The notes under the pieces: generated by a model
Databases searched by the model: none
What the model saw: the letters and a program-made list of their open reading frames with translations, nothing else
What the model was told of the DNA's origin: nothing
NCBI RefSeq assembly: GCF_900113615.1
Contig: NZ_FOPZ01000016.1
Location: forward strand, 1 to 64,000
Source of the DNA: Halorubrum aquaticum
GTDB taxonomy: Archaea; Halobacteriota; Halobacteria; Halobacteriales; Haloferacaceae
Length of the DNA: 64,000 nucleotides
Direction of reading: 5' to 3'
Shown: piece by piece, positions 1-64,000 of the stretch
How positions within the stretch are numbered: position 1 is the first letter of the stretch
How the letters are laid out: every line of letters begins with the position of its first letter
Translations under genes and position numbers: made by a program

Positions 1-180
1 CGGATATTCGCGCCATGTGCGGCGGTACGACGCCGGGCGACCTAAAGGTAGGCGTGGCGATCGGCCGTCGCTCCGCTCGTTCGATCGAGTGTGGTGGCGC
101 GCTCCCGCGAGCGAGCCGAAGGCTCGCGAGACGGAACGCGAGGGACGCGATGAGCGCTCGGAGAGCGCGAATCGCGAGGC

Positions 181-285
181 TGGGGAGGCGTGAGGTGGGG
201 AGGCGTGAGGTGGGGAGGCGTGAGGTGGGGAGGCGTGAGGTGGGGAGGCGTGAGGTGGGGAGGCGTGAGGTGGGGAGGCGTGAGG
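181..285. repeat. 15-bp tandem repeat, seven copies
   Basis: Seven head-to-tail copies of the unit TGGGGAGGCGTGAGG follow one another without change. The array lies in a 480-base stretch (1-481) where I see no credible gene; reading frames through it are Arg/Gly-rich artefacts. Just upstream (111-127) is a small hairpin, GCGAGCC-GAA-GGCTCGC. A single copy of the same unit, on the opposite strand and with the same flank, recurs at 41128-41142, so the unit belongs to a dispersed element that expanded here. Confidence 0.9.
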
Positions 286-481
286 TGCGGGGCTGTGTGA
301 TCGGGTGGGACGCAACGGGGGAGCCGTGCGAGCCCTACGGCCGGGGGATTTAGACGTGTTCTTCGCCTCGGAACGACATATAGTCGAGATCGCGGTCGTT
401 GGACGTGCTTCCCGTTTCGCGCTCGCGGTCGCACCGAGGTCGACCCGAAACCGACTAACCGTCCGGCACGGAAGGGAGGCC

Positions 482-1429
482 ATGAACCCGCTCGACCGCT
501 ATGAACCCCTCGTCGACGACGTCGACGCGTTCCGGGCGGCCTGCGACCGGCCCCTCCCGTCGGTCGTCCGCACGAACGGGATCAAGGCCTCCCCGGACCG
601 CGTCCGCGAGGCGTTCGAGGAGGCGGGCGTCGCCCACGATCCGGTCGACTGGCACGACGGACTCTTCCGGCTCCCGGACGGGAACCCCGGCGGGAACTGG
701 CCGCACGCACACGGCTGGACGCACGGTCAGGAGGAGGTCTCGGCCCTGCCCGCGCTGGCGCTCGACCCGCGGCCGGGCGACCGCGTCTGGGACGCGTGTG
801 CGGCCCCGGGAAGCAAGACGACGCAGATCGCCGACCTGATGGACGACGCCGGGACCGTCGTCGCCAACGACAACAACCTCGGCCGGCTCTCGGCGCTGCG
901 GCACAACGCCGAGCGGCTCGGCGTGACGAACGCGATCGTGACCAACCAGGACGCCCGCAACTTCTCCGTGAAGCCGCTCGCGTTCGACGCGTTCGACCGG
1001 GCGCTGGTCGACGCGCCGTGCTCGTGTGAGGGGACCTGCCGGAAGAACCCGGACGTGCTCGACGAGTGGACGCTCGACCACGTCCACGGCGTCGCCGGGA
1101 TCCAAAAGGGGATCCTGACGCGCGCGATCCAGGCGACCCGCCCCGGCGGGACCGTGGTCTACTCGACCTGTACGTTCGCGCCCGAGGAGAACGAGGCGGT
1201 CCTCGATCACGCCCTCGCGAACGAGGACTGCGAGGTCGTCGCGTTCGACCTCCCGCTCGAAACGGCTCCCGGGGTGACCGAGTGGGACGGCGAGACGTAT
1301 GACGAGAGCGTGACCCGGGCACACCGCGTCTACCCGCACCACAACGACACGGGCGGGTTCTTCTGTGCGAGGCTCCGCGTCGGCGAAGCGGACGACGGTG
1401 CCGGAGACGGAACGGAGGTGGCCGGATGA
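482..1429 (+). CDS. NOP2/Sun-family RNA (cytosine-5) methyltransferase
   Basis: SAM-dependent m5C methyltransferase acting on rRNA or tRNA. The 315-residue protein has motif I (AAPGSKTTQIADLM), the motif IV cysteine loop (DAPCSCEGTCRKN) and the motif VI catalytic cysteine (YSTCTFAPEENE), all typical of NOP2/Sun enzymes. I start it at the ATG at 482 (MNPLDRYEPL) because the longer frame from 305 adds a basic, non-homologous-looking extension. The stop overlaps the next start (ATGA), so the downstream PUA-like gene is probably translationally coupled and may supply the RNA-binding module. The exact RNA target cannot be read from sequence. Confidence 0.9.
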   Translation: MNPLDRYEPLVDDVDAFRAACDRPLPSVVRTNGIKASPDRVREAFEEAGVAHDPVDWHDGLFRLPDGNPGGNWPHAHGWTHGQEEVSALPALALDPRPGDRVWDACAAPGSKTTQIADLMDDAGTVVANDNNLGRLSALRHNAERLGVTNAIVTNQDARNFSVKPLAFDAFDRALVDAPCSCEGTCRKNPDVLDEWTLDHVHGVAGIQKGILTRAIQATRPGGTVVYSTCTFAPEENEAVLDHALANEDCEVVAFDLPLETAPGVTEWDGETYDESVTRAHRVYPHHNDTGGFFCARLRVGEADDGAGDGTEVAG

Positions 1430-1971
1430 GCGACCACGACGACGACCGCGAACCGACCAACGACGGCCAGCGCTTCGACCGGCTCCCCGAGACCCCCGCC
1501 GACCGCGAGGTGGCCGGCCGGCCCAGCCGCGAGGAGGTCCTCGACTGGTGGGAGACGCGCTTCGGGATCGGCCGGGAGGTGCTCGGCGGGTACGGTTTCT
1601 GGGAGAAGGGCGCGGGGAAGGTGTGGGTCTTCAACGGCGAGGCCGTCGACCCGAGCCGAGTCGAGGCGATCGGGATGACGTTCCTGCGAACCCGTCAGGA
1701 GCACTGGAAGCCGACGACCCGCGCGGTCCAGCGGTTCGGCGACCACGCGACCGAGAACGTGGTCGAACTCGGTCCCGAGCGCGCGAGCCGGTTCCTCGCC
1801 GGCGAGGACCAGGACCTCCCCGAGTGGGACGGCGACTGGGGATACCTGATCGTCTCCCACCGGATCGCCGGCGGGACCGCCCCGATCGGCGTCGGACTCT
1901 ACCTCTACGACGAACTCCGCTCCGTGGTGCCGAAGGGGAGCCGGGCGGACCTGTCGGTCGTCGAGCGGTGA
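1426..1971 (+). CDS. PUA-like partner of NOP2/Sun methyltransferase (DUF7122-type)
   Basis: A 181-residue acidic protein overlapping the methyltransferase gene by four bases. Its length and content (RFGIGREVLGGYGFWEKG, then GKVWVFNG, and a C-terminal IGVGLYLYDELRSVVPKG) resemble the C-terminal RNA-binding domain that is fused to bacterial RsmF-type methyltransferases. I infer it is the separated RNA-recognition subunit of the upstream enzyme. No catalytic motif is visible. Confidence 0.7.
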   Translation: MSDHDDDREPTNDGQRFDRLPETPADREVAGRPSREEVLDWWETRFGIGREVLGGYGFWEKGAGKVWVFNGEAVDPSRVEAIGMTFLRTRQEHWKPTTRAVQRFGDHATENVVELGPERASRFLAGEDQDLPEWDGDWGYLIVSHRIAGGTAPIGVGLYLYDELRSVVPKGSRADLSVVER

Positions 1972-2036
1972 TCGTGACCCCGTCGCCTTCGTGTCACTAC
2001 CGTGTGAGTTAGGTCTCCTCGTTCGTATCCGTTCGC

Positions 2037-3350
2037 ATGAACCGCTCCTCGCCGTCCGCCTTGGTCGGGGTGATCGCGCTCGGCGTCGCGCCGCTGGTCG
2101 TCGATCCCGGGCTCACACACGTGTTGACGTGGACCGTCGAGTTCTCCGTGGACCCCTGGCGGATGCTGTCCTCCATCCGGCGGGTCGGGGAGCTCCCCAC
2201 GGGCGAAGCGCTGCTGTGGCTCGTCCCCTTCGGCTGCTATCTCGGCGCCGCCGCGAACGCCGCCCGCGGAGTCGCGACCGGACGGGAGGACCCCCGAGTC
2301 ACCGTCGGACTGCTCGCGTCCTCCACCGTGTTCCCCGCGGTGGTCTGGTCCCGGGCCGTCGCCAACGCGGTTCCGGTCGGCGTGATCGCCACGGCCGCCG
2401 TGATCTGGTGGTTCTATCGGCCGTTCACCGTCGACGCCGCCGCTGAGAACGCGGATCCGGGCGGACCAGACTCCACGGACGGCGATCTCGACGGGACCGG
2501 CGACGTCGACGAGACCACCGCCGACGAGGTCCGAAGCGATCCCGTCAACCCGTACGACCTCCACGAAACCGCCGAGGAACGGGTCGAGGACGCCAGGGCG
2601 GCCCGCGCGGACGGGGAGATCCGGGTCGCCGAGAGCCACTACGACGAGGCGGTTCGACTGTATCGAACCGCCGACGACCGGTTCGCCGCCGACGAGTACA
2701 CCGCCTCGAGCGAGCGGGCCCGGATACGGACCGATCTCGAGGCGGTGCGCGAGGAGCGGGCGGCGGTGAAGGGACTCCGGGAGCGTCGACGGTCCGTCGC
2801 GGAGCCGTTGCGGGCCGCCGAGGAGAGCTTCCTCACCGCGATCGTCGCGCACGCCGACGGCCGATACACCCTCTCGAAGCTCCGTTACCGGCAGGCTCGC
2901 GACCGGTTCGACGACGCTCTCGAGGCAGTCGACGACGCCGATCCGGCGGTGTTCGACGCGCCGGTCGAGGTCACGGTCGACCCCGAGGGGGAGTTCCCTT
3001 CGAACCGCCTCGGGGACGTCGTGGCGATGAGCGACGAGGGAGTCGAGGCGCTCTCGTCGATCGGCATCGAGACGGTAGACGACCTCCGTGACCGTGACCT
3101 CGACGGGATCTGGCAGTCCTCTGGAGCCGACGGGCGTTCGGAGGTGGGAGACGAGACGGACGCGGAGGCGGAGTCCGGCACGAAGTCGTTCGACGAACTG
3201 ATGACGGACGGAACGATCGACGCCGAAGCGGCGTCGAAACTCGCCGCAGTCTCCCGGTATCGGGACGAGGAGACTCGGGAGTTCACCGACCGTGAGGCGA
3301 TCGCGGACCGACGGGACCGTGCTGCCGCCGGGTTCGAAGCGAGCGTGTGA
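2037..3350 (+). CDS. Membrane protein with TPR-like helical domain and HhH-like segment
   Basis: 437 residues, family not recognised with certainty. The N-terminal ~135 residues hold about four hydrophobic segments, followed by an acidic linker. Residues ~165-300 are a charged helical region in which tyrosine- and arginine-rich helices recur (AESHYDEAVRLYRTADDRF, then YTLSKLRYRQARDRFDDALEA), suggesting TPR-like packing. A later segment, EGVEALSSIGIETVDDLRD, has the spacing of a helix-hairpin-helix used in nucleic-acid binding. It stands alone between the methyltransferase pair and a convergent DoxX pair. Function unknown. Confidence 0.7.
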   Translation: MNRSSPSALVGVIALGVAPLVVDPGLTHVLTWTVEFSVDPWRMLSSIRRVGELPTGEALLWLVPFGCYLGAAANAARGVATGREDPRVTVGLLASSTVFPAVVWSRAVANAVPVGVIATAAVIWWFYRPFTVDAAAENADPGGPDSTDGDLDGTGDVDETTADEVRSDPVNPYDLHETAEERVEDARAARADGEIRVAESHYDEAVRLYRTADDRFAADEYTASSERARIRTDLEAVREERAAVKGLRERRRSVAEPLRAAEESFLTAIVAHADGRYTLSKLRYRQARDRFDDALEAVDDADPAVFDAPVEVTVDPEGEFPSNRLGDVVAMSDEGVEALSSIGIETVDDLRDRDLDGIWQSSGADGRSEVGDETDAEAESGTKSFDELMTDGTIDAEAASKLAAVSRYRDEETREFTDREAIADRRDRAAAGFEASV

Positions 3351-3427
3351 GCGGGAGAGGGACGCTCACGCTCGGATGGACGCGACGGCGGAAAACTCGA
3401 TTCGGTCGATCGACCGCTCCGCCCGTC

Positions 3428-3685
3428 TCAGATCGACGTGTCCGCCGGGGGCTCGCGGGCCACGCTGGAGGCGGCGTACACGCCCCACAGGAGCAGTCCG
3501 AGGAGCATGATGGACGACCGGACCGAGAGCGGGACCAGCGTCTCGTGGACGATCTGGCCCTCCCCCGACACCGGGTGCGGCGCGCCCGCGACTATCTCGA
3601 GCAGCCCGATCCCGAGCGTGCCGATCAGGAGCAGGCCGCCGCCGCCGTACAACGCGATCCGTTCCGCCGTGGTGAGTTGGGTCAT
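3428..3685 (-). CDS. Small two-helix membrane protein downstream of DoxX
   Basis: 85 residues (MTQLTTAERIALYGGG...) with two hydrophobic helices, at about residues 11-31 and 54-72, separated by a polar loop containing a proline. It starts about 14 bases after the stop of the DoxX-family gene and is surely co-transcribed with it. Probably a partner subunit of the DoxX membrane complex; no enzymatic motif is visible. The longer frame continuing into the DoxX gene is an overprint. Confidence 0.75.
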   Translation of the reverse strand: MTQLTTAERIALYGGGGLLLIGTLGIGLLEIVAGAPHPVSGEGQIVHETLVPLSVRSSIMLLGLLLWGVYAASSVAREPPADTSI

Positions 3686-3699
3686 GTCTGGTGTCTCCG

Positions 3700-4233
3700 T
3701 TAGCCGATGAAGTACCGCAGCCGCGGGTGGTCCCTGACGAACTCGGTCCTCGCGAGGTAGGCGTCGACGCCGAGCACGCGCCCGGCCCCGAGCGTGGCGA
3801 TCATCGCGAAGATCAACAGCCCGAGTAAGTCGCCGGTGACTACGCCGTGTGACCAGCCGCCGGTTTCCCCGTTGACGAAGTAGAAGAACGTCATCAGGAA
3901 CGCGCCGAAGAAGGCGGCGAGCCGGGTCAACGCCCCGACGATCAGCCCCAGCCCGATCAGCGTCTGTCCGAGCGGGACCATCACGTTCGTGAACGACAGC
4001 AGTATCCCGTCCGAGAAGAGGACGAGGATCGGCCCCAGCGTCGTCTGTGCGGCCGCACCGCCGACGAACCAACTCGCGTCGAAGGGCCACGCGAGGAACT
4101 TGTCCAGCCCCGCGTGGAGGAACCACCAGCCGACGATCAACCGCATCACGACCAGCCAGTAGGCCAGCCGCGACTCCTCGACCGGGAACGACACGTCCCG
4201 TCCCAGTAACCGCGTTCGTATGTCCGTCACCAT
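3700..4233 (-). CDS. DoxX family membrane protein
   Basis: 177 residues with four predicted transmembrane helices. The typical DoxX pattern is present: RLIVGWWFLHAGLDKF, then PLGQTLIGLGLIVGALTRLAAFFGAFLM. DoxX proteins are quinol-oxidase-associated or redox-linked membrane subunits in archaea, and their precise role varies. The gene leads a two-gene operon with the 85-residue membrane protein. A TATA-like element lies about 33 bases upstream of the ATG. Confidence 0.85.
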   Translation of the reverse strand: MVTDIRTRLLGRDVSFPVEESRLAYWLVVMRLIVGWWFLHAGLDKFLAWPFDASWFVGGAAAQTTLGPILVLFSDGILLSFTNVMVPLGQTLIGLGLIVGALTRLAAFFGAFLMTFFYFVNGETGGWSHGVVTGDLLGLLIFAMIATLGAGRVLGVDAYLARTEFVRDHPRLRYFIG

Positions 4234-4265
4234 GTGTAGTTCATTTTACAACACGGCGACCGGAC

Positions 4266-4273
4266 ATATATAA
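4266..4273 (-). promoter_or_regulatory. TATA box of the doxX operon
   Basis: TTATATAT on the minus strand lies in the only AT-rich stretch between the doxX start (4233) and the 3' end of bax1. The distance suits an archaeal TBP site with a very short leader. Confidence 0.55.
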
Positions 4274-4374
4274 TCATTCGCAAGTTATCAACCATCGAAA
4301 ACGTCGGGTCGTGCCGGAGGACTCGCCGGGGCGCGTCGATCGCCCGCGGCACCGGATCGCCCGCGGCACTGACC

Positions 4375-5895
4375 TCACCCGTCTCCGTCGGAGACCCCCT
4401 TCTTCCGGACGGTCCCCCCGCTCAACCCCTCCCACTCGACGCGGTATCCGAGCGTCGAGAGCGTCGCGCTCGCGTCGTCGATCCCGCGTTCGTCGAGGCG
4501 TTCCTCGACCGCCGACAGCGACGTCCCGTCGTCGACCTCCTCGCGAAGCCGGTCCAGAACGGCCGGGCGGATCAGCGTCCGTCCCACGAGTTCGTGGTCG
4601 GGAAACGGGCCGTCCTCGATCGCCGACTCGCTCACGCCGTGGCGGTCCGCCAGTTCCGCGAGTCCGATGACGTCGTCGTCGGGCGCGAACGACTCCGGGA
4701 GGGACGCCGCCGCCTCGGCGACGAGGTCGGCCTCGTACCCGCGGAGCACGTCGAGGACCTCCTTGACCCGGACGCTCCCCGTGTAGGTGAGCACGCGGTG
4801 GTCGCGCGCGGCGATCGCCTCGCCGACGCCGAGGCTCTCGTCGGCGGCGACGAGGAGGTCCACGTCCTCGACGCCCGCCAGTTGGTCGAGCTTCTTCTCG
4901 ACGTACTCCGGGGTCCAGAAACCCATCACCTCGAAGTAGAGCCGGAAGTCGGCGTGGTCGTACTCGAAGGCGAAGTCGGGGATCATCACGCGGGTGCCGG
5001 TCGCGAGCGGATCCGGCTCCCGCACCAGCGTCCAGTCGAGGTCGAGCCCGCGGAAGCGGGCGGCGAAGTCGGCCTCGACGCCGCTGTCGAAGTCCGGCTC
5101 GGCGACCGGCTCGACGCCGGGAACGGTCACGTCGGCCTCGGTGAGCGTCATCGTCCGCTCGGTTCCCCGGTCGTCGATCGTCGCCTCCAGCCGCCACTCG
5201 GTGGTGCCCGCGACGGTTCGCAACAGCCGGGCGAACGCGGTGCCGTAGCGTCTGGTCCGCCGGAAGAGCGCGTCGGGGCCGGTGACGACGAGCTCCCGGC
5301 CGTCGTCGGTTCGGCGGAGCTCGTACATCAGCCGGAGCCGCTTGACCGCGCTCACGAGCGCCTTGGGGTCGACGGAGCGGACGCGGACCTCGGTGGCGTC
5401 GAAGAGCGCGGTCTGCGCGAGCGAGAGGTCGTACTGGTCGAGCAGGGCGTCCGGGTCCCAACGCACGTCGGCGTCGACGAGGACCTCGTTGCGCTCGCGG
5501 TCCGCGTACAGGTCCGCCTCGACGACGCCGGGATCGACCCCGAGACGGTCGGCGGCGCGCGCGATCGCCCGCTCCCGGTCGTCCTCGTCGGCGACGCCGA
5601 CCGCCTCGGCCGCCTCGAAGGCGACGCGGCGGACGCGGGGCGGCGGGACGGTCGCCCGCTCCTCGAAGACGCACTCGCGCTCGACGAGGGCGGCGAGCCC
5701 GCGGACGAGCTTGAAGTCGTCCTCGTCAGCCTCCAGCGCATCGATCGCCGCCGTCACCGCCGACCGGGGCTCCCCGACGTTGGCCTCGAAGGCCCCGAGC
5801 ACCTTCGCGGCGAGCGGCCGGTGCTCCCGGCCGACGAACCGGGGACGATACCCGCCGCCGGCCCGGGAGACGCGCAGGAGGTCCTTCCGTAACAC
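4375..5895 (-). CDS. bax1: Bax1-like nuclease (DUF790), partner of XPB helicase
   Basis: A 506-residue protein beginning MLRKDLLRVSRAGGGYRPRFV, the characteristic start of the DUF790/Bax1 family. In Archaea, Bax1 binds XPB and is a structure-specific endonuclease, giving a helicase-nuclease pair for nucleotide excision repair. The region FAFEYDHADFRLYFEVMGFW (about residues 305-325) looks like the nuclease fold with an acidic D/E pair. The C-terminus carries a zinc-free winged-helix-like region. In many archaea it lies next to xpb; here xpb is 2.8 kb away on the same strand, separated by an oxidase/regulator cassette. A TATA-like GTTAATAG sits at 5919-5926, so it has its own promoter. Confidence 0.85.
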   Translation of the reverse strand: MLRKDLLRVSRAGGGYRPRFVGREHRPLAAKVLGAFEANVGEPRSAVTAAIDALEADEDDFKLVRGLAALVERECVFEERATVPPPRVRRVAFEAAEAVGVADEDDRERAIARAADRLGVDPGVVEADLYADRERNEVLVDADVRWDPDALLDQYDLSLAQTALFDATEVRVRSVDPKALVSAVKRLRLMYELRRTDDGRELVVTGPDALFRRTRRYGTAFARLLRTVAGTTEWRLEATIDDRGTERTMTLTEADVTVPGVEPVAEPDFDSGVEADFAARFRGLDLDWTLVREPDPLATGTRVMIPDFAFEYDHADFRLYFEVMGFWTPEYVEKKLDQLAGVEDVDLLVAADESLGVGEAIAARDHRVLTYTGSVRVKEVLDVLRGYEADLVAEAAASLPESFAPDDDVIGLAELADRHGVSESAIEDGPFPDHELVGRTLIRPAVLDRLREEVDDGTSLSAVEERLDERGIDDASATLSTLGYRVEWEGLSGGTVRKKGVSDGDG

Positions 5896-6111
5896 GCCAC
5901 CCGGTAGGCGACGGGGGAGTTAATAGTCGACGGGACGCGTCCACCCCGCCGTCGCCGCGAGTGGGTGGTATCCTCGGCCCTCGAGACCCCCTCCGCGGAT
6001 CCGATGAACCCTCCGACGGTTACGGATCGCTACGAACGTGTTCGGGCGGATTTCCGAACCCCGAGATTCCGATCTCCGCTTAACCGAACGTGGTTCCGAG
6101 TCCCGCCCGTG

Positions 6112-7326
6112 ATGAACGACGACGACACGTTCGGTCGGAACACGACGTCCAGACGCGGTTTCCTCTCGGTGGCTGCCGCCCTCGGAACCGTCGGGATCGC
6201 GGGTTGCGGGGCCCCTCGATCTGACGCCAGCGCGAGCGCGACGCCCGCGAACACCGGCGAGGGAGGATCGACCGAAGGGACCCAGCAGGTCGAGCAGGTC
6301 GAGGAGTGGTCCGGCAGCGACTCGACCGCGGTGGAGACGGACCACCCGTACACGACGCCGCGGACGACGATCGACCTCGACGAGACCGACGGGGCGATCA
6401 CGATGTCCACGCGGGCGTGCCGGCACCAACTGCTCGGCGACGAGTCGCGGGGCGGTCCCTGGGAGCTTCCGGAGGTGTGGGCGTGGGAGACGCCCGAGAC
6501 GGACCCCAGCGTACCCGGCCCCCTGCTCCGGGTCACGGAGGGGACCGACCTGGAGATCACCTACGACAACACCGAGCACAACCGGCCGCACACCTTCCAC
6601 GTCCACGGGCTCTCGAAGAGCTGGATGGACGACGGCGTCCCGACCACGACCGGCCGACAGGTCGCGCCGGGCGAGGAGTACACCTACGAGATCACCGCCA
6701 ACCAGCCGGGAACGCACCTCTACCACTGCCACTACCAGACGCAGAACCACCTCGACATGGGGATGTTCGGGATCCTGCGGGTCGATCCGGAGGGATACGA
6801 GGCCCCCGACAAGGAGGCGTTCATGACGATCAAGGACTGGGACACCCGCCTGTCCGCATCGATGGCGGGCGGCGACGTCTCCTTCAGCCACCGCGACCGC
6901 AACCCGGACGCGTTCACCGTGAACGGTCGCTGCGCGCCGTACACCTTCCACCCCGAACGGGGCTCGCCGCTGATCGTCGAGGAGGGCGACCGGGTACGGA
7001 TCCACTACGTCAACGCCGGCTACGAGTCGCACGCGATGCACACGCACAACCACGGGTTCACCGTCGTCGAGAAGGACGGCGGGGTCATTCCCGAGTCCGC
7101 CCGCCACCGCGAGGACGTGGTTCCCATCGCGCCCGCCGAGCGGAAGACGATCGAATTCACCGCCGACGCCGACCCGGGCGTCTACGCGCTCCACTGTCAC
7201 AAGGTGAACCACGCGATGAACGGCGACACCTATCCCGGCGGGATGATCGGCGGGATGGTCTACGAGAGCGTCACGGACACGGAACAGTTCGCCTCCGTGA
7301 TGGAGACCGCCGGCTACGAGGTCTGA
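6112..7326 (+). CDS. Two-domain multicopper oxidase, Tat-exported lipoprotein
   Basis: 404 residues from the ATG at 6112 (MNDDDTFGRN). A Tat signal (SRRGFLSVAAALG) runs into a lipobox (IAGC), so the mature protein is probably anchored outside the membrane. Domain 1 has HTFHVHG and HCHYQTQNHLDMGM. Domain 2 has HAMHTHNHG and HCHKVNHAM followed by a Gly/Met-rich segment. These are copper-ligand clusters of a laccase-like or nitrite-reductase-like cupredoxin oxidase. Both domains contain a HCH cysteine, which suggests a type 1 site in each. It is divergent from bax1 and convergent with a Bat-type regulator that may control it. The substrate is not evident. Confidence 0.85.
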   Translation: MNDDDTFGRNTTSRRGFLSVAAALGTVGIAGCGAPRSDASASATPANTGEGGSTEGTQQVEQVEEWSGSDSTAVETDHPYTTPRTTIDLDETDGAITMSTRACRHQLLGDESRGGPWELPEVWAWETPETDPSVPGPLLRVTEGTDLEITYDNTEHNRPHTFHVHGLSKSWMDDGVPTTTGRQVAPGEEYTYEITANQPGTHLYHCHYQTQNHLDMGMFGILRVDPEGYEAPDKEAFMTIKDWDTRLSASMAGGDVSFSHRDRNPDAFTVNGRCAPYTFHPERGSPLIVEEGDRVRIHYVNAGYESHAMHTHNHGFTVVEKDGGVIPESARHREDVVPIAPAERKTIEFTADADPGVYALHCHKVNHAMNGDTYPGGMIGGMVYESVTDTEQFASVMETAGYEV

Positions 7327-7365
7327 TCGGTCGCCGTTTCCGCTCCCGCTCGGGTTCGATCGGTG

Positions 7366-8034
7366 TCACTCCCCCGTCAGCTTCCGTTTCAATTCGCCGC
7401 TCACCGTCGGGAGGTCCTCGACGAACTCCCGGACGATCGTCCGCTCGACCCGCTGGAGCGTCTCGCTGCACGTCGACTTCGCGATCCCGGCCTCCTCGGC
7501 GACCTCGGTGAGCGTGCTCTCGCGGGGCACGTCGTAGTAGCCGGCCTCGACCGCGGTCAGGAGGAGCTCCAGCTGGTTCTCGGTGAGAAGCTGGCTCGGG
7601 TTCACGCGCTGTTGGACGAACTCCACCTCGTAGTTCAGTCCCATCCCAGCGAGCTGGTCGCCGAACGTCGAGAGCCGGTCGTGCGCGCCCGTGGCGTCGA
7701 GCGTGGCGACCCCGTTCGTGATCTCGACCGGCATCTCGATGGGGACGCCCGCGCCCTGGGCGGCCAGGAGCAGGAGCGGCGAGGACGCCTCGATCTGGAC
7801 GGTGGTCTCGCCGGGCGAGCGCGTCATCACCGACGTCTCGGCGAGTCCCGAGTGCGCCTCCATCGCCGCGAGCACGTCGTCGACGTCGTCGGTGGTGATC
7901 CGGACGAGCGCGAACCCCGCTCCGTCACCGGGCGTCGCGGTCAACACGCGGAAGACGGCCTCCGGGAACTCACGCGAGACGTCGGCGATCCACGGTCCGT
8001 CAGGCAGGTCGATGAGGAGGCGTATCTGTGCCAT
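7366..8034 (-). CDS. Bat-type HTH-10 transcriptional regulator
   Basis: 222 residues. The C-terminal ~55 residues (LTENQLELLLTAVEAGYYDVPR, then EVAEEAGIAKSTCSETLQRVE) are the HTH-10 DNA-binding domain of the bacterio-opsin activator family, known as a haloarchaeal regulator class for redox, phototrophy and nitrate/DMSO respiration. The N-terminal part is a ligand- or signal-sensing domain without an obvious PAS or GAF signature. Its 3' end faces the multicopper oxidase gene, which makes that gene the likeliest target (inference). Confidence 0.85.
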   Translation of the reverse strand: MAQIRLLIDLPDGPWIADVSREFPEAVFRVLTATPGDGAGFALVRITTDDVDDVLAAMEAHSGLAETSVMTRSPGETTVQIEASSPLLLLAAQGAGVPIEMPVEITNGVATLDATGAHDRLSTFGDQLAGMGLNYEVEFVQQRVNPSQLLTENQLELLLTAVEAGYYDVPRESTLTEVAEEAGIAKSTCSETLQRVERTIVREFVEDLPTVSGELKRKLTGE

Positions 8035-8118
8035 GGTGTCTACCCGATCGCCCGGCGTCGGGGGCGGTCGACTGGTCGACGGTCGGGACCGTCGGCGTAT
8101 AAACGTGTCCGACCGCCC

Positions 8119-8592
8119 TCAACAACAGAACATGAACGGGTACACCAACGCGACGCGGTCCCCCTCCTCGAGCTCGGTGTCGAACCCGCGCTCGTTCTCG
8201 TTGAACCGGCCGTTCACGAGGATCCGGGCGTACGCGATGGTCTGCTCGCCGACCGGGTTCTTCGTCCACGTCCCCGGAAGCTCCTCCGGCGTCGGGGCCC
8301 AGCCGCTGTGGGTGGCGTCCGCCTCCGTCTCCGCGATCAACAGCTCTTGAAGCTCCGGGTAGTCCTCGAAGAGCTCGTCGAGGAACGCCCGCAGCGTGTG
8401 CCCCTCGAACGTGTACTCGAACTCGTAGGTCCCGTCGAGTTCCGTGCGGACGTGGCCGGTACACCGGACCGTCACGGTCGTCTCCGGCGGCTCCTCGGCG
8501 ATCCCGGTCTCGCCCTCTCCCTCGTCGGCCGTCGTCTCCCTCGACTCCTCCTCGGCCGCCGCCTCCGGCCGCTCCTCCGCGGTCGTGCTCAT
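8119..8592 (-). CDS. MoaD/ThiS-like beta-grasp protein ending in Cys-Cys
   Basis: 157 residues from the ATG at 8592 (MSTTAEERPE). A ~50-residue acidic N-terminal tail precedes a MoaD/ThiS-like fold: YEFEYTFEGHTLRAFLDELFEDYPEL, then YARILVNGRFN and EGDRVALVYPFMF. In sulfur carriers and SAMPs this fold must end in Gly-Gly, but here the last residues are FMFCC, so ordinary adenylylation and thiocarboxylation look impossible. It lies between xpb and the Bat regulator, all on the minus strand. It may bind metal or take part in oxidase maturation. Function unknown. Confidence 0.75.
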   Translation of the reverse strand: MSTTAEERPEAAAEEESRETTADEGEGETGIAEEPPETTVTVRCTGHVRTELDGTYEFEYTFEGHTLRAFLDELFEDYPELQELLIAETEADATHSGWAPTPEELPGTWTKNPVGEQTIAYARILVNGRFNENERGFDTELEEGDRVALVYPFMFCC

Positions 8593-8676
8593 GTCCCCCG
8601 GTACGGGCCTCGGTCGGGTAAGAGGCGACCCGAACACGTTCGTCCCGTCGTCGCGTGGGGGCCACGCGTCGATCCC

Positions 8677-10173
8677 TCACCGCCTGCGGCCGGCCACCCG
8701 CTCCTCGGCCGTCTCGGCGCTGACGAGCTCGTAGAGCACCGCCCGGCCGTCGTCCGCCTTCGGCCGGAGGATCCGGCCGAGCCGCTGGGTGAACTCCCGC
8801 TCGCTGCCCGACCCCGACAGGACGACCGCGACGTTCGCGTCGGGGACGTCGACGCCCTCGTCGAGCACGTTCGCGGCGACCACGCGGCCGTACGTCCCGT
8901 CACGGAAGCGCTCGAGGACCTCCCGGCGCTCCTTCGCGCCCGTCTCGGCCGTGACCGCCGGGATCAGGAATCGCTCCGAGATCCGGTAGACCAGCTCGGT
9001 GTGGGCGGTGAAGACGATGACCCGGTCGTCGCGGTGGCGCTCGAGGAGGTCGGCGAGCCGCTCGAGCTTCCGCTCGGCGTTCATCATGACCTCGCGGGCG
9101 GCGGACTTCGCCAGCAGCGCCTCTCGCGCCCGCGGGTCGTTGCCCGAGCGCATCACCAGCTTCCGGTAGTCGTCGCCGCTGGTGAAGGTGATCCCCGACT
9201 CGCGGACGTACTCGAGGAAGGTCCCCTGTTTCTCGTCGTACCGCTCGCGCTCCGCGGGCGTCAGCTCCACCTCGATACGGCGGATGTCGTAGGGGGCGAG
9301 GTGGTCGCCGGCGAGGTCGTCGACGTCGAGCGCGTAGACGCGGTCGCCGACGAGCTCCGCGACCGTCTCGTGTGCCCCGTCCGGGCGCTCGAACGTCGCC
9401 GTGAGCCCGAGGCGCGCGGGCGCGGCGAGCAGACGCGCGACGTCCCGATAGCCCTCGCCGCCGAGGTGGTGGACTTCGTCGAAGACGACGAGCCCGAAGG
9501 CGTCGCCGACGTCCTCCGCCTTCAGGTACGCGGAGTCGTACGTCGACACCGTGATCGCCTCCCGTCGCTGCTCGCCGCCGCCGAACCGGCCGATCGGCAC
9601 GTCGAACTCGGTCTCCAGTTCCCGTTGCCACTGCTCGAGGAGGTCGATCGTCGGGACGACGACGAGCGTCGGGACGCCCAGATCGACCATCGCGCGGATC
9701 GCGATCACGGTCTTTCCGGCCCCGGTCGGCAGTTCGAGGACCCCCCGGTCGTCGGCGTCGTGCCACGCCGTGAGCGCGTCGGCCTGGTACTCCCGGAGGT
9801 CGTAGTCGGTCGAGAGCGCGAGGTCGCCGTCGCCTTCCCCGCGCTCCCACGCGGGAACCCGGTCGTCGACCGGGACTCCGGCGACGGCGAGCGCCCGGCG
9901 GATCGCCGCGTAGCGGTACGCCGGGGCCCGACCCGTCCCCGAGCGCGGATCGGTCTCGACGCCGGGAAGCGGCGGAAGCGCCGGAGCGTCGCGGTCGACG
10001 TTGCCATCGCGGTCGGCGTCGTGGTCGGCGTCGCCGTGGCGGTCGGCGTCGCTATCGGCGTCGCCGTGGCGGTCGGCGTCGCTATCGGCGGCAGCGCGGT
10101 CGTCGCCGTCGCTCCCGTCCGGATCGGCGTCGACCCGGATCGTCCCGTTCTCGTACGACAGCCGGACCGTCAT
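8677..10173 (-). CDS. xpb: XPB/Rad25-type DNA repair helicase
   Basis: 498 residues. SF2 helicase with Walker A (LPTGAGKTVIAIRAM, about 148-162), a DEVHH box (232-236), a TAT-like motif (LTATFERPD) and C-terminal motifs including NVLDEGVDVPDANV and QRLGRILRPK. This matches archaeal XPB, which partners Bax1 in nucleotide excision repair. Residues 31-60 hold a non-conserved insert of three ten-residue repeats (SDADRHGDAD twice, then HDADRDGNVD). Those repeats are encoded by a 30-bp tandem repeat and lie before the conserved damage-recognition region. Confidence 0.92.
   Translation of the reverse strand: MTVRLSYENGTIRVDADPDGSDGDDRAAADSDADRHGDADSDADRHGDADHDADRDGNVDRDAPALPPLPGVETDPRSGTGRAPAYRYAAIRRALAVAGVPVDDRVPAWERGEGDGDLALSTDYDLREYQADALTAWHDADDRGVLELPTGAGKTVIAIRAMVDLGVPTLVVVPTIDLLEQWQRELETEFDVPIGRFGGGEQRREAITVSTYDSAYLKAEDVGDAFGLVVFDEVHHLGGEGYRDVARLLAAPARLGLTATFERPDGAHETVAELVGDRVYALDVDDLAGDHLAPYDIRRIEVELTPAERERYDEKQGTFLEYVRESGITFTSGDDYRKLVMRSGNDPRAREALLAKSAAREVMMNAERKLERLADLLERHRDDRVIVFTAHTELVYRISERFLIPAVTAETGAKERREVLERFRDGTYGRVVAANVLDEGVDVPDANVAVVLSGSGSEREFTQRLGRILRPKADDGRAVLYELVSAETAEERVAGRRR
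9994..10083 (-). repeat. 30-bp in-frame tandem repeat inside xpb
   Basis: Three copies of a 30-base unit encode ten-residue Asp/His/Arg repeats in the N-terminal part of XPB. The first two copies are identical at protein level and the third has diverged. The length keeps the frame, so it is a tolerated, possibly length-variable linker. Confidence 0.8.
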
Positions 10174-10223
10174 CGGTCGGGATTACCGACCGACTGATAA
10201 AGGACCACCGCCTCGGTCCCCGC

Positions 10224-11171
10224 ATGCGCGCGGCCGAACTCGACCCCGAACTCGCGGCGGTCGTCGACGAACTCGAAACGCTCGGGCTCCCGGAGTGGCA
10301 CACCCTCTCCGTCGAGGCCGCCAGACGGCTGGAGGACGAGGTGTTCTCCGGCGAGCCGGAGCCGCCCGTCGAGAGCGTCCGGGACCTCGCGTTCGACGGC
10401 CCGCACGGCGAGGTTCCCGTGCGGGTGTACCGGCCGGCGGACGCCCTCGACCCGGAGACGCCGCCCGCACGGACCCTCGTCTACTTCCACGGCGGCGGCT
10501 GGACGCTCGGAACGCTCGACTCCATCGACGGGCCGTGTCGCGAGTTGGCGACGCGGACCGACTCCGTCGTCGTCTCCGTCGACTACCGGCTCGCGCCCGA
10601 ACACCCGTTTCCCGTGCCCGTCGACGAGGCGGTCGCGGCGGTGGAGTGGGTCGCCGACGTGGCCGACACCTTCGGGGGTGACCCCGACCGACTCGGCGTC
10701 GCCGGCACCAGCGCGGGCGGGGCGCTCGCGGCCGTCGCGGCGCTTCACGCCCGCGAGTTCGACGGGCCCGCGATCGCGGGACAGTTCCTGTTGTACCCGA
10801 TCGCCGGCCACGACTTCGGGACCGACTCCTACCGCGAGAACGCCGACGGGCCGCTCCTCACTCGCGCCGACATGGAGTGGTTCTACGAGCAGTACCTCCG
10901 GAGCCCGGTGGACGCGCACAACCCCTTCGCGGTCCCGCTGTGCGCCGACGACCTCGGCGGGCTCCCGCCCGCGACCGTCGTCACCGCCGGGTTCGACCCG
11001 CTTCGCGACGACGGCCTCGCGCTCACGGAGCGGTTCGCCGAGGAGGGGACGCCCGTCGAGAGCCGCCACTACCCGGCGATGGCACACGGCTTCTGTAGCC
11101 TCACGGATCGCGTCGCGGTCGCGGAGGAGGCGCTCTCGGCGGTCGCCGCCGACGTCCGGGAGCGGCTGTAG
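10224..11171 (+). CDS. Alpha/beta hydrolase, HSL/GDXG esterase family
   Basis: 315 residues. The oxyanion motif FHGGGWTLG, the nucleophile elbow GTSAGGA and a C-terminal MAHGFCSL with the catalytic histidine define the hormone-sensitive-lipase (GDXG) esterase family; the acid is probably in TAGFDPLRDDG. It is a cytoplasmic carboxylesterase or acetyl-hydrolase of unknown substrate. It is divergent from xpb with only about 50 bases between the two starts. Confidence 0.88.
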   Translation: MRAAELDPELAAVVDELETLGLPEWHTLSVEAARRLEDEVFSGEPEPPVESVRDLAFDGPHGEVPVRVYRPADALDPETPPARTLVYFHGGGWTLGTLDSIDGPCRELATRTDSVVVSVDYRLAPEHPFPVPVDEAVAAVEWVADVADTFGGDPDRLGVAGTSAGGALAAVAALHAREFDGPAIAGQFLLYPIAGHDFGTDSYRENADGPLLTRADMEWFYEQYLRSPVDAHNPFAVPLCADDLGGLPPATVVTAGFDPLRDDGLALTERFAEEGTPVESRHYPAMAHGFCSLTDRVAVAEEALSAVAADVRERL

Positions 11172-11252
11172 CCGCGTCTCGTTCCGTTCGTCCGGTCGTC
11201 GCTTGCGTCTCGACGCCGGTACCCTCAACCGTCCCGGGCGAGAAGGGCCCGC

Positions 11253-11606
11253 ATGAGTCTCGTCGGATCCCTGATCTCGTTCCTCGTGAGCCTGCTCGTC
11301 GGCGGGCTCGCGATCTTCGTCGCGGCCGCCGTCGTCACCGGCACCCGGGACTACGGCCACGCCGTGTTCACGGCGCTCGTCGGGGCGCTCGTCTGGGGGC
11401 TCTCGGAGCTCCTCCTCTCGTGGGTCCCGATCGTCGGCGAGTTCGTCCCGCTCGTCGCCTGGGTCTGGGTGATCAAGGGCCGGTACGGGACCTCGTGGCT
11501 GTACGCCGGGGTCATCGGCTTCGTCGCGTGGGGGGCGGCGATCCTGGTCCTCTCCGTCCTCCCGATCGTGGGAATCACCGACGTCGTCGGCGTGCCGTTC
11601 GCCTAG
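11253..11606 (+). CDS. Small four-helix membrane protein
   Basis: 117 residues almost entirely hydrophobic, with helices at about residues 3-30, 38-60, 64-74 and 86-105. It is followed on the opposite strand by the phosphomevalonate decarboxylase gene. No functional motif recognised; hypothetical integral membrane protein. Confidence 0.75.
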   Translation: MSLVGSLISFLVSLLVGGLAIFVAAAVVTGTRDYGHAVFTALVGALVWGLSELLLSWVPIVGEFVPLVAWVWVIKGRYGTSWLYAGVIGFVAWGAAILVLSVLPIVGITDVVGVPFA

Positions 11607-11642
11607 CGCTCGCCGGCAGCAGCCGGCGTCCGCCAACGTCGC

Positions 11643-12641
11643 CTAGAACAGCGCCTCGCTCGCGTCGAGGACGTGCGCCGGCCCGCCGACCTCCCAGACG
11701 TCGGTGTCGATCCCGATCTCGGCGATCCGCGACTCCACCTCTTCGGCGTGCTCCGCGCGGGTGTTGACGTAGACCGACGCGCCGGTGTCCGTCGAGAAGT
11801 AGACGTCGAGGCCCGACTCGCGAAGCTCGCGCACCGCGTTGAACACCGCGATCGTCTCGGGCTGCCAGTACACCCACCCCGCGGGACCGGTCATCGTGGT
11901 CGCCGTCAGCGACAGCGAGTCGTGTTCGGCGGTCTCGTAGATGCGGTCGAAGTCGCCCTCCCGGAGCGCGTCCCTCATCTCCACGAGTTGGTCCTGAACG
12001 TGGGCGGTCCGCGCCTGCATCATGTGGCTCGCGGCCGCCTCGCGGTGGGCCTCCTCGGTCTCCTTGTAGGCGGGGACGTGCGCGGCCACGATCCGGAGGT
12101 CTTCCTCCGGGTCGAAGCCGTCCTCGCCGACGCCGACGTCGAGCCGGCGCGAGCGGCAGTCCTCGTCGTTGAGTCCGGCCTCGAGAAGCGAGTACGCGCC
12201 GGTCACCGCGCGGGCGGCCGAGGAGGAGCCGCGGCGGGCGACGGTCGATACCTCCGGAAGCGACAGGTCGAGCCCGGCGGCCTCCGAGAGCGCCAGCGCG
12301 GCCGCGGCGAAGCCCGACGAGGACGAGCCGAAGCCGATGTTCGACGGGAAGGAGTTCTCGCTCTCCAGTCGGACCGCGTGGTCGAACCCCGCCAGCTCGC
12401 GGACGTGGTCGACGACCATGTCGATCCGCTCGGCCGCACGCCCCTCGACCGGCTCGCCGCCGATGACGTAGGTGTCCGTCGCGGCGTCGGGTTCCCACTC
12501 GACGGTCGTCGTCGTCGCGGTCGGCGCGGTACAGAGGCTGATGCTGTCGTGGTACGGCAGCCGAAGCTCCGCGTCGCGCATCCCGTGGTACTTGACGAGC
12601 CCCTGGATCGGATGGGCTCGTGCGGTGACTTTCTCGGTCAT
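11643..12641 (-). CDS. mvaD: Phosphomevalonate decarboxylase (GHMP family)
   Basis: 332 residues from the ATG at 12641 (MTEKVTARAHPIQGLVKYHG). The GHMP nucleotide loop SFPSNIGFGSSSSGFAAAA and the following AARAVTGAYSLL region identify the mevalonate-diphosphate-decarboxylase family. In Haloferax volcanii the homologue acts on phosphomevalonate, giving isopentenyl phosphate in an archaeal mevalonate route to lipids and carotenoids. I assume the same here. Long upstream extensions of this frame overlap the histidine kinase gene and are artefacts. Confidence 0.88.
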   Translation of the reverse strand: MTEKVTARAHPIQGLVKYHGMRDAELRLPYHDSISLCTAPTATTTTVEWEPDAATDTYVIGGEPVEGRAAERIDMVVDHVRELAGFDHAVRLESENSFPSNIGFGSSSSGFAAAALALSEAAGLDLSLPEVSTVARRGSSSAARAVTGAYSLLEAGLNDEDCRSRRLDVGVGEDGFDPEEDLRIVAAHVPAYKETEEAHREAAASHMMQARTAHVQDQLVEMRDALREGDFDRIYETAEHDSLSLTATTMTGPAGWVYWQPETIAVFNAVRELRESGLDVYFSTDTGASVYVNTRAEHAEEVESRIAEIGIDTDVWEVGGPAHVLDASEALF

Positions 12642-12721
12642 TACTCGGAATGGCGGCCGGCGTCGGATTAGTCGTTGCGATGGCCGTGCGGTACGACGAC
12701 GATCCGCGTTTCCGGAGGGAG

Positions 12722-14149
12722 CTACCCGGCGACGAGTTCGACGCCCGTCACCTCGAAGCGGGCACCGCCGCCGTCGCCCTCGACGACGCGTATCTCCCAC
12801 CCGTGCGTCTCGACGATCCCCTGGACGATGCTCAACCCGAACCCGGTTCCGTCGGGGTTCGTCGAGTATCCGGCCGAGAACGCGTCTTCGCGCCGGTCCG
12901 GAGGGATCCCGGGTCCGTCGTCCTCGACGTAGAACCCGTCGCCGTCGGGAAGCCCGCCGACCCGAACCGTCACGGCCTCGCCGCCGTGTTCGACGGAGTT
13001 CCGCACGAGGTTCTCGAGGAGCCGTCGGAGTCGACGCTCGTCCGCCCGGAGTCGGACCTCCGTCCGACCGTCCGGTTCGAGCGCGAGCGTCGCGGCCGCC
13101 GTCTCGACGTTCTCCCAGCACGCCTCGATGAGGTCGTCGAGGGCGACGTCGGTCAACGCCGCCGAAGTCTCTCCCTCGCGGGCGAGCGTCAGCAGATCGA
13201 TGATGAGCGCCTCCATCCGGTCGTGTGCCCGTTCGACCGCCTCGAAGTGTTCGGGGTCCTCCCCTTCGCGGGCCAGTTCGAGGCGTCCGCGCGCGACGTT
13301 CAGGGGGTTCCGGAGGTCGTGGCTGACGACGCTCGTGAACTCCTCGAGCCGCTCGTTGTGCCGTTCGATCGCCCGTTGGCGTTCCTTCCGGTCGGTGACG
13401 TCCTGGACGAGCCCGATGATCCGGTCGTCGCCGTCGTGGTAGGCGTGCCCCCGGAGCCAGCGCACCGTTCCGGTCTCCGGATTCGTCCGATAGTCGATGG
13501 TGTCCAGGCCGTTCTCCGCGGTGCCGATCCGTTCGAAGAACGCCTCGAACCGGTCGCGGTCGTCGGGGTGGACGACGTGTTCCGTGAAGTCGTCCCTCGT
13601 CGGGATCCGGTCGGTATCGACCGGGTAGAAGGACTCGACGGCCCCGTGTCTCGAGATCGCGCCGGACTCGAGGTCGATCTCGTAGATGATCGAGTCGGTC
13701 TCCGCGAGCGCGAGCTCCATCCGCTCGCGCATTCGTTCGCGTTCGCGCTCCGCGCGCACCTGATCGACCGCGTTGCGGATCCGGTTCGCGAGAAGCGAGT
13801 ACTGGTCGGTGCCGCTTCCCTTCTGGAGGTAGTCGGTGACGCCCGCCGTGATCGCCTCGCTGGCGATCTCCTCGCTTCCCTTCCCCGTGAACAGCACGAA
13901 CGGCAGATCGGAACGTTCGGCGCGGACGGCCCGGAGGAACTCGATCCCGTTTCGCCCGGGCATGTCGTAGTCGGAGACGACGCAGTCGATCCCGCCCTCG
14001 CAGATCCGCGCTCTCCCCTCCGCGGCGTCGGTGGCCGTTTCGACGGCGAACGCGTCGCTCTCGCGTTCGAGAAACGTCGCGACCATCTCGGCGAACGCGG
14101 GATCGTCGTCGACGTGAAGGACCCGGATCGTGTCCGCGGCCGTGTTCAT
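12722..14149 (-). CDS. Hybrid receiver-PAS sensor histidine kinase
   Basis: 475 residues from the ATG at 14149 (MNTAADTIRVLHVDDDPAF). Order of domains: an N-terminal receiver domain with the phospho-acceptor aspartate in VVSDYDMPG; a PAS domain (about 150-270, including VQDVTDRKERQ); HisKA with the H-box VVSHDLRNPLN; and HATPase with ENLVRNSVEHGG, DDGPGIPPD and GTGFGLSIV. The receiver-first layout is common in haloarchaeal cytosolic sensors. No transmembrane helix is visible. The signal is unknown. Confidence 0.9.
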   Translation of the reverse strand: MNTAADTIRVLHVDDDPAFAEMVATFLERESDAFAVETATDAAEGRARICEGGIDCVVSDYDMPGRNGIEFLRAVRAERSDLPFVLFTGKGSEEIASEAITAGVTDYLQKGSGTDQYSLLANRIRNAVDQVRAERERERMRERMELALAETDSIIYEIDLESGAISRHGAVESFYPVDTDRIPTRDDFTEHVVHPDDRDRFEAFFERIGTAENGLDTIDYRTNPETGTVRWLRGHAYHDGDDRIIGLVQDVTDRKERQRAIERHNERLEEFTSVVSHDLRNPLNVARGRLELAREGEDPEHFEAVERAHDRMEALIIDLLTLAREGETSAALTDVALDDLIEACWENVETAAATLALEPDGRTEVRLRADERRLRRLLENLVRNSVEHGGEAVTVRVGGLPDGDGFYVEDDGPGIPPDRREDAFSAGYSTNPDGTGFGLSIVQGIVETHGWEIRVVEGDGGGARFEVTGVELVAG

Positions 14150-14180
14150 CCGGATACACCGTTGAACCGGCGGAACATAA

Positions 14181-14196
14181 GTGTGACAATTCACAC
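14181..14196. promoter_or_regulatory. Perfect inverted repeat, possible operator
   Basis: GTGTGA-CAAT-TCACAC is a perfect 6-bp-arm palindrome between the start of the receiver-PAS kinase (14149, minus) and the ferredoxin gene (14288, plus). Symmetry and position suit a dimeric regulator controlling one or both divergent genes. Confidence 0.5.
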
Positions 14197-14287
14197 GGGA
14201 ACCGCCCTCCCTCCGCGGATCCGACCCACGGGCTCACACCCGTCACCGAGGGGAACCCTTTTGCTCCGTTGGCCGGAACTCCGTTCC

Positions 14288-14626
14288 ATGACAGAGTACA
14301 CCGTCGAGTTCGTCGGCACCGGCGAGACGATCGAGGTGTCCGACACGGAGACGATCCTCCAGCCGTGTCTCGAGGAGGGGATCGCCCAGGAGTACTCCTG
14401 CCGGGTCGGCATGTGTCTCGCCTGTTCCGCGGAGATACTCGAGGGCGAGGTGACCCAACCCGCCGCCCGCGGACTGACCGACGAGGAGGCGGAGGAGTTC
14501 GCGCTCACCTGTATGGCCCGCCCGCAGTCCGACCTGAAACTCGACCGCGGGAAGTACCCCCCGAGCATCGAGGGGGATGCGGACGCGGGATCGGGCGGGT
14601 CGGCCGCGCCGGCCGACGACGACTGA
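14288..14626 (+). CDS. 2Fe-2S ferredoxin
   Basis: 112 residues from the ATG at 14288 (MTEYTVEFVGTGETIEVSD). The plant-type 2Fe-2S motif C-x4-C-x2-C is seen in EYSCRVGMCLACSAEI, with the fourth cysteine in FALTCMARP. The tail is acidic and low in complexity. It is a soluble electron carrier; the partner is not identified by the neighbours. The long frame reading in from 12650 overlaps the kinase and is not coding. Confidence 0.9.
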   Translation: MTEYTVEFVGTGETIEVSDTETILQPCLEEGIAQEYSCRVGMCLACSAEILEGEVTQPAARGLTDEEAEEFALTCMARPQSDLKLDRGKYPPSIEGDADAGSGGSAAPADDD

Positions 14627-14671
14627 GAGACGACGACGCTCCTCCGAGCGACTGGTTCGGAAGCTAGCCGC

Positions 14672-14803
14672 TCACAGGTCCCGCGAGCGACCCAGGTGGC
14701 GCAGTTCCCCGCCGCACTCACAACGCCCCCCGGTCTCGGAACGCGCGCCGCATTCGAAACACTCGTACAGTTCTTCTCCGCCTTCCGTACAGTTCGGCCT
14801 CAT
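14672..14803 (-). CDS. Small rubrerythrin-like zinc-ribbon protein
   Basis: 43 residues (MRPNCTEGGEELYECFECGA...). CxxC pairs (ECFECG and CECGG) form one rubredoxin/zinc-ribbon knuckle, as in the many 40-50-residue rubrerythrin-like or DUF7129-type proteins of haloarchaea. It is too short for ordinary ORF calls. Role unknown. Confidence 0.7.
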   Translation of the reverse strand: MRPNCTEGGEELYECFECGARSETGGRCECGGELRHLGRSRDL

Positions 14804-14972
14804 GTCACGGAATAGCATGCCGAATCGGATAGGTTTGTACCTTATATCCATTGTATTGTTTGATCGGATAGGGGGAAGCCGGTGGACGAACGGTCGGATC
14901 CGCGGAGGGTTCGTCGCCGGCGGCGGAGACGTCGGAACTCCCGTCTCGTGGCGGGACGGCGAGCGTCGTTCG

Positions 14973-15767
14973 TTAGGGAAGCGATTCGCAGGCGACTCCG
15001 TCGCCGTCGCCGTCGAGCCCGTGCGGGTCCCCCGACGTTCCCTCCAACACGGCCTGTGCCTGTGCTTGCGTGTCGAAGGTCGAACAGTCGTAGTCGCCGT
15101 CAGGCGGTGGCGGCGGAACCTCCACGCCGTCGGTTTCGGTCGGCGTGGGTTCGACCTCGTCCGACTCGTCGAAGTCCCACAGACCCACGGACCCCTCGCG
15201 GGCATCGCGTTCCAGCGCATCGAACTCCTCCCGCATCGAGAACGAGCTGTCGTACACCCGCGCGTATCCGTTCGTGAGGAGCCGTTCGTTGAAGTTCTCG
15301 CCGTCGACGTACACGTACGCGAGGAGGCGGCCGAAGCCGCCCCGTCGGTCCGCCTCCTCGTCGACCTCGATCCGTATCTCCTCCGATGCCAACTCGTCGG
15401 TCGCGTAGCGCGTCGCCTCCGTTCCCCACTCGTAGAGGTGATACCGACCGGCGGTCGTGTCCGGGATCCCCTCGAACTCGCCCGGTGAGACCCTATCCAA
15501 CGAGGTCTCCGGCGTGTCGACCCCCAACAGCCGAACCGTCTCGGTCTCCCCGTTCGAAAACTCGACCTCGATCGTGTCCCCGTCGATCACCCGCGTGACG
15601 GTCACGGTCCACTCCGTCCCCGAATCGGGACCTCCGGGATCCGTCACGGTTTCGTTCGGGTTCGCGGACGGCGAGGACCCCGGGTCGTCGACGATCGCTC
15701 CACTACACCCCGCGAGGACGACGAGCAGCAGCACGGCGAGGGCGGCGAGTCGACGATTCCTCTTCAT
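14973..15767 (-). CDS. Secreted SNase-type nuclease lipoprotein with excalibur domain
   Basis: 264 residues. A signal peptide with lipobox (VLAGC) is followed by a staphylococcal-nuclease fold: [23 protein letters not shown], and the arginine-rich [12 protein letters not shown]. The C-terminal [10 protein letters not shown] is an excalibur calcium-binding motif. It is probably an extracellular, membrane-anchored thermonuclease-like enzyme for DNA/RNA degradation or nutrient scavenging. Ser/Pro/Thr-rich linkers flank the catalytic domain. Confidence 0.9.
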
Positions 15768-15827
15768 GGAAAACGGTGCCGCTGACGGTCGTTCGTACGC
15801 GCTCGTGGAACGAAGTGAACGGTAAAA

Positions 15828-15899
15828 GCCGGAGGAGGGATTTGAACCCTCGGCCTATTCCTTACGAAGGAATCGCTCTGCCAGCTGAGCTACTCCGGC
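15828..15899 (-). tRNA. tRNA-Thr (anticodon CGT)
   Basis: The minus strand folds into a 72-base cloverleaf: acceptor GCCGGAG/CTCCGGC, D arm GCTC...GAGC, anticodon stem ATTCC/GGAAT with loop TTCGTAA (anticodon CGT), and T arm GAGGG-TTCAAAT-CCCTC. No intron and no encoded CCA. A TATA-like CTTATTTTCG lies upstream at about 15926-15936. Confidence 0.95.
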
Positions 15900-16619
15900 T
15901 CGCATCCGTTCATACCCCGATGACGAAAATAAGGGTTCCGAAACGGAGTCACAGACGGGACCGCGAACGGACCGATACCGGGCCCGGCCGAACGCGATCA
16001 ACGATCTCCGATACGTGTGGGAATTCGCTCGAAGAATGACCGATCGTTTCACGGTGTATCTCGTCTTGATATCTATATAAGGAAAACTCATAAATACTCC
16101 GTCGAACATCCATTCGATGCCGAAAGACACCGACCGCCTCCCGGCGGTGAGATCGGTTCCCTCGACGGTGTCTGCCCGATCGGAGCCCGTATCGGGCGGC
16201 GACGACCTGCCGGTAGCGTGGCGTAACGCACCACGGGAAGCCGGCACCACGCGCCGGTGGCGTCCCCCACGAGTCGCCGGCGATCGGTCATCGGCTGTCA
16301 GCAACGACCGCGGCCGACGTGTGATCCACGTCCTCGACGTGCCAAGCGCGAGGTCGCCTCTGGCCCCGACTCCGCGGCCGCGGATCTCGTCATGTGACGG
16401 GCCCCAGTCGTCCTCCCCGACCGTCGCTCGGGGACGGCGGCGTTCTTCTCGCGGTCCGGTCGGACGCCGGGCGCGCCCGGCCGGATCGCGGTCCGTTTTT
16501 CACGGTACCGGTTCCAGACGACGTATGCGTCTCACGCCTCCGACCGTGCCTGCGACGAACGAGGACCACCCGCGACCGGGACTCCCTCGAACCGAGGACG
16601 CGAGGGGTGGCGACCGTCG
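15900..16619. other. Long intergenic region, no convincing gene
   Basis: 720 bases between tRNA-Thr and the EamA-like gene. Around 16030-16110 it is AT-rich and includes a TATA-like CATAAATAC ending about 20-25 bases before an ATG at 16117. The frame starting there (168 codons) is Arg/Ser/Pro-rich and lacks the acidic bias of real genes in this window, so I do not call it. The remainder (16230-16600) is GC-rich with no recognisable element. Confidence 0.5.
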
Positions 16620-17033
16620 ATGAACCAGGTCGTCGTCCTCGCGCTCGTCGGCGCGATCGCGTGGGGCTTTTGGGCGCTCTTCGCCGACGTGGCGACTCGG
16701 TCGATGGCCCCGGAGGTCGCGATGATCGTCTCCTACTCGGTCGCCATCGGCGTCGCCGGGGTGTACGTCTGGTACCGGGGGACGGAGCTCCTCGGAAACG
16801 ACCCGACCGCGCTCTGGTTCGCGGGGCTCGCCGGGGTCGCCTCCGGCGTCGGCGCGGTCGCCTATTACTCGGCGCTCCAGGCCGGGTCGGCGGGGATCGC
16901 GACGACGATCACGGCGATGTACTTCGTGGTCGCCGCCGCGCTCGGCTTCCTCGTCTTCGGCGACGCCCCCGAGGTCAGCGACCTGGCGGGGATCGCCGCG
17001 GCCGTCGTCGCGGTCGCGCTGATCGCGTACTGA
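16620..17033 (+). CDS. EamA-like small membrane transporter (DMT superfamily)
   Basis: 137 residues with about five transmembrane helices covering one EamA repeat, beginning MNQVVVLALVGAIAWGFWALF and ending DLAGIAAAVVAVALIAY. Half-size DMT proteins work as dimers in export of small metabolites. Substrate unknown. Convergent with trm5. Confidence 0.85.
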   Translation: MNQVVVLALVGAIAWGFWALFADVATRSMAPEVAMIVSYSVAIGVAGVYVWYRGTELLGNDPTALWFAGLAGVASGVGAVAYYSALQAGSAGIATTITAMYFVVAAALGFLVFGDAPEVSDLAGIAAAVVAVALIAY

Positions 17034-17046
17034 CGTTTCCGTCCCC

Positions 17047-17104
17047 GTTCACGCCCGGGTCAGCCGAACGTCGACGTTCACACCCGGGTCAGCCGAACGT
17101 CGAG
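17047..17104. repeat. 29-bp tandem duplication of the trm5 3' end
   Basis: Two adjacent 29-base copies (17047-17075 and 17076-17104) differ at two positions. The second copy holds the last codons and stop of trm5 and the first lies just beyond the stop, so the terminal DVRLTR codons and stop are repeated after the gene. Confidence 0.85.
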
Positions 17105-18067
17105 ACAGACGTTGTACTCGTGGGGCGCGTACGACCGGACGACGCGCTCGGTCTCGACGGCGACCTCGTAGTCGTCGCCGGCAGCCGCGCGGATCGCCCG
17201 CGTCCCGGGGCCGAACGGGTCGTCCTCGTGTTGGATGTCGTAGTAGTGGATCACGCACTCCGCGCCCGCGAGCGACACCGCGGTCTCGAGGAACTCGTCC
17301 GCCGAGTGCGGGAGGTTCATCACGAGCCGGTCGGCCGCGTCCGCGTACGCCGCGGTCGTCTCGCGCACGTCGCCGGCGACCGCGGCCACCCGGTCGGCCA
17401 CCCCGTTCCGCTCGGCGTTCTCCCGGAGGTACGCGATCGCCGCCTCGTTGAGGTCGCAGGCGACCACGTCCGCGCCGCGGGCGGCCATCGGGACGGCGTA
17501 CGGGCCGACGCCGGCGAACATGTCGACGACGCGCTCGTCGGGGTCCACCTGCTCGATCACGCGGTGGCGCTCGGTCGCGAGCCGCGGGGAGAAGTACACC
17601 TCGGCGACGTCGAGCGCGAACTCGTGGCCGTACTCGCGGTGGACCGTCTCGGTGCCGTCGCCCGCCAGCACCTCCCACTCGCGGACGCGAAGTTCCCCCT
17701 CGATCGGGGAGGCGCGGTTGAGCACGGTCGCACACGGGAGGTCGGAGGCCATCACGGCGTCGGCGATCTCGCGGGCGCGCTCGTCGTCGTCCTCGTCGAG
17801 GATCACGATGTCGCCGAGCCGCTCGAGCGAGGGCTCGTAGCCGAGCAGGTCCGCGGGCGTCCGCGGCCGGTCGCGCTCGGCCGCGTCGCGCTCGACGAGC
17901 CGGTCGGCCAGGTCCGCCGGAACCGCCGACGGGTCGACCACGGGGACGTAGATGGTCCCGTCGGCCACCTCGATCTCGTGGTCGCCGTCGAGGAGGTCGG
18001 CGTCGGCGAGCCGCCCGCGGACGACCTCGCCGCGCTCGCGCTCGACGGCGACGCAGGGAACGCTCAT
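17078..18067 (-). CDS. trm5: tRNA (guanine37-N1)-methyltransferase Trm5
   Basis: 329 residues. Class I SAM fold with DMFAGVGPYAVPMA, the acidic loop ACDLNEAAIAYL and the Trm5 signature NLPHSADEF. The preceding FALDVAEVYFSPRLATER is also typical. Forms m1G37 next to the anticodon, preventing +1 frameshifts. Its 3' end is tandemly duplicated (see repeat). Start at 18067, MSVPCVAVERE. Confidence 0.93.
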   Translation of the reverse strand: MSVPCVAVERERGEVVRGRLADADLLDGDHEIEVADGTIYVPVVDPSAVPADLADRLVERDAAERDRPRTPADLLGYEPSLERLGDIVILDEDDDERAREIADAVMASDLPCATVLNRASPIEGELRVREWEVLAGDGTETVHREYGHEFALDVAEVYFSPRLATERHRVIEQVDPDERVVDMFAGVGPYAVPMAARGADVVACDLNEAAIAYLRENAERNGVADRVAAVAGDVRETTAAYADAADRLVMNLPHSADEFLETAVSLAGAECVIHYYDIQHEDDPFGPGTRAIRAAAGDDYEVAVETERVVRSYAPHEYNVCLDVRLTRV

Positions 18068-18131
18068 TGCCGACCGGACGCGACGCGCCCGATAAAGCGT
18101 GACGCTTCGCGGGGCGGGTCGGACGAGTCGG

Positions 18132-19436
18132 CTACGTCGGTCCGGTCGCCCCGGTCGCCCCGGTCGCTTCGGCCGCCACCGCGGCCAACAGGTCGTCGCC
18201 GTCGACGTCGTTCGGGACTCTCACGACCCGTTCGGCCGCGCTCGCGATCCGGAGGCGGTCGTCCTCGGACGGGTGGTCCTCCCCGGACGGGTGACCCTCC
18301 CCGAACTCGCCGACGACGACCGCGGCGTCGGCGCTCTCGGCCAGTTCGCGGGCGGCCGCCTGCGATTCGGCGTCGACCCCGGCGAAGGGCGGAACGGTGA
18401 CCGCGGGCACGTCCGCGTCGGCGGCGGCAACGGCCGCGGCGTCGCCCTCGGGAACGACGCCGAGGGAGACCTCGTGACCGGCGGCCACGAGCCGCGCCAC
18501 GACCCGCGCCGCGTCGGGCCCGGTCCCGACCACGTGGAGCCGGAGGGGGTCGACGGCCGACCGGGGGAAGGCGGTGACCGCGGGGGTTCCGGTCGCCGGG
18601 TTCCGACCGACGAACGCCTCCGCGTCGAACGCGCCGGCGACCGCTGACGCGTCCAGCACCTCCGCGGGCGGCCCGTCGGCGCGGACCCGCCCGTCCGCGA
18701 GGACGACGATCCGGTCGCAGAAGCGGGCCGCCATGTCGAGGTCGTGGATCGCCGCGACCGCCGCTCGGCCGCCGTCGACGACGTCGCGGACCAGCTCCAT
18801 CGTCGCCACGGCGTGGTTCACGTCGAGGCTCGCGGTGGGTTCGTCGAGCAACAGGGTCGGCGTCTCCTGTGCCAGCGCCCGCGCGAGGAGGACGCGCTGG
18901 CGCTCGCCGCCCGACACCTCGGTTATCGACCGGTCGGCGAACCGCTCGACGCCCGCGGCCGCCATGGCCTCCTCGACCGCGGCCGTGTCCTCCGCGTCAC
19001 GACCGTCGAACCGCCCGAGGTACGGGGTCCGACCCATCTCGACGACGTGCCGAACCGGGAAGTCGAAGGAGAGGCCGGTGTCCTGTGGGACGCTCGCCAC
19101 CCGGCGGGCGACCTCGCGGGCGGACAGCCCGGCCATCGGGTCGCCATCGAGGCGCACGGTCCCCCCGTCGGCCTCGATCGCTCCCGTTATCGCCCGGAGC
19201 ACGGTCGTCTTTCCCGCGCCGTTCGGGCCGACGAGGCCGACGAGCGTCCCCGGCTCGACGGCCAGATCGACCTCGTCAACCGCCTCGAGGTCGCCGAAGG
19301 AGACGGACAGGTCACGGACGGACACGAGCGGGCCGTCGGGGGGCGAGCGGTCGACGTCGCCGGACGACGAGCGGTCGATGTCCCCGACGGCAGCACCGGT
19401 GTCGACGGCGGCATCGACGGCGGCGTCGCGACTCAC
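18132..19436 (-). CDS. btuD: Cobalamin ABC transporter ATPase with C-terminal extension
   Basis: 434 residues from a GTG at 19436. Walker A GPNGAGKTT, Q-loop VPQDTG, signature EVSGGERQR and Walker B TLLLDEPTASLD are intact. The ATPase ends near residue 290. The remaining ~150 residues form a second, Ala/Val/Asp-rich Rossmann-like domain (RLHVVGTGPDAARVVARL), seen in haloarchaeal BtuD proteins and of unknown role. The GTG start overlaps the btuC stop (GTGA), so translation is coupled. Supplies energy for vitamin B12 uptake with BtuC and BtuF. Confidence 0.9.
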   Translation of the reverse strand: MSRDAAVDAAVDTGAAVGDIDRSSSGDVDRSPPDGPLVSVRDLSVSFGDLEAVDEVDLAVEPGTLVGLVGPNGAGKTTVLRAITGAIEADGGTVRLDGDPMAGLSAREVARRVASVPQDTGLSFDFPVRHVVEMGRTPYLGRFDGRDAEDTAAVEEAMAAAGVERFADRSITEVSGGERQRVLLARALAQETPTLLLDEPTASLDVNHAVATMELVRDVVDGGRAAVAAIHDLDMAARFCDRIVVLADGRVRADGPPAEVLDASAVAGAFDAEAFVGRNPATGTPAVTAFPRSAVDPLRLHVVGTGPDAARVVARLVAAGHEVSLGVVPEGDAAAVAAADADVPAVTVPPFAGVDAESQAAARELAESADAAVVVGEFGEGHPSGEDHPSEDDRLRIASAAERVVRVPNDVDGDDLLAAVAAEATGATGATGPT

Positions 19437-20575
19437 AGCTCGTACACCTCGCGGTTCACCAGCAGGTAGACGAAGAAGGGCGCGCCGACGGCCGCGGTGA
19501 CGACGCCGACAGGCAGCTCGGCCGTCCCGGATCGGGCGGCGGTGTCGGCGGCGACGAGGAACGCCCCGCCCGAGAGCGCCGCGGTCGGGAGCAGCACCCG
19601 GTGGTCGGGACCGACGACGAGCCGGAGCATGTGCGGGACGATCAGGCCCACGAACCCGATGACCCCCGCGAACGCGACGCCCGCGGCCGTGATCAGCGCG
19701 CTCGTCGCGAGCAGGACCCGCTTCGTGCGCTCGACGTCGATCCCGAGCCCGCGGGCCTCCTCCTCGCCGAGCAGCAGGACGTTGAGGTCGCGGGCGTACG
19801 CGAGGAGCACCGCGAAAAGCGGCGGGACGACGAGCGCCGCGATCGCGACCTCGCTCCAGGCGGCCCCCGAGAGGTGGCCCATCAGCCACGCGACGATCCG
19901 CCGGAGCGACTCGCCCGCCCGCAACTGGAGGTACGAGATGACCGCGCCGAGGAACGTCTGGACGGCCACCCCCGCCAGAAGCAGCGTCGCGACCGGCGTC
20001 CGGCCGTGTCGCGTCGCGATGGCGTACACGCCGAAGGCGGCGAGCAGCGCGCCGATGAACGCGAACAGGCTCACGCCGGCCCCGTAGGAGAGGCCGAGAT
20101 CGACCGCGCCGAGAAGCGGGAGCGTCAGCGTCGTCGACAGCGCGACCGGGAAGACGATGAACGCGACCGCGCCGACGGCCGCGCCCGAGGAGACGCCGAT
20201 GATCGAGGGGTCGGCCATCGGGTTCCGGAAGAAGCCCTGCATGACGGTGCCCGCGGCCGCGAGCGAGAACCCCACGAGCGCCGCGAGCAGGATCCGCGGA
20301 AGCCTGACGAGCAGCACGATCCGGCGATGGACGTCGTCGACGGGGAACGCGAAGGGCGACCGATAGGCGAACTCGACGCCCGGCAGGGCGATCGGTCCCG
20401 CTCCCGCCGCGCCGAACTCCACTCCGGCGGGCACGACCGCCGCGTTCAGGACGACCTTCAGCACCTCCGCGGGGGGGATCCGAACCGGCCCGATACCCGC
20501 GCTGACGACGACCACGCCAGCCAGCGCGGCCGCTAACGCGGTCGACCACGCCACGGCCCGACGCCGGACTCGCAT
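19433..20575 (-). CDS. btuC: Cobalamin ABC transporter permease
   Basis: 380 residues from the ATG at 20575 (MRVRRRAVAWSTALA). FecCD/BtuC family with about ten membrane helices; family motifs include RLPRILLAALVGFSLAAAGTVMQG and GFVGLIVPHMLRLVVGPDHR. Forms the membrane channel with BtuD. It is divergent from btuF across a 62-base AT-rich promoter region. The longer N-terminal frame is basic and is rejected. Confidence 0.92.
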   Translation of the reverse strand: MRVRRRAVAWSTALAAALAGVVVVSAGIGPVRIPPAEVLKVVLNAAVVPAGVEFGAAGAGPIALPGVEFAYRSPFAFPVDDVHRRIVLLVRLPRILLAALVGFSLAAAGTVMQGFFRNPMADPSIIGVSSGAAVGAVAFIVFPVALSTTLTLPLLGAVDLGLSYGAGVSLFAFIGALLAAFGVYAIATRHGRTPVATLLLAGVAVQTFLGAVISYLQLRAGESLRRIVAWLMGHLSGAAWSEVAIAALVVPPLFAVLLAYARDLNVLLLGEEEARGLGIDVERTKRVLLATSALITAAGVAFAGVIGFVGLIVPHMLRLVVGPDHRVLLPTAALSGGAFLVAADTAARSGTAELPVGVVTAAVGAPFFVYLLVNREVYEL

Positions 20576-20602
20576 TCGATAGGCAACAAAACTTGTAGTA
20601 GG

Positions 20603-20613
20603 TAAATACTTAT
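20603..20613 (+). promoter_or_regulatory. TATA-like element in btuF/btuCD divergent promoter
   Basis: TAAATACTTA lies about 28 bases before the btuF ATG, inside the short AT-rich gap between btuC and btuF. No cobalamin-riboswitch box was seen. Confidence 0.5.
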
Positions 20614-20637
20614 TGGACCAGGGGCGTCGATAGGTCG

Positions 20638-21753
20638 ATGCGAGACAGCTTCGTGATCGCGGTCGCCCTGCTCGTGACGACGGCCCTCGCGGGCGGCGTC
20701 GCCGGCGGGGCGGCGGGCGCACAGCCGACGGTCGAAACGGCGGATACGCCGGGCGTCCACCAGACTGGCCCCCACCAGACGGACGACGCCGAGTGTTCGT
20801 TCCCGCTCACCGTGACCGACGCCACGGGGGAGGAGATCACCCTCGAGGAGCCGCCGGAGCGGATCACGACGACGAACCCCTCGGCCGCACAGACGCTGTG
20901 GGAGATCGGCGCGCGCGACCGCGTCGTCGGCGTGACCCAGTACGCGGCGTACCTCGACGGGGCGGGAGGGAAGACGAACGTCTCCGCGGAGGGACTCGGC
21001 GTCAGCGTCGAGCGCGTCGTCGGCACCGAGCCCGACCTCGTGTTGGCTCCAAACGCCTCCGCGGACCAGGTCGAGGCGCTTCGGAACGCCGACCTCACCG
21101 TCTACCACTTCCCCGAGGCGACCGGCGTGGAGGACATCGCCGGGAAGACCGAGACGGTCGGCCGGCTCGTCGGCGAGTGTGACGCCGCCGCCGAGACGAA
21201 CGAGGAGATGACGACCGCGGTCGAGGAGACCCGCGAGCGAACCGCGGACATCGATCGACCGGCCGCGCTCTACCCGCTGGGGAGCGGGTTCGTCGCCGCC
21301 GGCGACACGTTCATCGACGAACTAATGACGATCGGCGGGGTCGAGAACGTCGCCGCCGCCGAACACGAAGGGTACCCGCAGCTCTCCGCCGAGGTCGTCC
21401 TCGAGATGGACCCCGAACTCGTCCTCGTCAACGAGCCGGACGCGCCGATCATGGACGAGGAGCCGTACGCGAGCACGACCGCCGGGCTGGAGGGGAACGC
21501 GGTCGTGGTCGAGGTCCAGTGGCTGAACCAGCCCGCCCCGCGGAGCGTGATCGAGGCGACCGCGACTATCGCGGACGCGGTCGAGGAGTACGACGCGGCA
21601 CAGGAGGTGGAGGACGGTGACGCGAGCGACGACGAGTCGACCGCGGACGACTCGTCGGGAACCGGCGAGGAGGCTCCGGGGTTCGGCGTCGTCGCCGCGG
21701 TCCTCGCCGTGCTCGCGACGCTCGCGGTCGGCGTGAGCGCGCGGCGACCGTAG
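20638..21753 (+). CDS. btuF: Cobalamin-binding protein with PGF-CTERM anchor
   Basis: 371 residues. A signal peptide at 1-28 is followed by a BtuF/FecB-type fold (ERITTTNPSAAQTLWEIGARDRVVGVTQYAAYL; DLVLAPNASADQVEAL), then an Asp/Ser-rich stalk. A C-terminal PGF motif comes next (EEAPGFGVVAAVLAVLATLA), with a transmembrane segment and terminal arginines: a PGF-CTERM signal, cleaved and lipid-anchored by archaeosortase A in haloarchaea. It hands cobalamin to BtuCD encoded divergently. Confidence 0.9.
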   Translation: MRDSFVIAVALLVTTALAGGVAGGAAGAQPTVETADTPGVHQTGPHQTDDAECSFPLTVTDATGEEITLEEPPERITTTNPSAAQTLWEIGARDRVVGVTQYAAYLDGAGGKTNVSAEGLGVSVERVVGTEPDLVLAPNASADQVEALRNADLTVYHFPEATGVEDIAGKTETVGRLVGECDAAAETNEEMTTAVEETRERTADIDRPAALYPLGSGFVAAGDTFIDELMTIGGVENVAAAEHEGYPQLSAEVVLEMDPELVLVNEPDAPIMDEEPYASTTAGLEGNAVVVEVQWLNQPAPRSVIEATATIADAVEEYDAAQEVEDGDASDDESTADDSSGTGEEAPGFGVVAAVLAVLATLAVGVSARRP

Positions 21754-21789
21754 GCGGATCGGTTCCCCGAGCCGCGCTCGTCGGTCGCT

Positions 21790-23010
21790 TCAGATCCCCT
21801 GTCCCATCAGGTGGCTGCGCAACACGTCGGGCGTCTTGAGCCCGGCGTCGGTGTTGAGGAGGACGACCGTCTCCTCGCCGTCGAAGTAGCCCTCCTCGGC
21901 GAGTTCCCACGCGCCCGCGGGCGCCGCGCCGCCCGCCGCGCCCATCTCTATCACCTCGTTCTGGGCGACGGCGACCGCGCTCGCGAGGACGTCCTCGTCG
22001 TCCGCGGTCGTCGCCGTCCCGCCGCTCTCCACGACGGCCTCGACGGCCTCGCGGCCGCCCGCGGGGTCGGGAACCTCGAGTTCGCCGCAGATGGTGTCCG
22101 GCGTCGACCACGGCTCCGGCTCGTCGAGCCCGCGGTCGATCGCCGCCGCGATCGGGGCACAGCCGCTCGCTTGAGCCGCGACCAACCGGGGGACCGCCTC
22201 GATCGCGCCGATCCGGGCCAGCTCGGCGAAGCCCTTGTACACGCCGGCGAGCACCTCGCCGGTGCCCGTCGGGACGACGACGGCGTCGGGCGCGCCGCCG
22301 AGGTCGGCGACCAACTCGAACGCGACCGTCTTGATCCCCTCGTGGCGGTAGGGGGTCGCGAACTCGTTGAGGTCGGTGTAGTCGGTCTCCAGTTGGTCGT
22401 CGACGGCGGCGGCCGCGTCGGGGTAGCGCCCGCCGACGACCCGCATGTCGCCACCGTGGACGTTCGTCATCGCCTTGTTCGAGAACGCACACCGCGAGGG
22501 GACGAACGCGTACGAGCGCAGGCCCGCCCGCCCGGCGTACGCCGCCATCGACTGCCCGGCGTTGCCGGGGCTCGCACACGCGAGCGGCTCCACGTCGCGG
22601 TCGTCGGCGACCGCCGCGACCGCGGTCATCGCGACGGAGAGTCCACGGTCGAGGACGGTCCCCGTCGGGTTTCGGCCCTCGTCCTTGACGTACACGTTCG
22701 CGACGCCGAGCTCGTCGGCCAGCCGCTCGGTCGGAACGAGCGGCGTCGACCCCTCGCTGCCCGAGAGTCCGGTCGACGCGGGAAACGGCAGGAGCGCGTC
22801 GTACCGCCAGTGACCCGCCGCGGGGGGCTCGGCGGCGTCGACTCCATCCCCATCGCCCGCATCGAGGAGGGTCTCGGGGTCGATCGCGTCGTAGTCGTAG
22901 GTCGCCTCGACGTGGCCCGTCTCGTCCGGGAGTTCCGCCGGGTTCGCCGTCTCGTACACCCGACCGGACGCGCGACTCTCCAGCCCGCGGAACGTCTCCG
23001 TCGTCTCCAT
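21790..23010 (-). CDS. Threonine-synthase-like fold-type II protein lacking the PLP lysine
   Basis: 406 residues matching threonine synthase over most of the length: GSTPLVPTERLADELG, KDEGRNPTGT, ASPGNAGQSMAAYAG (phosphate/PLP loop) and VPTGTGEVLAGVYKGF. In active enzymes the segment after NPTG reads SFKDRG, whose lysine binds PLP. Here the codons ACC GTC CTC GAC CGT give TVLDRG, so the Schiff-base lysine is absent. It is therefore probably a paralogue with another role, not the cell's threonine synthase. Confidence 0.85.
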   Translation of the reverse strand: METTETFRGLESRASGRVYETANPAELPDETGHVEATYDYDAIDPETLLDAGDGDGVDAAEPPAAGHWRYDALLPFPASTGLSGSEGSTPLVPTERLADELGVANVYVKDEGRNPTGTVLDRGLSVAMTAVAAVADDRDVEPLACASPGNAGQSMAAYAGRAGLRSYAFVPSRCAFSNKAMTNVHGGDMRVVGGRYPDAAAAVDDQLETDYTDLNEFATPYRHEGIKTVAFELVADLGGAPDAVVVPTGTGEVLAGVYKGFAELARIGAIEAVPRLVAAQASGCAPIAAAIDRGLDEPEPWSTPDTICGELEVPDPAGGREAVEAVVESGGTATTADDEDVLASAVAVAQNEVIEMGAAGGAAPAGAWELAEEGYFDGEETVVLLNTDAGLKTPDVLRSHLMGQGI

Positions 23011-23116
23011 ACGCGACCTTGCGGCGGCCGGGACTAATCGCTTCGCTTCCCGTTCGAGCGGTGGGGGCGGTTCGACCCGCCGCTGAACCGATCCCCGATG
23101 GCTACGGGACGTTCCG

Positions 23117-23527
23117 TCACTCGACGACCTCGACGACCCCGCGCATCCCCTGCGTCTGGTGCGGGGTACAGACGTACTCGTGAACGCCCACCTCCTCGAA
23201 GGCGTGCTCGAAGGTGTGGCCGGCCTCGTCGGTCAGATCGGACTCGAACGCGCCGTCGACGTCGACGACGTTGTGGCCGCCGCCCTCGCCGGTCCATTCC
23301 CAGACGACCGTCGTTCCGGGGTCGACCCGGACGTTCGCCGGGGAAAAGGAGAGCCCGTTGCCGGCGCCGACGTCGACCTCGACCGTCTCCTCGCCCGTTC
23401 GATCGACCGGCTCCGCGTCGGTCCCGCCACCGCCCGTTCCGCCGGTCAACCCGGCACATCCGGCGAGGAGGGCGAGCGAGGCGGCACCACAGGACCCGAC
23501 GAGCGCGCGACGGCTGCGTTCGACCAT
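23117..23527 (-). CDS. Halocyanin-type blue copper lipoprotein
   Basis: 136 residues from the ATG at 23527 (MVERSRRALVGSCGA). A signal peptide with lipobox ALLAGC anchors the protein outside the membrane. Plastocyanin-like type 1 copper ligands are H in GGHNVVD and C, H and M in YVCTPHQTQGM. Acts as a mobile electron carrier in respiration, possibly for terminal oxidases or the multicopper oxidase. Confidence 0.92.
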   Translation of the reverse strand: MVERSRRALVGSCGAASLALLAGCAGLTGGTGGGGTDAEPVDRTGEETVEVDVGAGNGLSFSPANVRVDPGTTVVWEWTGEGGGHNVVDVDGAFESDLTDEAGHTFEHAFEEVGVHEYVCTPHQTQGMRGVVEVVE

Positions 23528-23618
23528 GCGGTGGGGAGGGCGGGGAGAGGGTAAAACGTCTCGACGACTCCCCGACGATGGGAACGGGTTTTTCACCGAT
23601 AGCGCCGAAAGAGCGCGT

Positions 23619-24095
23619 ATGAGTGAGTGGACCGACGCGATCGTCGGCGAGCGGATGACCGTCGACAACGAGTTCAACGACCGCGTGATGGGCTCCCGGT
23701 TCTCCAGTCAGGAGTGGGGACTCATCATGACCGCGACCGAGTTCGAGATCGAGGACTCCGAGGACCCCGAGGCGGCGCGGATCGTCGCCGACACCTCGAA
23801 CCTCCCCGCGATCATGCCGGAACTGGAGAACGTCCGGTCGCAGGTCGCCGCGATGGGCGGCGGGGGTGGCGCACGCGACGGCTCCGGCGCACCCGGCAGC
23901 GGCGGCGGAGGCGGCGGGATCGTCGACTCGATCAAGGGCGCGCTCGGACTCGGCGGGGGCGGGGGAGGCGGCGGCCCGAGCGACGAGGAGCTGGAGGCGG
24001 CAGAACGGCTCGTCCAGGAGTACGCCGAGGAGCTCCAGGCGCATCTGGAGGAGGTCGGCAAGTGGGAGCAGGTGCGGGTCGCCTACCAGGAGTGA
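23619..24095 (+). CDS. DUF5799-type haloarchaeal protein
   Basis: 158 residues from the ATG at 23619 (MSEWTDAIVGERMTVDNEF). N-terminal and C-terminal conserved parts (FSSQEWGLIMTATEFEIE; AERLVQEYAEELQAHLE) are joined by Gly-rich linkers, and the family is known only as a haloarchaeal domain of unknown function. The terminal helix is amphipathic. Divergent from halocyanin. Confidence 0.75.
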   Translation: MSEWTDAIVGERMTVDNEFNDRVMGSRFSSQEWGLIMTATEFEIEDSEDPEAARIVADTSNLPAIMPELENVRSQVAAMGGGGGARDGSGAPGSGGGGGGIVDSIKGALGLGGGGGGGGPSDEELEAAERLVQEYAEELQAHLEEVGKWEQVRVAYQE

Positions 24096-24112
24096 CAGCC
24101 GTCTCCGCACCC

Positions 24113-24244
24113 GTCCCGACCGCCGTGCCCGACACATCCGGCTCCGTCCCGACCGCCATGCCCGACACATCCGGCTCCGTCCCGACCGCCGTACCCGACA
24201 CATCCGGCTCCGTCCCGACCGCCGTACCCGACGCATCCGGCTCC
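24113..24244. repeat. 33-bp tandem repeat, four copies
   Basis: Four consecutive 33-base copies beginning GTCCCGACCGCC and ending GACACATCCGGCTCC, with one to three substitutions each, lie between the DUF5799 stop (24095) and the next start (24310). The period is 11 codons and the frame stays open, but the product would be a Thr/Pro/Ser repeat without a plausible start, so I treat it as an intergenic minisatellite. Confidence 0.85.
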
Positions 24245-24309
24245 GTCGCGCTCACCGGCCCGCTGCCGCGGTCGACGGATACAACCGACGAGCCGTCGAA
24301 CCTCCCTCC

Positions 24310-24963
24310 ATGACCGAGATCCCGCTCGAACACGTTCACGTCGCTCCAAACGACGGCTCGGACGCCGCCCCGGCCGTCTTCGTGCTTCACGGTCGCGGTG
24401 CCGACGAGGAGGACCTCCTTCCCGTCGCCGAGTCGCTTCCCGACGAACTCCACGTGATCAGCCTCCGCGCGCCCGATCCGCTTCAGGGAGGCTACACGTG
24501 GTACGAGCTCGACCTCTCCGGCGGCGGGCTCCACGAGAGCCAGCCGCACGCCGAGGACTTCCGGCGGAGCCTCGATCGGATCGCCGAGAGCGTGTCGGCC
24601 GCGACCGACGCGTACGGCCTCGACGCCGACCGGATCGGGCTGCTCGGGTTCAGCCAGGGCGCGATCACGAGCCTCTCGCTGCTCTTGGAGGACCCCGACT
24701 CCTACGGCTGGGTCGTCGGGCTCCACGGCTACCTGCCCGACTCGCACCTCGATCTGGAACCCGACGGGATCGGAGGCAAGCCGGTCTTCGTCGGTGCCGG
24801 CACGGGCGACCGGGTGATCCCCGAGTCGCGGGCCGAGGCGGCCGCCGACCGGCTCGCCGAGGTCGGCGCGGACGTGACCTACGAGACGTACGCGACCGGG
24901 CACGGGATCGGCCGGGAGGAACTCGCCGACGTGGTCGCGTTCGTCGAGGCGCGGCTTCGCTGA
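24310..24963 (+). CDS. Phospholipase/carboxylesterase family hydrolase
   Basis: 217 residues from the ATG at 24310 (MTEIPLEHVHVAPNDG). LHGRGADEEDLL gives the oxyanion region, GFSQGA the nucleophile elbow, GTGDRVIP the aspartate and ATGHGI the histidine of a lysophospholipase/dienelactone-hydrolase-like serine hydrolase. Cytosolic; substrate unknown. Confidence 0.88.
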   Translation: MTEIPLEHVHVAPNDGSDAAPAVFVLHGRGADEEDLLPVAESLPDELHVISLRAPDPLQGGYTWYELDLSGGGLHESQPHAEDFRRSLDRIAESVSAATDAYGLDADRIGLLGFSQGAITSLSLLLEDPDSYGWVVGLHGYLPDSHLDLEPDGIGGKPVFVGAGTGDRVIPESRAEAAADRLAEVGADVTYETYATGHGIGREELADVVAFVEARLR

Positions 24964-24978
24964 GGGGGCGGTCCCGGC

Positions 24979-25608
24979 TCACTCCGTCGAGCCGCCCGCG
25001 ACCTCGAGCGGCTCGGTACACCAGTGACAGAAGTCGAGCTCCGCGTCCGTGTCCCGGCCGCAGTGGGGACACTCGATCGTCGAGGGGACCGTTCCCGGGG
25101 ATCTCCCGGCCGAGTCGTCGGAACCGGTCCGTCTGGCCCGCCGCTCGTCGCCGCGACCGGCGGGTTCCGCGTCGGAGACGTCCCGCTTGGCCGCGTTCGA
25201 CCCGTCCATCTCGACCGTTCCGATATCCGTCGTTCCCGTCCCCGTTTCCGTCGCTCTCGTCCCCGTCTCCGACGTTCCCGTCCCCGCCTCGGTCGTGCTC
25301 GCGTCTCCGCCGCTCGGTCGCCGTTGGCTGTCGTAGCGACGGTTGTTCCGGACCGCGAGGACGTAGGCGTCGACGACGCTGGCGAGCACCGCGAGCAGGC
25401 CGGGCGCGACGTCGAGGGCCGGCGGCGTCTCCCGCGCCAGCAGCTGGTCGACGGCCGCGTCCGGGACGAGAAAGACGAGCGTCGCCGTGATCACTACGTA
25501 CCAGCCGAACGCGCGCGCCCATCGTCGGAGGTACGCGTGGCCGAGCCCGGATATCAACAGCGCTAACAGCACGGCGAGCCACGGTCGCCGTCGACGGATC
25601 TCGCTCAT
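24979..25608 (-). CDS. Membrane protein with C-terminal zinc ribbon (DUF7575-like)
   Basis: 209 residues. Three hydrophobic helices lie in the first 90 residues (AVLLALLISGLGHAYL, WYVVITATLVFLV, LLAVLASVVDAYVLAV). Next comes a Thr/Gly/Glu repeat linker made of TETG/TSETG units, then a single zinc ribbon (IECPHCGRDTDAELDFCHWC). Typical haloarchaeal zinc-ribbon membrane protein; function unknown. Confidence 0.82.
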   Translation of the reverse strand: MSEIRRRRPWLAVLLALLISGLGHAYLRRWARAFGWYVVITATLVFLVPDAAVDQLLARETPPALDVAPGLLAVLASVVDAYVLAVRNNRRYDSQRRPSGGDASTTEAGTGTSETGTRATETGTGTTDIGTVEMDGSNAAKRDVSDAEPAGRGDERRARRTGSDDSAGRSPGTVPSTIECPHCGRDTDAELDFCHWCTEPLEVAGGSTE

Positions 25609-25688
25609 GTCCCGGCGGTACGGACTCCGGGGCCGTGTAGTTGTCCCTCTCTCGGTGCGTTTATCCCTCCGAGACGCCGAGTCGACGT

Positions 25689-25862
25689 ATGGCCGGGATC
25701 CCGACGACGGAGCTCCTCACGGGGCTCCGGATCGCCCTCCTCGCCGTCGCCTACTGGGGCGGCGGGTTCGTGGTGGCGTACCTCCTGTACAGGCGGTGGC
25801 GCGGCGACGGCCCCCGCGACGACGACGGTGACGACGAGCGGAACGACGAGACCGCCGAGTAG
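25689..25862 (+). CDS. Small single-pass membrane protein
   Basis: 57 residues from the ATG at 25689: a short N-terminus, one helix (LRIALLAVAYWGGGFVVAYLLY), then a basic anchor (RRWRG) and an acidic Asp-rich tail. The charge pattern suits a tail-in-cytosol membrane peptide. No known family recognised. Confidence 0.65.
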   Translation: MAGIPTTELLTGLRIALLAVAYWGGGFVVAYLLYRRWRGDGPRDDDGDDERNDETAE

Positions 25863-25975
25863 CCGCCGGCCCGCGATCGACGGGTTCGCCGCGGACTCGC
25901 CGTCCTCGACCGACGACGCCCGCCGTCGGCTTCCGCTTCGGCCACGCTTTTGCCGCCCCCCGCCGGAGGGCCGGT

Positions 25976-26968
25976 ATGACCGACACGGCGCTCGTCATCG
26001 GCGGCACGCGGTTCATCGGCCGACACGCGGTCGAGGACCTCCTCGAGAACGACTACCGGGTCACGACGATGACCCGCGGGAACCGCGAGGACCCGTTCGC
26101 GGACGAGGACCGCGTCTCGCACGTCGAGGGCGACCGGACGAACGACCGCGATCTGGAGGCCGCGAAGCTGTCCGCGGATCCCGATGTCGTGATCGACTGC
26201 GTGGCGTACCACCCTGCCGACGTCGAGGCCGCGACCGATCTCTTCGCGGACGTCGACGGATACGTGTACGTCTCCTCCGGGGCGGCCTACGCGGCAGAGC
26301 ACGTCCCGAAACGGGAGGGCGAGACGCCCCTCGAGGCGTGTACGCCCGAGCAGGCGACCGACGAGAGCGACGCCACCTACGGCAACCGGAAGGCCGCGGG
26401 CGACCGGGAGGTCTTCGCCGCCGCCGAGGCGGGCGTCAACGCCATGGCCGTCAGGCCGTGTATCGTGTACGGCCCACACGACTACACCGAGCGACTGGAC
26501 TACTGGATCGACCGGGTGCTGTCGTACGACCGGGTGGTCGTTCCCGGCGACGGGCAGAACCTCTGGCACCGGGCGTACGTCGAGGACGTGGCGCGGGCGC
26601 TCCGGGTCGTCGCCGAGCGCGGCGAGCCGGGCGCGGCCTACAACGTCGGCGACCGGCGGGCGCTCACCCTCGAGGAGACGCTGGAGACGATCGCCGAGGT
26701 CGCCGACACGACGTGTACGGTCGTGCCCGCGAGCGCCGACGCCCTCGCCGCGGGCGGGCTCGACCCGGCCGACTTCACGCTCTACCGGGAGTACCCGCAC
26801 CTGCTCGACACTTGCGCGCTCGCCGACCTCGGCTGGGAGTCGACGCCGGTCGAGGAGGCGATGGCGCGGAGCGTCGCCGACCACCGCGAGTCCGACCGCG
26901 ACGGCAGCGAGTGGGACCCCGGTCGCGAGGCTGAAGAGCGGGTGCTGGGCGTGAAGGATACATTATAA
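25976..26968 (+). CDS. NAD-dependent epimerase/dehydratase (extended SDR)
   Basis: 330 residues. Rossmann motif VIGGTRFIGRHAVEDLL, the SDR region YVYVSSGAAYA and the downstream Tyr/Lys pair in ATYGNRKAAGDREV mark an atypical extended SDR, similar to nucleotide-sugar epimerases and isoflavone-reductase-like proteins. HRAYVEDVARAL and YNVGDRRALTLEE are also typical. Substrate unknown. A TATA-like ATTATAAAT overlaps its 3' end and probably serves the next gene. Confidence 0.88.
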   Translation: MTDTALVIGGTRFIGRHAVEDLLENDYRVTTMTRGNREDPFADEDRVSHVEGDRTNDRDLEAAKLSADPDVVIDCVAYHPADVEAATDLFADVDGYVYVSSGAAYAAEHVPKREGETPLEACTPEQATDESDATYGNRKAAGDREVFAAAEAGVNAMAVRPCIVYGPHDYTERLDYWIDRVLSYDRVVVPGDGQNLWHRAYVEDVARALRVVAERGEPGAAYNVGDRRALTLEETLETIAEVADTTCTVVPASADALAAGGLDPADFTLYREYPHLLDTCALADLGWESTPVEEAMARSVADHRESDRDGSEWDPGREAEERVLGVKDTL

Positions 26969-27173
26969 ATGGGTGACCGGGACCGCGAGCCTCCGTCGAC
27001 ACCGGGTTTCCGGTGAACCGACCCGGTCCCTCCCGGGATCGGACGTCGGTCCCGACGATCGCCGACCGGGTCGGATCACCCACGCCGACCCTCGGGAGGT
27101 TCTCTCCGCTCGGATCGCTCGGAACGACGGTCTCGGCACAAGACACAAGACCTCACGGACTGGATCCGGAGAC

Positions 27174-27782
27174 ATGCAACCCTCCAAGGAGCGGGACGCC
27201 GGAGAGGCCACCGACGCCGGAGAGGGCGACCCGCTCGACGACCTCGACGACCTCCTCGACGACGACCTCGCGGGCGGAGGATCCGGCGTCGAGGAGGGAT
27301 CGGCCGCCGGCACGCGATCGGGGGATTCGGCGGACTCGACCGCCCCCGCGGACGCGAGTTCGGTTTCCGGGTCGAGCGGTTCCGGCCGGGTCGGCGTGGA
27401 CGGTCGCTGGTTCTCGCTGAAGGCGTTCGGCGTCACCCTCCTCGCCGTCGCTCTCGCCACCGTCCTCGTCGGACTGGTTCCGCTCATCGGCGGGACCATC
27501 GGGGCCGTCGCCGGCGTGCTGATCGCGACCTTCCTCGTCGGGCTGCTCTTCTCTTCGTCCAACTACGTGGAAACGGGTCTCGCCGGGGCGCTCGCGGGAG
27601 CCGGCACCGCCGTGTCGAGCGTGCTCGGCGTCGGGTTCCTCCCGATCGGCATCGACTACCTCGGCCAGTGGGGACTCCCGCTTCTCGCGGTCGGCGGCGG
27701 GGTGGGCCTCCTCTGTGGACTCGTCGGCCACTACTTCGGTCGGGACCTCCGTTCGGGGGTCACCGGAGACCTCCCGGAGTGA
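27174..27782 (+). CDS. DUF456-type membrane protein with acidic N-terminal tail
   Basis: 202 residues from the ATG at 27174 (MQPSKERDAGEATDAG). About 80 acidic, Gly/Ser-rich residues precede four to five membrane helices with glycine zippers (LVPLIGGTIGAVAGVLIATFLVG; LAGALAGAGTAVSSVLGVGF). Such small glycine-rich multi-pass proteins are common in haloarchaea, with no defined function. Its last codons and stop are repeated downstream (27802-27818). Confidence 0.75.
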   Translation: MQPSKERDAGEATDAGEGDPLDDLDDLLDDDLAGGGSGVEEGSAAGTRSGDSADSTAPADASSVSGSSGSGRVGVDGRWFSLKAFGVTLLAVALATVLVGLVPLIGGTIGAVAGVLIATFLVGLLFSSSNYVETGLAGALAGAGTAVSSVLGVGFLPIGIDYLGQWGLPLLAVGGGVGLLCGLVGHYFGRDLRSGVTGDLPE

Positions 27783-27818
27783 GATCGAGAAACTCGGTCG
27801 ACCCGGAGTGAGATCGAG
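27773..27818. repeat. 29-bp-period partial duplication at a gene end
   Basis: CCCGGAGTGAGATCGAG occurs at 27773-27789, covering the stop of the membrane-protein gene, and again at 27802-27818. The period is 29 bases, the same as in the trm5 3'-end duplication. Confidence 0.8.
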
Positions 27819-27898
27819 GGCCGGCACTCGACGACGAGGACCCGTATCGCTTGCCGGTTTTCATACGCTCATGCGGGTCCAAGGGAAACCCCGACGAC

Positions 27899-28741
27899 GT
27901 GCAGACCATCGCCCATCGCCGAGTCCGATTCGGCGAGCTCGCCGGCTCGCTCGTCCACGGTGCGACGTTCTTCGACTGGCTGTTGGTATCCACTCAGGAA
28001 GTGGCTGACGCGTTCGACTATCCGTTTCGGGAGATACTCGCCGACGACGGCATCCCGTACGCGCCCGTCGTCGCCGGTGCCTCCGTTACCCGCTATCCGA
28101 CCGTCGACGACGTCGTCACCGTCGACGCGGTCCCGGTGAACGTCGGTGACTCCAGCGTGGAGTTGCTCTACGAGGTCGCCGACGGCGACGGTGAACCGCT
28201 GGCCACGGCACGAATAACGCACGTGACGATCTCGAGGGACGGCTCCGCGCTGGCGCTGCCCGAGCGGATCCGCTCGGATCTCGTCGACGCGTCCGTCGAC
28301 CACGACCCCGCCGTCGGGCCCGAAACGGAGATCGACCGTTCCCGAGACCTCCCGTCGTTCTCGTCGTCGTTTCGGATCCACGGCCCCCACATCGAGGGGG
28401 CGAACCTGGCGTACTTCGAGGAGTACCCGCGGTTCGCCGATATCGCCCTCGAACGGTTCCTCGCCGATCGGGGGACGAGCGTCGACGAACTGCGCGGTGA
28501 CAAACAGCCCTATCGAATCCGTGACTGGACGTGGGAGTTCAACTCGCCCGTCCGGTCCGGATCGACGCTACACGTCTCCTGTGACGTGTCCTCGGTCGAT
28601 CGGGATTCGATCCGGATCGCCCACGAGCTGTCAAGCGACGGCCGAACGAGCATCGAGGGAGTCACCGAGTACGGGTGTTTCGACGGTTCCGGAGCCCCGG
28701 TTCAGTTCGACGACGCGATGCTGGCTCCGTTCGACGGGTGA
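27899..28741 (+). CDS. Double-hotdog thioesterase-like protein
   Basis: About 280 residues from a GTG at 27899 (an upstream TTG at 27851 is possible). Two hotdog-like halves are visible. The first is HRRVRFGELAGSLVHGATFFDWLLV followed by VTRYPTVDDVVTVDAVPVNVGDSSVELLYEV. The second repeats the pattern (LAYFEEYPRFADIALERFLADRG; WEFNSPVRSGSTLHVSCDVSSV). This matches 4-hydroxybenzoyl-CoA-type acyl-CoA thioesterases. The substrate and start codon are uncertain. Confidence 0.75.
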   Translation: MQTIAHRRVRFGELAGSLVHGATFFDWLLVSTQEVADAFDYPFREILADDGIPYAPVVAGASVTRYPTVDDVVTVDAVPVNVGDSSVELLYEVADGDGEPLATARITHVTISRDGSALALPERIRSDLVDASVDHDPAVGPETEIDRSRDLPSFSSSFRIHGPHIEGANLAYFEEYPRFADIALERFLADRGTSVDELRGDKQPYRIRDWTWEFNSPVRSGSTLHVSCDVSSVDRDSIRIAHELSSDGRTSIEGVTEYGCFDGSGAPVQFDDAMLAPFDG

Positions 28742-28779
28742 CCCCGGTTCCGGTCGTCGACGCATCGACGGTCGGCCGA

Positions 28780-29688
28780 TCACTCGGGATCGAACTCGAA
28801 GACCAGCGCCGAGCACTCCTCGCAGGCCAAAACCGGTAGGTCGGGGTCGCGCTGGACGCCGCCCGGACCGCCACAGCAGTCCCGTCGGACCGTCTCGGAG
28901 ACGTCACCGCCACAGACCGGACACGTCCGGACGAAGGTTCGCAGGGGCCGAGCGGCGGCCGCGCGGACCTCCGAGGGGACGTCGAAGTCGGCGAGCGTCT
29001 CCGCCGCCGCGGTCTCGGCGATCGCCACGGGCCGCGAGAGCCAGACAGGGCGGTCGCCCGCGATCCGGATCCGCTCGCCGTGTACCTCCCCGTCGAGGTC
29101 GTCGCCGGCGGCCGCGGCCGCCCGGTCGGCCAGCGCGGACTCCGAAAGCTCCCGCAGGTCGGCCATCCGGTCCTCGAAGGCCTCGCGGTAGCCGTCGGTG
29201 AGACGGAGGTCGTCGTCGGTCTCGACGAGGACCTCGGCCTCCGAGAGCGCCGCGAGCAGCGCTTCCGGGTCGGCGGCACGGTCCGTGCCGGCGTCGAGGT
29301 GATCGGACCCGGTTTCGGGCCGATCGGTGCCGGTTTCGCGGTGACCCGGATCGGCGTCGATGCGTTCGCCGGACCCGTCGGCGACCGTCTCGCGACCGAC
29401 GCCGTCGGCGATCGAGTCGCTCTCGACGCGGTCGCGTTTCTCCGGTCCGACGTCGAACGGGAGCGGCTCGACGAGACGGGGCGCGAACCGCGGCGTCCCG
29501 GGGACGACGTATCCCCGGAGGTAGACGAGCAACCCGCCGCCGAGCAGGACGGGCGGGGCGAGCGGGGCGAACGCGATCCCCGCGAGCGTCGCGAGGACGA
29601 CGACGACGGCGAGGTTGATCGCGGTACACGGCCAACAGCGGTTCACGCCGGTGTGTTCGGGTCGGCGGAGCGTGTCGAGTGCGGTCAC
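28780..29688 (-). CDS. Membrane-associated zinc-ribbon protein
   Basis: 302 residues from a GTG at 29688. The N-terminus has a CWPC motif and two hydrophobic helices (AINLAVVVVLATLAGIAFA; VLLGGGLLVYLRGYVV). A long charged acidic region follows, then a C-terminal multi-cysteine zinc finger (TCPVCGGDVSE, DCCGGPGG, LACEEC). Possibly a redox- or zinc-sensing membrane protein; no close family recognised. Confidence 0.7.
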   Translation of the reverse strand: MTALDTLRRPEHTGVNRCWPCTAINLAVVVVLATLAGIAFAPLAPPVLLGGGLLVYLRGYVVPGTPRFAPRLVEPLPFDVGPEKRDRVESDSIADGVGRETVADGSGERIDADPGHRETGTDRPETGSDHLDAGTDRAADPEALLAALSEAEVLVETDDDLRLTDGYREAFEDRMADLRELSESALADRAAAAAGDDLDGEVHGERIRIAGDRPVWLSRPVAIAETAAAETLADFDVPSEVRAAAARPLRTFVRTCPVCGGDVSETVRRDCCGGPGGVQRDPDLPVLACEECSALVFEFDPE

Positions 29689-29738
29689 GTCGGTCCGTGA
29701 GTGCCCCGGTCTTAAGGGCGTTCCGGGGCGAGCACTCG

Positions 29739-30710
29739 CTACGAGCGGAACCCGCGGTGGGCCGCGACGTAGGCGGCGATCTCGCGACGTTCCAGCGCGG
29801 CGAAGCCGGCGAGAATGGCGACGAAGCCGAGGACCCCCTCCCCGCCGATCAGGTGCCCGAGCACGACCCAGCTCCCGACGGCGGCGACGATCGGCTCGAC
29901 GTAGCTCACGAGGTGGAGCTGTGTCGGACCGACGGCGTCGAGGAGCGCGAAGTAGAGGAGGAACCCGACGATCCCCGAGAGGACGGTGAGGTACGTCAAC
30001 GAGACCACCGCGGTCGCGTTCCACACGATCGACGCGGGCGACTCACCGGTGACGGCCGCCCCGCCGAGGAGCAGTCCGGCGCCGGTAACCATCGCCCAGC
30101 CCTGGAGCGCGGCGATCGGGAGGTCGGTTCGAAGCGGTCGCAGGAGGACGGCCCCGACCGAAAAGGAGGCCGCGGAGAGGAACACCAACGCGACGCCCAG
30201 GAGCTCCGGCGAGAGGAAGCCGAGGGGACCCACCCCGCCTCCGGCCGCGAGCCCCGCTCCGCCGGGGTCGGCGATCACGGCGACCCCGACCACGCCGAGG
30301 GCGAACCCGGCGATCTCGAGGGGTCCGAGCCGCTCGTTCGGCAGCAGGACCGCGGCGAACGCGGCGGTCAACACCGGCGAGAGGCTGACGATCACGGCGG
30401 CGATCGCGCCCGAGACGTGAAGCTCGCCCACGTACAGGAGGCCGTGGTACGCCGCGATCACGAAGCCGCCGGCGACGCCGACGCCGAGCCACTCGTCGCG
30501 ACCGCGTGGGACCCAGCGGTCGGAGACGACGGTCGCGTACGCCAACACGGCGACCCCGGCGAGCGCGTACCGGATCCCCGCGAAGAGCAGCGGCGGAAAG
30601 TACGCCAACCCGGCCTCGATAGCGACGAACGAACTGCCCCACAGCGTCGCGAGCAGCAGGAACGCGCCGACGGCGACGGTGGGAGACGAAAGGAGGTCCT
30701 TCGAGTACAT
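29739..30710 (-). CDS. EamA/DMT family exporter
   Basis: 323 residues from the ATG at 30710 (MYSKDLLSSPTVAVGAF). Two EamA repeats with ten helices: ATLWGSSFVAIEAGLAYFPPLLFAGIRYALAG in the first, and YLTVLSGIVGFLLYFALLDAVGPTQLHLVSYVEP in the second. These proteins export amino acids or related metabolites. It is divergent from an Lrp-family regulator, so amino-acid-responsive control is likely (inference). Confidence 0.9.
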   Translation of the reverse strand: MYSKDLLSSPTVAVGAFLLLATLWGSSFVAIEAGLAYFPPLLFAGIRYALAGVAVLAYATVVSDRWVPRGRDEWLGVGVAGGFVIAAYHGLLYVGELHVSGAIAAVIVSLSPVLTAAFAAVLLPNERLGPLEIAGFALGVVGVAVIADPGGAGLAAGGGVGPLGFLSPELLGVALVFLSAASFSVGAVLLRPLRTDLPIAALQGWAMVTGAGLLLGGAAVTGESPASIVWNATAVVSLTYLTVLSGIVGFLLYFALLDAVGPTQLHLVSYVEPIVAAVGSWVVLGHLIGGEGVLGFVAILAGFAALERREIAAYVAAHRGFRS

Positions 30711-30736
30711 TGGATACAATATCGATTTCACGGAGA

Positions 30737-30743
30737 TATTTAA
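30737..30743 (-). promoter_or_regulatory. TATA box of the EamA exporter gene
   Basis: TTAAATA on the minus strand, about 30 bases before the ATG at 30710, inside the 183-base divergent region shared with the Lrp regulator. Confidence 0.55.
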
Positions 30744-30859
30744 ACTAATCTCTCGGAATATCCAGAATTTTGGATGAAGGAACACACATATGATGCTCGT
30801 TCAATATCGATCCGGATCCGTCGGTTGATGTTGGAGTCGACTCCGAGTATGTCGGTCGG

Positions 30860-30868
30860 AATATATAC
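30860..30868 (+). promoter_or_regulatory. TATA box of the lrp-family gene
   Basis: AATATATAC lies about 28-30 bases before the ATG at 30894, the spacing of a leaderless archaeal promoter. Confidence 0.6.
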
Positions 30869-30893
30869 GGATCCGTAACGTGAACCCGCGTTC

Positions 30894-31376
30894 ATGGACG
30901 AGCGCGACGTGCGGCTGTTGAAGGCGATCGCCGACCTCGGGACCGGCAGTCCGGAGGCGCTTCACGAGGAGACGGACATCCCGGTGTCGACGATCCACTA
31001 CCGGCTCAACAACCTCCGGGAGTCCGGAGTGATAGAGAACGACCTCTACGACTTCGACCACGAGGCGCTCGGGCTCGGCGTCACCGTCATCGTCGAGGTG
31101 CTCGCCGACTACGACGACTCCCACGAGGAGTTCGCCGAACGGCTCCTCGAGATCGAGGGGGTCACCGGAGCGTTCTTCACGATGGGTGAGACCGACTTCG
31201 TCGTCATCGCGCGGCTCTCCTCGTCGGACACCGTCGAACGACTCATCAGCGAGTTCGAGGCGATAGACGGCGTCGAACGAACCAACTCGACGTTCACGAT
31301 CTCGACCCTCCGCGACGAGTCGCGCGCGCCGGCGACCTACGACCTCGACACGCTGATCGAGGAGCTGACCGAGTGA
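30894..31376 (+). CDS. Lrp/AsnC family transcriptional regulator
   Basis: 160 residues. The N-terminal winged helix (MDERDVRLLKAIADLG, then ETDIPVSTIHYRLNNLRESGVIE) is followed by the RAM/AsnC ligand domain (ITVIVEV-like core, GVTGAFFTMGETDFVVIARLSS). Proteins of this family bind amino acids and regulate transport. The divergent DMT exporter is the natural target. Confidence 0.9.
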   Translation: MDERDVRLLKAIADLGTGSPEALHEETDIPVSTIHYRLNNLRESGVIENDLYDFDHEALGLGVTVIVEVLADYDDSHEEFAERLLEIEGVTGAFFTMGETDFVVIARLSSSDTVERLISEFEAIDGVERTNSTFTISTLRDESRAPATYDLDTLIEELTE

Positions 31377-31453
31377 CGACGCCCCGACGTTCCTGACCCC
31401 GCGATGGCGGACACGTCACGCCGGCTCGGCGGCGACTGACGGTCGGCGGCCGG

Positions 31454-32836
31454 TCACTCTCCGGTGAGCAACCCGTCGACGGTCCCCTCGATCCGCTCCA
31501 CCTGCCGGTACTGGTCGTTCGCGATCCCGCTGAGTTCCGACAGCTGTTCCTCCAACTCGGTCAGCTCGCCGACCGCCTCGTCGACGGTGGCGGCCACCTC
31601 CTCCGTGCTCGCCGCGTGGTCGTCGGTCGCGCGGGCGACCTCCTCGACGCCGGTGGCCGTCTCGTCCACCGCCTCGCGGATCTCCCGGAGCGAGTCGACG
31701 ATCCCGCCGACCGCGTCGGTGGCGGCGTCGAGGTCATCGGTCGTCTCCTCGAGTTCGACCGCGGTCCGTCGGGTCGTCGAGACCACGTCGCCGATCCGGT
31801 CCTCGATCCGGCCCGCCTGCTCCTGTGACTCCTCGGCGAGGGACTTGACCTCGTCGGCGACGACCGAGAACCCGGCCCCCGCCTCGCCCGCACGGGCGGC
31901 CTCGATGCTGGCGTTCAACGCCAACAGGTTGGTCTGGTCGGCGATGTCGTTTATCACCTCGATGATCTCGCCCATCTCGTCGGCCTGCGCGGTCAGTTCG
32001 TCGATGGTCTCGCCGACGCTCTCGGCCGACGACCGAACCCCATCCATTCGTTCGAGGGCCGTCTCGGCCGCCGTCTCTCCCTCGTCGGCCCGTTCCCGGG
32101 CGTGTCCGGCCGCCTGGTTCACCTGCTCCGCGCTCGAGGCGATCTCCTCTATCGTCGCCGACTGGTCGGACACCTCGTCCGCGACCTGCTCCATCCACCG
32201 TCGCTGCGCCTCGGAGAACGACTCCGTCTCCTCCGTGAACGTGACCACCCGATCGATCGTCTCCGAGAGGTCGGTGAGCTGTGTCCTGACCGTCCCTGAG
32301 ACCTCCCGTTGAAGCGCCTCGAGCTCGCGCTGGCGGTCGACGTGTTCGGAGACGTCGGAGGCGACCTCGAACGCTCCGGCGACGGTACCGTCGGGGCCGC
32401 GGAGCGGGACGCCGTAGTTCTGGAACTTCGCGTCCGTCGTCGGTACCTCGCGGATCTCCACCTCCTCGATCGCGGTCTCCTCCCGTGCGATCGTCTCGGC
32501 CAGCGTCTCGTCCCTGTTCTCGGTCCCGATCACGTCGTATGCGTGTTCGCCTATCGCCTCCGCCCCGTCGATGTTGAGGTGGTCGGCGAGCGTCCGGTTC
32601 CAGTGAGTGAGTCCTCCGTCGGTTCGCGTTACCAGTACTCCCTCCGGAAACTCGCCCACCAACTGGTCGAACATCGACCGCCAGAAGTCACGCTCGTGGC
32701 GCAATCGATCCACTTCGTCATCGTCTTCGGGCGCCGGCTCGGCGCGCTCGAGGTACGACTCCCAGAGGTCCTCCGAGCGGAACTCGTCGTGGCCTCCCTG
32801 CGCTCCGCCGTCATCCGTTCCAGTCGCGACGGTCAT
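31454..32836 (-). CDS. Soluble methyl-accepting transducer with PAS domain
   Basis: 460 residues from the ATG at 32836 ([15 protein letters not shown]). A coiled-coil start (about 40-60) is followed by a PAS-like sensor ([25 protein letters not shown]; a [20 protein letters not shown] end), then a chemotaxis signalling domain whose hairpin tip reads [24 protein letters not shown]. No membrane helix, so the sensor is cytosolic. It would talk to CheA/CheW encoded elsewhere. It is the last core gene before the mobile island. Confidence 0.92.
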
Positions 32837-33486
32837 TGAATACACGCCGTCTGTGGAGGATGATGAGAGTATCGGACGAATCTCTGTTTTGATAACTGGC
32901 CGTATCGATCTCTGGAGCTTTCCGGAAAACGGCTCGCGACCCGTCAATTATAATCTATCTAATACGTGATCCGCAGCACCCGGGGTAGTGTTCAGATAAG
33001 CTGATTCCATGCGAAGGCGAACGAGCTGAGCCACTTGTTCGCAGTTTCTGCTTCGGCGTTGCTGAAAAAGTTTGAGAAACTGGTAGTTCTGCGTTTTACC
33101 TCACGAAAGACACGTTCGACGCTGTTCCGATCTCCATGTCGTTTGTATCTGAACTTGAGGTCATGTTTGTCACAGGCTCGCTGAAGTGGAACCGAGCCAT
33201 CAACGAGAAAGATCGCGTCATCTATATCGTGTGTTTCGCGAAGTTCCGCGAAAAACTGATCTGCGATTACGTTTGTTCTTGTCGGCTCAAGCTTTGTATA
33301 GAGTAAATCGTTTGAATCAGGATCGACGGCGGCGTACAGCCAATACTGTTCATCGTCAAGCTGAATCACCGTTTCATCGACCGCAACACGATTCGGACTC
33401 CGACCAGATTCCGGCTGTAGATCAGCCTTATGAACCCAGTTGTGAACAGTGGATCGAACCCGATCAACACCGAATACTTCAAGAAA

Positions 33487-34423
33487 CTGCTTTGTTGAAT
33501 CCGATGACGGCGTCGGGGTCACTGTTTGAGCGCTTGTTCGAGGTTGTAGACTGCGGCGGTCAACACCAACTCGCGGAACTCGCGGTACCACGCGCGAGGG
33601 TGGACAGCGGGGCCGAACCGACGCTTGATGGCCGAAAAGGCGGTCTCGGCCATCCAGCGCTGGCCGTATAGCCCGCTGTCCAACCGTGCGTTGTGTGCGT
33701 GATCGTACGCAGCGAACAACCGATGACGCAGCAGGGGCCGGACGCCCGCTGATCGGAGGGCATCCCGGAGAGATTGGTCGTCATAGCCTTTGTCGCCGGC
33801 GAGACTCTCAATTTTCTCGGTGTTGCGAAGGGCAACTCGACGGCCGGTTTGGGTGTCGTGAGGCCAGTGTGCCGAGCAGTGAATATCGAGGATGGCACAC
33901 GAGTCTGTATCGACGAGCGCCGTCGTTTTGAGCGTGCGTATGTGGCGATCCGAGCGGTGTTGGTAGTGTCTCGATGCCGTTTCGCGGTCGAAGAACGTGG
34001 CATCGATGGCTCCGTGCGAGCCCGGATCGCAGATGGTCGCAGACTCTCGAAGGAAGCCGCGCCACACGGACATGGGCACCCTCTCAAACGACCGGTACAG
34101 CGTTGAGGGTGCGGGAAATGCCGTTCGAGCGAGCTGTAACAGACCACGAACGCGATCCATCTCACTCGCCCAATCCACGATCTCTCGGTACGTCGCGTCC
34201 ATGTGAACCCGCAAAAAGTGGAGCGTGACATGCTTCCACCCGGGAAATCCGTTGCCAGTCGGGTCACTCACCGCCGTTGGACTGGCGGCACAGCGCTTTT
34301 GAGCCAGCGACGCGGCTTGCTTAACGAAGCGGAAGAGTAGGTTAGTCACATTCGGCTCTTCCGCTTCGCTTCCACCTTCAGAGCGACGCTATCCCGCCGC
34401 CTTCTGCGGATTCAACAGAGCAC
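33487..34423 (-). mobile_element. IS5-family insertion sequence
   Basis: 937 bp with imperfect inverted ends: CTGCTTTGTTGAATCCG at one end and GTGCTCTGTTGAATCCG at the other, read inward. A 6-bp direct repeat AAGAAA flanks it (33481-33486 and 34424-34429), which is the target duplication inside the IS6 transposase. Confidence 0.85.
33519..34349 (-). CDS. IS5-family transposase
   Basis: 276 residues, apparently intact. The DDE catalytic triad is visible: GAIDATFFDRE, SLAGDKGYDDQ and MAETAFSAIKRRFG, the last with the Y/R-rich tail typical of IS5/IS4 DDE transposases. The gene nearly fills the element. Confidence 0.9.
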   Translation of the reverse strand: MTNLLFRFVKQAASLAQKRCAASPTAVSDPTGNGFPGWKHVTLHFLRVHMDATYREIVDWASEMDRVRGLLQLARTAFPAPSTLYRSFERVPMSVWRGFLRESATICDPGSHGAIDATFFDRETASRHYQHRSDRHIRTLKTTALVDTDSCAILDIHCSAHWPHDTQTGRRVALRNTEKIESLAGDKGYDDQSLRDALRSAGVRPLLRHRLFAAYDHAHNARLDSGLYGQRWMAETAFSAIKRRFGPAVHPRAWYREFRELVLTAAVYNLEQALKQ

Positions 34424-34664
34424 AAGAAACGAAACAGTATTCGAAAGCGACAGTCCAGACAAATGAAGCTGAATACTGAGCTTCATCAACAGTTTCGGTG
34501 TTGCCTCCCGCTCCACAAACTCTACGTTCATCTCGTCTAAACAGCCGCTGAGGCGGTCGTTTTCGGGCATGAACCACTTTGAAAACGCACCGCCTCACCT
34601 TTCAATCCTTATCTGAACACCGCCTGAACGACTGGGAAAAGGTTCTTATGCGGGAACTGCCTTG

Positions 34665-34670
34665 TTTATA
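34665..34670 (+). promoter_or_regulatory. TATA-like element before the 34-residue ORF
   Basis: TTTATA at about -27 from the ATG at 34695, with GGAGG at 34683-34687 as a well placed Shine-Dalgarno sequence. These two signals are the main support for the short gene. Confidence 0.45.
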
Positions 34671-34694
34671 GTAGACGCAACTGGAGGCCCAACA

Positions 34695-34799
34695 ATGACG
34701 TTTCAAGAACGACTCCGCTCAATAGAAGAGCGGTACGACGTAAGCCAGAGCGAACACGCCCGGGAGCTCGGACGCACTGTCGCAGACCTCCAGGACTAA
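34695..34799 (+). CDS. Very small basic/acidic protein, function unknown
   Basis: 34 residues: MTFQERLRSIEERYDVSQ, followed by SEHARELGRTVADLQD. The frame is short but has both a TATA-like box and a Shine-Dalgarno sequence at proper distances, and the peptide is helical and balanced in charge. It is convergent with the Fic/Doc-like gene (5 bases apart). It could be a truncated remnant or an antitoxin-like peptide; no inhibitory Fic motif is visible. Confidence 0.45.
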   Translation: MTFQERLRSIEERYDVSQSEHARELGRTVADLQD

Positions 34800-34804
34800 C
34801 GCGG

Positions 34805-35653
34805 TTATTCTGCCTCATCGAGGAACGAGACGAATTCTGCTTTGCCAATACCGTCGGCAGTGATGAGTTCGTCGTGTCCAGCACGAGTAACAGATTCAAT
34901 AAGGAAGTCCGTACAGAGCTCTGTATGCACCTCTCCATAGTACGCGTAGGCCTCTGAACGAGTGAAGTCGAGGTCATACTCTGCAAGAACGATCCCGATG
35001 CTATTCTTCCGCATAATGGTGTCACACCCCCAGTCAGCAAGTAACGAGAACGCCGTCGTATTCCGTCGAACCGTGAGAAGCCGCTTCGACTCGGTAATGT
35101 ACTCGTTGACCCACGCCTTCCAGTCGTACTCTTCGGTCGCAAAGTCAGGAAAAGAGAATCCGGTTTCGATACTCTCCAGGTACCATTGAGCCATACTGAT
35201 CGACGTCCGGTGATTCGCGTTGGGCAGCGCGTGTTTCAGAATGAGTGTAGACATCAGCTGCCCTGCGACATCGACGGCGGTACCGGTCCACTCAACGCGA
35301 GCGAGAGCGTCAGGAATCCGCTCTAATTCAATCTGCTTGTAAATTTCGAGCTTCGCATCCTCCTCCAGTTCCTTTTCCTCGATGATCTCCTCGAAAATCT
35401 GAAGCAACCGCACCGTAATCGTCCGATTCTGTGGCGACATCTCATCGAGTATGTCTTCAAACTCGTCATCAAGGTCCTCAACCGTACCGCTCGCCCCGCG
35501 ATTCGTATACAGTACGAAGAATTCCTCATCCAGATCGTACTGCTCAATAATTGCATCTTGCCCGGACGTCGTTATCTCATCCCTCTCCTGAGTAACGTAC
35601 GCGAGAGAATACTGAGAATCCTCGGGATGATGGTAATAGACACAGGCAGTCAT
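34805..35653 (-). CDS. Fic/Doc-like protein
   Basis: 282 residues. The segment HALPNANHRT (residues 141-150) matches the Fic/Doc active-site loop HxFxxxNxR with an Asp/Glu-to-Asn change, followed by the helix SISMAQWYLE. The N-terminal half is acidic and helical. Fic/Doc enzymes transfer AMP or phosphate to target proteins and are often toxins. It is the last gene of a minus-strand set with an ADP-ribosylglycohydrolase and a small acidic protein. Activity is unproven because the loop is non-canonical. Confidence 0.7.
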   Translation of the reverse strand: MTACVYYHHPEDSQYSLAYVTQERDEITTSGQDAIIEQYDLDEEFFVLYTNRGASGTVEDLDDEFEDILDEMSPQNRTITVRLLQIFEEIIEEKELEEDAKLEIYKQIELERIPDALARVEWTGTAVDVAGQLMSTLILKHALPNANHRTSISMAQWYLESIETGFSFPDFATEEYDWKAWVNEYITESKRLLTVRRNTTAFSLLADWGCDTIMRKNSIGIVLAEYDLDFTRSEAYAYYGEVHTELCTDFLIESVTRAGHDELITADGIGKAEFVSFLDEAE

Positions 35654-35725
35654 CCCATCAGCGTAGGTGACAGACCGAATTAAAACGCACTACATCCAGA
35701 GCCTGGCCAACACATCTCTCCTGAT

Positions 35726-36634
35726 TTACCCCACGTTGGTAAGCTGGGTTGCCAGTACTTCGAGTTCATCGAGCTCGTCGATAGCACTCAGCCACCGATC
35801 CGGAAGCTGTGACGATCCGAACCGCGCGCCAGCGACCGCGCCAGCAATCGCCCCAATCGTATCTGTATCACCGCCACGATTCACCGCCGTCACAATCGCC
35901 TCCTCAGCACTCTCCGCGACCAGGCCATCGTGGAGTGCCGTCTGCAGCGAATACACGACGTACCCTGACGTTTCCAGCGTGTCGGTCGAGTCGCCACGAG
36001 CGAGTGGTTCGAGTGCCGTCACGATCTCCTCAGGCGCATCTGAACCGACGTAGTCAAGGGCATCCTGCAACGGCGTGTCCGCGTCTTCGAGTAGGCCAGC
36101 CACGGTGAGGTTCAGAATCGCGCAACCCTCCGTACACCGCGGGTCAGCGTGCGTGATCTGTGAGGACTGCCGACTCACCTCGGCAAGTCGCTCCCAGTCC
36201 GCCGCGTACGGGATGGCGAGCGGTGGACACCGCATCACACTCCCATTCCCTGCGTTCTGGCCTTCAGGACTGCTCTCCCAGACCTGCTGGCCTGCCTCGT
36301 CCCACGCATCGCCGCGTTGGAGGCGGCTGAGCGACCGCCTCGTCATCCCCCCTATGTCGAACGGCCCACTATCGTACCACGCAACGAACCGCTCGGCAAT
36401 GTCCGCCGGATCGAACTCTTGTTGCTCGGCGAGACTTCGTGCGATGCACAGCGCCTGCTCGGTGTCGTCCGTGATCGTCCCAGCAGGCTGGTTCCACGTG
36501 CCGTGCCCGATCATCTCGTCGAGCCGACCGTGCTCAGCACTAATCTCCGAGGCAGACGAAAACTCGACTGGTCGGCCCAGCGCATCCCCACACGCCAACC
36601 CCAGTAGGACACCACGCGCCCGATCCAAATCCAT
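35726..36634 (-). CDS. ADP-ribosylglycohydrolase family protein
   Basis: 302 residues. The DraG/ARH magnesium-binding motifs are present: GLACGDALGRP, GTITDDTEQAL, and the C-terminal NRGGDTDTIGAIAGAVAGA. Such enzymes remove ADP-ribose from proteins or small molecules. It sits 42 bases after the small acidic protein gene and 72 bases before the Fic/Doc-like gene, all on one strand. I infer a modification/reversal module. Confidence 0.9.
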   Translation of the reverse strand: MDLDRARGVLLGLACGDALGRPVEFSSASEISAEHGRLDEMIGHGTWNQPAGTITDDTEQALCIARSLAEQQEFDPADIAERFVAWYDSGPFDIGGMTRRSLSRLQRGDAWDEAGQQVWESSPEGQNAGNGSVMRCPPLAIPYAADWERLAEVSRQSSQITHADPRCTEGCAILNLTVAGLLEDADTPLQDALDYVGSDAPEEIVTALEPLARGDSTDTLETSGYVVYSLQTALHDGLVAESAEEAIVTAVNRGGDTDTIGAIAGAVAGARFGSSQLPDRWLSAIDELDELEVLATQLTNVG

Positions 36635-36676
36635 ACGTCACCAACGACTACCGCTGAGAAAAATGTAGGGTGGCAG

Positions 36677-36946
36677 TCATTCGTCAGGTTTCGTTCCGGT
36701 ACGGAGGTTCTCCCGATACTCAGCCCACGCCTGGTACATCTCTACTCGTTCCGCTTCGGTCATCGTGTCGTTCTCGTCATCGTCGTAGAACGGGAGTTCG
36801 TCCTTTTCGGGCATTTCCATAAGCCGCCCGAGCGAGTAGAGTTGCTGGTAGTAATTCTCCAACACCCAGTCTTCGCCGTGTTCGTCGACGGCTTGCTGGA
36901 TGTACGGAGTGGCCTCCGGGTACTCGTCGGCGAGTGTCTCAGTCAT
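36677..36946 (-). CDS. Small acidic protein of the ARH/Fic operon
   Basis: 89 residues from the ATG at 36946 (MTETLADEYPEATPYIQQAV). Helical and acidic, with YYQQLYSLGRLMEMPEKDELPFYDDDE and a charged C-terminus. No family recognised. First intact gene of the set that contains the glycohydrolase and the Fic-like protein; small size and position would suit a regulator or antidote (inference). Confidence 0.65.
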   Translation of the reverse strand: MTETLADEYPEATPYIQQAVDEHGEDWVLENYYQQLYSLGRLMEMPEKDELPFYDDDENDTMTEAERVEMYQAWAEYRENLRTGTKPDE

Positions 36947-37000
36947 CGATAGTTGTGTACTGCTGGGTTTGTCCAAGTCTACACGTCCAAGAGTCGGAAT

Positions 37001-37357
37001 TCAGGCGTCCGCGAATTCGGCGAGCGAACGGTTCGTACTGTCACTATTCCACTTCCCGATCTGAATGAGTTCGAACGTATCCAGGGAACGGTCAAGCTCA
37101 GCAGTGATCTGGGTCTGAACCGCAGCGGGGTGGCTGTCGACGGGAATCGCGGTGAGCGCGTGCTAAGTGAGGAAGTAACTGGTTGCGAGGCTCGTCGGTG
37201 CGACGACGATGACATTCGATCCATCGACGTCGTCAAGCGCGAGTTGGGCATCTCGGTACTGGATGACAGTCGCATCCAGTTCATCGACGGGAAAGAGGAA
37301 GCCAGCATCCCCATATTCGATACTCGCCCCCGCCGACTCAAAATGCCCTTTGAGCAT
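37001..37357 (-). pseudogene. Gene interrupted by an in-frame TAG
   Basis: Starts MLKGHFESAGASIEYGDAGF and reads 64 residues to a TAG at 37163-37165. The same frame continues with good coding character (HALTAIPVDSHPAAVQTQ, then ELDRSLDTFELIQIGKW) to a TGA at 37001, giving 117 sense codons in all. The composition is the same before and after the TAG, so a point mutation is the simplest reading. Family not recognised. Confidence 0.6.
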
Positions 37358-37535
37358 AATTATATCGAAATATATGCTTTGAAGGCATTAACTTTGTGGT
37401 AGATAGATTACTTGATTCAGCCTTGTTGAAACTTCCATACAGTGACGGGTTTTCGTGGTCGGATTCGATACCAATGATGTAGTCAGCACGACAGTGTTAA
37501 TCGATACTAGGATCGGAAAAAGCACTCGCGGGAAA

Positions 37536-39821
37536 TCAACCAGTCGGACGGGTATCGGTTGACGACGATACCTCGGGGAGGCTCGGAACTGTGAGATCGG
37601 TTCGCCGAAGGAACTGTGCATTGATCGCAACAATGACCGTGCTCAAAGACATCAGCAATGCTCCGATGGCCGGGGACAGCAGAATCCCCCACGGGAAGAG
37701 GATGCCAGCTGCCAGCGGGATTGCGAAGACGTTGTAGCCGGCCGCCCAGACGAGATTTTCTCGCATCCTCTTGTAGCTCGCTCGGCTTAACTTTACGAGT
37801 CGGACAACGTCCATCGGATTGTTCTGGACTAGAATGATGTCTGCCGACTGAACCGCAACATCCGTTCCGCTTCCGATAGCGATCCCGATGTCCGCCCGGG
37901 TGAGTGCCGGTGCGTCGTTGACACCGTCACCGACCATCCCAACGAGTTTTCCTTGGTCCTGCAGCTCAGTCACCTTCTTGTCTTTGTCTTCGGGGAGAAC
38001 CTCCGCGAACACGGTGTCGATGCCAAGATCCTCGGCAACGGCATGAGCCACGTCCGCAGAGTCACCCGTGAGCATAGCCACTTCGATACCGAGGTTGTGG
38101 AGCGCTTCGACGACCCGGTAGCTCTCCTCACGGATGACGTCCGCCATTGCAAACGCTGCGACGGCTTGCCCGTCGCGGACGAGATAGACAACCGTCTGAG
38201 CGTTCGCGCCAGCCTCGTCCGCAAACGCTTGGAGGGAAGACGGGACATCGTTGTCGAGATATTCAAGAAGGTTCGGTCCGCCCACGTGGACGGTTTCTTC
38301 CTCAACTGTGGCCCGCACACCGCGTCCTTTGATCGCCTCGAAGTTCGTGGCGTTCGGCGCGGTGACTCCCTTCTCATCAGCCTCCTTCCGGACAGCTTGG
38401 GCGATCATGTGCTCGGAATCACCCTCGACGGCGGCGGCCAGCGCAAGCGCTTCATCCTCGTTGATGGCGTCAGTCGTCTCAACGTCAACGACACCGTGTT
38501 CGCCCTTCGTGAGCGTCCCCGTCTTGTCGAACACGATCGTATCGAGATCTCGCGCCTGTTCCATAGCGATTCGGTCGCGGATGAGCATCCCGTTTCGTGC
38601 GGCCATCGAGGTGTTGATGGCGACGACGAGTGGAATTGCCAGCCCGAGCGCGTGCGGACAAGCGATAACGAGGACGGTGACCACCCGCTCGATGACTGTT
38701 GCGTTGAACTGAACCGCAAGCGTCCACGCGATAGCGGTCACCACAGCCGCACCAAGCGCGACGTAGAATAGCCATCCCGCCGCCCGGTCAGCAAGCATCT
38801 GTGTCTTAGACTTACTCTGCTGGGCGTCTTCGACGAGCCGCATAATGCCAGCCAACGTCGTCTCCTCGCCGGTCGAATCGATCCGGACCCGAAGACTGCC
38901 GTCACCGTTCACTGTACCGCCGATCACCTCGTCACCTGGCTCCTTCGAGACGGGGCGAGATTCGCCGGTGATCATCGCCTCATTCACGTCGGAATCGCCC
39001 TCCTCGACCACGCCGTCAGCTGGGACGCTCGCACCAGGACGGACGAGCACAAGATCGCCTTCTCCGAGTTGGTCCACGGGAACCTCCTCGGTTTCACCTG
39101 ATTCAGTGAGTCGCTCTGCGGTGTCAGGCATCAGCTTCGCCAGCTCGTCGAGTGCACTGGAGGCCCGACGGACCGACCGCATCTCGATCCAGTGACCCAA
39201 CAGCATGATGTCGATCAGCGTCACCAGTTCCCAGAAGAACGCCGACTGCGCCGGGAACACGACACTCGCTAAGCTGTAGACGAACGCGACGGTGATCGCC
39301 ATCGAGATGAGCGTCATCATCCCGGGCGCACGGTCTCGCAGTTCGGGGACAGCCATTTTCAGGAAGGGGATGCCACCGTAGGCGAACACGATCACGGCGA
39401 ACACAGGGTTGATCCATTCGCTGCCGGGGAACGCTGGGACAGAGAAACCCAGCCACTCCTGTAGCGTTGGGCTGTAGAGGAGAACGGGAATCGACAGGAG
39501 TGTCGAGACGAAAAAGCGCCGTCGGAACATCTGCTCGTGACCCTCGTGCATCCCACCATGGCCCTCGCCGTGCCCCTCGTGGGACCCGTGATCGTGCCCT
39601 CCCCCCTCGTGTCCGGCGTGCTCATGCTGCTCGTGTCGAGCAGCCTCACCCTCCGCGGCAGGTTGAGCATCGTCTTCCAGTAGCTCCTGTTCTACCCGTT
39701 GCTCGTCAGACCCGTCGACCGCTTCATCGTGCTCGCCGAGTCCGTGCTGGTGGTGACTGTCGTTGTCCTGATGAGTATCCTCTCCCGCGGGGTTCTCATT
39801 TGTATCTTCGTGGTCTTCCAT
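37536..39821 (-). CDS. Copper-type P1B ATPase (CPH motif, His-rich N-terminus)
   Basis: 761 residues. The first ~100 residues are Asp/Glu/His-rich with many GH and EGH repeats, a metal-binding tail. Eight membrane helices follow, with the transport motif [13 protein letters not shown] (CPH, typical of CopB-like copper pumps), MITGES, the phosphorylation site DKTGTLT and [10 protein letters not shown]. It exports copper or silver across the membrane. A CopZ-type chaperone is encoded just upstream on the same strand. Confidence 0.93.
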
Positions 39822-39954
39822 GAGTCATTCTCTGTTGAAGTGGATTCACCGGCTTCCTGAATGTTCGGCCCCTGAAATCGTACAGCAGGGTCTGTGTGGG
39901 CAAACTCCGAAGGGAACGGTGGGCCGTTCGTCTTTGGAACGTTCTGTGCTATTC

Positions 39955-40152
39955 TCAGATATGAGCGGTATACCCGGCGTCTTCGACGGCCTCTACGAGG
40001 GACGTGGCATCCGCGTCACCATCGACGGTCGCCTGTTCGTTCTCCCGGTCGACGGTCACGTCGGTCACGCCGGATACGTCTTGAAGTGCCTCTGTAACCG
40101 TCTGTTCACAGTGGCCGCAGGTCATTCCCTCTACGGTGATGATCGTCGTCAT
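39955..40152 (-). CDS. copZ: Heavy-metal-associated (HMA) copper chaperone
   Basis: 65 residues with the ferredoxin-like HMA fold and the metal site MTCGHCEQTV. It delivers Cu(I) to the adjacent P-type ATPase. 133 bases separate it from the ATPase gene, same strand. Confidence 0.92.
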   Translation of the reverse strand: MTTIITVEGMTCGHCEQTVTEALQDVSGVTDVTVDRENEQATVDGDADATSLVEAVEDAGYTAHI

Positions 40153-40328
40153 ACAAGAGTACGTACGTTCCCCTCTCTTTAGCGAATTTTCCTTTCGATC
40201 ATTCTGGTCTTGTGAGGGTCAAACTTTGGAATCAAAGTGTATTCTCGCGTCGAGATCGACGGCGAGGAGTTCGACCCCCGTCTCACTCGTCACACACCTG
40301 AGGATGGCTGGTAGCAATTGGTCGTTCG

Positions 40329-40778
40329 CTACTCGCTGACTTCAGTTTTCACGACGGTTGCTGGGCGGGTCGTCAAGCGAAGGATCCGGTCGGTGACACT
40401 CCCGAGCAGTGCCCGGTATTCGTCTGGGCGGCGTTTGGTACCGAGCACGAGCAAGTCTGCGTCGTGGTCGTCGGCATACGCCACGATGGTCTCGGAAGGG
40501 CGACCGTGGCGTATCGCCGTCTCGATGTCGACGCCGGCCTCAGACGCTCTCTGACGAAGCTCTGAGAGCGTCTCGTCGCCCTGTTCTTCGAGGCCGTGTT
40601 CGGGGCCTTCGGCTTCGTCGACGTACTCGTCACCGCTGTACGCCGTCACGACATCCTCGTCGACGACGTAGAGGACATGAAGGACGGCGTCGTGCGTGGC
40701 TGCGAGATCGAGTGCATGCGCTTCAGCGTGTTCAGACGCGACAGTACCGTCGGTCGACAGTAGAATCCGGTCGTACAT
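40329..40778 (-). CDS. Universal stress protein (UspA family)
   Basis: 149 residues. N-terminal MYDRILLSTDGTVASEHAEAHAL and C-terminal nucleotide motif DLLVLGTKRRPDEYRALLGSVTDRILRLT are UspA features (the usual G-x2-G-x9-G pattern is modified). It is probably an ATP-binding stress protein. It lies within the copper block. Confidence 0.9.
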   Translation of the reverse strand: MYDRILLSTDGTVASEHAEAHALDLAATHDAVLHVLYVVDEDVVTAYSGDEYVDEAEGPEHGLEEQGDETLSELRQRASEAGVDIETAIRHGRPSETIVAYADDHDADLLVLGTKRRPDEYRALLGSVTDRILRLTTRPATVVKTEVSE

Positions 40779-40854
40779 TTAGTCGAATTTCAAAGGCGGG
40801 TACAATAAATCCGGCTTTGGCTCTGTGCTGAGTGCTTAGATGAGGCGGAGGCAT

Positions 40855-41318
40855 TGTTGAAATCCTATTCTTCAGACACATTATCAACTGAAACAGTTGG
40901 TCGACGAAGCGTGCTTATAGAACGAGTGTTTCGTGGGTAATCAAGGAAATACGAGGGGGATCGTTGCTGGCGCGGTGAACACGTCCAAAGCCCCAGCCTC
41001 GGGGACTCGCGCGGTTCGCTGTGCTCCTCGCTCAGTCACTACCGTTCCTTCGCTGCGGTGCTTGCTTCGCCGGGCTTCCTCCCCGAGGCTGCCCCTTTGA
41101 GTCCCACCCGACCGCACCGCAACCACACCTCACGCCTCCCCAGCCTCGCGGCTCGCTCCGCTCGCCGCGTCCCTCGCGGTCGGGTTCGCGCCCTTCGGGC
41201 GCTCACCGGCGCGCCACAGCACAGCAGATCGCTCGCTCCTTCGTCTGTGCTGAGCGATTCGTCAGTTCTGCAGTGACCGCAGATGAGTTAGAAGTATCAC
41301 CGGTAGAGGATTTCAACA
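40855..41318. mobile_element. Candidate MITE-like element
   Basis: 12-bp perfect terminal inverted repeats, TGTTGAAATCCT (40855-40866) and its complement (41307-41318), bound 464 bp with no credible gene. The ends resemble those of the IS5-family copy in this window (TGTTGAATCCG). The interior holds the GC-rich repeat shared with 181-285. No target duplication was clear to me. The surrounding interval 40779-41450 has no gene. Confidence 0.5.
41128..41142. repeat. Single copy of the 15-bp unit arrayed at 181-285
   Basis: CCTCACGCCTCCCCA is the reverse complement of the 15-bp unit in the array near the window start, and the adjoining GCCTCGCG also matches the flank there. The neighbourhood forms GC-rich hairpins such as GCGCCC-TTC-GGGCGC. 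Confidence 0.8.
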
Positions 41319-41450
41319 GAGCTTCGGCTTTCCAATTCTCTCCGGTCGAGGGGCACAGTAACGTGTTCAATTTGGTTTAGTCATCGGATTTACCCAAGTG
41401 CGAACAAGGACCTGTCTTCTATCAGCTGTGGATTTTCGATGAGACGTCCG

Positions 41451-42824
41451 TCAGTGGTCGTGTCCCTCCATCACCATCGGATGTCCGGTGGCGTATTCAT
41501 CGGGTTTCTCCTCGAAGGTCTCCTTACAGGTCTGTGAGCAGAAGTAGTACGTTTCACCGTCGTGTGTCGTCGACGATTCGCTGTCATCGGTCCGCATACC
41601 ACAGACGGGGTCGCGGTACTGGCCGGGCGCACCGAGACCACGACGGTACACGTACAGCAGGAAGCCCGAGAGCGCGAAGGCGATGAGGTTGAGGTAGAAC
41701 GTGTAGTTGAGCTCGAAGTACGTTTGCTCGGTTGCCGTCTGTCCACCGGCCAGATCAGGGACGATGCCGAGGGCGTCGAATAGTAGTTCCATGAGGAAGC
41801 CGGTGAACGCCATCGTAACGAAGAAGACACCGAGGATGTACAGCATGATCTTCCAGCCGTAGTACTTCCGGTAGACGTTCAACACGGGGATCGTGATGAG
41901 GTCAGCGTAGACGAACGCGATGACTCCCGCGAAGCTAATGCCGCCGCCCCAGAGCGCGACCGCGAACGGGACGTTGCCCATACTGCCGACGAAACTGAGG
42001 ACGGCGATGGCGACGCCCATGATCGCGTGCTCGGCGGTCACGAGCAGCCCGTCCCCCTGGATGAACAGGGTGTTCCAAACCCACTTCGGGACGAAGACGA
42101 TGACGAATCCGGAGATGAGAAACCCTGCGATGACGTCCTTCCAGATCATCGACCACTCCTTGCGGTACTGATTCCCGACCTTGTACCAACCACCCCAGGA
42201 CAGCAACTCCTCGCGCCACCCCCCGCTACTTGACGTCTCCTGACGGTAGGTCTCCATACAGCCCTCCGAGCAGAACTTCAGTGTTTCACCGCCGTCTGTC
42301 GTGAGCGTGTACTCGTCTTTCCCCTCCATCCCGCAGGTAGGATCTTCCGTGACGCCCGACTCACGGTCGCGTTCGTTGAGTGTCTCCCGAACCTCGTCGA
42401 ACAGGTTCTCGGGGAGTGTGAGGTGGACGATGACAGCCATGATGGCGATGAGGATGAGGCCGCCGAGCAGTTCCGCGAGCAGGAACTCCCAACCCAGCAG
42501 GATCAGGATCATCAACCCAAGTTCGACGATGAGGTTCGTCGACGCGAACATGAACGCAAGGAAATTCACCGCGTGCGCACCCTTTTTGAACAGGCCTTTC
42601 CCGATGGCGACGGCCCCGAAACTACACCCACTGCTCGCTGCGCCGAACGCAGTCGCTTTGATGAGACCGCTTAGGTCACCATCACCCAGGACTTGAGCCA
42701 TCCGCTCTTTGGAGACATAGACTTGAACGAGACTCGTGATCGTGAGGCCCATGATGATCGCCCACGCTGCCGTCCAGAGAAATCCAACACCGATTCGGAG
42801 GGCTTCGAAGATCCCCTCAATCAT
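41451..42824 (-). CDS. Permease with two YHS/TRASH-like metal motifs
   Basis: 457 residues from the ATG at 42824 (MIEGIFEALRIGVGF); an alternative start at 42926 exists. Two blocks of membrane helices carry the ArsP/SO_0444-type permease core (KATAFGAASSGCSFGAVAIGKGLFKKGA). A soluble loop DPTCGM...FCSEGCMETY and the C-terminus DPVCGM...YYFCSQTCKETF are paired YHS/TRASH motifs that bind metals. Likely exports copper, zinc or arsenite-like species. Divergent from the SHOCT gene. Confidence 0.88.
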   Translation of the reverse strand: MIEGIFEALRIGVGFLWTAAWAIIMGLTITSLVQVYVSKERMAQVLGDGDLSGLIKATAFGAASSGCSFGAVAIGKGLFKKGAHAVNFLAFMFASTNLIVELGLMILILLGWEFLLAELLGGLILIAIMAVIVHLTLPENLFDEVRETLNERDRESGVTEDPTCGMEGKDEYTLTTDGGETLKFCSEGCMETYRQETSSSGGWREELLSWGGWYKVGNQYRKEWSMIWKDVIAGFLISGFVIVFVPKWVWNTLFIQGDGLLVTAEHAIMGVAIAVLSFVGSMGNVPFAVALWGGGISFAGVIAFVYADLITIPVLNVYRKYYGWKIMLYILGVFFVTMAFTGFLMELLFDALGIVPDLAGGQTATEQTYFELNYTFYLNLIAFALSGFLLYVYRRGLGAPGQYRDPVCGMRTDDSESSTTHDGETYYFCSQTCKETFEEKPDEYATGHPMVMEGHDH

Positions 42825-43014
42825 CGTCGCCTGTATGGTTGTACCAACGTAAGGATCCTCTATTACACTTTTCCTTAAGATACCGTCCTTCTGAGAACTC
42901 TCAACTATGGATTCAAAAGTCAGCAAGTTCGATTCCAGATGGTTCTAAGCCGTAATCGCATTGAATCGTAACCACGTACATGACACTAGAGACGGACTTA
43001 CGGAGTGAACTCAA

Positions 43015-43389
43015 ATGCCAAAAAATATCGACGACACACGGCTGGTCACGATCCTCCTCATTATCATCGGTGCGTTCGTCATCTTCCCGATGGTCTTCAT
43101 GGGGTTCGGGATGATGGGATTCGGATCGATGATGGGCGGTATGTGGGGCGGTGGAATGTGGGGCGACGGAACGATGTCGGGCTGGATGTTCATCGTCGGC
43201 ATCGTGATGCAGATCCTGTTCCTGGCTGCCATTATCGGCGGTGGTTACCTCATCTATAGGGCGGTTGTGGGCAGTGAGAGTGGTTCAGACCAAGCACTCG
43301 AAGAGCTCCGGCTCGCATACGCTCGCGGCGATCTAACCGAGGACGAATATGAACAGCGGCGAGAGGCACTTGAACGCGATACGAAGTGA
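43015..43389 (+). CDS. Met/Gly-rich SHOCT-domain membrane protein
   Basis: 124 residues: an N-terminal helix; a Met/Gly-rich stretch (FGMMGFGSMMGGMWGGGMWG) that could hold Cu(I); a second helix; and a C-terminal SHOCT motif (LEELRLAYARGDLTEDEYEQRREAL). SHOCT proteins often accompany copper genes in haloarchaea. Its stop overlaps a possible GTG start of the next gene. Confidence 0.85.
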   Translation: MPKNIDDTRLVTILLIIIGAFVIFPMVFMGFGMMGFGSMMGGMWGGGMWGDGTMSGWMFIVGIVMQILFLAAIIGGGYLIYRAVVGSESGSDQALEELRLAYARGDLTEDEYEQRREALERDTK

Positions 43390-43409
43390 AGATAAGACAG
43401 TTCCGAGAA

Positions 43410-44054
43410 ATGACGAGGACATCCGATTCCCGTCCTGCGACGACGCATCCGTCCCTCCCAGCTTGGTTCGACCGGTATACAACGCTAGGCCTGTACGGAC
43501 TACTCGTTGGAACGGGACTCTGTCTGGTCGCGTTCGTCACAAATCCGGCACCTGATCCCTCGTTCCCTTGGGCGACGCTACCGGCATCGCTCCGACTCCC
43601 GTTCGAACAGCCACGGATCGAACACTGGCCAGTAACGTACACTCTCGGCATCTGGCTGTGGATCGCCGGGTTTCCGGCGTTGTTCTTCGGTGGCTACAGA
43701 CGATTCGGAACTCGGACGCCGTTCGGTTCAACGACGTGGCTCGCTGGGCTCCCCACGCTAGCGATGCTCAGCTGGACGACCTACTGTCGGGTTTTCTGGC
43801 CGAAACTCCACCCACCGACCTGGAACGCCCCCTCTTACACGTTCATCTGCTGGCTGTACTGTTCCTCGTACGATGTGGTCTGGAGTAACACCGCATATCT
43901 AATCGTGCTGTCCGGCATTGTCGCAACGCTCCTCGCAGTACGAAACCAGAACGCAGACGGGATTACTCTCCTTGGATTCGGGCTCCTGGCACTCCCCCTC
44001 GGATTGCCGGCTGTATACGAAGGGTTTCGCCGAACGAAACGAACGACAACCTAA
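43410..44054 (+). CDS. Multi-pass membrane protein of the copper block
   Basis: About 214 residues from the ATG at 43410 (MTRTSDSRPATTH); a GTG at 43386 overlapping the upstream stop is an alternative. Five or so hydrophobic helices, aromatic-rich loops and a CRVFWPK and CWLYCSS cysteine pattern. Family not recognised. Immediate linkage to the SHOCT gene suggests a role in the same metal response. Confidence 0.65.
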   Translation: MTRTSDSRPATTHPSLPAWFDRYTTLGLYGLLVGTGLCLVAFVTNPAPDPSFPWATLPASLRLPFEQPRIEHWPVTYTLGIWLWIAGFPALFFGGYRRFGTRTPFGSTTWLAGLPTLAMLSWTTYCRVFWPKLHPPTWNAPSYTFICWLYCSSYDVVWSNTAYLIVLSGIVATLLAVRNQNADGITLLGFGLLALPLGLPAVYEGFRRTKRTTT

Positions 44055-44158
44055 GATAGTGAAAAAGTCACAACCATCGCTCTGTAGAAGTCTCTGATAA
44101 TGTGAACAAGTACACGCCACAGGACACCAAGTAGATAAACACACCGACACTGCCGGTT

Positions 44159-44203
44159 CGTAGTGTTCAGCTTCGCATGGAACCAGCTTATCTGAACACT
44201 ACG
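44159..44203. mobile_element. Internal-deletion relic of the IS6 element
   Basis: 44171-44199 matches the complement of the first 29 bases of the intact IS6 left end with one mismatch, including the inverted repeat CTTATCTGAACAC. The other side keeps only GTGTTCAG. The outermost bases form a perfect 12-bp palindrome, CGTAGTGTTCAG / CTGAACACTACG. Confidence 0.8.
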
Positions 44204-44295
44204 GGATGTAATGGGAGAAAGCCTAACTGATAGCTCTCGGAACTAGCCAGTATGTCGTACTCGACCGGTCTGTCTTCTACCTCTAGGGGCCGTCG

Positions 44296-46350
44296 ATGAG
44301 AGGTATAGTGAACCACGCCTTCGACGGCGAACTGGTGAGCGTACCGTTTGGCCGGTATAACGTGGAATCTGCGGTATGTAACATCTACACTGACCTCCTT
44401 GACGAGCACGATTCTGAGGACGTGCTCGTCATCACCGGTGCGCCGACGAGCGCAGACACGTTCCGTGAAGCGTTAGGTGAGGAACTGCCGGGTGCGGCGA
44501 CGCCGTACGTGACGTCGTCGGTGGTGCACGCGACCGATGTCCTCAACCAGACCGATGACCGCGTCATTCTCTCCGACGCGCTGCGACGGGAACTCCTGTA
44601 CCGGTTCCTCGAAGACTACGAGTGGGAAACGGAGTACCTCCAACGGGCGTCTGCGCAGCCGTCGTTCATCGAGGACGTGGATGCGGTGATGGGTACGGTC
44701 TCCTGGCAGGCGGTCACGCCTGACGAGACTCCGGAACTCCGTGACATCACGACTGCGCTCAACGGGTTCCACGACTGGCTCGCCGAGCACGGGCACATGG
44801 AACGCGGGCAACTCATCTCGGAAGCGCTCGATGTCCTCACTGGGGATGCCCGCGACGAGGTCGTTGATTTCGACGCGGTGCTCGCAGTCGAATTTGAGGA
44901 GTTCTTCCCGCTTGATCGCGCGTATCTCGACGCGCTCGCGGGAGACTGCGAGCTCGTCTGTGTCGCCGAGGAGAACGCGAGTGTGCGCCGCACCTGGGTC
45001 GAGACCGGACCCGTTACGGACTACGTCTCGTTCAGCGAGTCTCGACGTGGGGCATCGGGGACGCCGTCGACGCGACCAGCCGCGACGGCAGCCTATTTCG
45101 CCGACGAAATGGTCCCAGAAGATCCGGGAGCTGGGTCGGTGTCCGTCCTCGCTACAGACTCCAGTGACGAACAGCTCGCTGAGATTGCGAACGAGATCGA
45201 AGCGCTCGTCGCGCAGCCGGACTGGGAGTACGACGACATCGCTGTCGCCACGAAGCAAAGCGGTAGTGCTGTGACGGACGCTATCGAAGCGTTCGAAGGC
45301 ACCGGGATTCCGACGGAATCGACAACCGTCACCGGGTTCGGTGACGACCCTGCGATTCGGGAACTCCTCGCGGCTGTTCGGTATCTCGCTGACGGTGAAG
45401 ATGATGGGCCCGACCACGGTCCGGAGCTCGATACGGACCGCTTGGACCGAGTCAGCGAGACGGAGAGCCTCGAAGATGCGATTCACTGGTGGGCGACGGA
45501 CGCTGGGTTGAAAGAGCGGATCGCGGAACGGGCGGCCCCGTTGGATGCACGGGCGCAGTTCGGGAACGTCCGACGGGCGTTCCGGATGGCCGAGTTCCTC
45601 GAAGAGACCGAGTTCGTGGATGCGACGTGGGAGTCGTTCAAGCAGATGCTCGAACGCGCTCACGAGTACGCACCACAGCAGAATCAGACGAGTGCGACGG
45701 ACCTCGACGGCGGGGTCCGCGTCGATCACTTGCAAGCGATTAAGAACGAGTCGTTCCGCGCGGTGTTCCTCGTGAATCTCGTCGACAGCGAGTACCCGGG
45801 CGACCCGTTCCTGACACGGTTGTTCCCGAGCGAGCGAGTCGCGTCGATGCCGGACTACCCCGGTGTAACGGAACTGGATGGAGCGGACGTGGATGCGACG
45901 TTCCCGACGACGTCGACGGCGTCAGGACGACCGTTCGCGCAGTACCACGCGGAGCACGCGCGGCGACGGTTGGCTGTCGGTGCGGGTGCGGCGGCGGAGC
46001 GGCTCTACTGTTGTCTCTACGAGTACGAAGACACGGCGCTCGAAGAGCGTGCACAGGCGTCGCGGTTCCTCACAGCGGCGTATGCGGACCTTCCGTGGGT
46101 GACCGAGGCCGATGATCCACAGGTTACGAGCGAGCAAGCGGCGGAGCAGTACCTGCTGTCGCGGGTCGACGACGCGCTTGCGGAGGTGCGGCGCGCGAAC
46201 AGTCAGGACGTGACGGTGTCGCTCGATGAGGTCGAAGCGGAACTCGGAGAGATTCAGGACGTGCTCGATAAGAGCGGGGCGCGTGGGGAGGAACTTCGGA
46301 AGGCGTTGCGTGCGCGTGTCGAGTTCGCTACCGGGGAGGTGCGGCGATGA
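44296..46350 (+). CDS. AddB/RecC-like inactivated UvrD-fold protein
   Basis: 684 residues. The region where Walker A would be (VLVITGAPTSADTFREAL) lacks GKT. Further along, DHLQAIKNESFRAVFLVNLVD and HAEHARRRLAVGAGAAAERLYCCLYEY keep the shape of SF1 motifs V and VI. A UvrD-family protein without ATP-binding residues is what AddB/RecC subunits look like. The gene is the first of three that overlap by ATGA. No nuclease motif is present; that function appears in the next gene. Confidence 0.75.
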   Translation: MRGIVNHAFDGELVSVPFGRYNVESAVCNIYTDLLDEHDSEDVLVITGAPTSADTFREALGEELPGAATPYVTSSVVHATDVLNQTDDRVILSDALRRELLYRFLEDYEWETEYLQRASAQPSFIEDVDAVMGTVSWQAVTPDETPELRDITTALNGFHDWLAEHGHMERGQLISEALDVLTGDARDEVVDFDAVLAVEFEEFFPLDRAYLDALAGDCELVCVAEENASVRRTWVETGPVTDYVSFSESRRGASGTPSTRPAATAAYFADEMVPEDPGAGSVSVLATDSSDEQLAEIANEIEALVAQPDWEYDDIAVATKQSGSAVTDAIEAFEGTGIPTESTTVTGFGDDPAIRELLAAVRYLADGEDDGPDHGPELDTDRLDRVSETESLEDAIHWWATDAGLKERIAERAAPLDARAQFGNVRRAFRMAEFLEETEFVDATWESFKQMLERAHEYAPQQNQTSATDLDGGVRVDHLQAIKNESFRAVFLVNLVDSEYPGDPFLTRLFPSERVASMPDYPGVTELDGADVDATFPTTSTASGRPFAQYHAEHARRRLAVGAGAAAERLYCCLYEYEDTALEERAQASRFLTAAYADLPWVTEADDPQVTSEQAAEQYLLSRVDDALAEVRRANSQDVTVSLDEVEAELGEIQDVLDKSGARGEELRKALRARVEFATGEVRR

Positions 46351-47252
46351 GCTCGGAATCGCTCTCCCCGTCGCGGTTGGCGAACTACGCGACGTGTCCG
46401 CGGTTGTACGATTACCGGTACGTACAGGATGTGAACACACCGGATCGTACGGAGCTGTATCTCAACCAAGGGACGATCTACCACGAGACTATCGAGGACG
46501 TATGTGATGCGACTGACCGTGATGCTGATGCAGAGACGATTCACGACCGCGCGATGGATGTCTTCGCGGCGAAGTGGGCGGAACACAGCAACTCCGACGA
46601 CTACGAATCCGACGCCCATCAGGAATACCAGCGGAGAGAGAACCGGGCTGCCGTCGAGGCGTTCTTTGACCCGGATGGTGGTGACGGGATCGAGCACGCG
46701 CGTCACTCCGTCGCCACGGAGTGCTGGGTGGAGTGCGAAGTGGATGGCCGCGGCCTCCACGGGAAAGCTGACAACGTCGTTCGGACGGACGAGGGGCTCC
46801 ACGTATTCGATTACAAGCGGAACACGAGAGGTGTCCTTTCGTCCGGGACAGCCGAGTATCTCGGCGAGCACCGCGACGGAGAGGCGCACGAGCCAAAGCG
46901 TGTGCGGAACGCGTTCCAGACGGCGACGTACATCGAGGGCGTGAAGAACGAACCGTTCTACGAGGACGGGATGACGGTTCGATTCAGTTTCTACGGCCTG
47001 CTCAACAGCACGTCGTTCGAGAGCACTCCAACCGGGTACGAGGTATCTGCCCGTGGATATCCACGAGAAACCACGGAGATCTACGCGGAGCACCACGACA
47101 CGATCTGGGCGCTCATCCGTGCCGCACACGACGGCATCACAGGTGAGGCCTACGAGCCGGAGCCGTTCGACCTCATCACCGACGAGGCGTGCCCGGACTG
47201 TGACTATCGAGAGATGTGTGCTGATCGCCTGTCGACGGAGGTGCGACGATGA
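46347..47252 (+). CDS. PD-(D/E)XK nuclease with Fe-S cysteines (split AddB nuclease)
   Basis: 301 residues overlapping both neighbours by four bases. N-terminal SRLANYATCPRLYDYRYV and C-terminal CPDCDYREMC give the four cysteines of an AddB/Cas4-type iron-sulfur staple. The catalytic core reads LHGKADNVV and LHVFDYKRNTRG (D...DxK), with the distal QTATYIEGV helix. In bacterial AddB this domain is fused to the inactive helicase; here it is separate. Confidence 0.85.
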   Translation: MSSESLSPSRLANYATCPRLYDYRYVQDVNTPDRTELYLNQGTIYHETIEDVCDATDRDADAETIHDRAMDVFAAKWAEHSNSDDYESDAHQEYQRRENRAAVEAFFDPDGGDGIEHARHSVATECWVECEVDGRGLHGKADNVVRTDEGLHVFDYKRNTRGVLSSGTAEYLGEHRDGEAHEPKRVRNAFQTATYIEGVKNEPFYEDGMTVRFSFYGLLNSTSFESTPTGYEVSARGYPRETTEIYAEHHDTIWALIRAAHDGITGEAYEPEPFDLITDEACPDCDYREMCADRLSTEVRR

Positions 47253-50200
47253 GCGACGAGACGGAGTACCCGTCGTGGCTCCCCGTTCCAGAAGAAGACG
47301 TGTCCCCGGAGCCCCAACAGCGGACAATCATCAACTCCGACGCGTACCCGATGCGTGTCCTCGCCGGTGCAGGGACGGGGAAGACGTTCACAATGGTGCG
47401 CAAAATCGAGCACCTCATCGACGAGGAAGACGTGTCCCCCGACCGGATTCTCGCGTTGACGTTCACGAACAACGCCGCGGACTCAATGCGTGAGAAACTC
47501 AACGCGAAACTCGGGACAGCAGGGTACGACATCGACGCGTACACGTACCACTCCATCTGTAACGAGATCCTCACCGACTACGCGTACGAGGCGGGAATCG
47601 ATCCGGACTTCGAGGTCGCCACGGACGCCGAAAAGTACGCCATCGTTCTGGACGTCCTGGACGACATCGAATACCGGTCTGTGAAACCCAACGTGTACGG
47701 GAGCGACGGGTACGTGTCAGGGGCTGCGTCGAAGCTGCTCAACTTCATCGGGTCGATGAAACGCAGCGGCATCACGCCCGACGAGATCGATACCTTCCTC
47801 GGACCGGCTGACCGCGTCTACGAACTCGCCGACCTCTCGGAGCGCGTCGAGAACATCGCCAGCGACCATCTGGGTGGCCAGTCCGTATCGAGCGTACTAG
47901 ACTCGCTCCCAGACGCGCGTGCTGACCTTGTCGCTGAGCGCGACGCACTCGGTACCCATGGTATCGAAGCCAGCGCACGCGACTTCCTCGACCGCATCAT
48001 CGAGCTTTGTGACGCGCTCGAATCCGCGTTCGAAGCCCACGAGGCGGGCGACCAAGCGTTGCCGGACAACGCGTACAAGCTTCCGAAGTACCTACTCGGA
48101 GGGTACGCGAACGGTGCGCCGAAGGGGATTCCGGACGATCTCGACCTCGAACTCACGGACCATCTCGACTCGTTCCTCTCGGACTGTCTCACGGCCCGTG
48201 ACCTGACGGCGGGCTATGCGGCGTATGAGCGTGAACTTGACGAGCGGAACCTGATAGACTTCGACGGCCTCGTCGTGGAGACGGCCGCACTGATGGACTC
48301 GCCGGTCGGCGAAGAGATAGCCGACCGGTGGGACTACGTATTCTGTGACGAGTTCCAGGACACCGACCGGCTGCAGTTCGATCTCGTCACGTCCCTCGTC
48401 ACCGACGACAACCTGTTCGTCGTTGGTGACGACGATCAGGCGATCTACGAGTGGCGTGGCGCGAACGTCGCCAACATCACTGACGAACTCGACCGCGCAT
48501 TCGCCGCACTCGAAGATGAACCGTTAGAAGAGAACTTCCGGTCCCGACAGCCGATCCTCAACCTGGCGAACGAAGCAATTCAGAAGCTCGATCACCGCGA
48601 ACGACACAAGACACTGAAACGCGTCGACGAACCTGCGTACGACGGCGACACCGTCGCAACCGTCGAACTGCCGGACGAGGACGATGCGGACGGCGCGACC
48701 CAGCTTCGCACCGTCGTCCAGAATCTACTGAGCGGCGCAGCAGACAACCTCGACGAGGCGTACGACCCGGGCGACATCGCCCTGCTTGTCCGGAAGAACG
48801 ACCACGCGACGCCGGTCATCGAGGAGTTCGAGGATGCCGGCATCCCGTACCAGGTTGCTGGTGATCTGGCGACGGAATCAGTCGGCGTCGGCACCGTGAC
48901 TGCCTACCTGAAGGCGCTCGCGCGGCCCGAAGACGAGGTGAGTTGGAATCGCGTCCTCCTGATGCGGTACCGGCTCTGCGATGCGGATCTCCGTACGCTC
49001 AACGCGGGCGACGACTCGCTCGTGGACACGCTGCGCGAGACGCCGCTCGACGAGTTCGAGGAACCCGACCGCGTCGTAGAAGCCCGCGAGCACGTCACAG
49101 AGCTCCTCGCCATCCGTGACTCGGCGTCGCTCAGTCACCTGTACCGCGAACTCACGGACATCACGAACATCGAGTGGTACCTCAGCGAACAGGAGCGCCG
49201 GGATCTCGCCCAGCTGGAGGACGTCATCGAACAATACGGTGACAGTGCTGTCCAACCACCGCTCACCCCAGAGTTCATCAACTCGCTCGAACACTACGAC
49301 TCCCTGTTCGACGAGAGCGGCTCGACACCGACGAGTCAGCCGGACGTCGCCGACGACGCGGTCAACGTAATGACCATCCACAAGAGCAAAGGCCTAGACT
49401 TCCCGGTCGTCCTCACCCCACAAGTTACAGCCGACGAGTGGGCACCGAGCTCACGTACCTACGACGCACTCGAAACGGGGCTCTCGGATGGCGCAGAGGC
49501 GGCGTTCGCCGAGGACTTCGTCGAGCGTGACGCGCGTGAAACCCGCCGCGTGTTCCACGTCGGGATCACGCGCGCCGAAGACGTCCTTGTCCTCCAGGGC
49601 GGTACCGAGGGCGACGACGATGCTGCGGACGTGCACCCGGTTTCAGAGGCCGTCGACGAGATTCTTCCACCCCAAATCCCGTGGCAGCCAGCGCGCGGGC
49701 AGCTCCCACTCTGGACCGACGTTCAGGAGTGTCTCCCGGATGATGCGGCAGATTGGACTGACACGCTGGCGAACGAGACTGTCGGGCGCGTTGGTGGGAC
49801 CGTCCAGCACGACGGGGACGAACTCGCAGTCGAAGCTGCGCGCGACCGCGTGCTAGACCTCGCAACAGCCACCCTCGACGGGGATCTCTCACCGAGAGAC
49901 GAACGAGAGACACTCCAAGTGACGTCGCTAACCGGCCCGTCGACGCCCTCGCCGCCGCTCTCGCACAGTTACACGTCGCTGGCAGCCTACGAGGAATGCC
50001 CGCGGAGCCACTACCTGGACTACGTGGTCAACGCATTCCCCGACTATCAGGACGCGACGAATGAAGCCCGGGATGGTGTTTCGCAACGTGAGATCGGGTT
50101 GCTGTTCCACGACACTGCAGAGCAAGCCGCGAACCAAGCTGTGGAACGGCGTGAGGAGTGGTACGAAATCTGTGAGCGCCTGGCCAGTCAACGCCGAGCC

Positions 50201-50701
50201 GAGGACGCACTCCCGGCGGCGAAACAGTGTATCGACCGGTACTTCGAGTTAGACCTCCCCAGCTACGAGCTCATCGATGCGGAACGGGAGTTCGAACTCG
50301 ACATCGATGGGCACGAACTCGTCGGATACATCGACGCCGTCTACCGGACGCCAGACGATGAGTTGCTCGTCATCGACTACAAGGCCACCGAACGTCACCG
50401 CGACCTAGAGGACGACAAGCAACTCCCGATCTACCTGTTGGCATGTCGTGACCTGTACGATGAGCCCGTCGCACGTGCAGGATACGCCTATGTCGGTGAG
50501 ATAGGGCCGACGGTTGAATCCCGAACATTCAGCGACGCTGACCTGGCGGCGGTCAGGGACGACGTGACGGCGTCGATGACCCGTATTGCCGAGTTCTCGT
50601 TCAGTCGGTACACTTCGGGTGAGCACTGCCGGTGGTGTCAGCACAACCAACTTCCCTGTGCGCCGGCCTCGTTTACCGTCGGACCTGGGTTCGAAGAGTA
50701 G
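47249..50701 (+). CDS. AddA-like UvrD helicase fused to Fe-S PD-(D/E)XK nuclease
   Basis: 1150 residues. Motif Q (PQQRTIINS, ~22-30), Walker A (AGAGTGKTFTMV, ~39-50), Walker B (FCDEFQDTD, ~365), motif III (GDDDQAIYEWRGA, ~394), motif V (VNVMTIHKSKGLDFPVVL) and motif VI (ETRRVFHVGITRAEDVLVL) are all intact. The C-terminal nuclease has YEECPRSHYL, GYIDAVY, LVIDYKATE and CRWCQHNQLPC, again a four-cysteine staple. The layout is AddA plus an AddB-style cluster. It is the motor-nuclease of the operon and probably resects DNA ends. Confidence 0.92.
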   Translation: MSDETEYPSWLPVPEEDVSPEPQQRTIINSDAYPMRVLAGAGTGKTFTMVRKIEHLIDEEDVSPDRILALTFTNNAADSMREKLNAKLGTAGYDIDAYTYHSICNEILTDYAYEAGIDPDFEVATDAEKYAIVLDVLDDIEYRSVKPNVYGSDGYVSGAASKLLNFIGSMKRSGITPDEIDTFLGPADRVYELADLSERVENIASDHLGGQSVSSVLDSLPDARADLVAERDALGTHGIEASARDFLDRIIELCDALESAFEAHEAGDQALPDNAYKLPKYLLGGYANGAPKGIPDDLDLELTDHLDSFLSDCLTARDLTAGYAAYERELDERNLIDFDGLVVETAALMDSPVGEEIADRWDYVFCDEFQDTDRLQFDLVTSLVTDDNLFVVGDDDQAIYEWRGANVANITDELDRAFAALEDEPLEENFRSRQPILNLANEAIQKLDHRERHKTLKRVDEPAYDGDTVATVELPDEDDADGATQLRTVVQNLLSGAADNLDEAYDPGDIALLVRKNDHATPVIEEFEDAGIPYQVAGDLATESVGVGTVTAYLKALARPEDEVSWNRVLLMRYRLCDADLRTLNAGDDSLVDTLRETPLDEFEEPDRVVEAREHVTELLAIRDSASLSHLYRELTDITNIEWYLSEQERRDLAQLEDVIEQYGDSAVQPPLTPEFINSLEHYDSLFDESGSTPTSQPDVADDAVNVMTIHKSKGLDFPVVLTPQVTADEWAPSSRTYDALETGLSDGAEAAFAEDFVERDARETRRVFHVGITRAEDVLVLQGGTEGDDDAADVHPVSEAVDEILPPQIPWQPARGQLPLWTDVQECLPDDAADWTDTLANETVGRVGGTVQHDGDELAVEAARDRVLDLATATLDGDLSPRDERETLQVTSLTGPSTPSPPLSHSYTSLAAYEECPRSHYLDYVVNAFPDYQDATNEARDGVSQREIGLLFHDTAEQAANQAVERREEWYEICERLASQRRAEDALPAAKQCIDRYFELDLPSYELIDAEREFELDIDGHELVGYIDAVYRTPDDELLVIDYKATERHRDLEDDKQLPIYLLACRDLYDEPVARAGYAYVGEIGPTVESRTFSDADLAAVRDDVTASMTRIAEFSFSRYTSGEHCRWCQHNQLPCAPASFTVGPGFEE

Positions 50702-50764
50702 TCCGATACCTCCTAATCGAAAGAACGTATTTACGACCCAAATGGTACAATTGGAGTAAATCCG

Positions 50765-52129
50765 ATGCCTGTTCTGGACGATCTCTCCGGATTCGAGTTC
50801 GAGGACGTGATGGAGGATGTTTTCCGGAATCTTGGCTACGAGAACGTTCGGCAAGCTGAGCGGACGGCTGACGAAGGACGCGACATCCTCATGGAAGAGG
50901 TCGTGGACGGGAATCGCCGGGCCATCGTTGTCGAGTGTAAGCATACAGGAACTGTCGGGCGACCGGTGGTGCAGAAACTTCACTCGGCGATTGCGACGTT
51001 CGGGTTTGACGGACCGAAGCGTGGGATGGTGGTCACGACTGGTCGATTTACTAACCCGGCTATCGAGTATGCCCAGCGCCTCCAGCGCAATGATGACCCG
51101 TATCCGATTGAACTCATTGACGGTGTAGACCTCCGTGAGATCGCTGACGAAATCGGACTTGACCTCTACAACGGTCGAATCGAGATCCTGTGCGACGAAA
51201 CGCTCCGGCCATATGACTCAGCGACGTCGGTGACTGCGCCTGTCAAAGAAGCGTTCCAAGACATCGAAAACATCCAGTCATCGAACCTTCCTGCGCCGTA
51301 TTCCACCGTCACGTTCCGACCAGTCGTCGCCGTGACTGCGGATACGAACGCAGTTTTCGAAACGTCGGTTGGCGTGATCCACCGGATCAACGAACGGTCC
51401 CGGTTCGTCGTCCACGCTGAACGCGGACGCCCCCAAGCTGCGTCAGGTGACGTCTCGAACCTCGTGTTGGAGAACCTCCACGCGACTGTTGATCTCGACG
51501 CGGACCGGTTCGAGAGTTCGTTCGATGCAGTTGAAGATCGGCGGTTCGGGCAAACCCAGACCGAATACAAAGACTGGGCCGTTGACCGTCTCAAAGACCA
51601 TCACACGACGACCGTTTCCTATACCGGAGACAACAACGTCACGTATACGAAAACGTGTGAACCGAATCGGTCCGACATCTCAGTACAGTCAATCGAACCG
51701 GTGTACCTGCCGCAGGTTCGGCACACGACTGACCTACAGGAGTACTCGTATCCGTACGAGTATTTCGCGGCAGGACCATCACGCGTAACGAGTGAAGACG
51801 GAATCCACCAGTGCGTCCACTGCGACACAACAGGCACCGACAACGCCTACACGTACTGTGCGAACTGCGGAAGTATCAACTGTGACTCGCACATCAAAAC
51901 CGAGCGATTAGAGGACACACCGATCTGTACCGGGTGCGCGGTGACCGAGCGCTTCGCGTTCAAAACGAAGTACTTCTACGACGAGGCGAACCGAGACGCG
52001 TTCCGCGAACAGTACGAAGCCATGCCATTCTACGAGAAAGCGATGGAAAACACGCCGCTCACCGTCGGCACAGTCGTTATCGTCGTACTCGTCTTGCTCG
52101 GAATACTCGTCAGCATCGGTGGCCTCTAA
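50765..52129 (+). CDS. Mrr-like endonuclease with zinc ribbons and C-terminal membrane anchor
   Basis: 454 residues. The N-terminal ~110 residues form an Mrr-type restriction fold: FEFEDVMEDVFRNLGY, then DEGRDILM with the catalytic Asp and VVECKHTG with the ExK pair. A middle region without known domain follows. Cysteine pairs CVHCDT, YCANCGS and ICTGC are zinc ribbons. The last 25 residues are a hydrophobic helix (TVVIVVLVLLGILVSIGG). It starts 63 bases after the helicase-nuclease gene and is co-oriented. Nuclease at the membrane is inferred. Confidence 0.85.
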   Translation: MPVLDDLSGFEFEDVMEDVFRNLGYENVRQAERTADEGRDILMEEVVDGNRRAIVVECKHTGTVGRPVVQKLHSAIATFGFDGPKRGMVVTTGRFTNPAIEYAQRLQRNDDPYPIELIDGVDLREIADEIGLDLYNGRIEILCDETLRPYDSATSVTAPVKEAFQDIENIQSSNLPAPYSTVTFRPVVAVTADTNAVFETSVGVIHRINERSRFVVHAERGRPQAASGDVSNLVLENLHATVDLDADRFESSFDAVEDRRFGQTQTEYKDWAVDRLKDHHTTTVSYTGDNNVTYTKTCEPNRSDISVQSIEPVYLPQVRHTTDLQEYSYPYEYFAAGPSRVTSEDGIHQCVHCDTTGTDNAYTYCANCGSINCDSHIKTERLEDTPICTGCAVTERFAFKTKYFYDEANRDAFREQYEAMPFYEKAMENTPLTVGTVVIVVLVLLGILVSIGGL

Positions 52130-52150
52130 CAGGCACTCGTGGCCGGTTCG

Positions 52151-53413
52151 CTACCGCTCCTCAATTTCGTCGATTGCGACCGACGCAGCGTGTCGTACCT
52201 CCTCGTTTGGATCAGTTTCCTCAATGTCTCGTAACCGCTCCAGTGCGTCTTCGGCTGCGAGGTAGCCGAGTGCCCAGCAGGCATTAGATCGGGCGTACGC
52301 GAAGTCCTCGTCTAATGCGTCGATCAACGGTTCGATTGCGGGTTCGACGGCATCCGGATCTGCTTTAGCGATTCGTGCGAGGATCGATGTCGCGTTGTAC
52401 CGTACCTTCTCATCAGAGTCGTCTAACAACTCGATTGCCCGTGGGACCACCGGCTCGACCTGATCAGGGTATGCGTCAGCCAAGTCTGCCAACAGACCGG
52501 CTGCATTCGCGCGAAGTTTGTAGTGATCCGCGTCAAGTAATTCGATTGCCGTTGGGATCGTGTCTTCAGCGACGTTGGGGTAGTCCTTCGAGAGTGTTCC
52601 GAGGATGGCGAGCGCACCGATCCGGTGTGACTCATCACTCTCGCCGAGGTACGCGGTGAGCTGCGGGGTGATCGGAACGACAGCGTCAGGATATGCTTCT
52701 GCGATGCGTTGAATTGCTGTGATTGCTGTCGCGTCAGCGGGCGAGCCATCTTGGAGGAGTGCCGCGAGTTTCGGTACCGCATCGACGACAGCACCGGGGT
52801 TCGAATCGGCAATCTCCGCGACGATGGTAATCGCGTCAGCAAGAACGTCATGGTCTGCTTCCGAAGCGAGAAATTCGATGATGTCCTCAGCAGCGGGGGT
52901 TACCTCTTCAGGATGCTCTTGAGCGACAGACGAGAGTATTGTTACAGCGTCAGCCTGGATAGCCGGGTCTGATCCCTGTAATTCAGTCGTTAGTACGGGA
53001 ACAGGCGTAAGACCGGCGCTGGGGTCTGCTTCAGCGAGTCGTGCGAGCCTGAATAAGGCCAGTCGCTGCGCTTTACTCTCGCCCGTTTGGATAGTATCAA
53101 CCATCCCGTCAACATCGGTCGTGTCCACGGCTTCCAAAGGATTCTGAAAGTCGTCGTGGTCGTAGGCGTGACCGTACTGGTCGTACACTACGTAATCTTC
53201 GAATTCGGTTGCTGGAGGTATCGTGATGCTGGAGAGTGCTAGGTGGTGGCTGACCACCGCGAGTGCCTCACCCGGTGGCCGCATCAGATTAATCTCAACG
53301 AGATTGTAGCCAGCGTCCGGATAGTGGGCTTCTCGCTCCTCGTGACCGCTTTCGAACGCGCGGTCAGAGTTCTCTTCCATTCCGTCACTCGACGGTTCAT
53401 CGTTGCCAGTCAT
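52151..53413 (-). CDS. HEAT-repeat protein
   Basis: 420 residues. From about residue 110, eight or more ~38-residue HEAT/PBS-lyase repeats share a pattern such as AIELLDDSDEKVRYNATSIL, followed by ARIAKADPDAVEP. HEAT solenoids are scaffolds that bind proteins or nucleic acid. It is convergent with the Mrr-like gene (21 bases apart) and is the last gene of the island, so it may belong to the helicase-nuclease system or be unrelated cargo. Confidence 0.85.
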   Translation of the reverse strand: MTGNDEPSSDGMEENSDRAFESGHEEREAHYPDAGYNLVEINLMRPPGEALAVVSHHLALSSITIPPATEFEDYVVYDQYGHAYDHDDFQNPLEAVDTTDVDGMVDTIQTGESKAQRLALFRLARLAEADPSAGLTPVPVLTTELQGSDPAIQADAVTILSSVAQEHPEEVTPAAEDIIEFLASEADHDVLADAITIVAEIADSNPGAVVDAVPKLAALLQDGSPADATAITAIQRIAEAYPDAVVPITPQLTAYLGESDESHRIGALAILGTLSKDYPNVAEDTIPTAIELLDADHYKLRANAAGLLADLADAYPDQVEPVVPRAIELLDDSDEKVRYNATSILARIAKADPDAVEPAIEPLIDALDEDFAYARSNACWALGYLAAEDALERLRDIEETDPNEEVRHAASVAIDEIEER

Positions 53414-53768
53414 ACTTGTTCGTAGAGACTGCGTTGACCCGAGGCCGGAGCGTAACGTGGGCTCTGCTATACCCGTTGAAGGATCAGATAGTTAATTCCG
53501 GAGGGGATTCTGGCTTGCTTCAGTTCAGACAGGCCCACTGAATTGCTGAGTTGAGTGGCGTGAAGACGACCAAAGTCTCTCGCGCGCGCCACCAATTACA
53601 CTCTCTACCCAAGTATTATGTCCCCACAGTGTCATTCAAATGTAAGCGAATCGCATGACATCGGCGACCCCCGTTCCGAACCGTGATGAAATCAAAACGG
53701 TCGAAGAGGGGTTCCTTTATAAGCGCCGTACCGCCGTCTGCCAAATGTTGCCCGTCACGCAGAATGAT
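53414..53768. other. Gene-poor interval at the island/tRNA junction
   Basis: 355 bases between the HEAT gene start and the 3' end of tRNA-Arg. Contains a TATA-like CTTTATAAG near 53713 but no convincing coding frame and no duplicate of the tRNA 3' end that I could find in the window. Likely the junction between island and core chromosome. Confidence 0.5.
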
Positions 53769-53842
53769 GGGCGCTGCAGGATTTGAACCCGCGACAACTT
53801 GGTCCGAAGCCAAGCACTCTATCCAGACTGAGCTAAGCGCCC
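53769..53842 (-). tRNA. tRNA-Arg (anticodon TCG)
   Basis: A 74-base cloverleaf on the minus strand: acceptor GGGCGCT/AGCGCCC, D arm with AGTCTGGATA, anticodon stem CTTGG/CCAAG with loop CTTCGGA (anticodon TCG), T arm GCGGG-TTCAAAT-CCTGC. No intron, no CCA encoded. A TATA-like CTTAAAAC lies near 53867-53874, about 28 bases before the 5' end. The island lies directly beyond its 3' end. Confidence 0.95.
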
Positions 53843-54039
53843 GTACCCATCGGTATCCCGCTGACGGTTTTAAGTCCCGCGATCCGAACTGATCGGGGAC
53901 GGCGCCCTCGTCGGACCGGCGACCGATCAAAAAGAATATTATCGGGACTGGAGATGTCTTCCGTAGTCGATGTATCCCGGTCGGAGACGGTCGTCGAACG
54001 AGTGGTCCGCGTCGATCCCCCCGCGATCGAGGTACACTC

Positions 54040-54639
54040 ATGTATGATCTGACTCCCCACCTCGACGCGGAGGTGGAACCGGGAACGAACCTGCTTCTCA
54101 CCGGACCTCCCCTCACCGGGAAGCGATCGCTCGCGATGGACGTCCTCGCGGACGGGACCGACCGTGGTGACGGCGCGATCGTCGTCACGACGAAGGACGG
54201 CGCCGATCGAGTGTTGAAGGACTACGAGAAGCGGACGCCCTACGACGGAAAACCCGTCGCCGTCGTCGACTGCGTCACTCGCCAGCAGGGCTCGGACGTC
54301 CGCGACTCCGACCGGATCAAGTACGCCTCCTCGCCGGTGGACATGACGGGCATCGGGATCAAGCTCTCGGAGTTCCTCCAAGCGTTCGGCGACCGCGGGA
54401 TCGACCGCAATCGGATCATGGTCCACTCGCTGTCGACGCTCCTGATGTACTCCGACCTCCAGACGGTCTTCCGGTTTCTCCACGTGTTCACCGGTCGCGT
54501 CCAGAGCGTCAACGGGCTCGGGCTGTTCAGTATCGACTCGACCGCCCACGACGACCAGAGCCTGAACACCCTCAAACAGCTGTTCGACGGGATCGTGACG
54601 GTCTCCGAGGACGACGATGTCGAGATCCGGCTGGCCTGA
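54040..54639 (+). CDS. RecA-superfamily ATPase (RAD55/KaiC-like)
   Basis: 199 residues (MYDLTPHLDAEVEPGTNLLL). Walker A LTGPPLTGKRSLAMD, an adjacent KDGADRVL strand, MVHSLSTLLMYSD and LFSIDSTAHDD as the Walker B-like region. Haloarchaea have many single-domain RAD55-type proteins of unknown role, possibly regulatory. Monocistronic, followed closely by the CoA-binding gene. Confidence 0.8.
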   Translation: MYDLTPHLDAEVEPGTNLLLTGPPLTGKRSLAMDVLADGTDRGDGAIVVTTKDGADRVLKDYEKRTPYDGKPVAVVDCVTRQQGSDVRDSDRIKYASSPVDMTGIGIKLSEFLQAFGDRGIDRNRIMVHSLSTLLMYSDLQTVFRFLHVFTGRVQSVNGLGLFSIDSTAHDDQSLNTLKQLFDGIVTVSEDDDVEIRLA

Positions 54640-54679
54640 GCCTGCCAACGTTTAGGACCCTTGCCGACCAAACACGAGC

Positions 54680-55102
54680 ATGCCCATCACCGACGACGCG
54701 GGACTCGAGCGCGCGCTCTCGGCCGACACGGTCGCCGTGATCGGCTGTTCGACGACCGCCGGGAAGGCGGCTCACGACGTGCCGGCGTACCTCCAGAGAC
54801 ACGGTTACCGGGTGATCCCGGTGAACCCGTTCGCCGACCAGGTGCTCGGCGAGCCCGCCTACGACGAACTCGCGGACGTGGACGAGGAGGTCGACGTGGT
54901 GAACGTGTTCCGGCCGAGCGAGGAGGTGCCGGAGGTCCTCGAGGCGGTGCGCGAGCGACACGCAGAACGGGGCGACGCGGGGACCGCGTGGCTCCAGTTG
55001 GGGATCAGCCACGACGAGGCGGCCGCCGTCGCCGAGGCCGACGGGCTCGACGTGATCCAGGACCGGTGTATGAAGGTCGAACACGGCCGATTGATCGGGT
55101 GA
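54680..55102 (+). CDS. CoA-binding domain protein (YccU-like)
   Basis: 140 residues. A Rossmann fold of the succinyl-CoA-ligase type: VAVIGCSTTAGKAAHDVPAYLQRHGYRVIPVNP, DVVNVFRPSEEVPEV and WLQLGISHDEAAAVAEADGLDVIQDRCMKVE. Binds CoA or a nucleotide; family role not known. Confidence 0.88.
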   Translation: MPITDDAGLERALSADTVAVIGCSTTAGKAAHDVPAYLQRHGYRVIPVNPFADQVLGEPAYDELADVDEEVDVVNVFRPSEEVPEVLEAVRERHAERGDAGTAWLQLGISHDEAAAVAEADGLDVIQDRCMKVEHGRLIG

Positions 55103-55157
55103 CACCGGACGCGACGCGGTCCGTCGATCCCCGGATCACCCCCGAGCGCCAGGACGG

Positions 55158-56138
55158 TCAGCCCTCCCACTCCTCGAAGTCGCGATAGACGCCCTTCGAG
55201 AGGTAGCGCTCCGAGGAGTCCGCGAAGACGGTCACGACGTTCTCGTGGGGGGCGTCGACCTCGCCGTCGCGGATCCCGCGGGCGACCCGCTTCGCGGCGA
55301 GCGCGTTCGCGGCCGACGAGGAGGCGACGAGGTGGCCCTCCTCGCTCGCGAGCCGGGCCATCTCCTCGTGTACCTCGCGGTCGGGGATCGCGTGGATCTC
55401 GTCGACGAGGTCGGGATCGAACAGCTCGTTGGTCTCGACGTCGTGGGTGCCGATGCCCTCGGTCTTGTACTCCTCGTGGTCGACGTTCTCGCCGAAGAAC
55501 TCGCGGTAGGCGGAGCCGGCGGGCTCGACGGCGGCGACGTGGACGTCGGGGTGCCGCTCGCGGAAGTAGCGGGCCGTCCCCATCAGCGTCCCGGCGGTGC
55601 CACAGCCGGCGACGACGGCTCCCACCTCGCCGTCGAGGGCGTCGTCGATCTCGGGCGCGGTCGTCTCGTAGTGCGCCTCGGCGTTGAGCGGGTTCGAGAA
55701 CTGCTGGGGAACGACGGCACCGTCCAGTTCCTCGGCGATCTCGTGGGCGCGATCGATGGCGAATCCCATCCCGTCCTCGGTCGGCGTGTTGATCACGTCC
55801 GCGCCGAGCGCCCGCATCAGCTGTTGTTTCTCCACCGAGAACCGTTCGGGGACGACGAAGACGGCGTTCACGCCGAGCTGCTCGGCGGCGACCGCGATCC
55901 CGATGCCGGTGTTGCCGGCGGTCGGTTCGATCACCGTTCCCCCCGGCTCGAGGTCGCCGCGCTCGAGCATGCGTTCGAGCATGTACTTCCCGATGCGGTC
56001 CTTGATGCTCGCACCGGGGTTGAACGACTCGAGTTTCGCGTACACCGGCGCCGCGTCCGGGGAGTCGTGGACCCGGACGAGCGGCGTCTCGCCGATCGTC
56101 TCCAGCACGGACGGGAGGGGCTCGCGATGGGTGGTCAT
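55158..56138 (-). CDS. Cysteine synthase / cystathionine beta-synthase type PLP enzyme
   Basis: 326 residues from the ATG at 56138 (MTTHREPLPSVLETIGETPL). The PLP lysine lies in NPGASIKDRIGKYML, the phosphate loop in EPTAGNTGIGIAVAAE and the GCGTAGTLMG segment. Fold type II, CysK/CBS-like: O-acetylserine or serine sulfhydrylation in cysteine synthesis, with the exact sulfur donor unclear. It keeps the catalytic lysine, unlike the threonine-synthase paralogue at 21790. Confidence 0.92.
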   Translation of the reverse strand: MTTHREPLPSVLETIGETPLVRVHDSPDAAPVYAKLESFNPGASIKDRIGKYMLERMLERGDLEPGGTVIEPTAGNTGIGIAVAAEQLGVNAVFVVPERFSVEKQQLMRALGADVINTPTEDGMGFAIDRAHEIAEELDGAVVPQQFSNPLNAEAHYETTAPEIDDALDGEVGAVVAGCGTAGTLMGTARYFRERHPDVHVAAVEPAGSAYREFFGENVDHEEYKTEGIGTHDVETNELFDPDLVDEIHAIPDREVHEEMARLASEEGHLVASSSAANALAAKRVARGIRDGEVDAPHENVVTVFADSSERYLSKGVYRDFEEWEG

Positions 56139-56282
56139 GTAGGGGCAAGGGTTGCCGGTCGGTTTGTGTGTTTCCATCGGCGGGATGCGTGTTAGGGTAC
56201 GGGTCCAGCGGCCCGCGGTCCGGCCGTCACGATCCGCGCGGATCGAACAACACTTATGCCGCTCGTCCGGCTTTCCGAGGGT

Positions 56283-58235
56283 ATGAGCGAGACGGACGCG
56301 CGCGCCGACGTGACGGTCGTCCTCCCGGACGGGTCAGAGCTCTCCGTACCGGCCGGATCGACCGTCGAGGACGTCGCGTACGAGATCGGTCCCGGACTCG
56401 GACGCGACACGGTCGCGGGGAAGATCGACGGCGAACTCGTCGAGAAGTACGCCGAGGTAACGGACGGCGACCGGATCGAGATCGTCACCGACCAGTCCGA
56501 CGAGTACCTGACGGTGTTGCGCCACACGGCCGCGCACGTCTTCGCACAGGCGCTCCAGCGGCTCCATCCGGCGGCGACCCTCACGATCGGTCCGCCGACC
56601 GACGAGGGGTTCTACTACGACGTGACCGACGTCGACCTCGACGAGGACGACCTGGAGGCCGTCGAGGCGGAGATGGACGAGATCATCGCGGCCGACTACG
56701 ACGTCGAACGGGTCGTCCGTAGCCGCGAGGACGCGATGGAGATCTACGCCGACAACGAGTACAAACGCCAGATACTCGAGGAGGAGGCCGCCGACGAGGA
56801 GGTCACCTTCTACGTCCAGGACGGCTGGCAGGACCTCTGTCAGGGACCGCACGTCGAGTCGACCGGCGAGATCGGGGCCGCGACCCTGTTGGAGGTCTCG
56901 GCCGCCTACTGGCGCGGCGAGGAGGAGAACGACACGCTGACCCGGGTGTACGGGACGGCGTTCGCCACCGAGTCCGACCTCGAGGAGCACCTCGAGATGC
57001 GCGAGAAGGCCAAGGAGCGCGACCACCGCAAGATCGGCCAGGAGATGAACCTCTTCTCGATCCCGACGGTGACGGGGCCGGGGCTCCCGCTGTACCACCC
57101 GCCGGGAAAGACCGTGTTGAACGAGCTCTCCGAGTTCGCGAACGGGCTCAACCGCGAGAACGGCTACGAGGAGGTCGAGACGCCCCACGTGTTCCGGACC
57201 GAACTGTGGAAGCAGTCCGGCCACTACGAGAACTACAAGGAGGACATGTTCCTCCTCGACGTCAACGACGAGGAGTACGGGTTAAAGCCCATGAACTGCC
57301 CGGGTCACGCGACGATCTTCGACCAGCAGAACTGGTCGTACCGCGACCTCCCGCAGCGCTACTTCGAGAACGGGAAGGTGTACCGGAAGGAACAGCGCGG
57401 CGAGCTCTCCGGGCTCTCGCGGGTCTGGGCGTTCACCATCGACGACGGTCACCTGTTCGTCCGGCCCGACCAGATCCGGGCGGAGATCGAGTCGGTCATC
57501 GAGATGATCTTCGAGGTCGTCGAGACGCTGGACCTCGAGGTCGAGGTCGCGCTCGCGACCCGCCCCGAGAAGTCGGTCGGCGGCGACGAGATCTGGGAGT
57601 CCGCCGAGGAACAGCTGCGTGACGTGCTCGAGTCCGGCGGCTACGACTACGACGTCGAGCCCGGTGACGGGGCCTTCTACGGCCCGAAGATCGACTTCGG
57701 CTTCGAGGACGCGCTGGGCCGCGTCTGGGACGGGCCGACGGTCCAGCTCGATTTCAACATGCCCGAGCGCTTCGGGCTGACCTACACCGGCGAGGACAAC
57801 GAGGAGCACCGGCCGGTGATGATCCACCGCGCGCTCTACGGCAGCTACGAGCGCTTCTTCATGGTGCTCATCGAGCACTTCGACGGCGACTTCCCGCTAT
57901 GGCTCGCGCCCGAACAGGTGCGGATCCTCCCGGTCTCCGACGAGACGCTCGGGTACGCCCACCGCGTGAAGAACGCGCTCGCCGACGAGGGGATCCGCGT
58001 TGAGGTCGAGGACCGCGACTGGACGGTCGGCCGCAAGATCCGCCAGGGCCACGACGACCGGCTCCCGTACATGGTGGTCGTCGGCGACGACGAGGCCGAG
58101 GCCGGTACGGTCTCCGTCCGTGACCGCTTCGAGAACCAGCGCGGCGACGTCGACCTCGACGTGTTCGTCGACCACCTCGTCGAGGAGCACGACGAGAAAC
58201 GCGTCGAGCCCGACTTCGTGACGAGCACGGAGTAG
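56283..58235 (+). CDS. thrS: Threonyl-tRNA synthetase, bacterial type
   Basis: 650 residues from the ATG at 56283. TGS domain ([22 protein letters not shown]), an SAD editing domain with [11 protein letters not shown] and LCQGPHVES (the HxxxH and CxxxH site), a class II core with [31 protein letters not shown] and [14 protein letters not shown] (zinc and ATP ligands), and a C-terminal anticodon-binding domain. The N2/SAD domain is the bacterial/eukaryal form, not the D-aminoacyl-deacylase-like domain of most archaea. Confidence 0.94.
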
Positions 58236-58273
58236 CGGGCGTTCGACCCGGCGCGGCTTCCACTCCGCGCAAC

Positions 58274-58323
58274 TTCGACCCCGCACGGCCTTCGACCCCG
58301 CACGGCCTTCGACCCCGCGCGGG
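58274..58323. repeat. 17-bp tandem repeat after thrS
   Basis: TTCGACCCCGCACGGCC occurs twice in a row (58274-58290, 58291-58307), followed by a degenerate third copy. It lies between the thrS stop and the 3' end of the kinase gene. Confidence 0.75.
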
Positions 58324-58328
58324 TTCGC

Positions 58329-59921
58329 TCACCCACCCCCGAACGCGTCCTCACCGCTTTCCTCGGACCCGGCGTCGGTTCCCTCCGCGAACTCGACCCC
58401 ATCGATCTCGAAGCGTGCGCCGCCCGACTCGCTTTCGCCCGCCGTGACGGTCCAGTCGTGTGCGGCGACGATCTCCTCGACGATGCTCAATCCGAATCCG
58501 GTCCCCTCGTCGCTCGTCGAATATCCGGCCTCGAACGCTCGCTCGCAGTCGTCCTCGGGGATCCCGGGGCCGTCGTCCTCGACGTAAAAGCCGCTCGCGT
58601 CCCCGAGGGTCCCGACTCGGACCGACACGTCGTCGCCGCCGTGTTCGACGGCGTTGCGAAACAGGTTCTCGAGGAGCTGTCTGAGACGCGATTCGTCCGC
58701 CCGGATCCGGGTCCGATCCAGCTCGACCGTCAGCTCGGCGTCGGCCGTCTCCGCGGTCGACCACGCGTCGCTAACGAGTTCGGCGAGGCCGATCTCCGCG
58801 AGGGCCTCGACCCGGACCCCGTCCCGAGCCAACGCCAACAGGTCCTCGATGAGGGTCTCCATCCGCGAGAGCGACCGCTGGACCGGCTCGACGTGCTCGC
58901 TGTCGCTCTCCGCGGCGAGCAGCTCGAGGTGACCGGCCGCGGTGTTGAGCGGGTTCCGGAGGTCGTGGCTCACCACGCTCGCGAACTCCTCGAGGCGGTC
59001 CCGCTCGCGCTGGAGCTGTGCCTGCGTCCGCTCGCGCTCCAGTTCGTAACTGACCCACCGGGTCAACAGCTCGACGAACGTCTTCTGGAGGTCGCTGAAC
59101 GGCTCCTTGCGCGCGTCCGTGTCCGCGAAACAGAGGGTTCCGGACAGCTCCCCGTCGATCTCGACGCGGCCCCCGATGTACGTCCCGAGCCCGAACCGCT
59201 CGTATGCCGGCTCCTCCTCCCATCCCTCGTTCGCCGCGTCGACCACGGTCAACAGCCGATCGAGTTCGACCGTCCGCTTACAGTAGGCCTCCTCGAGCGG
59301 ACAGGTCTCGCCCCGTTCGAGCGCCGGATGCGTCGCGTGCGACGCCTGGATGTGTTGTGTCCCGTCCTCGATGCGGGTGAGAAAGCCGTTCGGCAGCTCG
59401 AGGTACTCGCATCCCAGCTCGAAGATCGCCTCGAGCTTCGCCTCGAACGAGCGGTCTCCGTCCGAGGAGACGGCGTATAGCCGCTGTATCGCGCGGAGGT
59501 TTCGCCGGCGCTGGCGCTCGAGGTCGTGTCGTTCGGTGACGTCACGGACGTGTACCGAGAGTCCCGAGTCGGAGGGGAACGCCCGCACGTCGAACCACGT
59601 GTCGAGCGGAGGATAGTACTCGTCGAACGACGCCGATTCCTGCGTTTCCATCGCCCGGTGGAACCGGTCGTAGAACTCGGTGTCGACCGCCTCCGGGATC
59701 GCCTCCCAGAGGTGCGTTCCCTCGATGGCGTCCCCGGCGCCGTCCGCTTCCGTAACCCCGCCCTCGCCGTCGGCCATCGCGTCCCGGATCATCTCGGCAC
59801 CCCGTTCGTTCGCGTACGTGACCCGCCAGTCGTCGTCGACGGCGAAGAATCCGTCCGCCATTCGGTCGAGGACCGTCCGGAGATCGGTTTCGGGGTCCAC
59901 GGCGGACGGCGGGTCGCTCAT
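58329..59921 (-). CDS. PAS-GAF sensor histidine kinase
   Basis: 530 residues from the ATG at 59921 (MSDPPSAVDPETDLRTV). PAS domain (GFFAVDDDWRVTYANERGAEM), GAF-like domain (IFELGCEYLELPNGFLTRIEDG to GTLCFADTDARKEPFSDLQK), HisKA with VVSHDLRNPLNTAAGHLELL, HATPase with LENLFRNAVEHGG, DDGPGIPED and EGTGFGLSIVEEIV. No membrane helix; signal unknown. The kinase half is closely similar to that of the receiver-PAS kinase at 12722. Confidence 0.92.
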   Translation of the reverse strand: MSDPPSAVDPETDLRTVLDRMADGFFAVDDDWRVTYANERGAEMIRDAMADGEGGVTEADGAGDAIEGTHLWEAIPEAVDTEFYDRFHRAMETQESASFDEYYPPLDTWFDVRAFPSDSGLSVHVRDVTERHDLERQRRRNLRAIQRLYAVSSDGDRSFEAKLEAIFELGCEYLELPNGFLTRIEDGTQHIQASHATHPALERGETCPLEEAYCKRTVELDRLLTVVDAANEGWEEEPAYERFGLGTYIGGRVEIDGELSGTLCFADTDARKEPFSDLQKTFVELLTRWVSYELERERTQAQLQRERDRLEEFASVVSHDLRNPLNTAAGHLELLAAESDSEHVEPVQRSLSRMETLIEDLLALARDGVRVEALAEIGLAELVSDAWSTAETADAELTVELDRTRIRADESRLRQLLENLFRNAVEHGGDDVSVRVGTLGDASGFYVEDDGPGIPEDDCERAFEAGYSTSDEGTGFGLSIVEEIVAAHDWTVTAGESESGGARFEIDGVEFAEGTDAGSEESGEDAFGGG

Positions 59922-60063
59922 GGGTGATAGAACGTGCGGATCCACTTCAGTCGTGTGGCCCACGGGATCGGATCACGCGGATCACGGCGGTCCGCTCGGG
60001 ACGCCTCCGGACGACGTATCGAGTTCCGTCGCGTTTTTTATATCCGCCGCGAGAACGGCCGGT

Positions 60064-61236
60064 ATGCGCGATCGATCATCGGAGACCGTCGCGGACGACG
60101 AAGCTCCTCGAGTCGGGGAACTCACGCCGCCGGACCGCACGCTGATGGGACCGGGTCCGAGCGAGGTTCACCCTCGAGTGCTGCGCGGGATGAGCACGCC
60201 GCTCGTGGGACACCTCGACCCCTCGTTCATCGAGATCATGAACGAGGTACAGGAGATGTTGCGGTACACGTTCCGGACGGACAACCAGTGGACGATCCCC
60301 GTCTCGGGGACCGGGTCGGCGTCGATGGAGGCGGCGATCGGCAACCTCGTCGAGCCGGGCGACACGATGCTCGTCCCGACGAACGGCTACTTCGGCGGGC
60401 GGATGGCCTCGATGGCCGAGCGCGCCGGCGGCGAGGTCGTCGAGGTCGACGCGCCGTGGGGCGAGCCGCTCGACCCCGCCGACGTGGAGGCGGCCTTCGA
60501 CGCCCACCAGCCCGACGTGTTCGGGTTCGTCCACGCGGAGACGTCCACGGGCGTCCTCCAGCCGCACGTCCCGGAGCTGACGGACATCGCACACGCCCAC
60601 GACGCGTACGTCATCGCCGACTGCGTCACGTCGCTCGGGGGCGTCGAGATGCGCGTCGACGAGTGGGACGTCGACGTGGCGTACTCGGGCCCCCAGAAGT
60701 GTCTCTCCTGTCCGCCGGGCGCGAGCCCGCTCACGCTCAACGACCGGGCGATGGACAAGGTGCTCGGCCGCGAGGAGCAGCCCCGGTCGTGGTACCTCGA
60801 CCTCTCGCTGCTCGAGGGGTACTGGGGCGACGAGCGCGCGTACCACCACACCGCGCCGATCACCAACGTGTACGCGATTCGCGAGGCGCTCCGGCTCGTC
60901 GCCGAGGAGGGGATCGAGAACCGATGGGAGCGGCATCTCGACGTCGCCGGCGACCTGAAGGCCGGCCTCCAGGAGATGGGCCTCGAGATGAACGCGCCGG
61001 ACGAGTACTGGCTGCCCAGCCTCAACGCGGTCCGCGTGCCGGACGGGGTCGACGACGCCGCGGTCATCGACTACCTCCTCGAGGAGTACGACATCGAGAT
61101 CGCCTCCGGGCTCGGCGACCTCGCGGGCGACATCTGGCGGATCGGCTGTATGGGCTACTCCGCGCGCCCGCAGAACGTCGAGTTCCTGCTTTCGGCCCTC
61201 GAGGACGCGCTCGACGCACAGGGGTTCGACGGGTAG
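60064..61236 (+). CDS. Class V aminotransferase (alanine-glyoxylate/serine-pyruvate type)
   Basis: 390 residues from the ATG at 60064 (MRDRSSETVADDEAPRVGEL). MGPGPSEVHPRVL at the N-terminus, GTGSASMEAAIGNLVEPGD, DCVTSLGGVEMRVDEWDVD and the PLP lysine in YSGPQKCLSCPPG. Similar to serine-glyoxylate or alanine-glyoxylate aminotransferases for glyoxylate/serine metabolism; the donor is not assignable from sequence. Confidence 0.9.
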   Translation: MRDRSSETVADDEAPRVGELTPPDRTLMGPGPSEVHPRVLRGMSTPLVGHLDPSFIEIMNEVQEMLRYTFRTDNQWTIPVSGTGSASMEAAIGNLVEPGDTMLVPTNGYFGGRMASMAERAGGEVVEVDAPWGEPLDPADVEAAFDAHQPDVFGFVHAETSTGVLQPHVPELTDIAHAHDAYVIADCVTSLGGVEMRVDEWDVDVAYSGPQKCLSCPPGASPLTLNDRAMDKVLGREEQPRSWYLDLSLLEGYWGDERAYHHTAPITNVYAIREALRLVAEEGIENRWERHLDVAGDLKAGLQEMGLEMNAPDEYWLPSLNAVRVPDGVDDAAVIDYLLEEYDIEIASGLGDLAGDIWRIGCMGYSARPQNVEFLLSALEDALDAQGFDG

Positions 61237-61294
61237 CGGTCGGAGCCGGCTCGGTCACGGCTCCTCGGACGGGCGTGGCCTTCCGCTCTCCCGA

Positions 61295-62056
61295 TCAGTC
61301 CTCGCGGAGGCTCGGGTGCGTCTCCTGATCGTCGGGATGCGACTCCGCGAAGCGTTCTCGTGTGGTCTCCAGCGATCGGGTCTCGCGTCGCCGACGCTCC
61401 GTCTCACCGATCTCCTCACACCCTGGCGGGACGGGGCGGCCGCGGTCGGAGAAGTACCCCTCCGGGGCGACCCAGTCGTGATAGAACGGCCGGTCGTCGT
61501 CCTCCAGCAGCGTGACCGCCACCTCCGCGCCGTGGCCGGCACACACCGCGACTTGGTGAGGTTTCCGAGCGAGCCGACCCGCGGCGTACAGCCCGTCGAC
61601 GCCGGTCCGACCGCGCTCATCGGTGTCGACGAACGTCTTCCCGCGGTCGAGGAGGTCGACGCCGTCGATCCCCTCCAGATAGCCGGTTGCGTTCTTCGTG
61701 GCGGCGACGACGTAGTCGGCGGCGATCCGGTCGCCGTCCGCCGTCTCGACCCGGAATCGATTCGGTTCGTCGCTCTCGCTGCGTTCCTCGCTCGCCGGAT
61801 CGACCACCGTTACCCGGGCGTCGAGGCGCTCGACGCCCGCGTTCTCGGCCTGCTCGCCGAGGAGGTCGAGGAAGTGACGCGAGTTGACGCCGGCGGGGAA
61901 ACCGGGGACGTTCTCCAAGTGGGCGTTGCGCCGGAGGAGCGACCTGCCCGCGTCACAGACGAGCGTCTCCAAGCCGTGTCGGGCCGTAAACGTGGCGGCC
62001 GAGGATCCCGCGACTCCGCCACCGACGACGACGACGTCGTATTCCATGCCACTCAT
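61295..62056 (-). CDS. FAD-dependent thioredoxin-reductase-like oxidoreductase
   Basis: 253 residues. N-terminal FAD motif VVVVGGGVAGSSAATFTARHG and C-terminal GVDGLYAAGRLARKPHQVAVCAGHGAEVA are thioredoxin-reductase-like, but the protein is short and lacks the CxxC pair and NADPH domain. Its ATG directly follows the TAG of the substrate-binding gene (zero spacing), so they are translationally coupled. Perhaps a reductase for the captured metal complex (inference). Confidence 0.85.
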   Translation of the reverse strand: MSGMEYDVVVVGGGVAGSSAATFTARHGLETLVCDAGRSLLRRNAHLENVPGFPAGVNSRHFLDLLGEQAENAGVERLDARVTVVDPASEERSESDEPNRFRVETADGDRIAADYVVAATKNATGYLEGIDGVDLLDRGKTFVDTDERGRTGVDGLYAAGRLARKPHQVAVCAGHGAEVAVTLLEDDDRPFYHDWVAPEGYFSDRGRPVPPGCEEIGETERRRRETRSLETTRERFAESHPDDQETHPSLRED

Positions 62057-63319
62057 CTACGCGCCGTCGTTGATAACCTCCGCGACGCGCTCCCGGTCGA
62101 ACAGTCGTTCCTCCTCGGGTATCTCCGGGTACGGTCCCTCCTCGTAACGGGGCCACTCGCCGAACGCGTCGGGATAGAGCTGTTTGGCGGTCATCTCCAG
62201 CTGGAAGAGGTTCAGGATCGGTCCCTGATACCGGGCACCCTGCGGGTGGATGCGGTCGTTTCGGACCGCGGTGACCTCCGATCCGACCGGGTCCCCCTCG
62301 AAGGCGGCTCGCCGTCCGGCCATGTCCGTCCCCGGCTCCATGCCGCCGAGGTAGAGGATCACGTCGGGGTCCGCGTCGAGTATCGTCTCGAAGTCGACGA
62401 CCGTGCCGGACTCGACGCTCCCCTCGAACGCGTCTCGCGGGCCGAGCGGACGCGTGTGCGACGTGAGGAAGCCGGGATTGCTCAGGGTGTACGCGTAGAT
62501 CTCCTCGATGTCGGCGGCGGCGATCATGACCGCGGTCGGGCGCTCCTCCTCCGGCGGCAACCGCACCTCGATCGTCCCGAGGAGCTCCTCGTGGACGGCC
62601 GCGAGCGCCTCGTAGCGTTCGCGCTCGTCGAAGGCCTCGGCGACGAGTTCGAACTGCTCCCACAGGCCGTAGTACTCGTAGTCGTCGGCCCACTCCGGCG
62701 CGGGTTCCTGGTGGCGGTCGCTGAGGGAGTTTCCGAACCACGGCGAGACGCGCTCGGCGACCTCGTCGATGTCCTCCCGGTCCCAGCCTTCCACTTGCGT
62801 CACCCACGCGGGGTCCGCGAGGTGGACGTCGCTGTCCAGTTCGTACAGCTTCTCCTTGTCCGGCTCCCACGAGGAGTAGAGCCCCGACCAGTCGAGCGAG
62901 ACGCCCGGAAGCCGCTCGACGAACTGGTTCCAGAGCCCGTCGTAGTAGTCGGGCGCGTGCATCGCGGTGATCCCGTCTCCCCGCCCCAGCGCGAACGCCA
63001 TGTCGGCGTGATGCGTGAGCCGGGTGAACGCCGTCTCCGGCGGCGACTCGAACGTCACCTCGCCGACCGGCGAGATCGAAGCGGTGTAGCTCTCGTCGCC
63101 GGCGTCGTCCGCCGTGGAGTCGTCCGAGTCACCCGATCCGCCGTCCGTCGAGTCGGTCCCGTTCCCGTCGGATCCGGTCGGATCCGACTCGGCGTCGCCG
63201 CCGGTACAGCCGGCGAGCAGGCCGCCGAGAGCGACCGCGCCGCCGTACGTCAGGTAGTCGCGCCGCGTCCGTTTCGTCGCCGATTCGTCCGGTTCGATGG
63301 TGTCGGTGTTGCTCGTCAT
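62057..63319 (-). CDS. Iron-siderophore-type ABC substrate-binding lipoprotein
   Basis: 420 residues (MTSNTDTIEPDESATKRTRR). A Tat-like signal RRDYLTYGGAVALGGLLAGC with lipobox, an Asp/Ser/Gly-rich spacer, then a periplasmic-binding fold with DVILYLGGMEPGTDM and LEMTAKQLYPDAFGEWP. Captures iron-siderophore or related metal complexes at the cell surface. The flavoprotein follows immediately; a paralogue lies upstream. The transporter membrane genes are outside the window. Confidence 0.88.
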   Translation of the reverse strand: MTSNTDTIEPDESATKRTRRDYLTYGGAVALGGLLAGCTGGDAESDPTGSDGNGTDSTDGGSGDSDDSTADDAGDESYTASISPVGEVTFESPPETAFTRLTHHADMAFALGRGDGITAMHAPDYYDGLWNQFVERLPGVSLDWSGLYSSWEPDKEKLYELDSDVHLADPAWVTQVEGWDREDIDEVAERVSPWFGNSLSDRHQEPAPEWADDYEYYGLWEQFELVAEAFDERERYEALAAVHEELLGTIEVRLPPEEERPTAVMIAAADIEEIYAYTLSNPGFLTSHTRPLGPRDAFEGSVESGTVVDFETILDADPDVILYLGGMEPGTDMAGRRAAFEGDPVGSEVTAVRNDRIHPQGARYQGPILNLFQLEMTAKQLYPDAFGEWPRYEEGPYPEIPEEERLFDRERVAEVINDGA

Positions 63320-63322
63320 GGT

Positions 63323-64000
63323 TCAGAACTCTCCGTTGATGACGTTCGCGACGCGCTGGCGGTCGAACAGTTCCTCGTCGCCGGTGACGGGGCCGAACTC
63401 GTCCGGATACAACTGCTTTGCGGCCCGTTCGGTCAGGAAGAGGTTGTGGATCGGTCCCTGATACAGGTAGCCGCCGCGGTACACGCGTCCGTCCTTGACC
63501 GCCGTAAGCTCGCTCCCGACTGGATGATCCTCCATGTACGCGAGCACGGTGTCGCGGAACTCCGTCGGCGATTTCCGTTCGTGTCCGCGAACGAGGATGA
63601 CGTCGGGATCCACCTCGATCAGGTTCTCGTAGTCGAGTTCGCCGCGGTTCGTGGTGCTGAGGTTCTCGATGTCCGTCCCCGTGAGCGCGTCGGTCACGCC
63701 CAGGTCGAGCCACTGCTTCTTGCTCGTTCCCTTGTCGATCAGTCGGTACGGCGAGAAGGTCTCCGGTTCGTCCGTTCCCTCGAACGTCAGGAATACGCTC
63801 GGCCGGTCGTCAGTCGCCGGAAGGCGCGATTGTACGTCCGCGATGAACGACTCGTGAAGCTCGGCGAACGCTTCGTAGCGCTCGCGCTCGTTGAACGCCG
63901 CTGCGACTCGCTCGAACGCCTCGTACAGCGTGTAATACCGGTAATCGTGCCACTCGTCCGATCGTCTGAAGATCAGGTTCCCGAAGAACGGGGCGACGTT
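63323..64000 (-). CDS. Paralogous ABC substrate-binding protein (5' end outside window)
   Basis: The frame stays open to the window edge, so this is the C-terminal ~225 residues. Upstream of a GTG at 63697 it still reads credible protein (FNERERYEAFAELHESF; PYRLIDKGTSKKQWLDLG). C-terminal LFLTERAAKQLYPDEFGPVTGDEELFDRQRVANVINGEF parallels the next gene. Two tandem paralogues suggest different ligands for one uptake system. Confidence 0.85.
   Translation of the reverse strand, partial: NVAPFFGNLIFRRSDEWHDYRYYTLYEAFERVAAAFNERERYEAFAELHESFIADVQSRLPATDDRPSVFLTFEGTDEPETFSPYRLIDKGTSKKQWLDLGVTDALTGTDIENLSTTNRGELDYENLIEVDPDVILVRGHERKSPTEFRDTVLAYMEDHPVGSELTAVKDGRVYRGGYLYQGPIHNLFLTERAAKQLYPDEFGPVTGDEELFDRQRVANVINGEF

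Follow-up and report, generated by a model that had tools for sequence, protein, structure and literature searches.

A Haloarchaeal Threonine Synthase-Like Protein without the PLP Lysine Is Probably a Recurrently Evolved Pseudoenzyme

Introduction

What a threonine synthase-like protein could be doing without the lysine that binds PLP is the question raised by one gene of Halorubrum aquaticum. The gene lies in a 64,000-nucleotide stretch of contig NZ_FOPZ01000016.1, here called the window, and an earlier note on this DNA took its product to be either a pseudoenzyme or an enzyme with a relocated lysine. Here, we argue, with a probability of roughly 0.7, that the protein belongs to a haloarchaeal fold-type-II pseudoenzyme that has evolved recurrently and whose retained role would rest on a C-terminal tail and a ligand pocket, not on PLP-lysine chemistry.

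Results

The window protein lacks the PLP lysine, as do its close orthologues. That TVLDRG replaces the SFKDRG of threonine synthase (ThrC) had been claimed in the earlier note, and codons, alignment, and orthologues all confirm it (Table 1). Read directly, the codons for residues 118 to 123 are ACC GTC CTC GAC CGT GGA, and alignment places Leu120 at the PLP-lysine position of Thermus thermophilus ThrC, Lys61. The 44 close orthologues found, which come from Haloferacaceae and one unclassified archaeon and are 55 to 92% identical to the window protein, all lack the lysine at position 120, their motifs being L, F, Y, H, or A-L variants. We reject an error of sequencing or assembly at Leu120 because a lysine codon is three base changes away from CTC and because 44/44 close orthologues are without lysine. 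The alignment of homologues that the earlier note proposed gave the same answer, in that the lysine-bearing homologues were only about 50% identical to the window protein and every close one was without lysine.

Table 1. Features of the threonine synthase-like gene in the window
Feature	Position	Strand	Basis
Threonine synthase-like gene, 406 aa plus stop	21790..23010	minus	Intact ORF, ATG to TGA; PF00291; ThrC fold; 44 close orthologues
TVLDRG where ThrC has SFKDRG; Leu120 codon CTC at 22651-22653	22642..22659	minus	Sequence; Leu120 aligned with Lys61 of T. thermophilus ThrC
Phosphate-loop segment TGTGEV, aa 248-253, including Glu252; TGGGVG in lysine-bearing relatives	22252..22269	minus	Alignment
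C-terminal tail LRSHLMGQGI, aa 397-406; the family's best-conserved stretch	21793..21822	minus	Kept in 201/220 members

In fold, the window protein resembles ThrC (EC 4.2.3.1; TIGR00260, NCBIfam PRK08197; T. thermophilus 1uim/1v7c). The fold-type-II PLP-enzyme fold is present by a PF00291 match (E = 1.4e-62), and the AlphaFold model (pLDDT, 91.5; pTM, 0.92) superposes on ThrC structures with a Z of about 45 (2c2b, 1v7c). Identity to T. thermophilus ThrC is about 35%, and the pocket residues Thr116, Asp121-Arg122, Lys179, and Arg222 align. The best curated name is threonine synthase, yet the scores fall below the equivalog cutoffs (260.4 versus 303 bits for PRK08197 and 129.6 versus 167.1 for TIGR00260). 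Moreover, unlike ThrC, the window protein has no PLP lysine, carries an additional C-terminal tail, and has a changed phosphate loop, PTGTGEV, where ThrC reads PVGNAGN and lysine-bearing relatives read PTGGGVG. The earlier note had asked whether a canonical thrC exists elsewhere, and one does: the same genome encodes L069 (TIGR00260, 292.9 bits) and further paralogues, so the window gene is probably not needed as a threonine synthase.

The gene is nearly universal among the sampled haloarchaeal genera. The motif RNPTGxxxDRG matched in 288 of 392 Halobacteriales genomes, a family member was still present in 19 of 21 genomes picked for having no such motif, and sampling by genus found members in 25/25 and 27/30 genomes. 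Lysine is absent from 126 of the 220 members collected, with 14 different residues in its place. In trees built with the lysine columns masked, well-supported branches force at least five changes between presence and absence of the lysine, a count that by itself cannot separate loss from regain. The deep branching of these trees is uncertain, as lysine-less sequences are long-branched and the two trees disagree in their deepest splits; genes may also have been replaced by transfer. Both states occur inside Natronorubrum (L047 versus L044 and L064) and inside the coded genera g78, g44, and g25. We infer that the direction of change was loss, since lysine is present in the outgroup ThrC and the remainder of the PLP site decays alongside.

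Lysine-less proteins often appear to be the orthologue in place rather than stray paralogues, because their gene order matches that of lysine-bearing copies. Lysine-bearing L041 (Halobacterium bonnevillei) and lysine-less L036, L039, and L140 have in common a divergent FAD-dependent oxidoreductase gene upstream and DtxR-like, GDT1-like, and LysE-like genes downstream, and in Natrialbaceae copies of both states adjoin LSm-like and L37e-like genes, these neighbor names being readings of the sequences and not results of family searches. Besides gene order, lysine-bearing orthologues such as L041 have in common with the lysine-less ones about 50% identity, the tail, and the conserved positions, and differ from the window protein in keeping the lysine and an intact PLP site. 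The flanks of the window gene itself are different: one side carries a BtuF/BtuC/ATPase-like transport cluster and the other a halocyanin-like gene, names likewise read from the sequences. Prediction of function from neighbors was dropped, as the recurring DtxR-like, GDT1-like, and LysE-like genes do not adjoin the window gene. The ABC transport cluster (window positions 18132-21753) lies directly downstream, as it does in Halorubrum relatives. Separately, in L115, L116, L117, and L118, the lysine-less gene is followed after 4 to 10 bases by the start of a LysE-like exporter gene of the same strand, which suggests an operon.

How far the PLP site has changed bears on whether PLP could still be used. 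The phosphate loop had been described in the earlier note as well kept, which is wrong: PTGGGVG is found in nearly all lysine-bearing members (92 to 94 of 94 per position), and the loop of lysine-less members is variable, often with a Glu. Of the 126 lysine-less members, 91 have an acidic residue at position 252 or 310, as against 1 of the 94 lysine-bearing ones. Columns at or beside the PLP site are among those that differ most from lysine-bearing members: 250 and 253 of the phosphate loop, then 310, 151, and 387. Part of this decay may be general drift or relaxation, since lysine-less members are more divergent overall (mean identity of 54% versus 69% among lysine-bearing members). Two tailed copies, L168 and L169 (in G206 and G203, respectively), keep the lysine in a TVKDRG motif, yet position 150 is Asp, the phosphate loop is altered, and Lys226 is missing, which looks as though decay of the site came before loss of the lysine there.

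Noncovalent binding of PLP by lysine-less members is possible, as Asn150 and Thr/Ser387 of the PLP site remain common among them (92/126 and 83/126, respectively). In a lysine-independent PLP protein, PLP would be bound to an amino acid as an aldimine; either another base would catalyze or the protein would trap or sense PLP-amino-acid adducts. Lysine-less mutants of related enzymes have been engineered and crystallized, some with an external aldimine according to their titles (1d6s, K41A OASS with methionine; also 2tys and 3vc3), and the pocket residues Lys179 and Arg222 are conserved. In most lysine-less members, however, the PLP site has a Glu at 252, 310, or both, and the phosphate loop is changed; Asn150 is lost in 34/126, and Pro replaces Thr387 in 27. 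We consider a lysine-independent PLP protein rather improbable.

Conserved residues might instead support a new chemistry. Among 60 lysine-less representatives, each pair less than 75% identical, conservation reaches at least 97% at D121, R122, K179, R222, Q280, C284, P304, G309, and E312. Two of these, Lys179 and Arg222, correspond in the alignment to Lys116 and Arg160 of T. thermophilus ThrC, which we take to bind the phosphate of the substrate. A new enzyme of the same fold could have replaced PLP chemistry by a mechanism using residues such as Cys284, His185, and Glu312, all at least 98% conserved in the lysine-less representatives. The three are equally conserved in lysine-bearing tailed members, however, so nothing new appeared with the loss of the lysine. 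Moreover, there is no reaction that we can name, and we regard such an enzyme as quite improbable.

That the protein is an ordinary enzyme whose Schiff-base lysine has moved is very improbable. The window protein does have Lys109, Lys179, Lys227, and Lys392, but all four are conserved in lysine-bearing and lysine-less members alike, and no alignment column gains a lysine in the lysine-less members. Lys226, by contrast with these four, is lost together with Lys120. The relocated lysine put forward in the earlier note is therefore unsupported.

Lysine-less genes, many of which retain the ancestral gene order, are under purifying selection, with dN/dS values of 0.09 to 0.29 in lysine-less pairs and 0.08 to 0.18 in lysine-bearing pairs. 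An N-terminal four-cysteine zinc-ribbon-like motif, common to most family members, is absent from the window protein (coding part, 22876-22977) and from Halorubrum orthologues, and 37 lysine-less members have no cysteine within the first 45 residues. A decaying, functionless pseudogene could account for these missing cysteines and for the loss of the lysine and PLP-site residues, but it is barely credible and is rejected given the lack of internal stops in the genomes searched, the dN/dS values, the near-universal presence of the gene, and the near-invariant tail.

The C-terminal tail, which the earlier note did not remark on, is the most conserved element of the family. The tail, LRSHLM[GS]xG[IV], ends 124 of the 126 lysine-less proteins, and only two lysine-less members are without it. 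Position by position, the 201 tailed members have the Arg in 200, the Ser in 199, the Leu in 199, the Met in 199, the penultimate Gly in 200, and a last Ile or Val in 186. The motif coding for the tail was found once per genome in 34 of 59 genomes, and the places compared, including that in the window, are this gene. In the AlphaFold monomer model the tail is of low confidence, which, together with its fixed end and its conservation without catalysis, suggests a peptide that becomes ordered on binding. Strict covariation of tail and pocket was dropped as an idea: seven positions were clean in a first tail-less set made up mostly of one clade, and a second tail-less clade retains several of the seven, so that covariation is weak evidence.

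Catalytic site and tail look separable. There are 17 lysine-bearing copies without the tail, and 17/17 are in genomes holding a second, tailed copy; of those second copies, 12 are lysine-less, 3 are lysine bearing, and 2 (G004 and G021) were seen by coordinates and tail motif only. The window's genome is one of the 17, its tail-less copy being L068, which keeps the lysine. Conversely, 31 lysine-less genomes are without any lysine-bearing member of the subfamily, and obligate partnership with a lysine-bearing subfamily paralogue is thus rejected as a general rule. The coexistence of tail-less lysine-bearing copies with a tailed one, these 31 genomes, and the rarity of lysine-less members without a tail all point to separability, with the tailed copy as the one that persists. 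A separate lysine-bearing tail-less clade (L213, L229, and L231; NPTNTFKDRG) spans three families, and each genome also has a tailed copy.

Discussion

What the lysine-less proteins do is probably not threonine synthesis. As in other conserved pseudoenzymes, a key catalytic residue is absent across orthologues and the genes are under purifying selection, and we infer that the lysine-less proteins perform no PLP-lysine catalysis. Of the two readings in the earlier note, that of a pseudoenzyme agrees with recurrent loss of the lysine and no compensating one, with decay of the PLP site, with purifying selection on the genes, and with the presence of a separate canonical thrC, and that of a relocated lysine is not supported. 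In the lysine-less lineages, the protein is probably a nonenzymatic regulator or ligand binder.

How such a pseudoenzyme might have arisen can be sketched. Members of a haloarchaea-wide, threonine synthase-like fold-type-II subfamily may at first have had both PLP chemistry and a second role. Many lineages, among them all of the Haloferacaceae clade to which the window gene belongs, would have lost the lysine along with much else of the PLP site, leaving the protein to survive as a pseudoenzyme. Selection would then maintain the fold, the pocket residues Asp121-Arg122, Lys179, Arg222, and Glu312, and the near-invariant tail up to its free carboxyl end. We speculate that the tail is a binding element, its target probably a protein whose activity it regulates, and that a ligand occupying the former substrate pocket perhaps gates this binding. 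A more specific proposal is doubtful: that this is a haloarchaea-wide regulator, a tail-docking pseudoenzyme that has emerged several times through loss of PLP chemistry, detects a ligand of an amino acid pathway in the old pocket, and inserts its near-invariant GxG[IV] C terminus into another fold-type-II enzyme at the active site.

Two known systems are precedents for the proposed pseudoenzyme and are not evidence for it. CysE and CdiA-CT each insert a C-terminal Ile into CysK, and the C-terminal Ile of EGL-9 binds the CysK-like protein CYSL-1 (PMC5562914). The haloarchaeal tailed members likewise have a C-terminal Ile at a fixed chain end, a resemblance only, and the targets of CysE, CdiA-CT, and EGL-9 are of fold type II, as is the protein here. 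Here, however, the tail sits on the fold-type-II protein itself, and docking is speculative. In plants, a tryptophan synthase beta pseudoenzyme activates a partner protein (PMC12727527). That protein, too, belongs to the fold-type-II superfamily, has lost its activity, and acts via a partner, but it derives from tryptophan synthase beta and its partner, TSA, is known, whereas the partner here is putative and one gene has undergone the loss repeatedly across an order.

Proteins of this kind are readily named threonine synthase by sequence, yet if the pseudoenzyme reading is correct, the orthologue in many haloarchaeal lineages would be incapable of PLP-lysine chemistry. Repeated loss of a catalytic lysine in one gene, with the tail retained, would amount to a natural experiment that separates catalytic from noncatalytic selection, and a hidden second function of a metabolic-enzyme family would become testable in genetically tractable haloarchaea. 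On these haloarchaeal paralogues, we found nothing in the open literature besides H. volcanii thrC3 (HVO_2969), which may or may not belong to this family; a transposon in thrC3 causes auxotrophy that is rescued by Gly, Ser, and Thr together (PMC4300041). Finally, the window contains a second fold-type-II gene (55158-56177, minus strand), which is cysteine synthase-like and has an apparently normal lysine motif, SIKDR.
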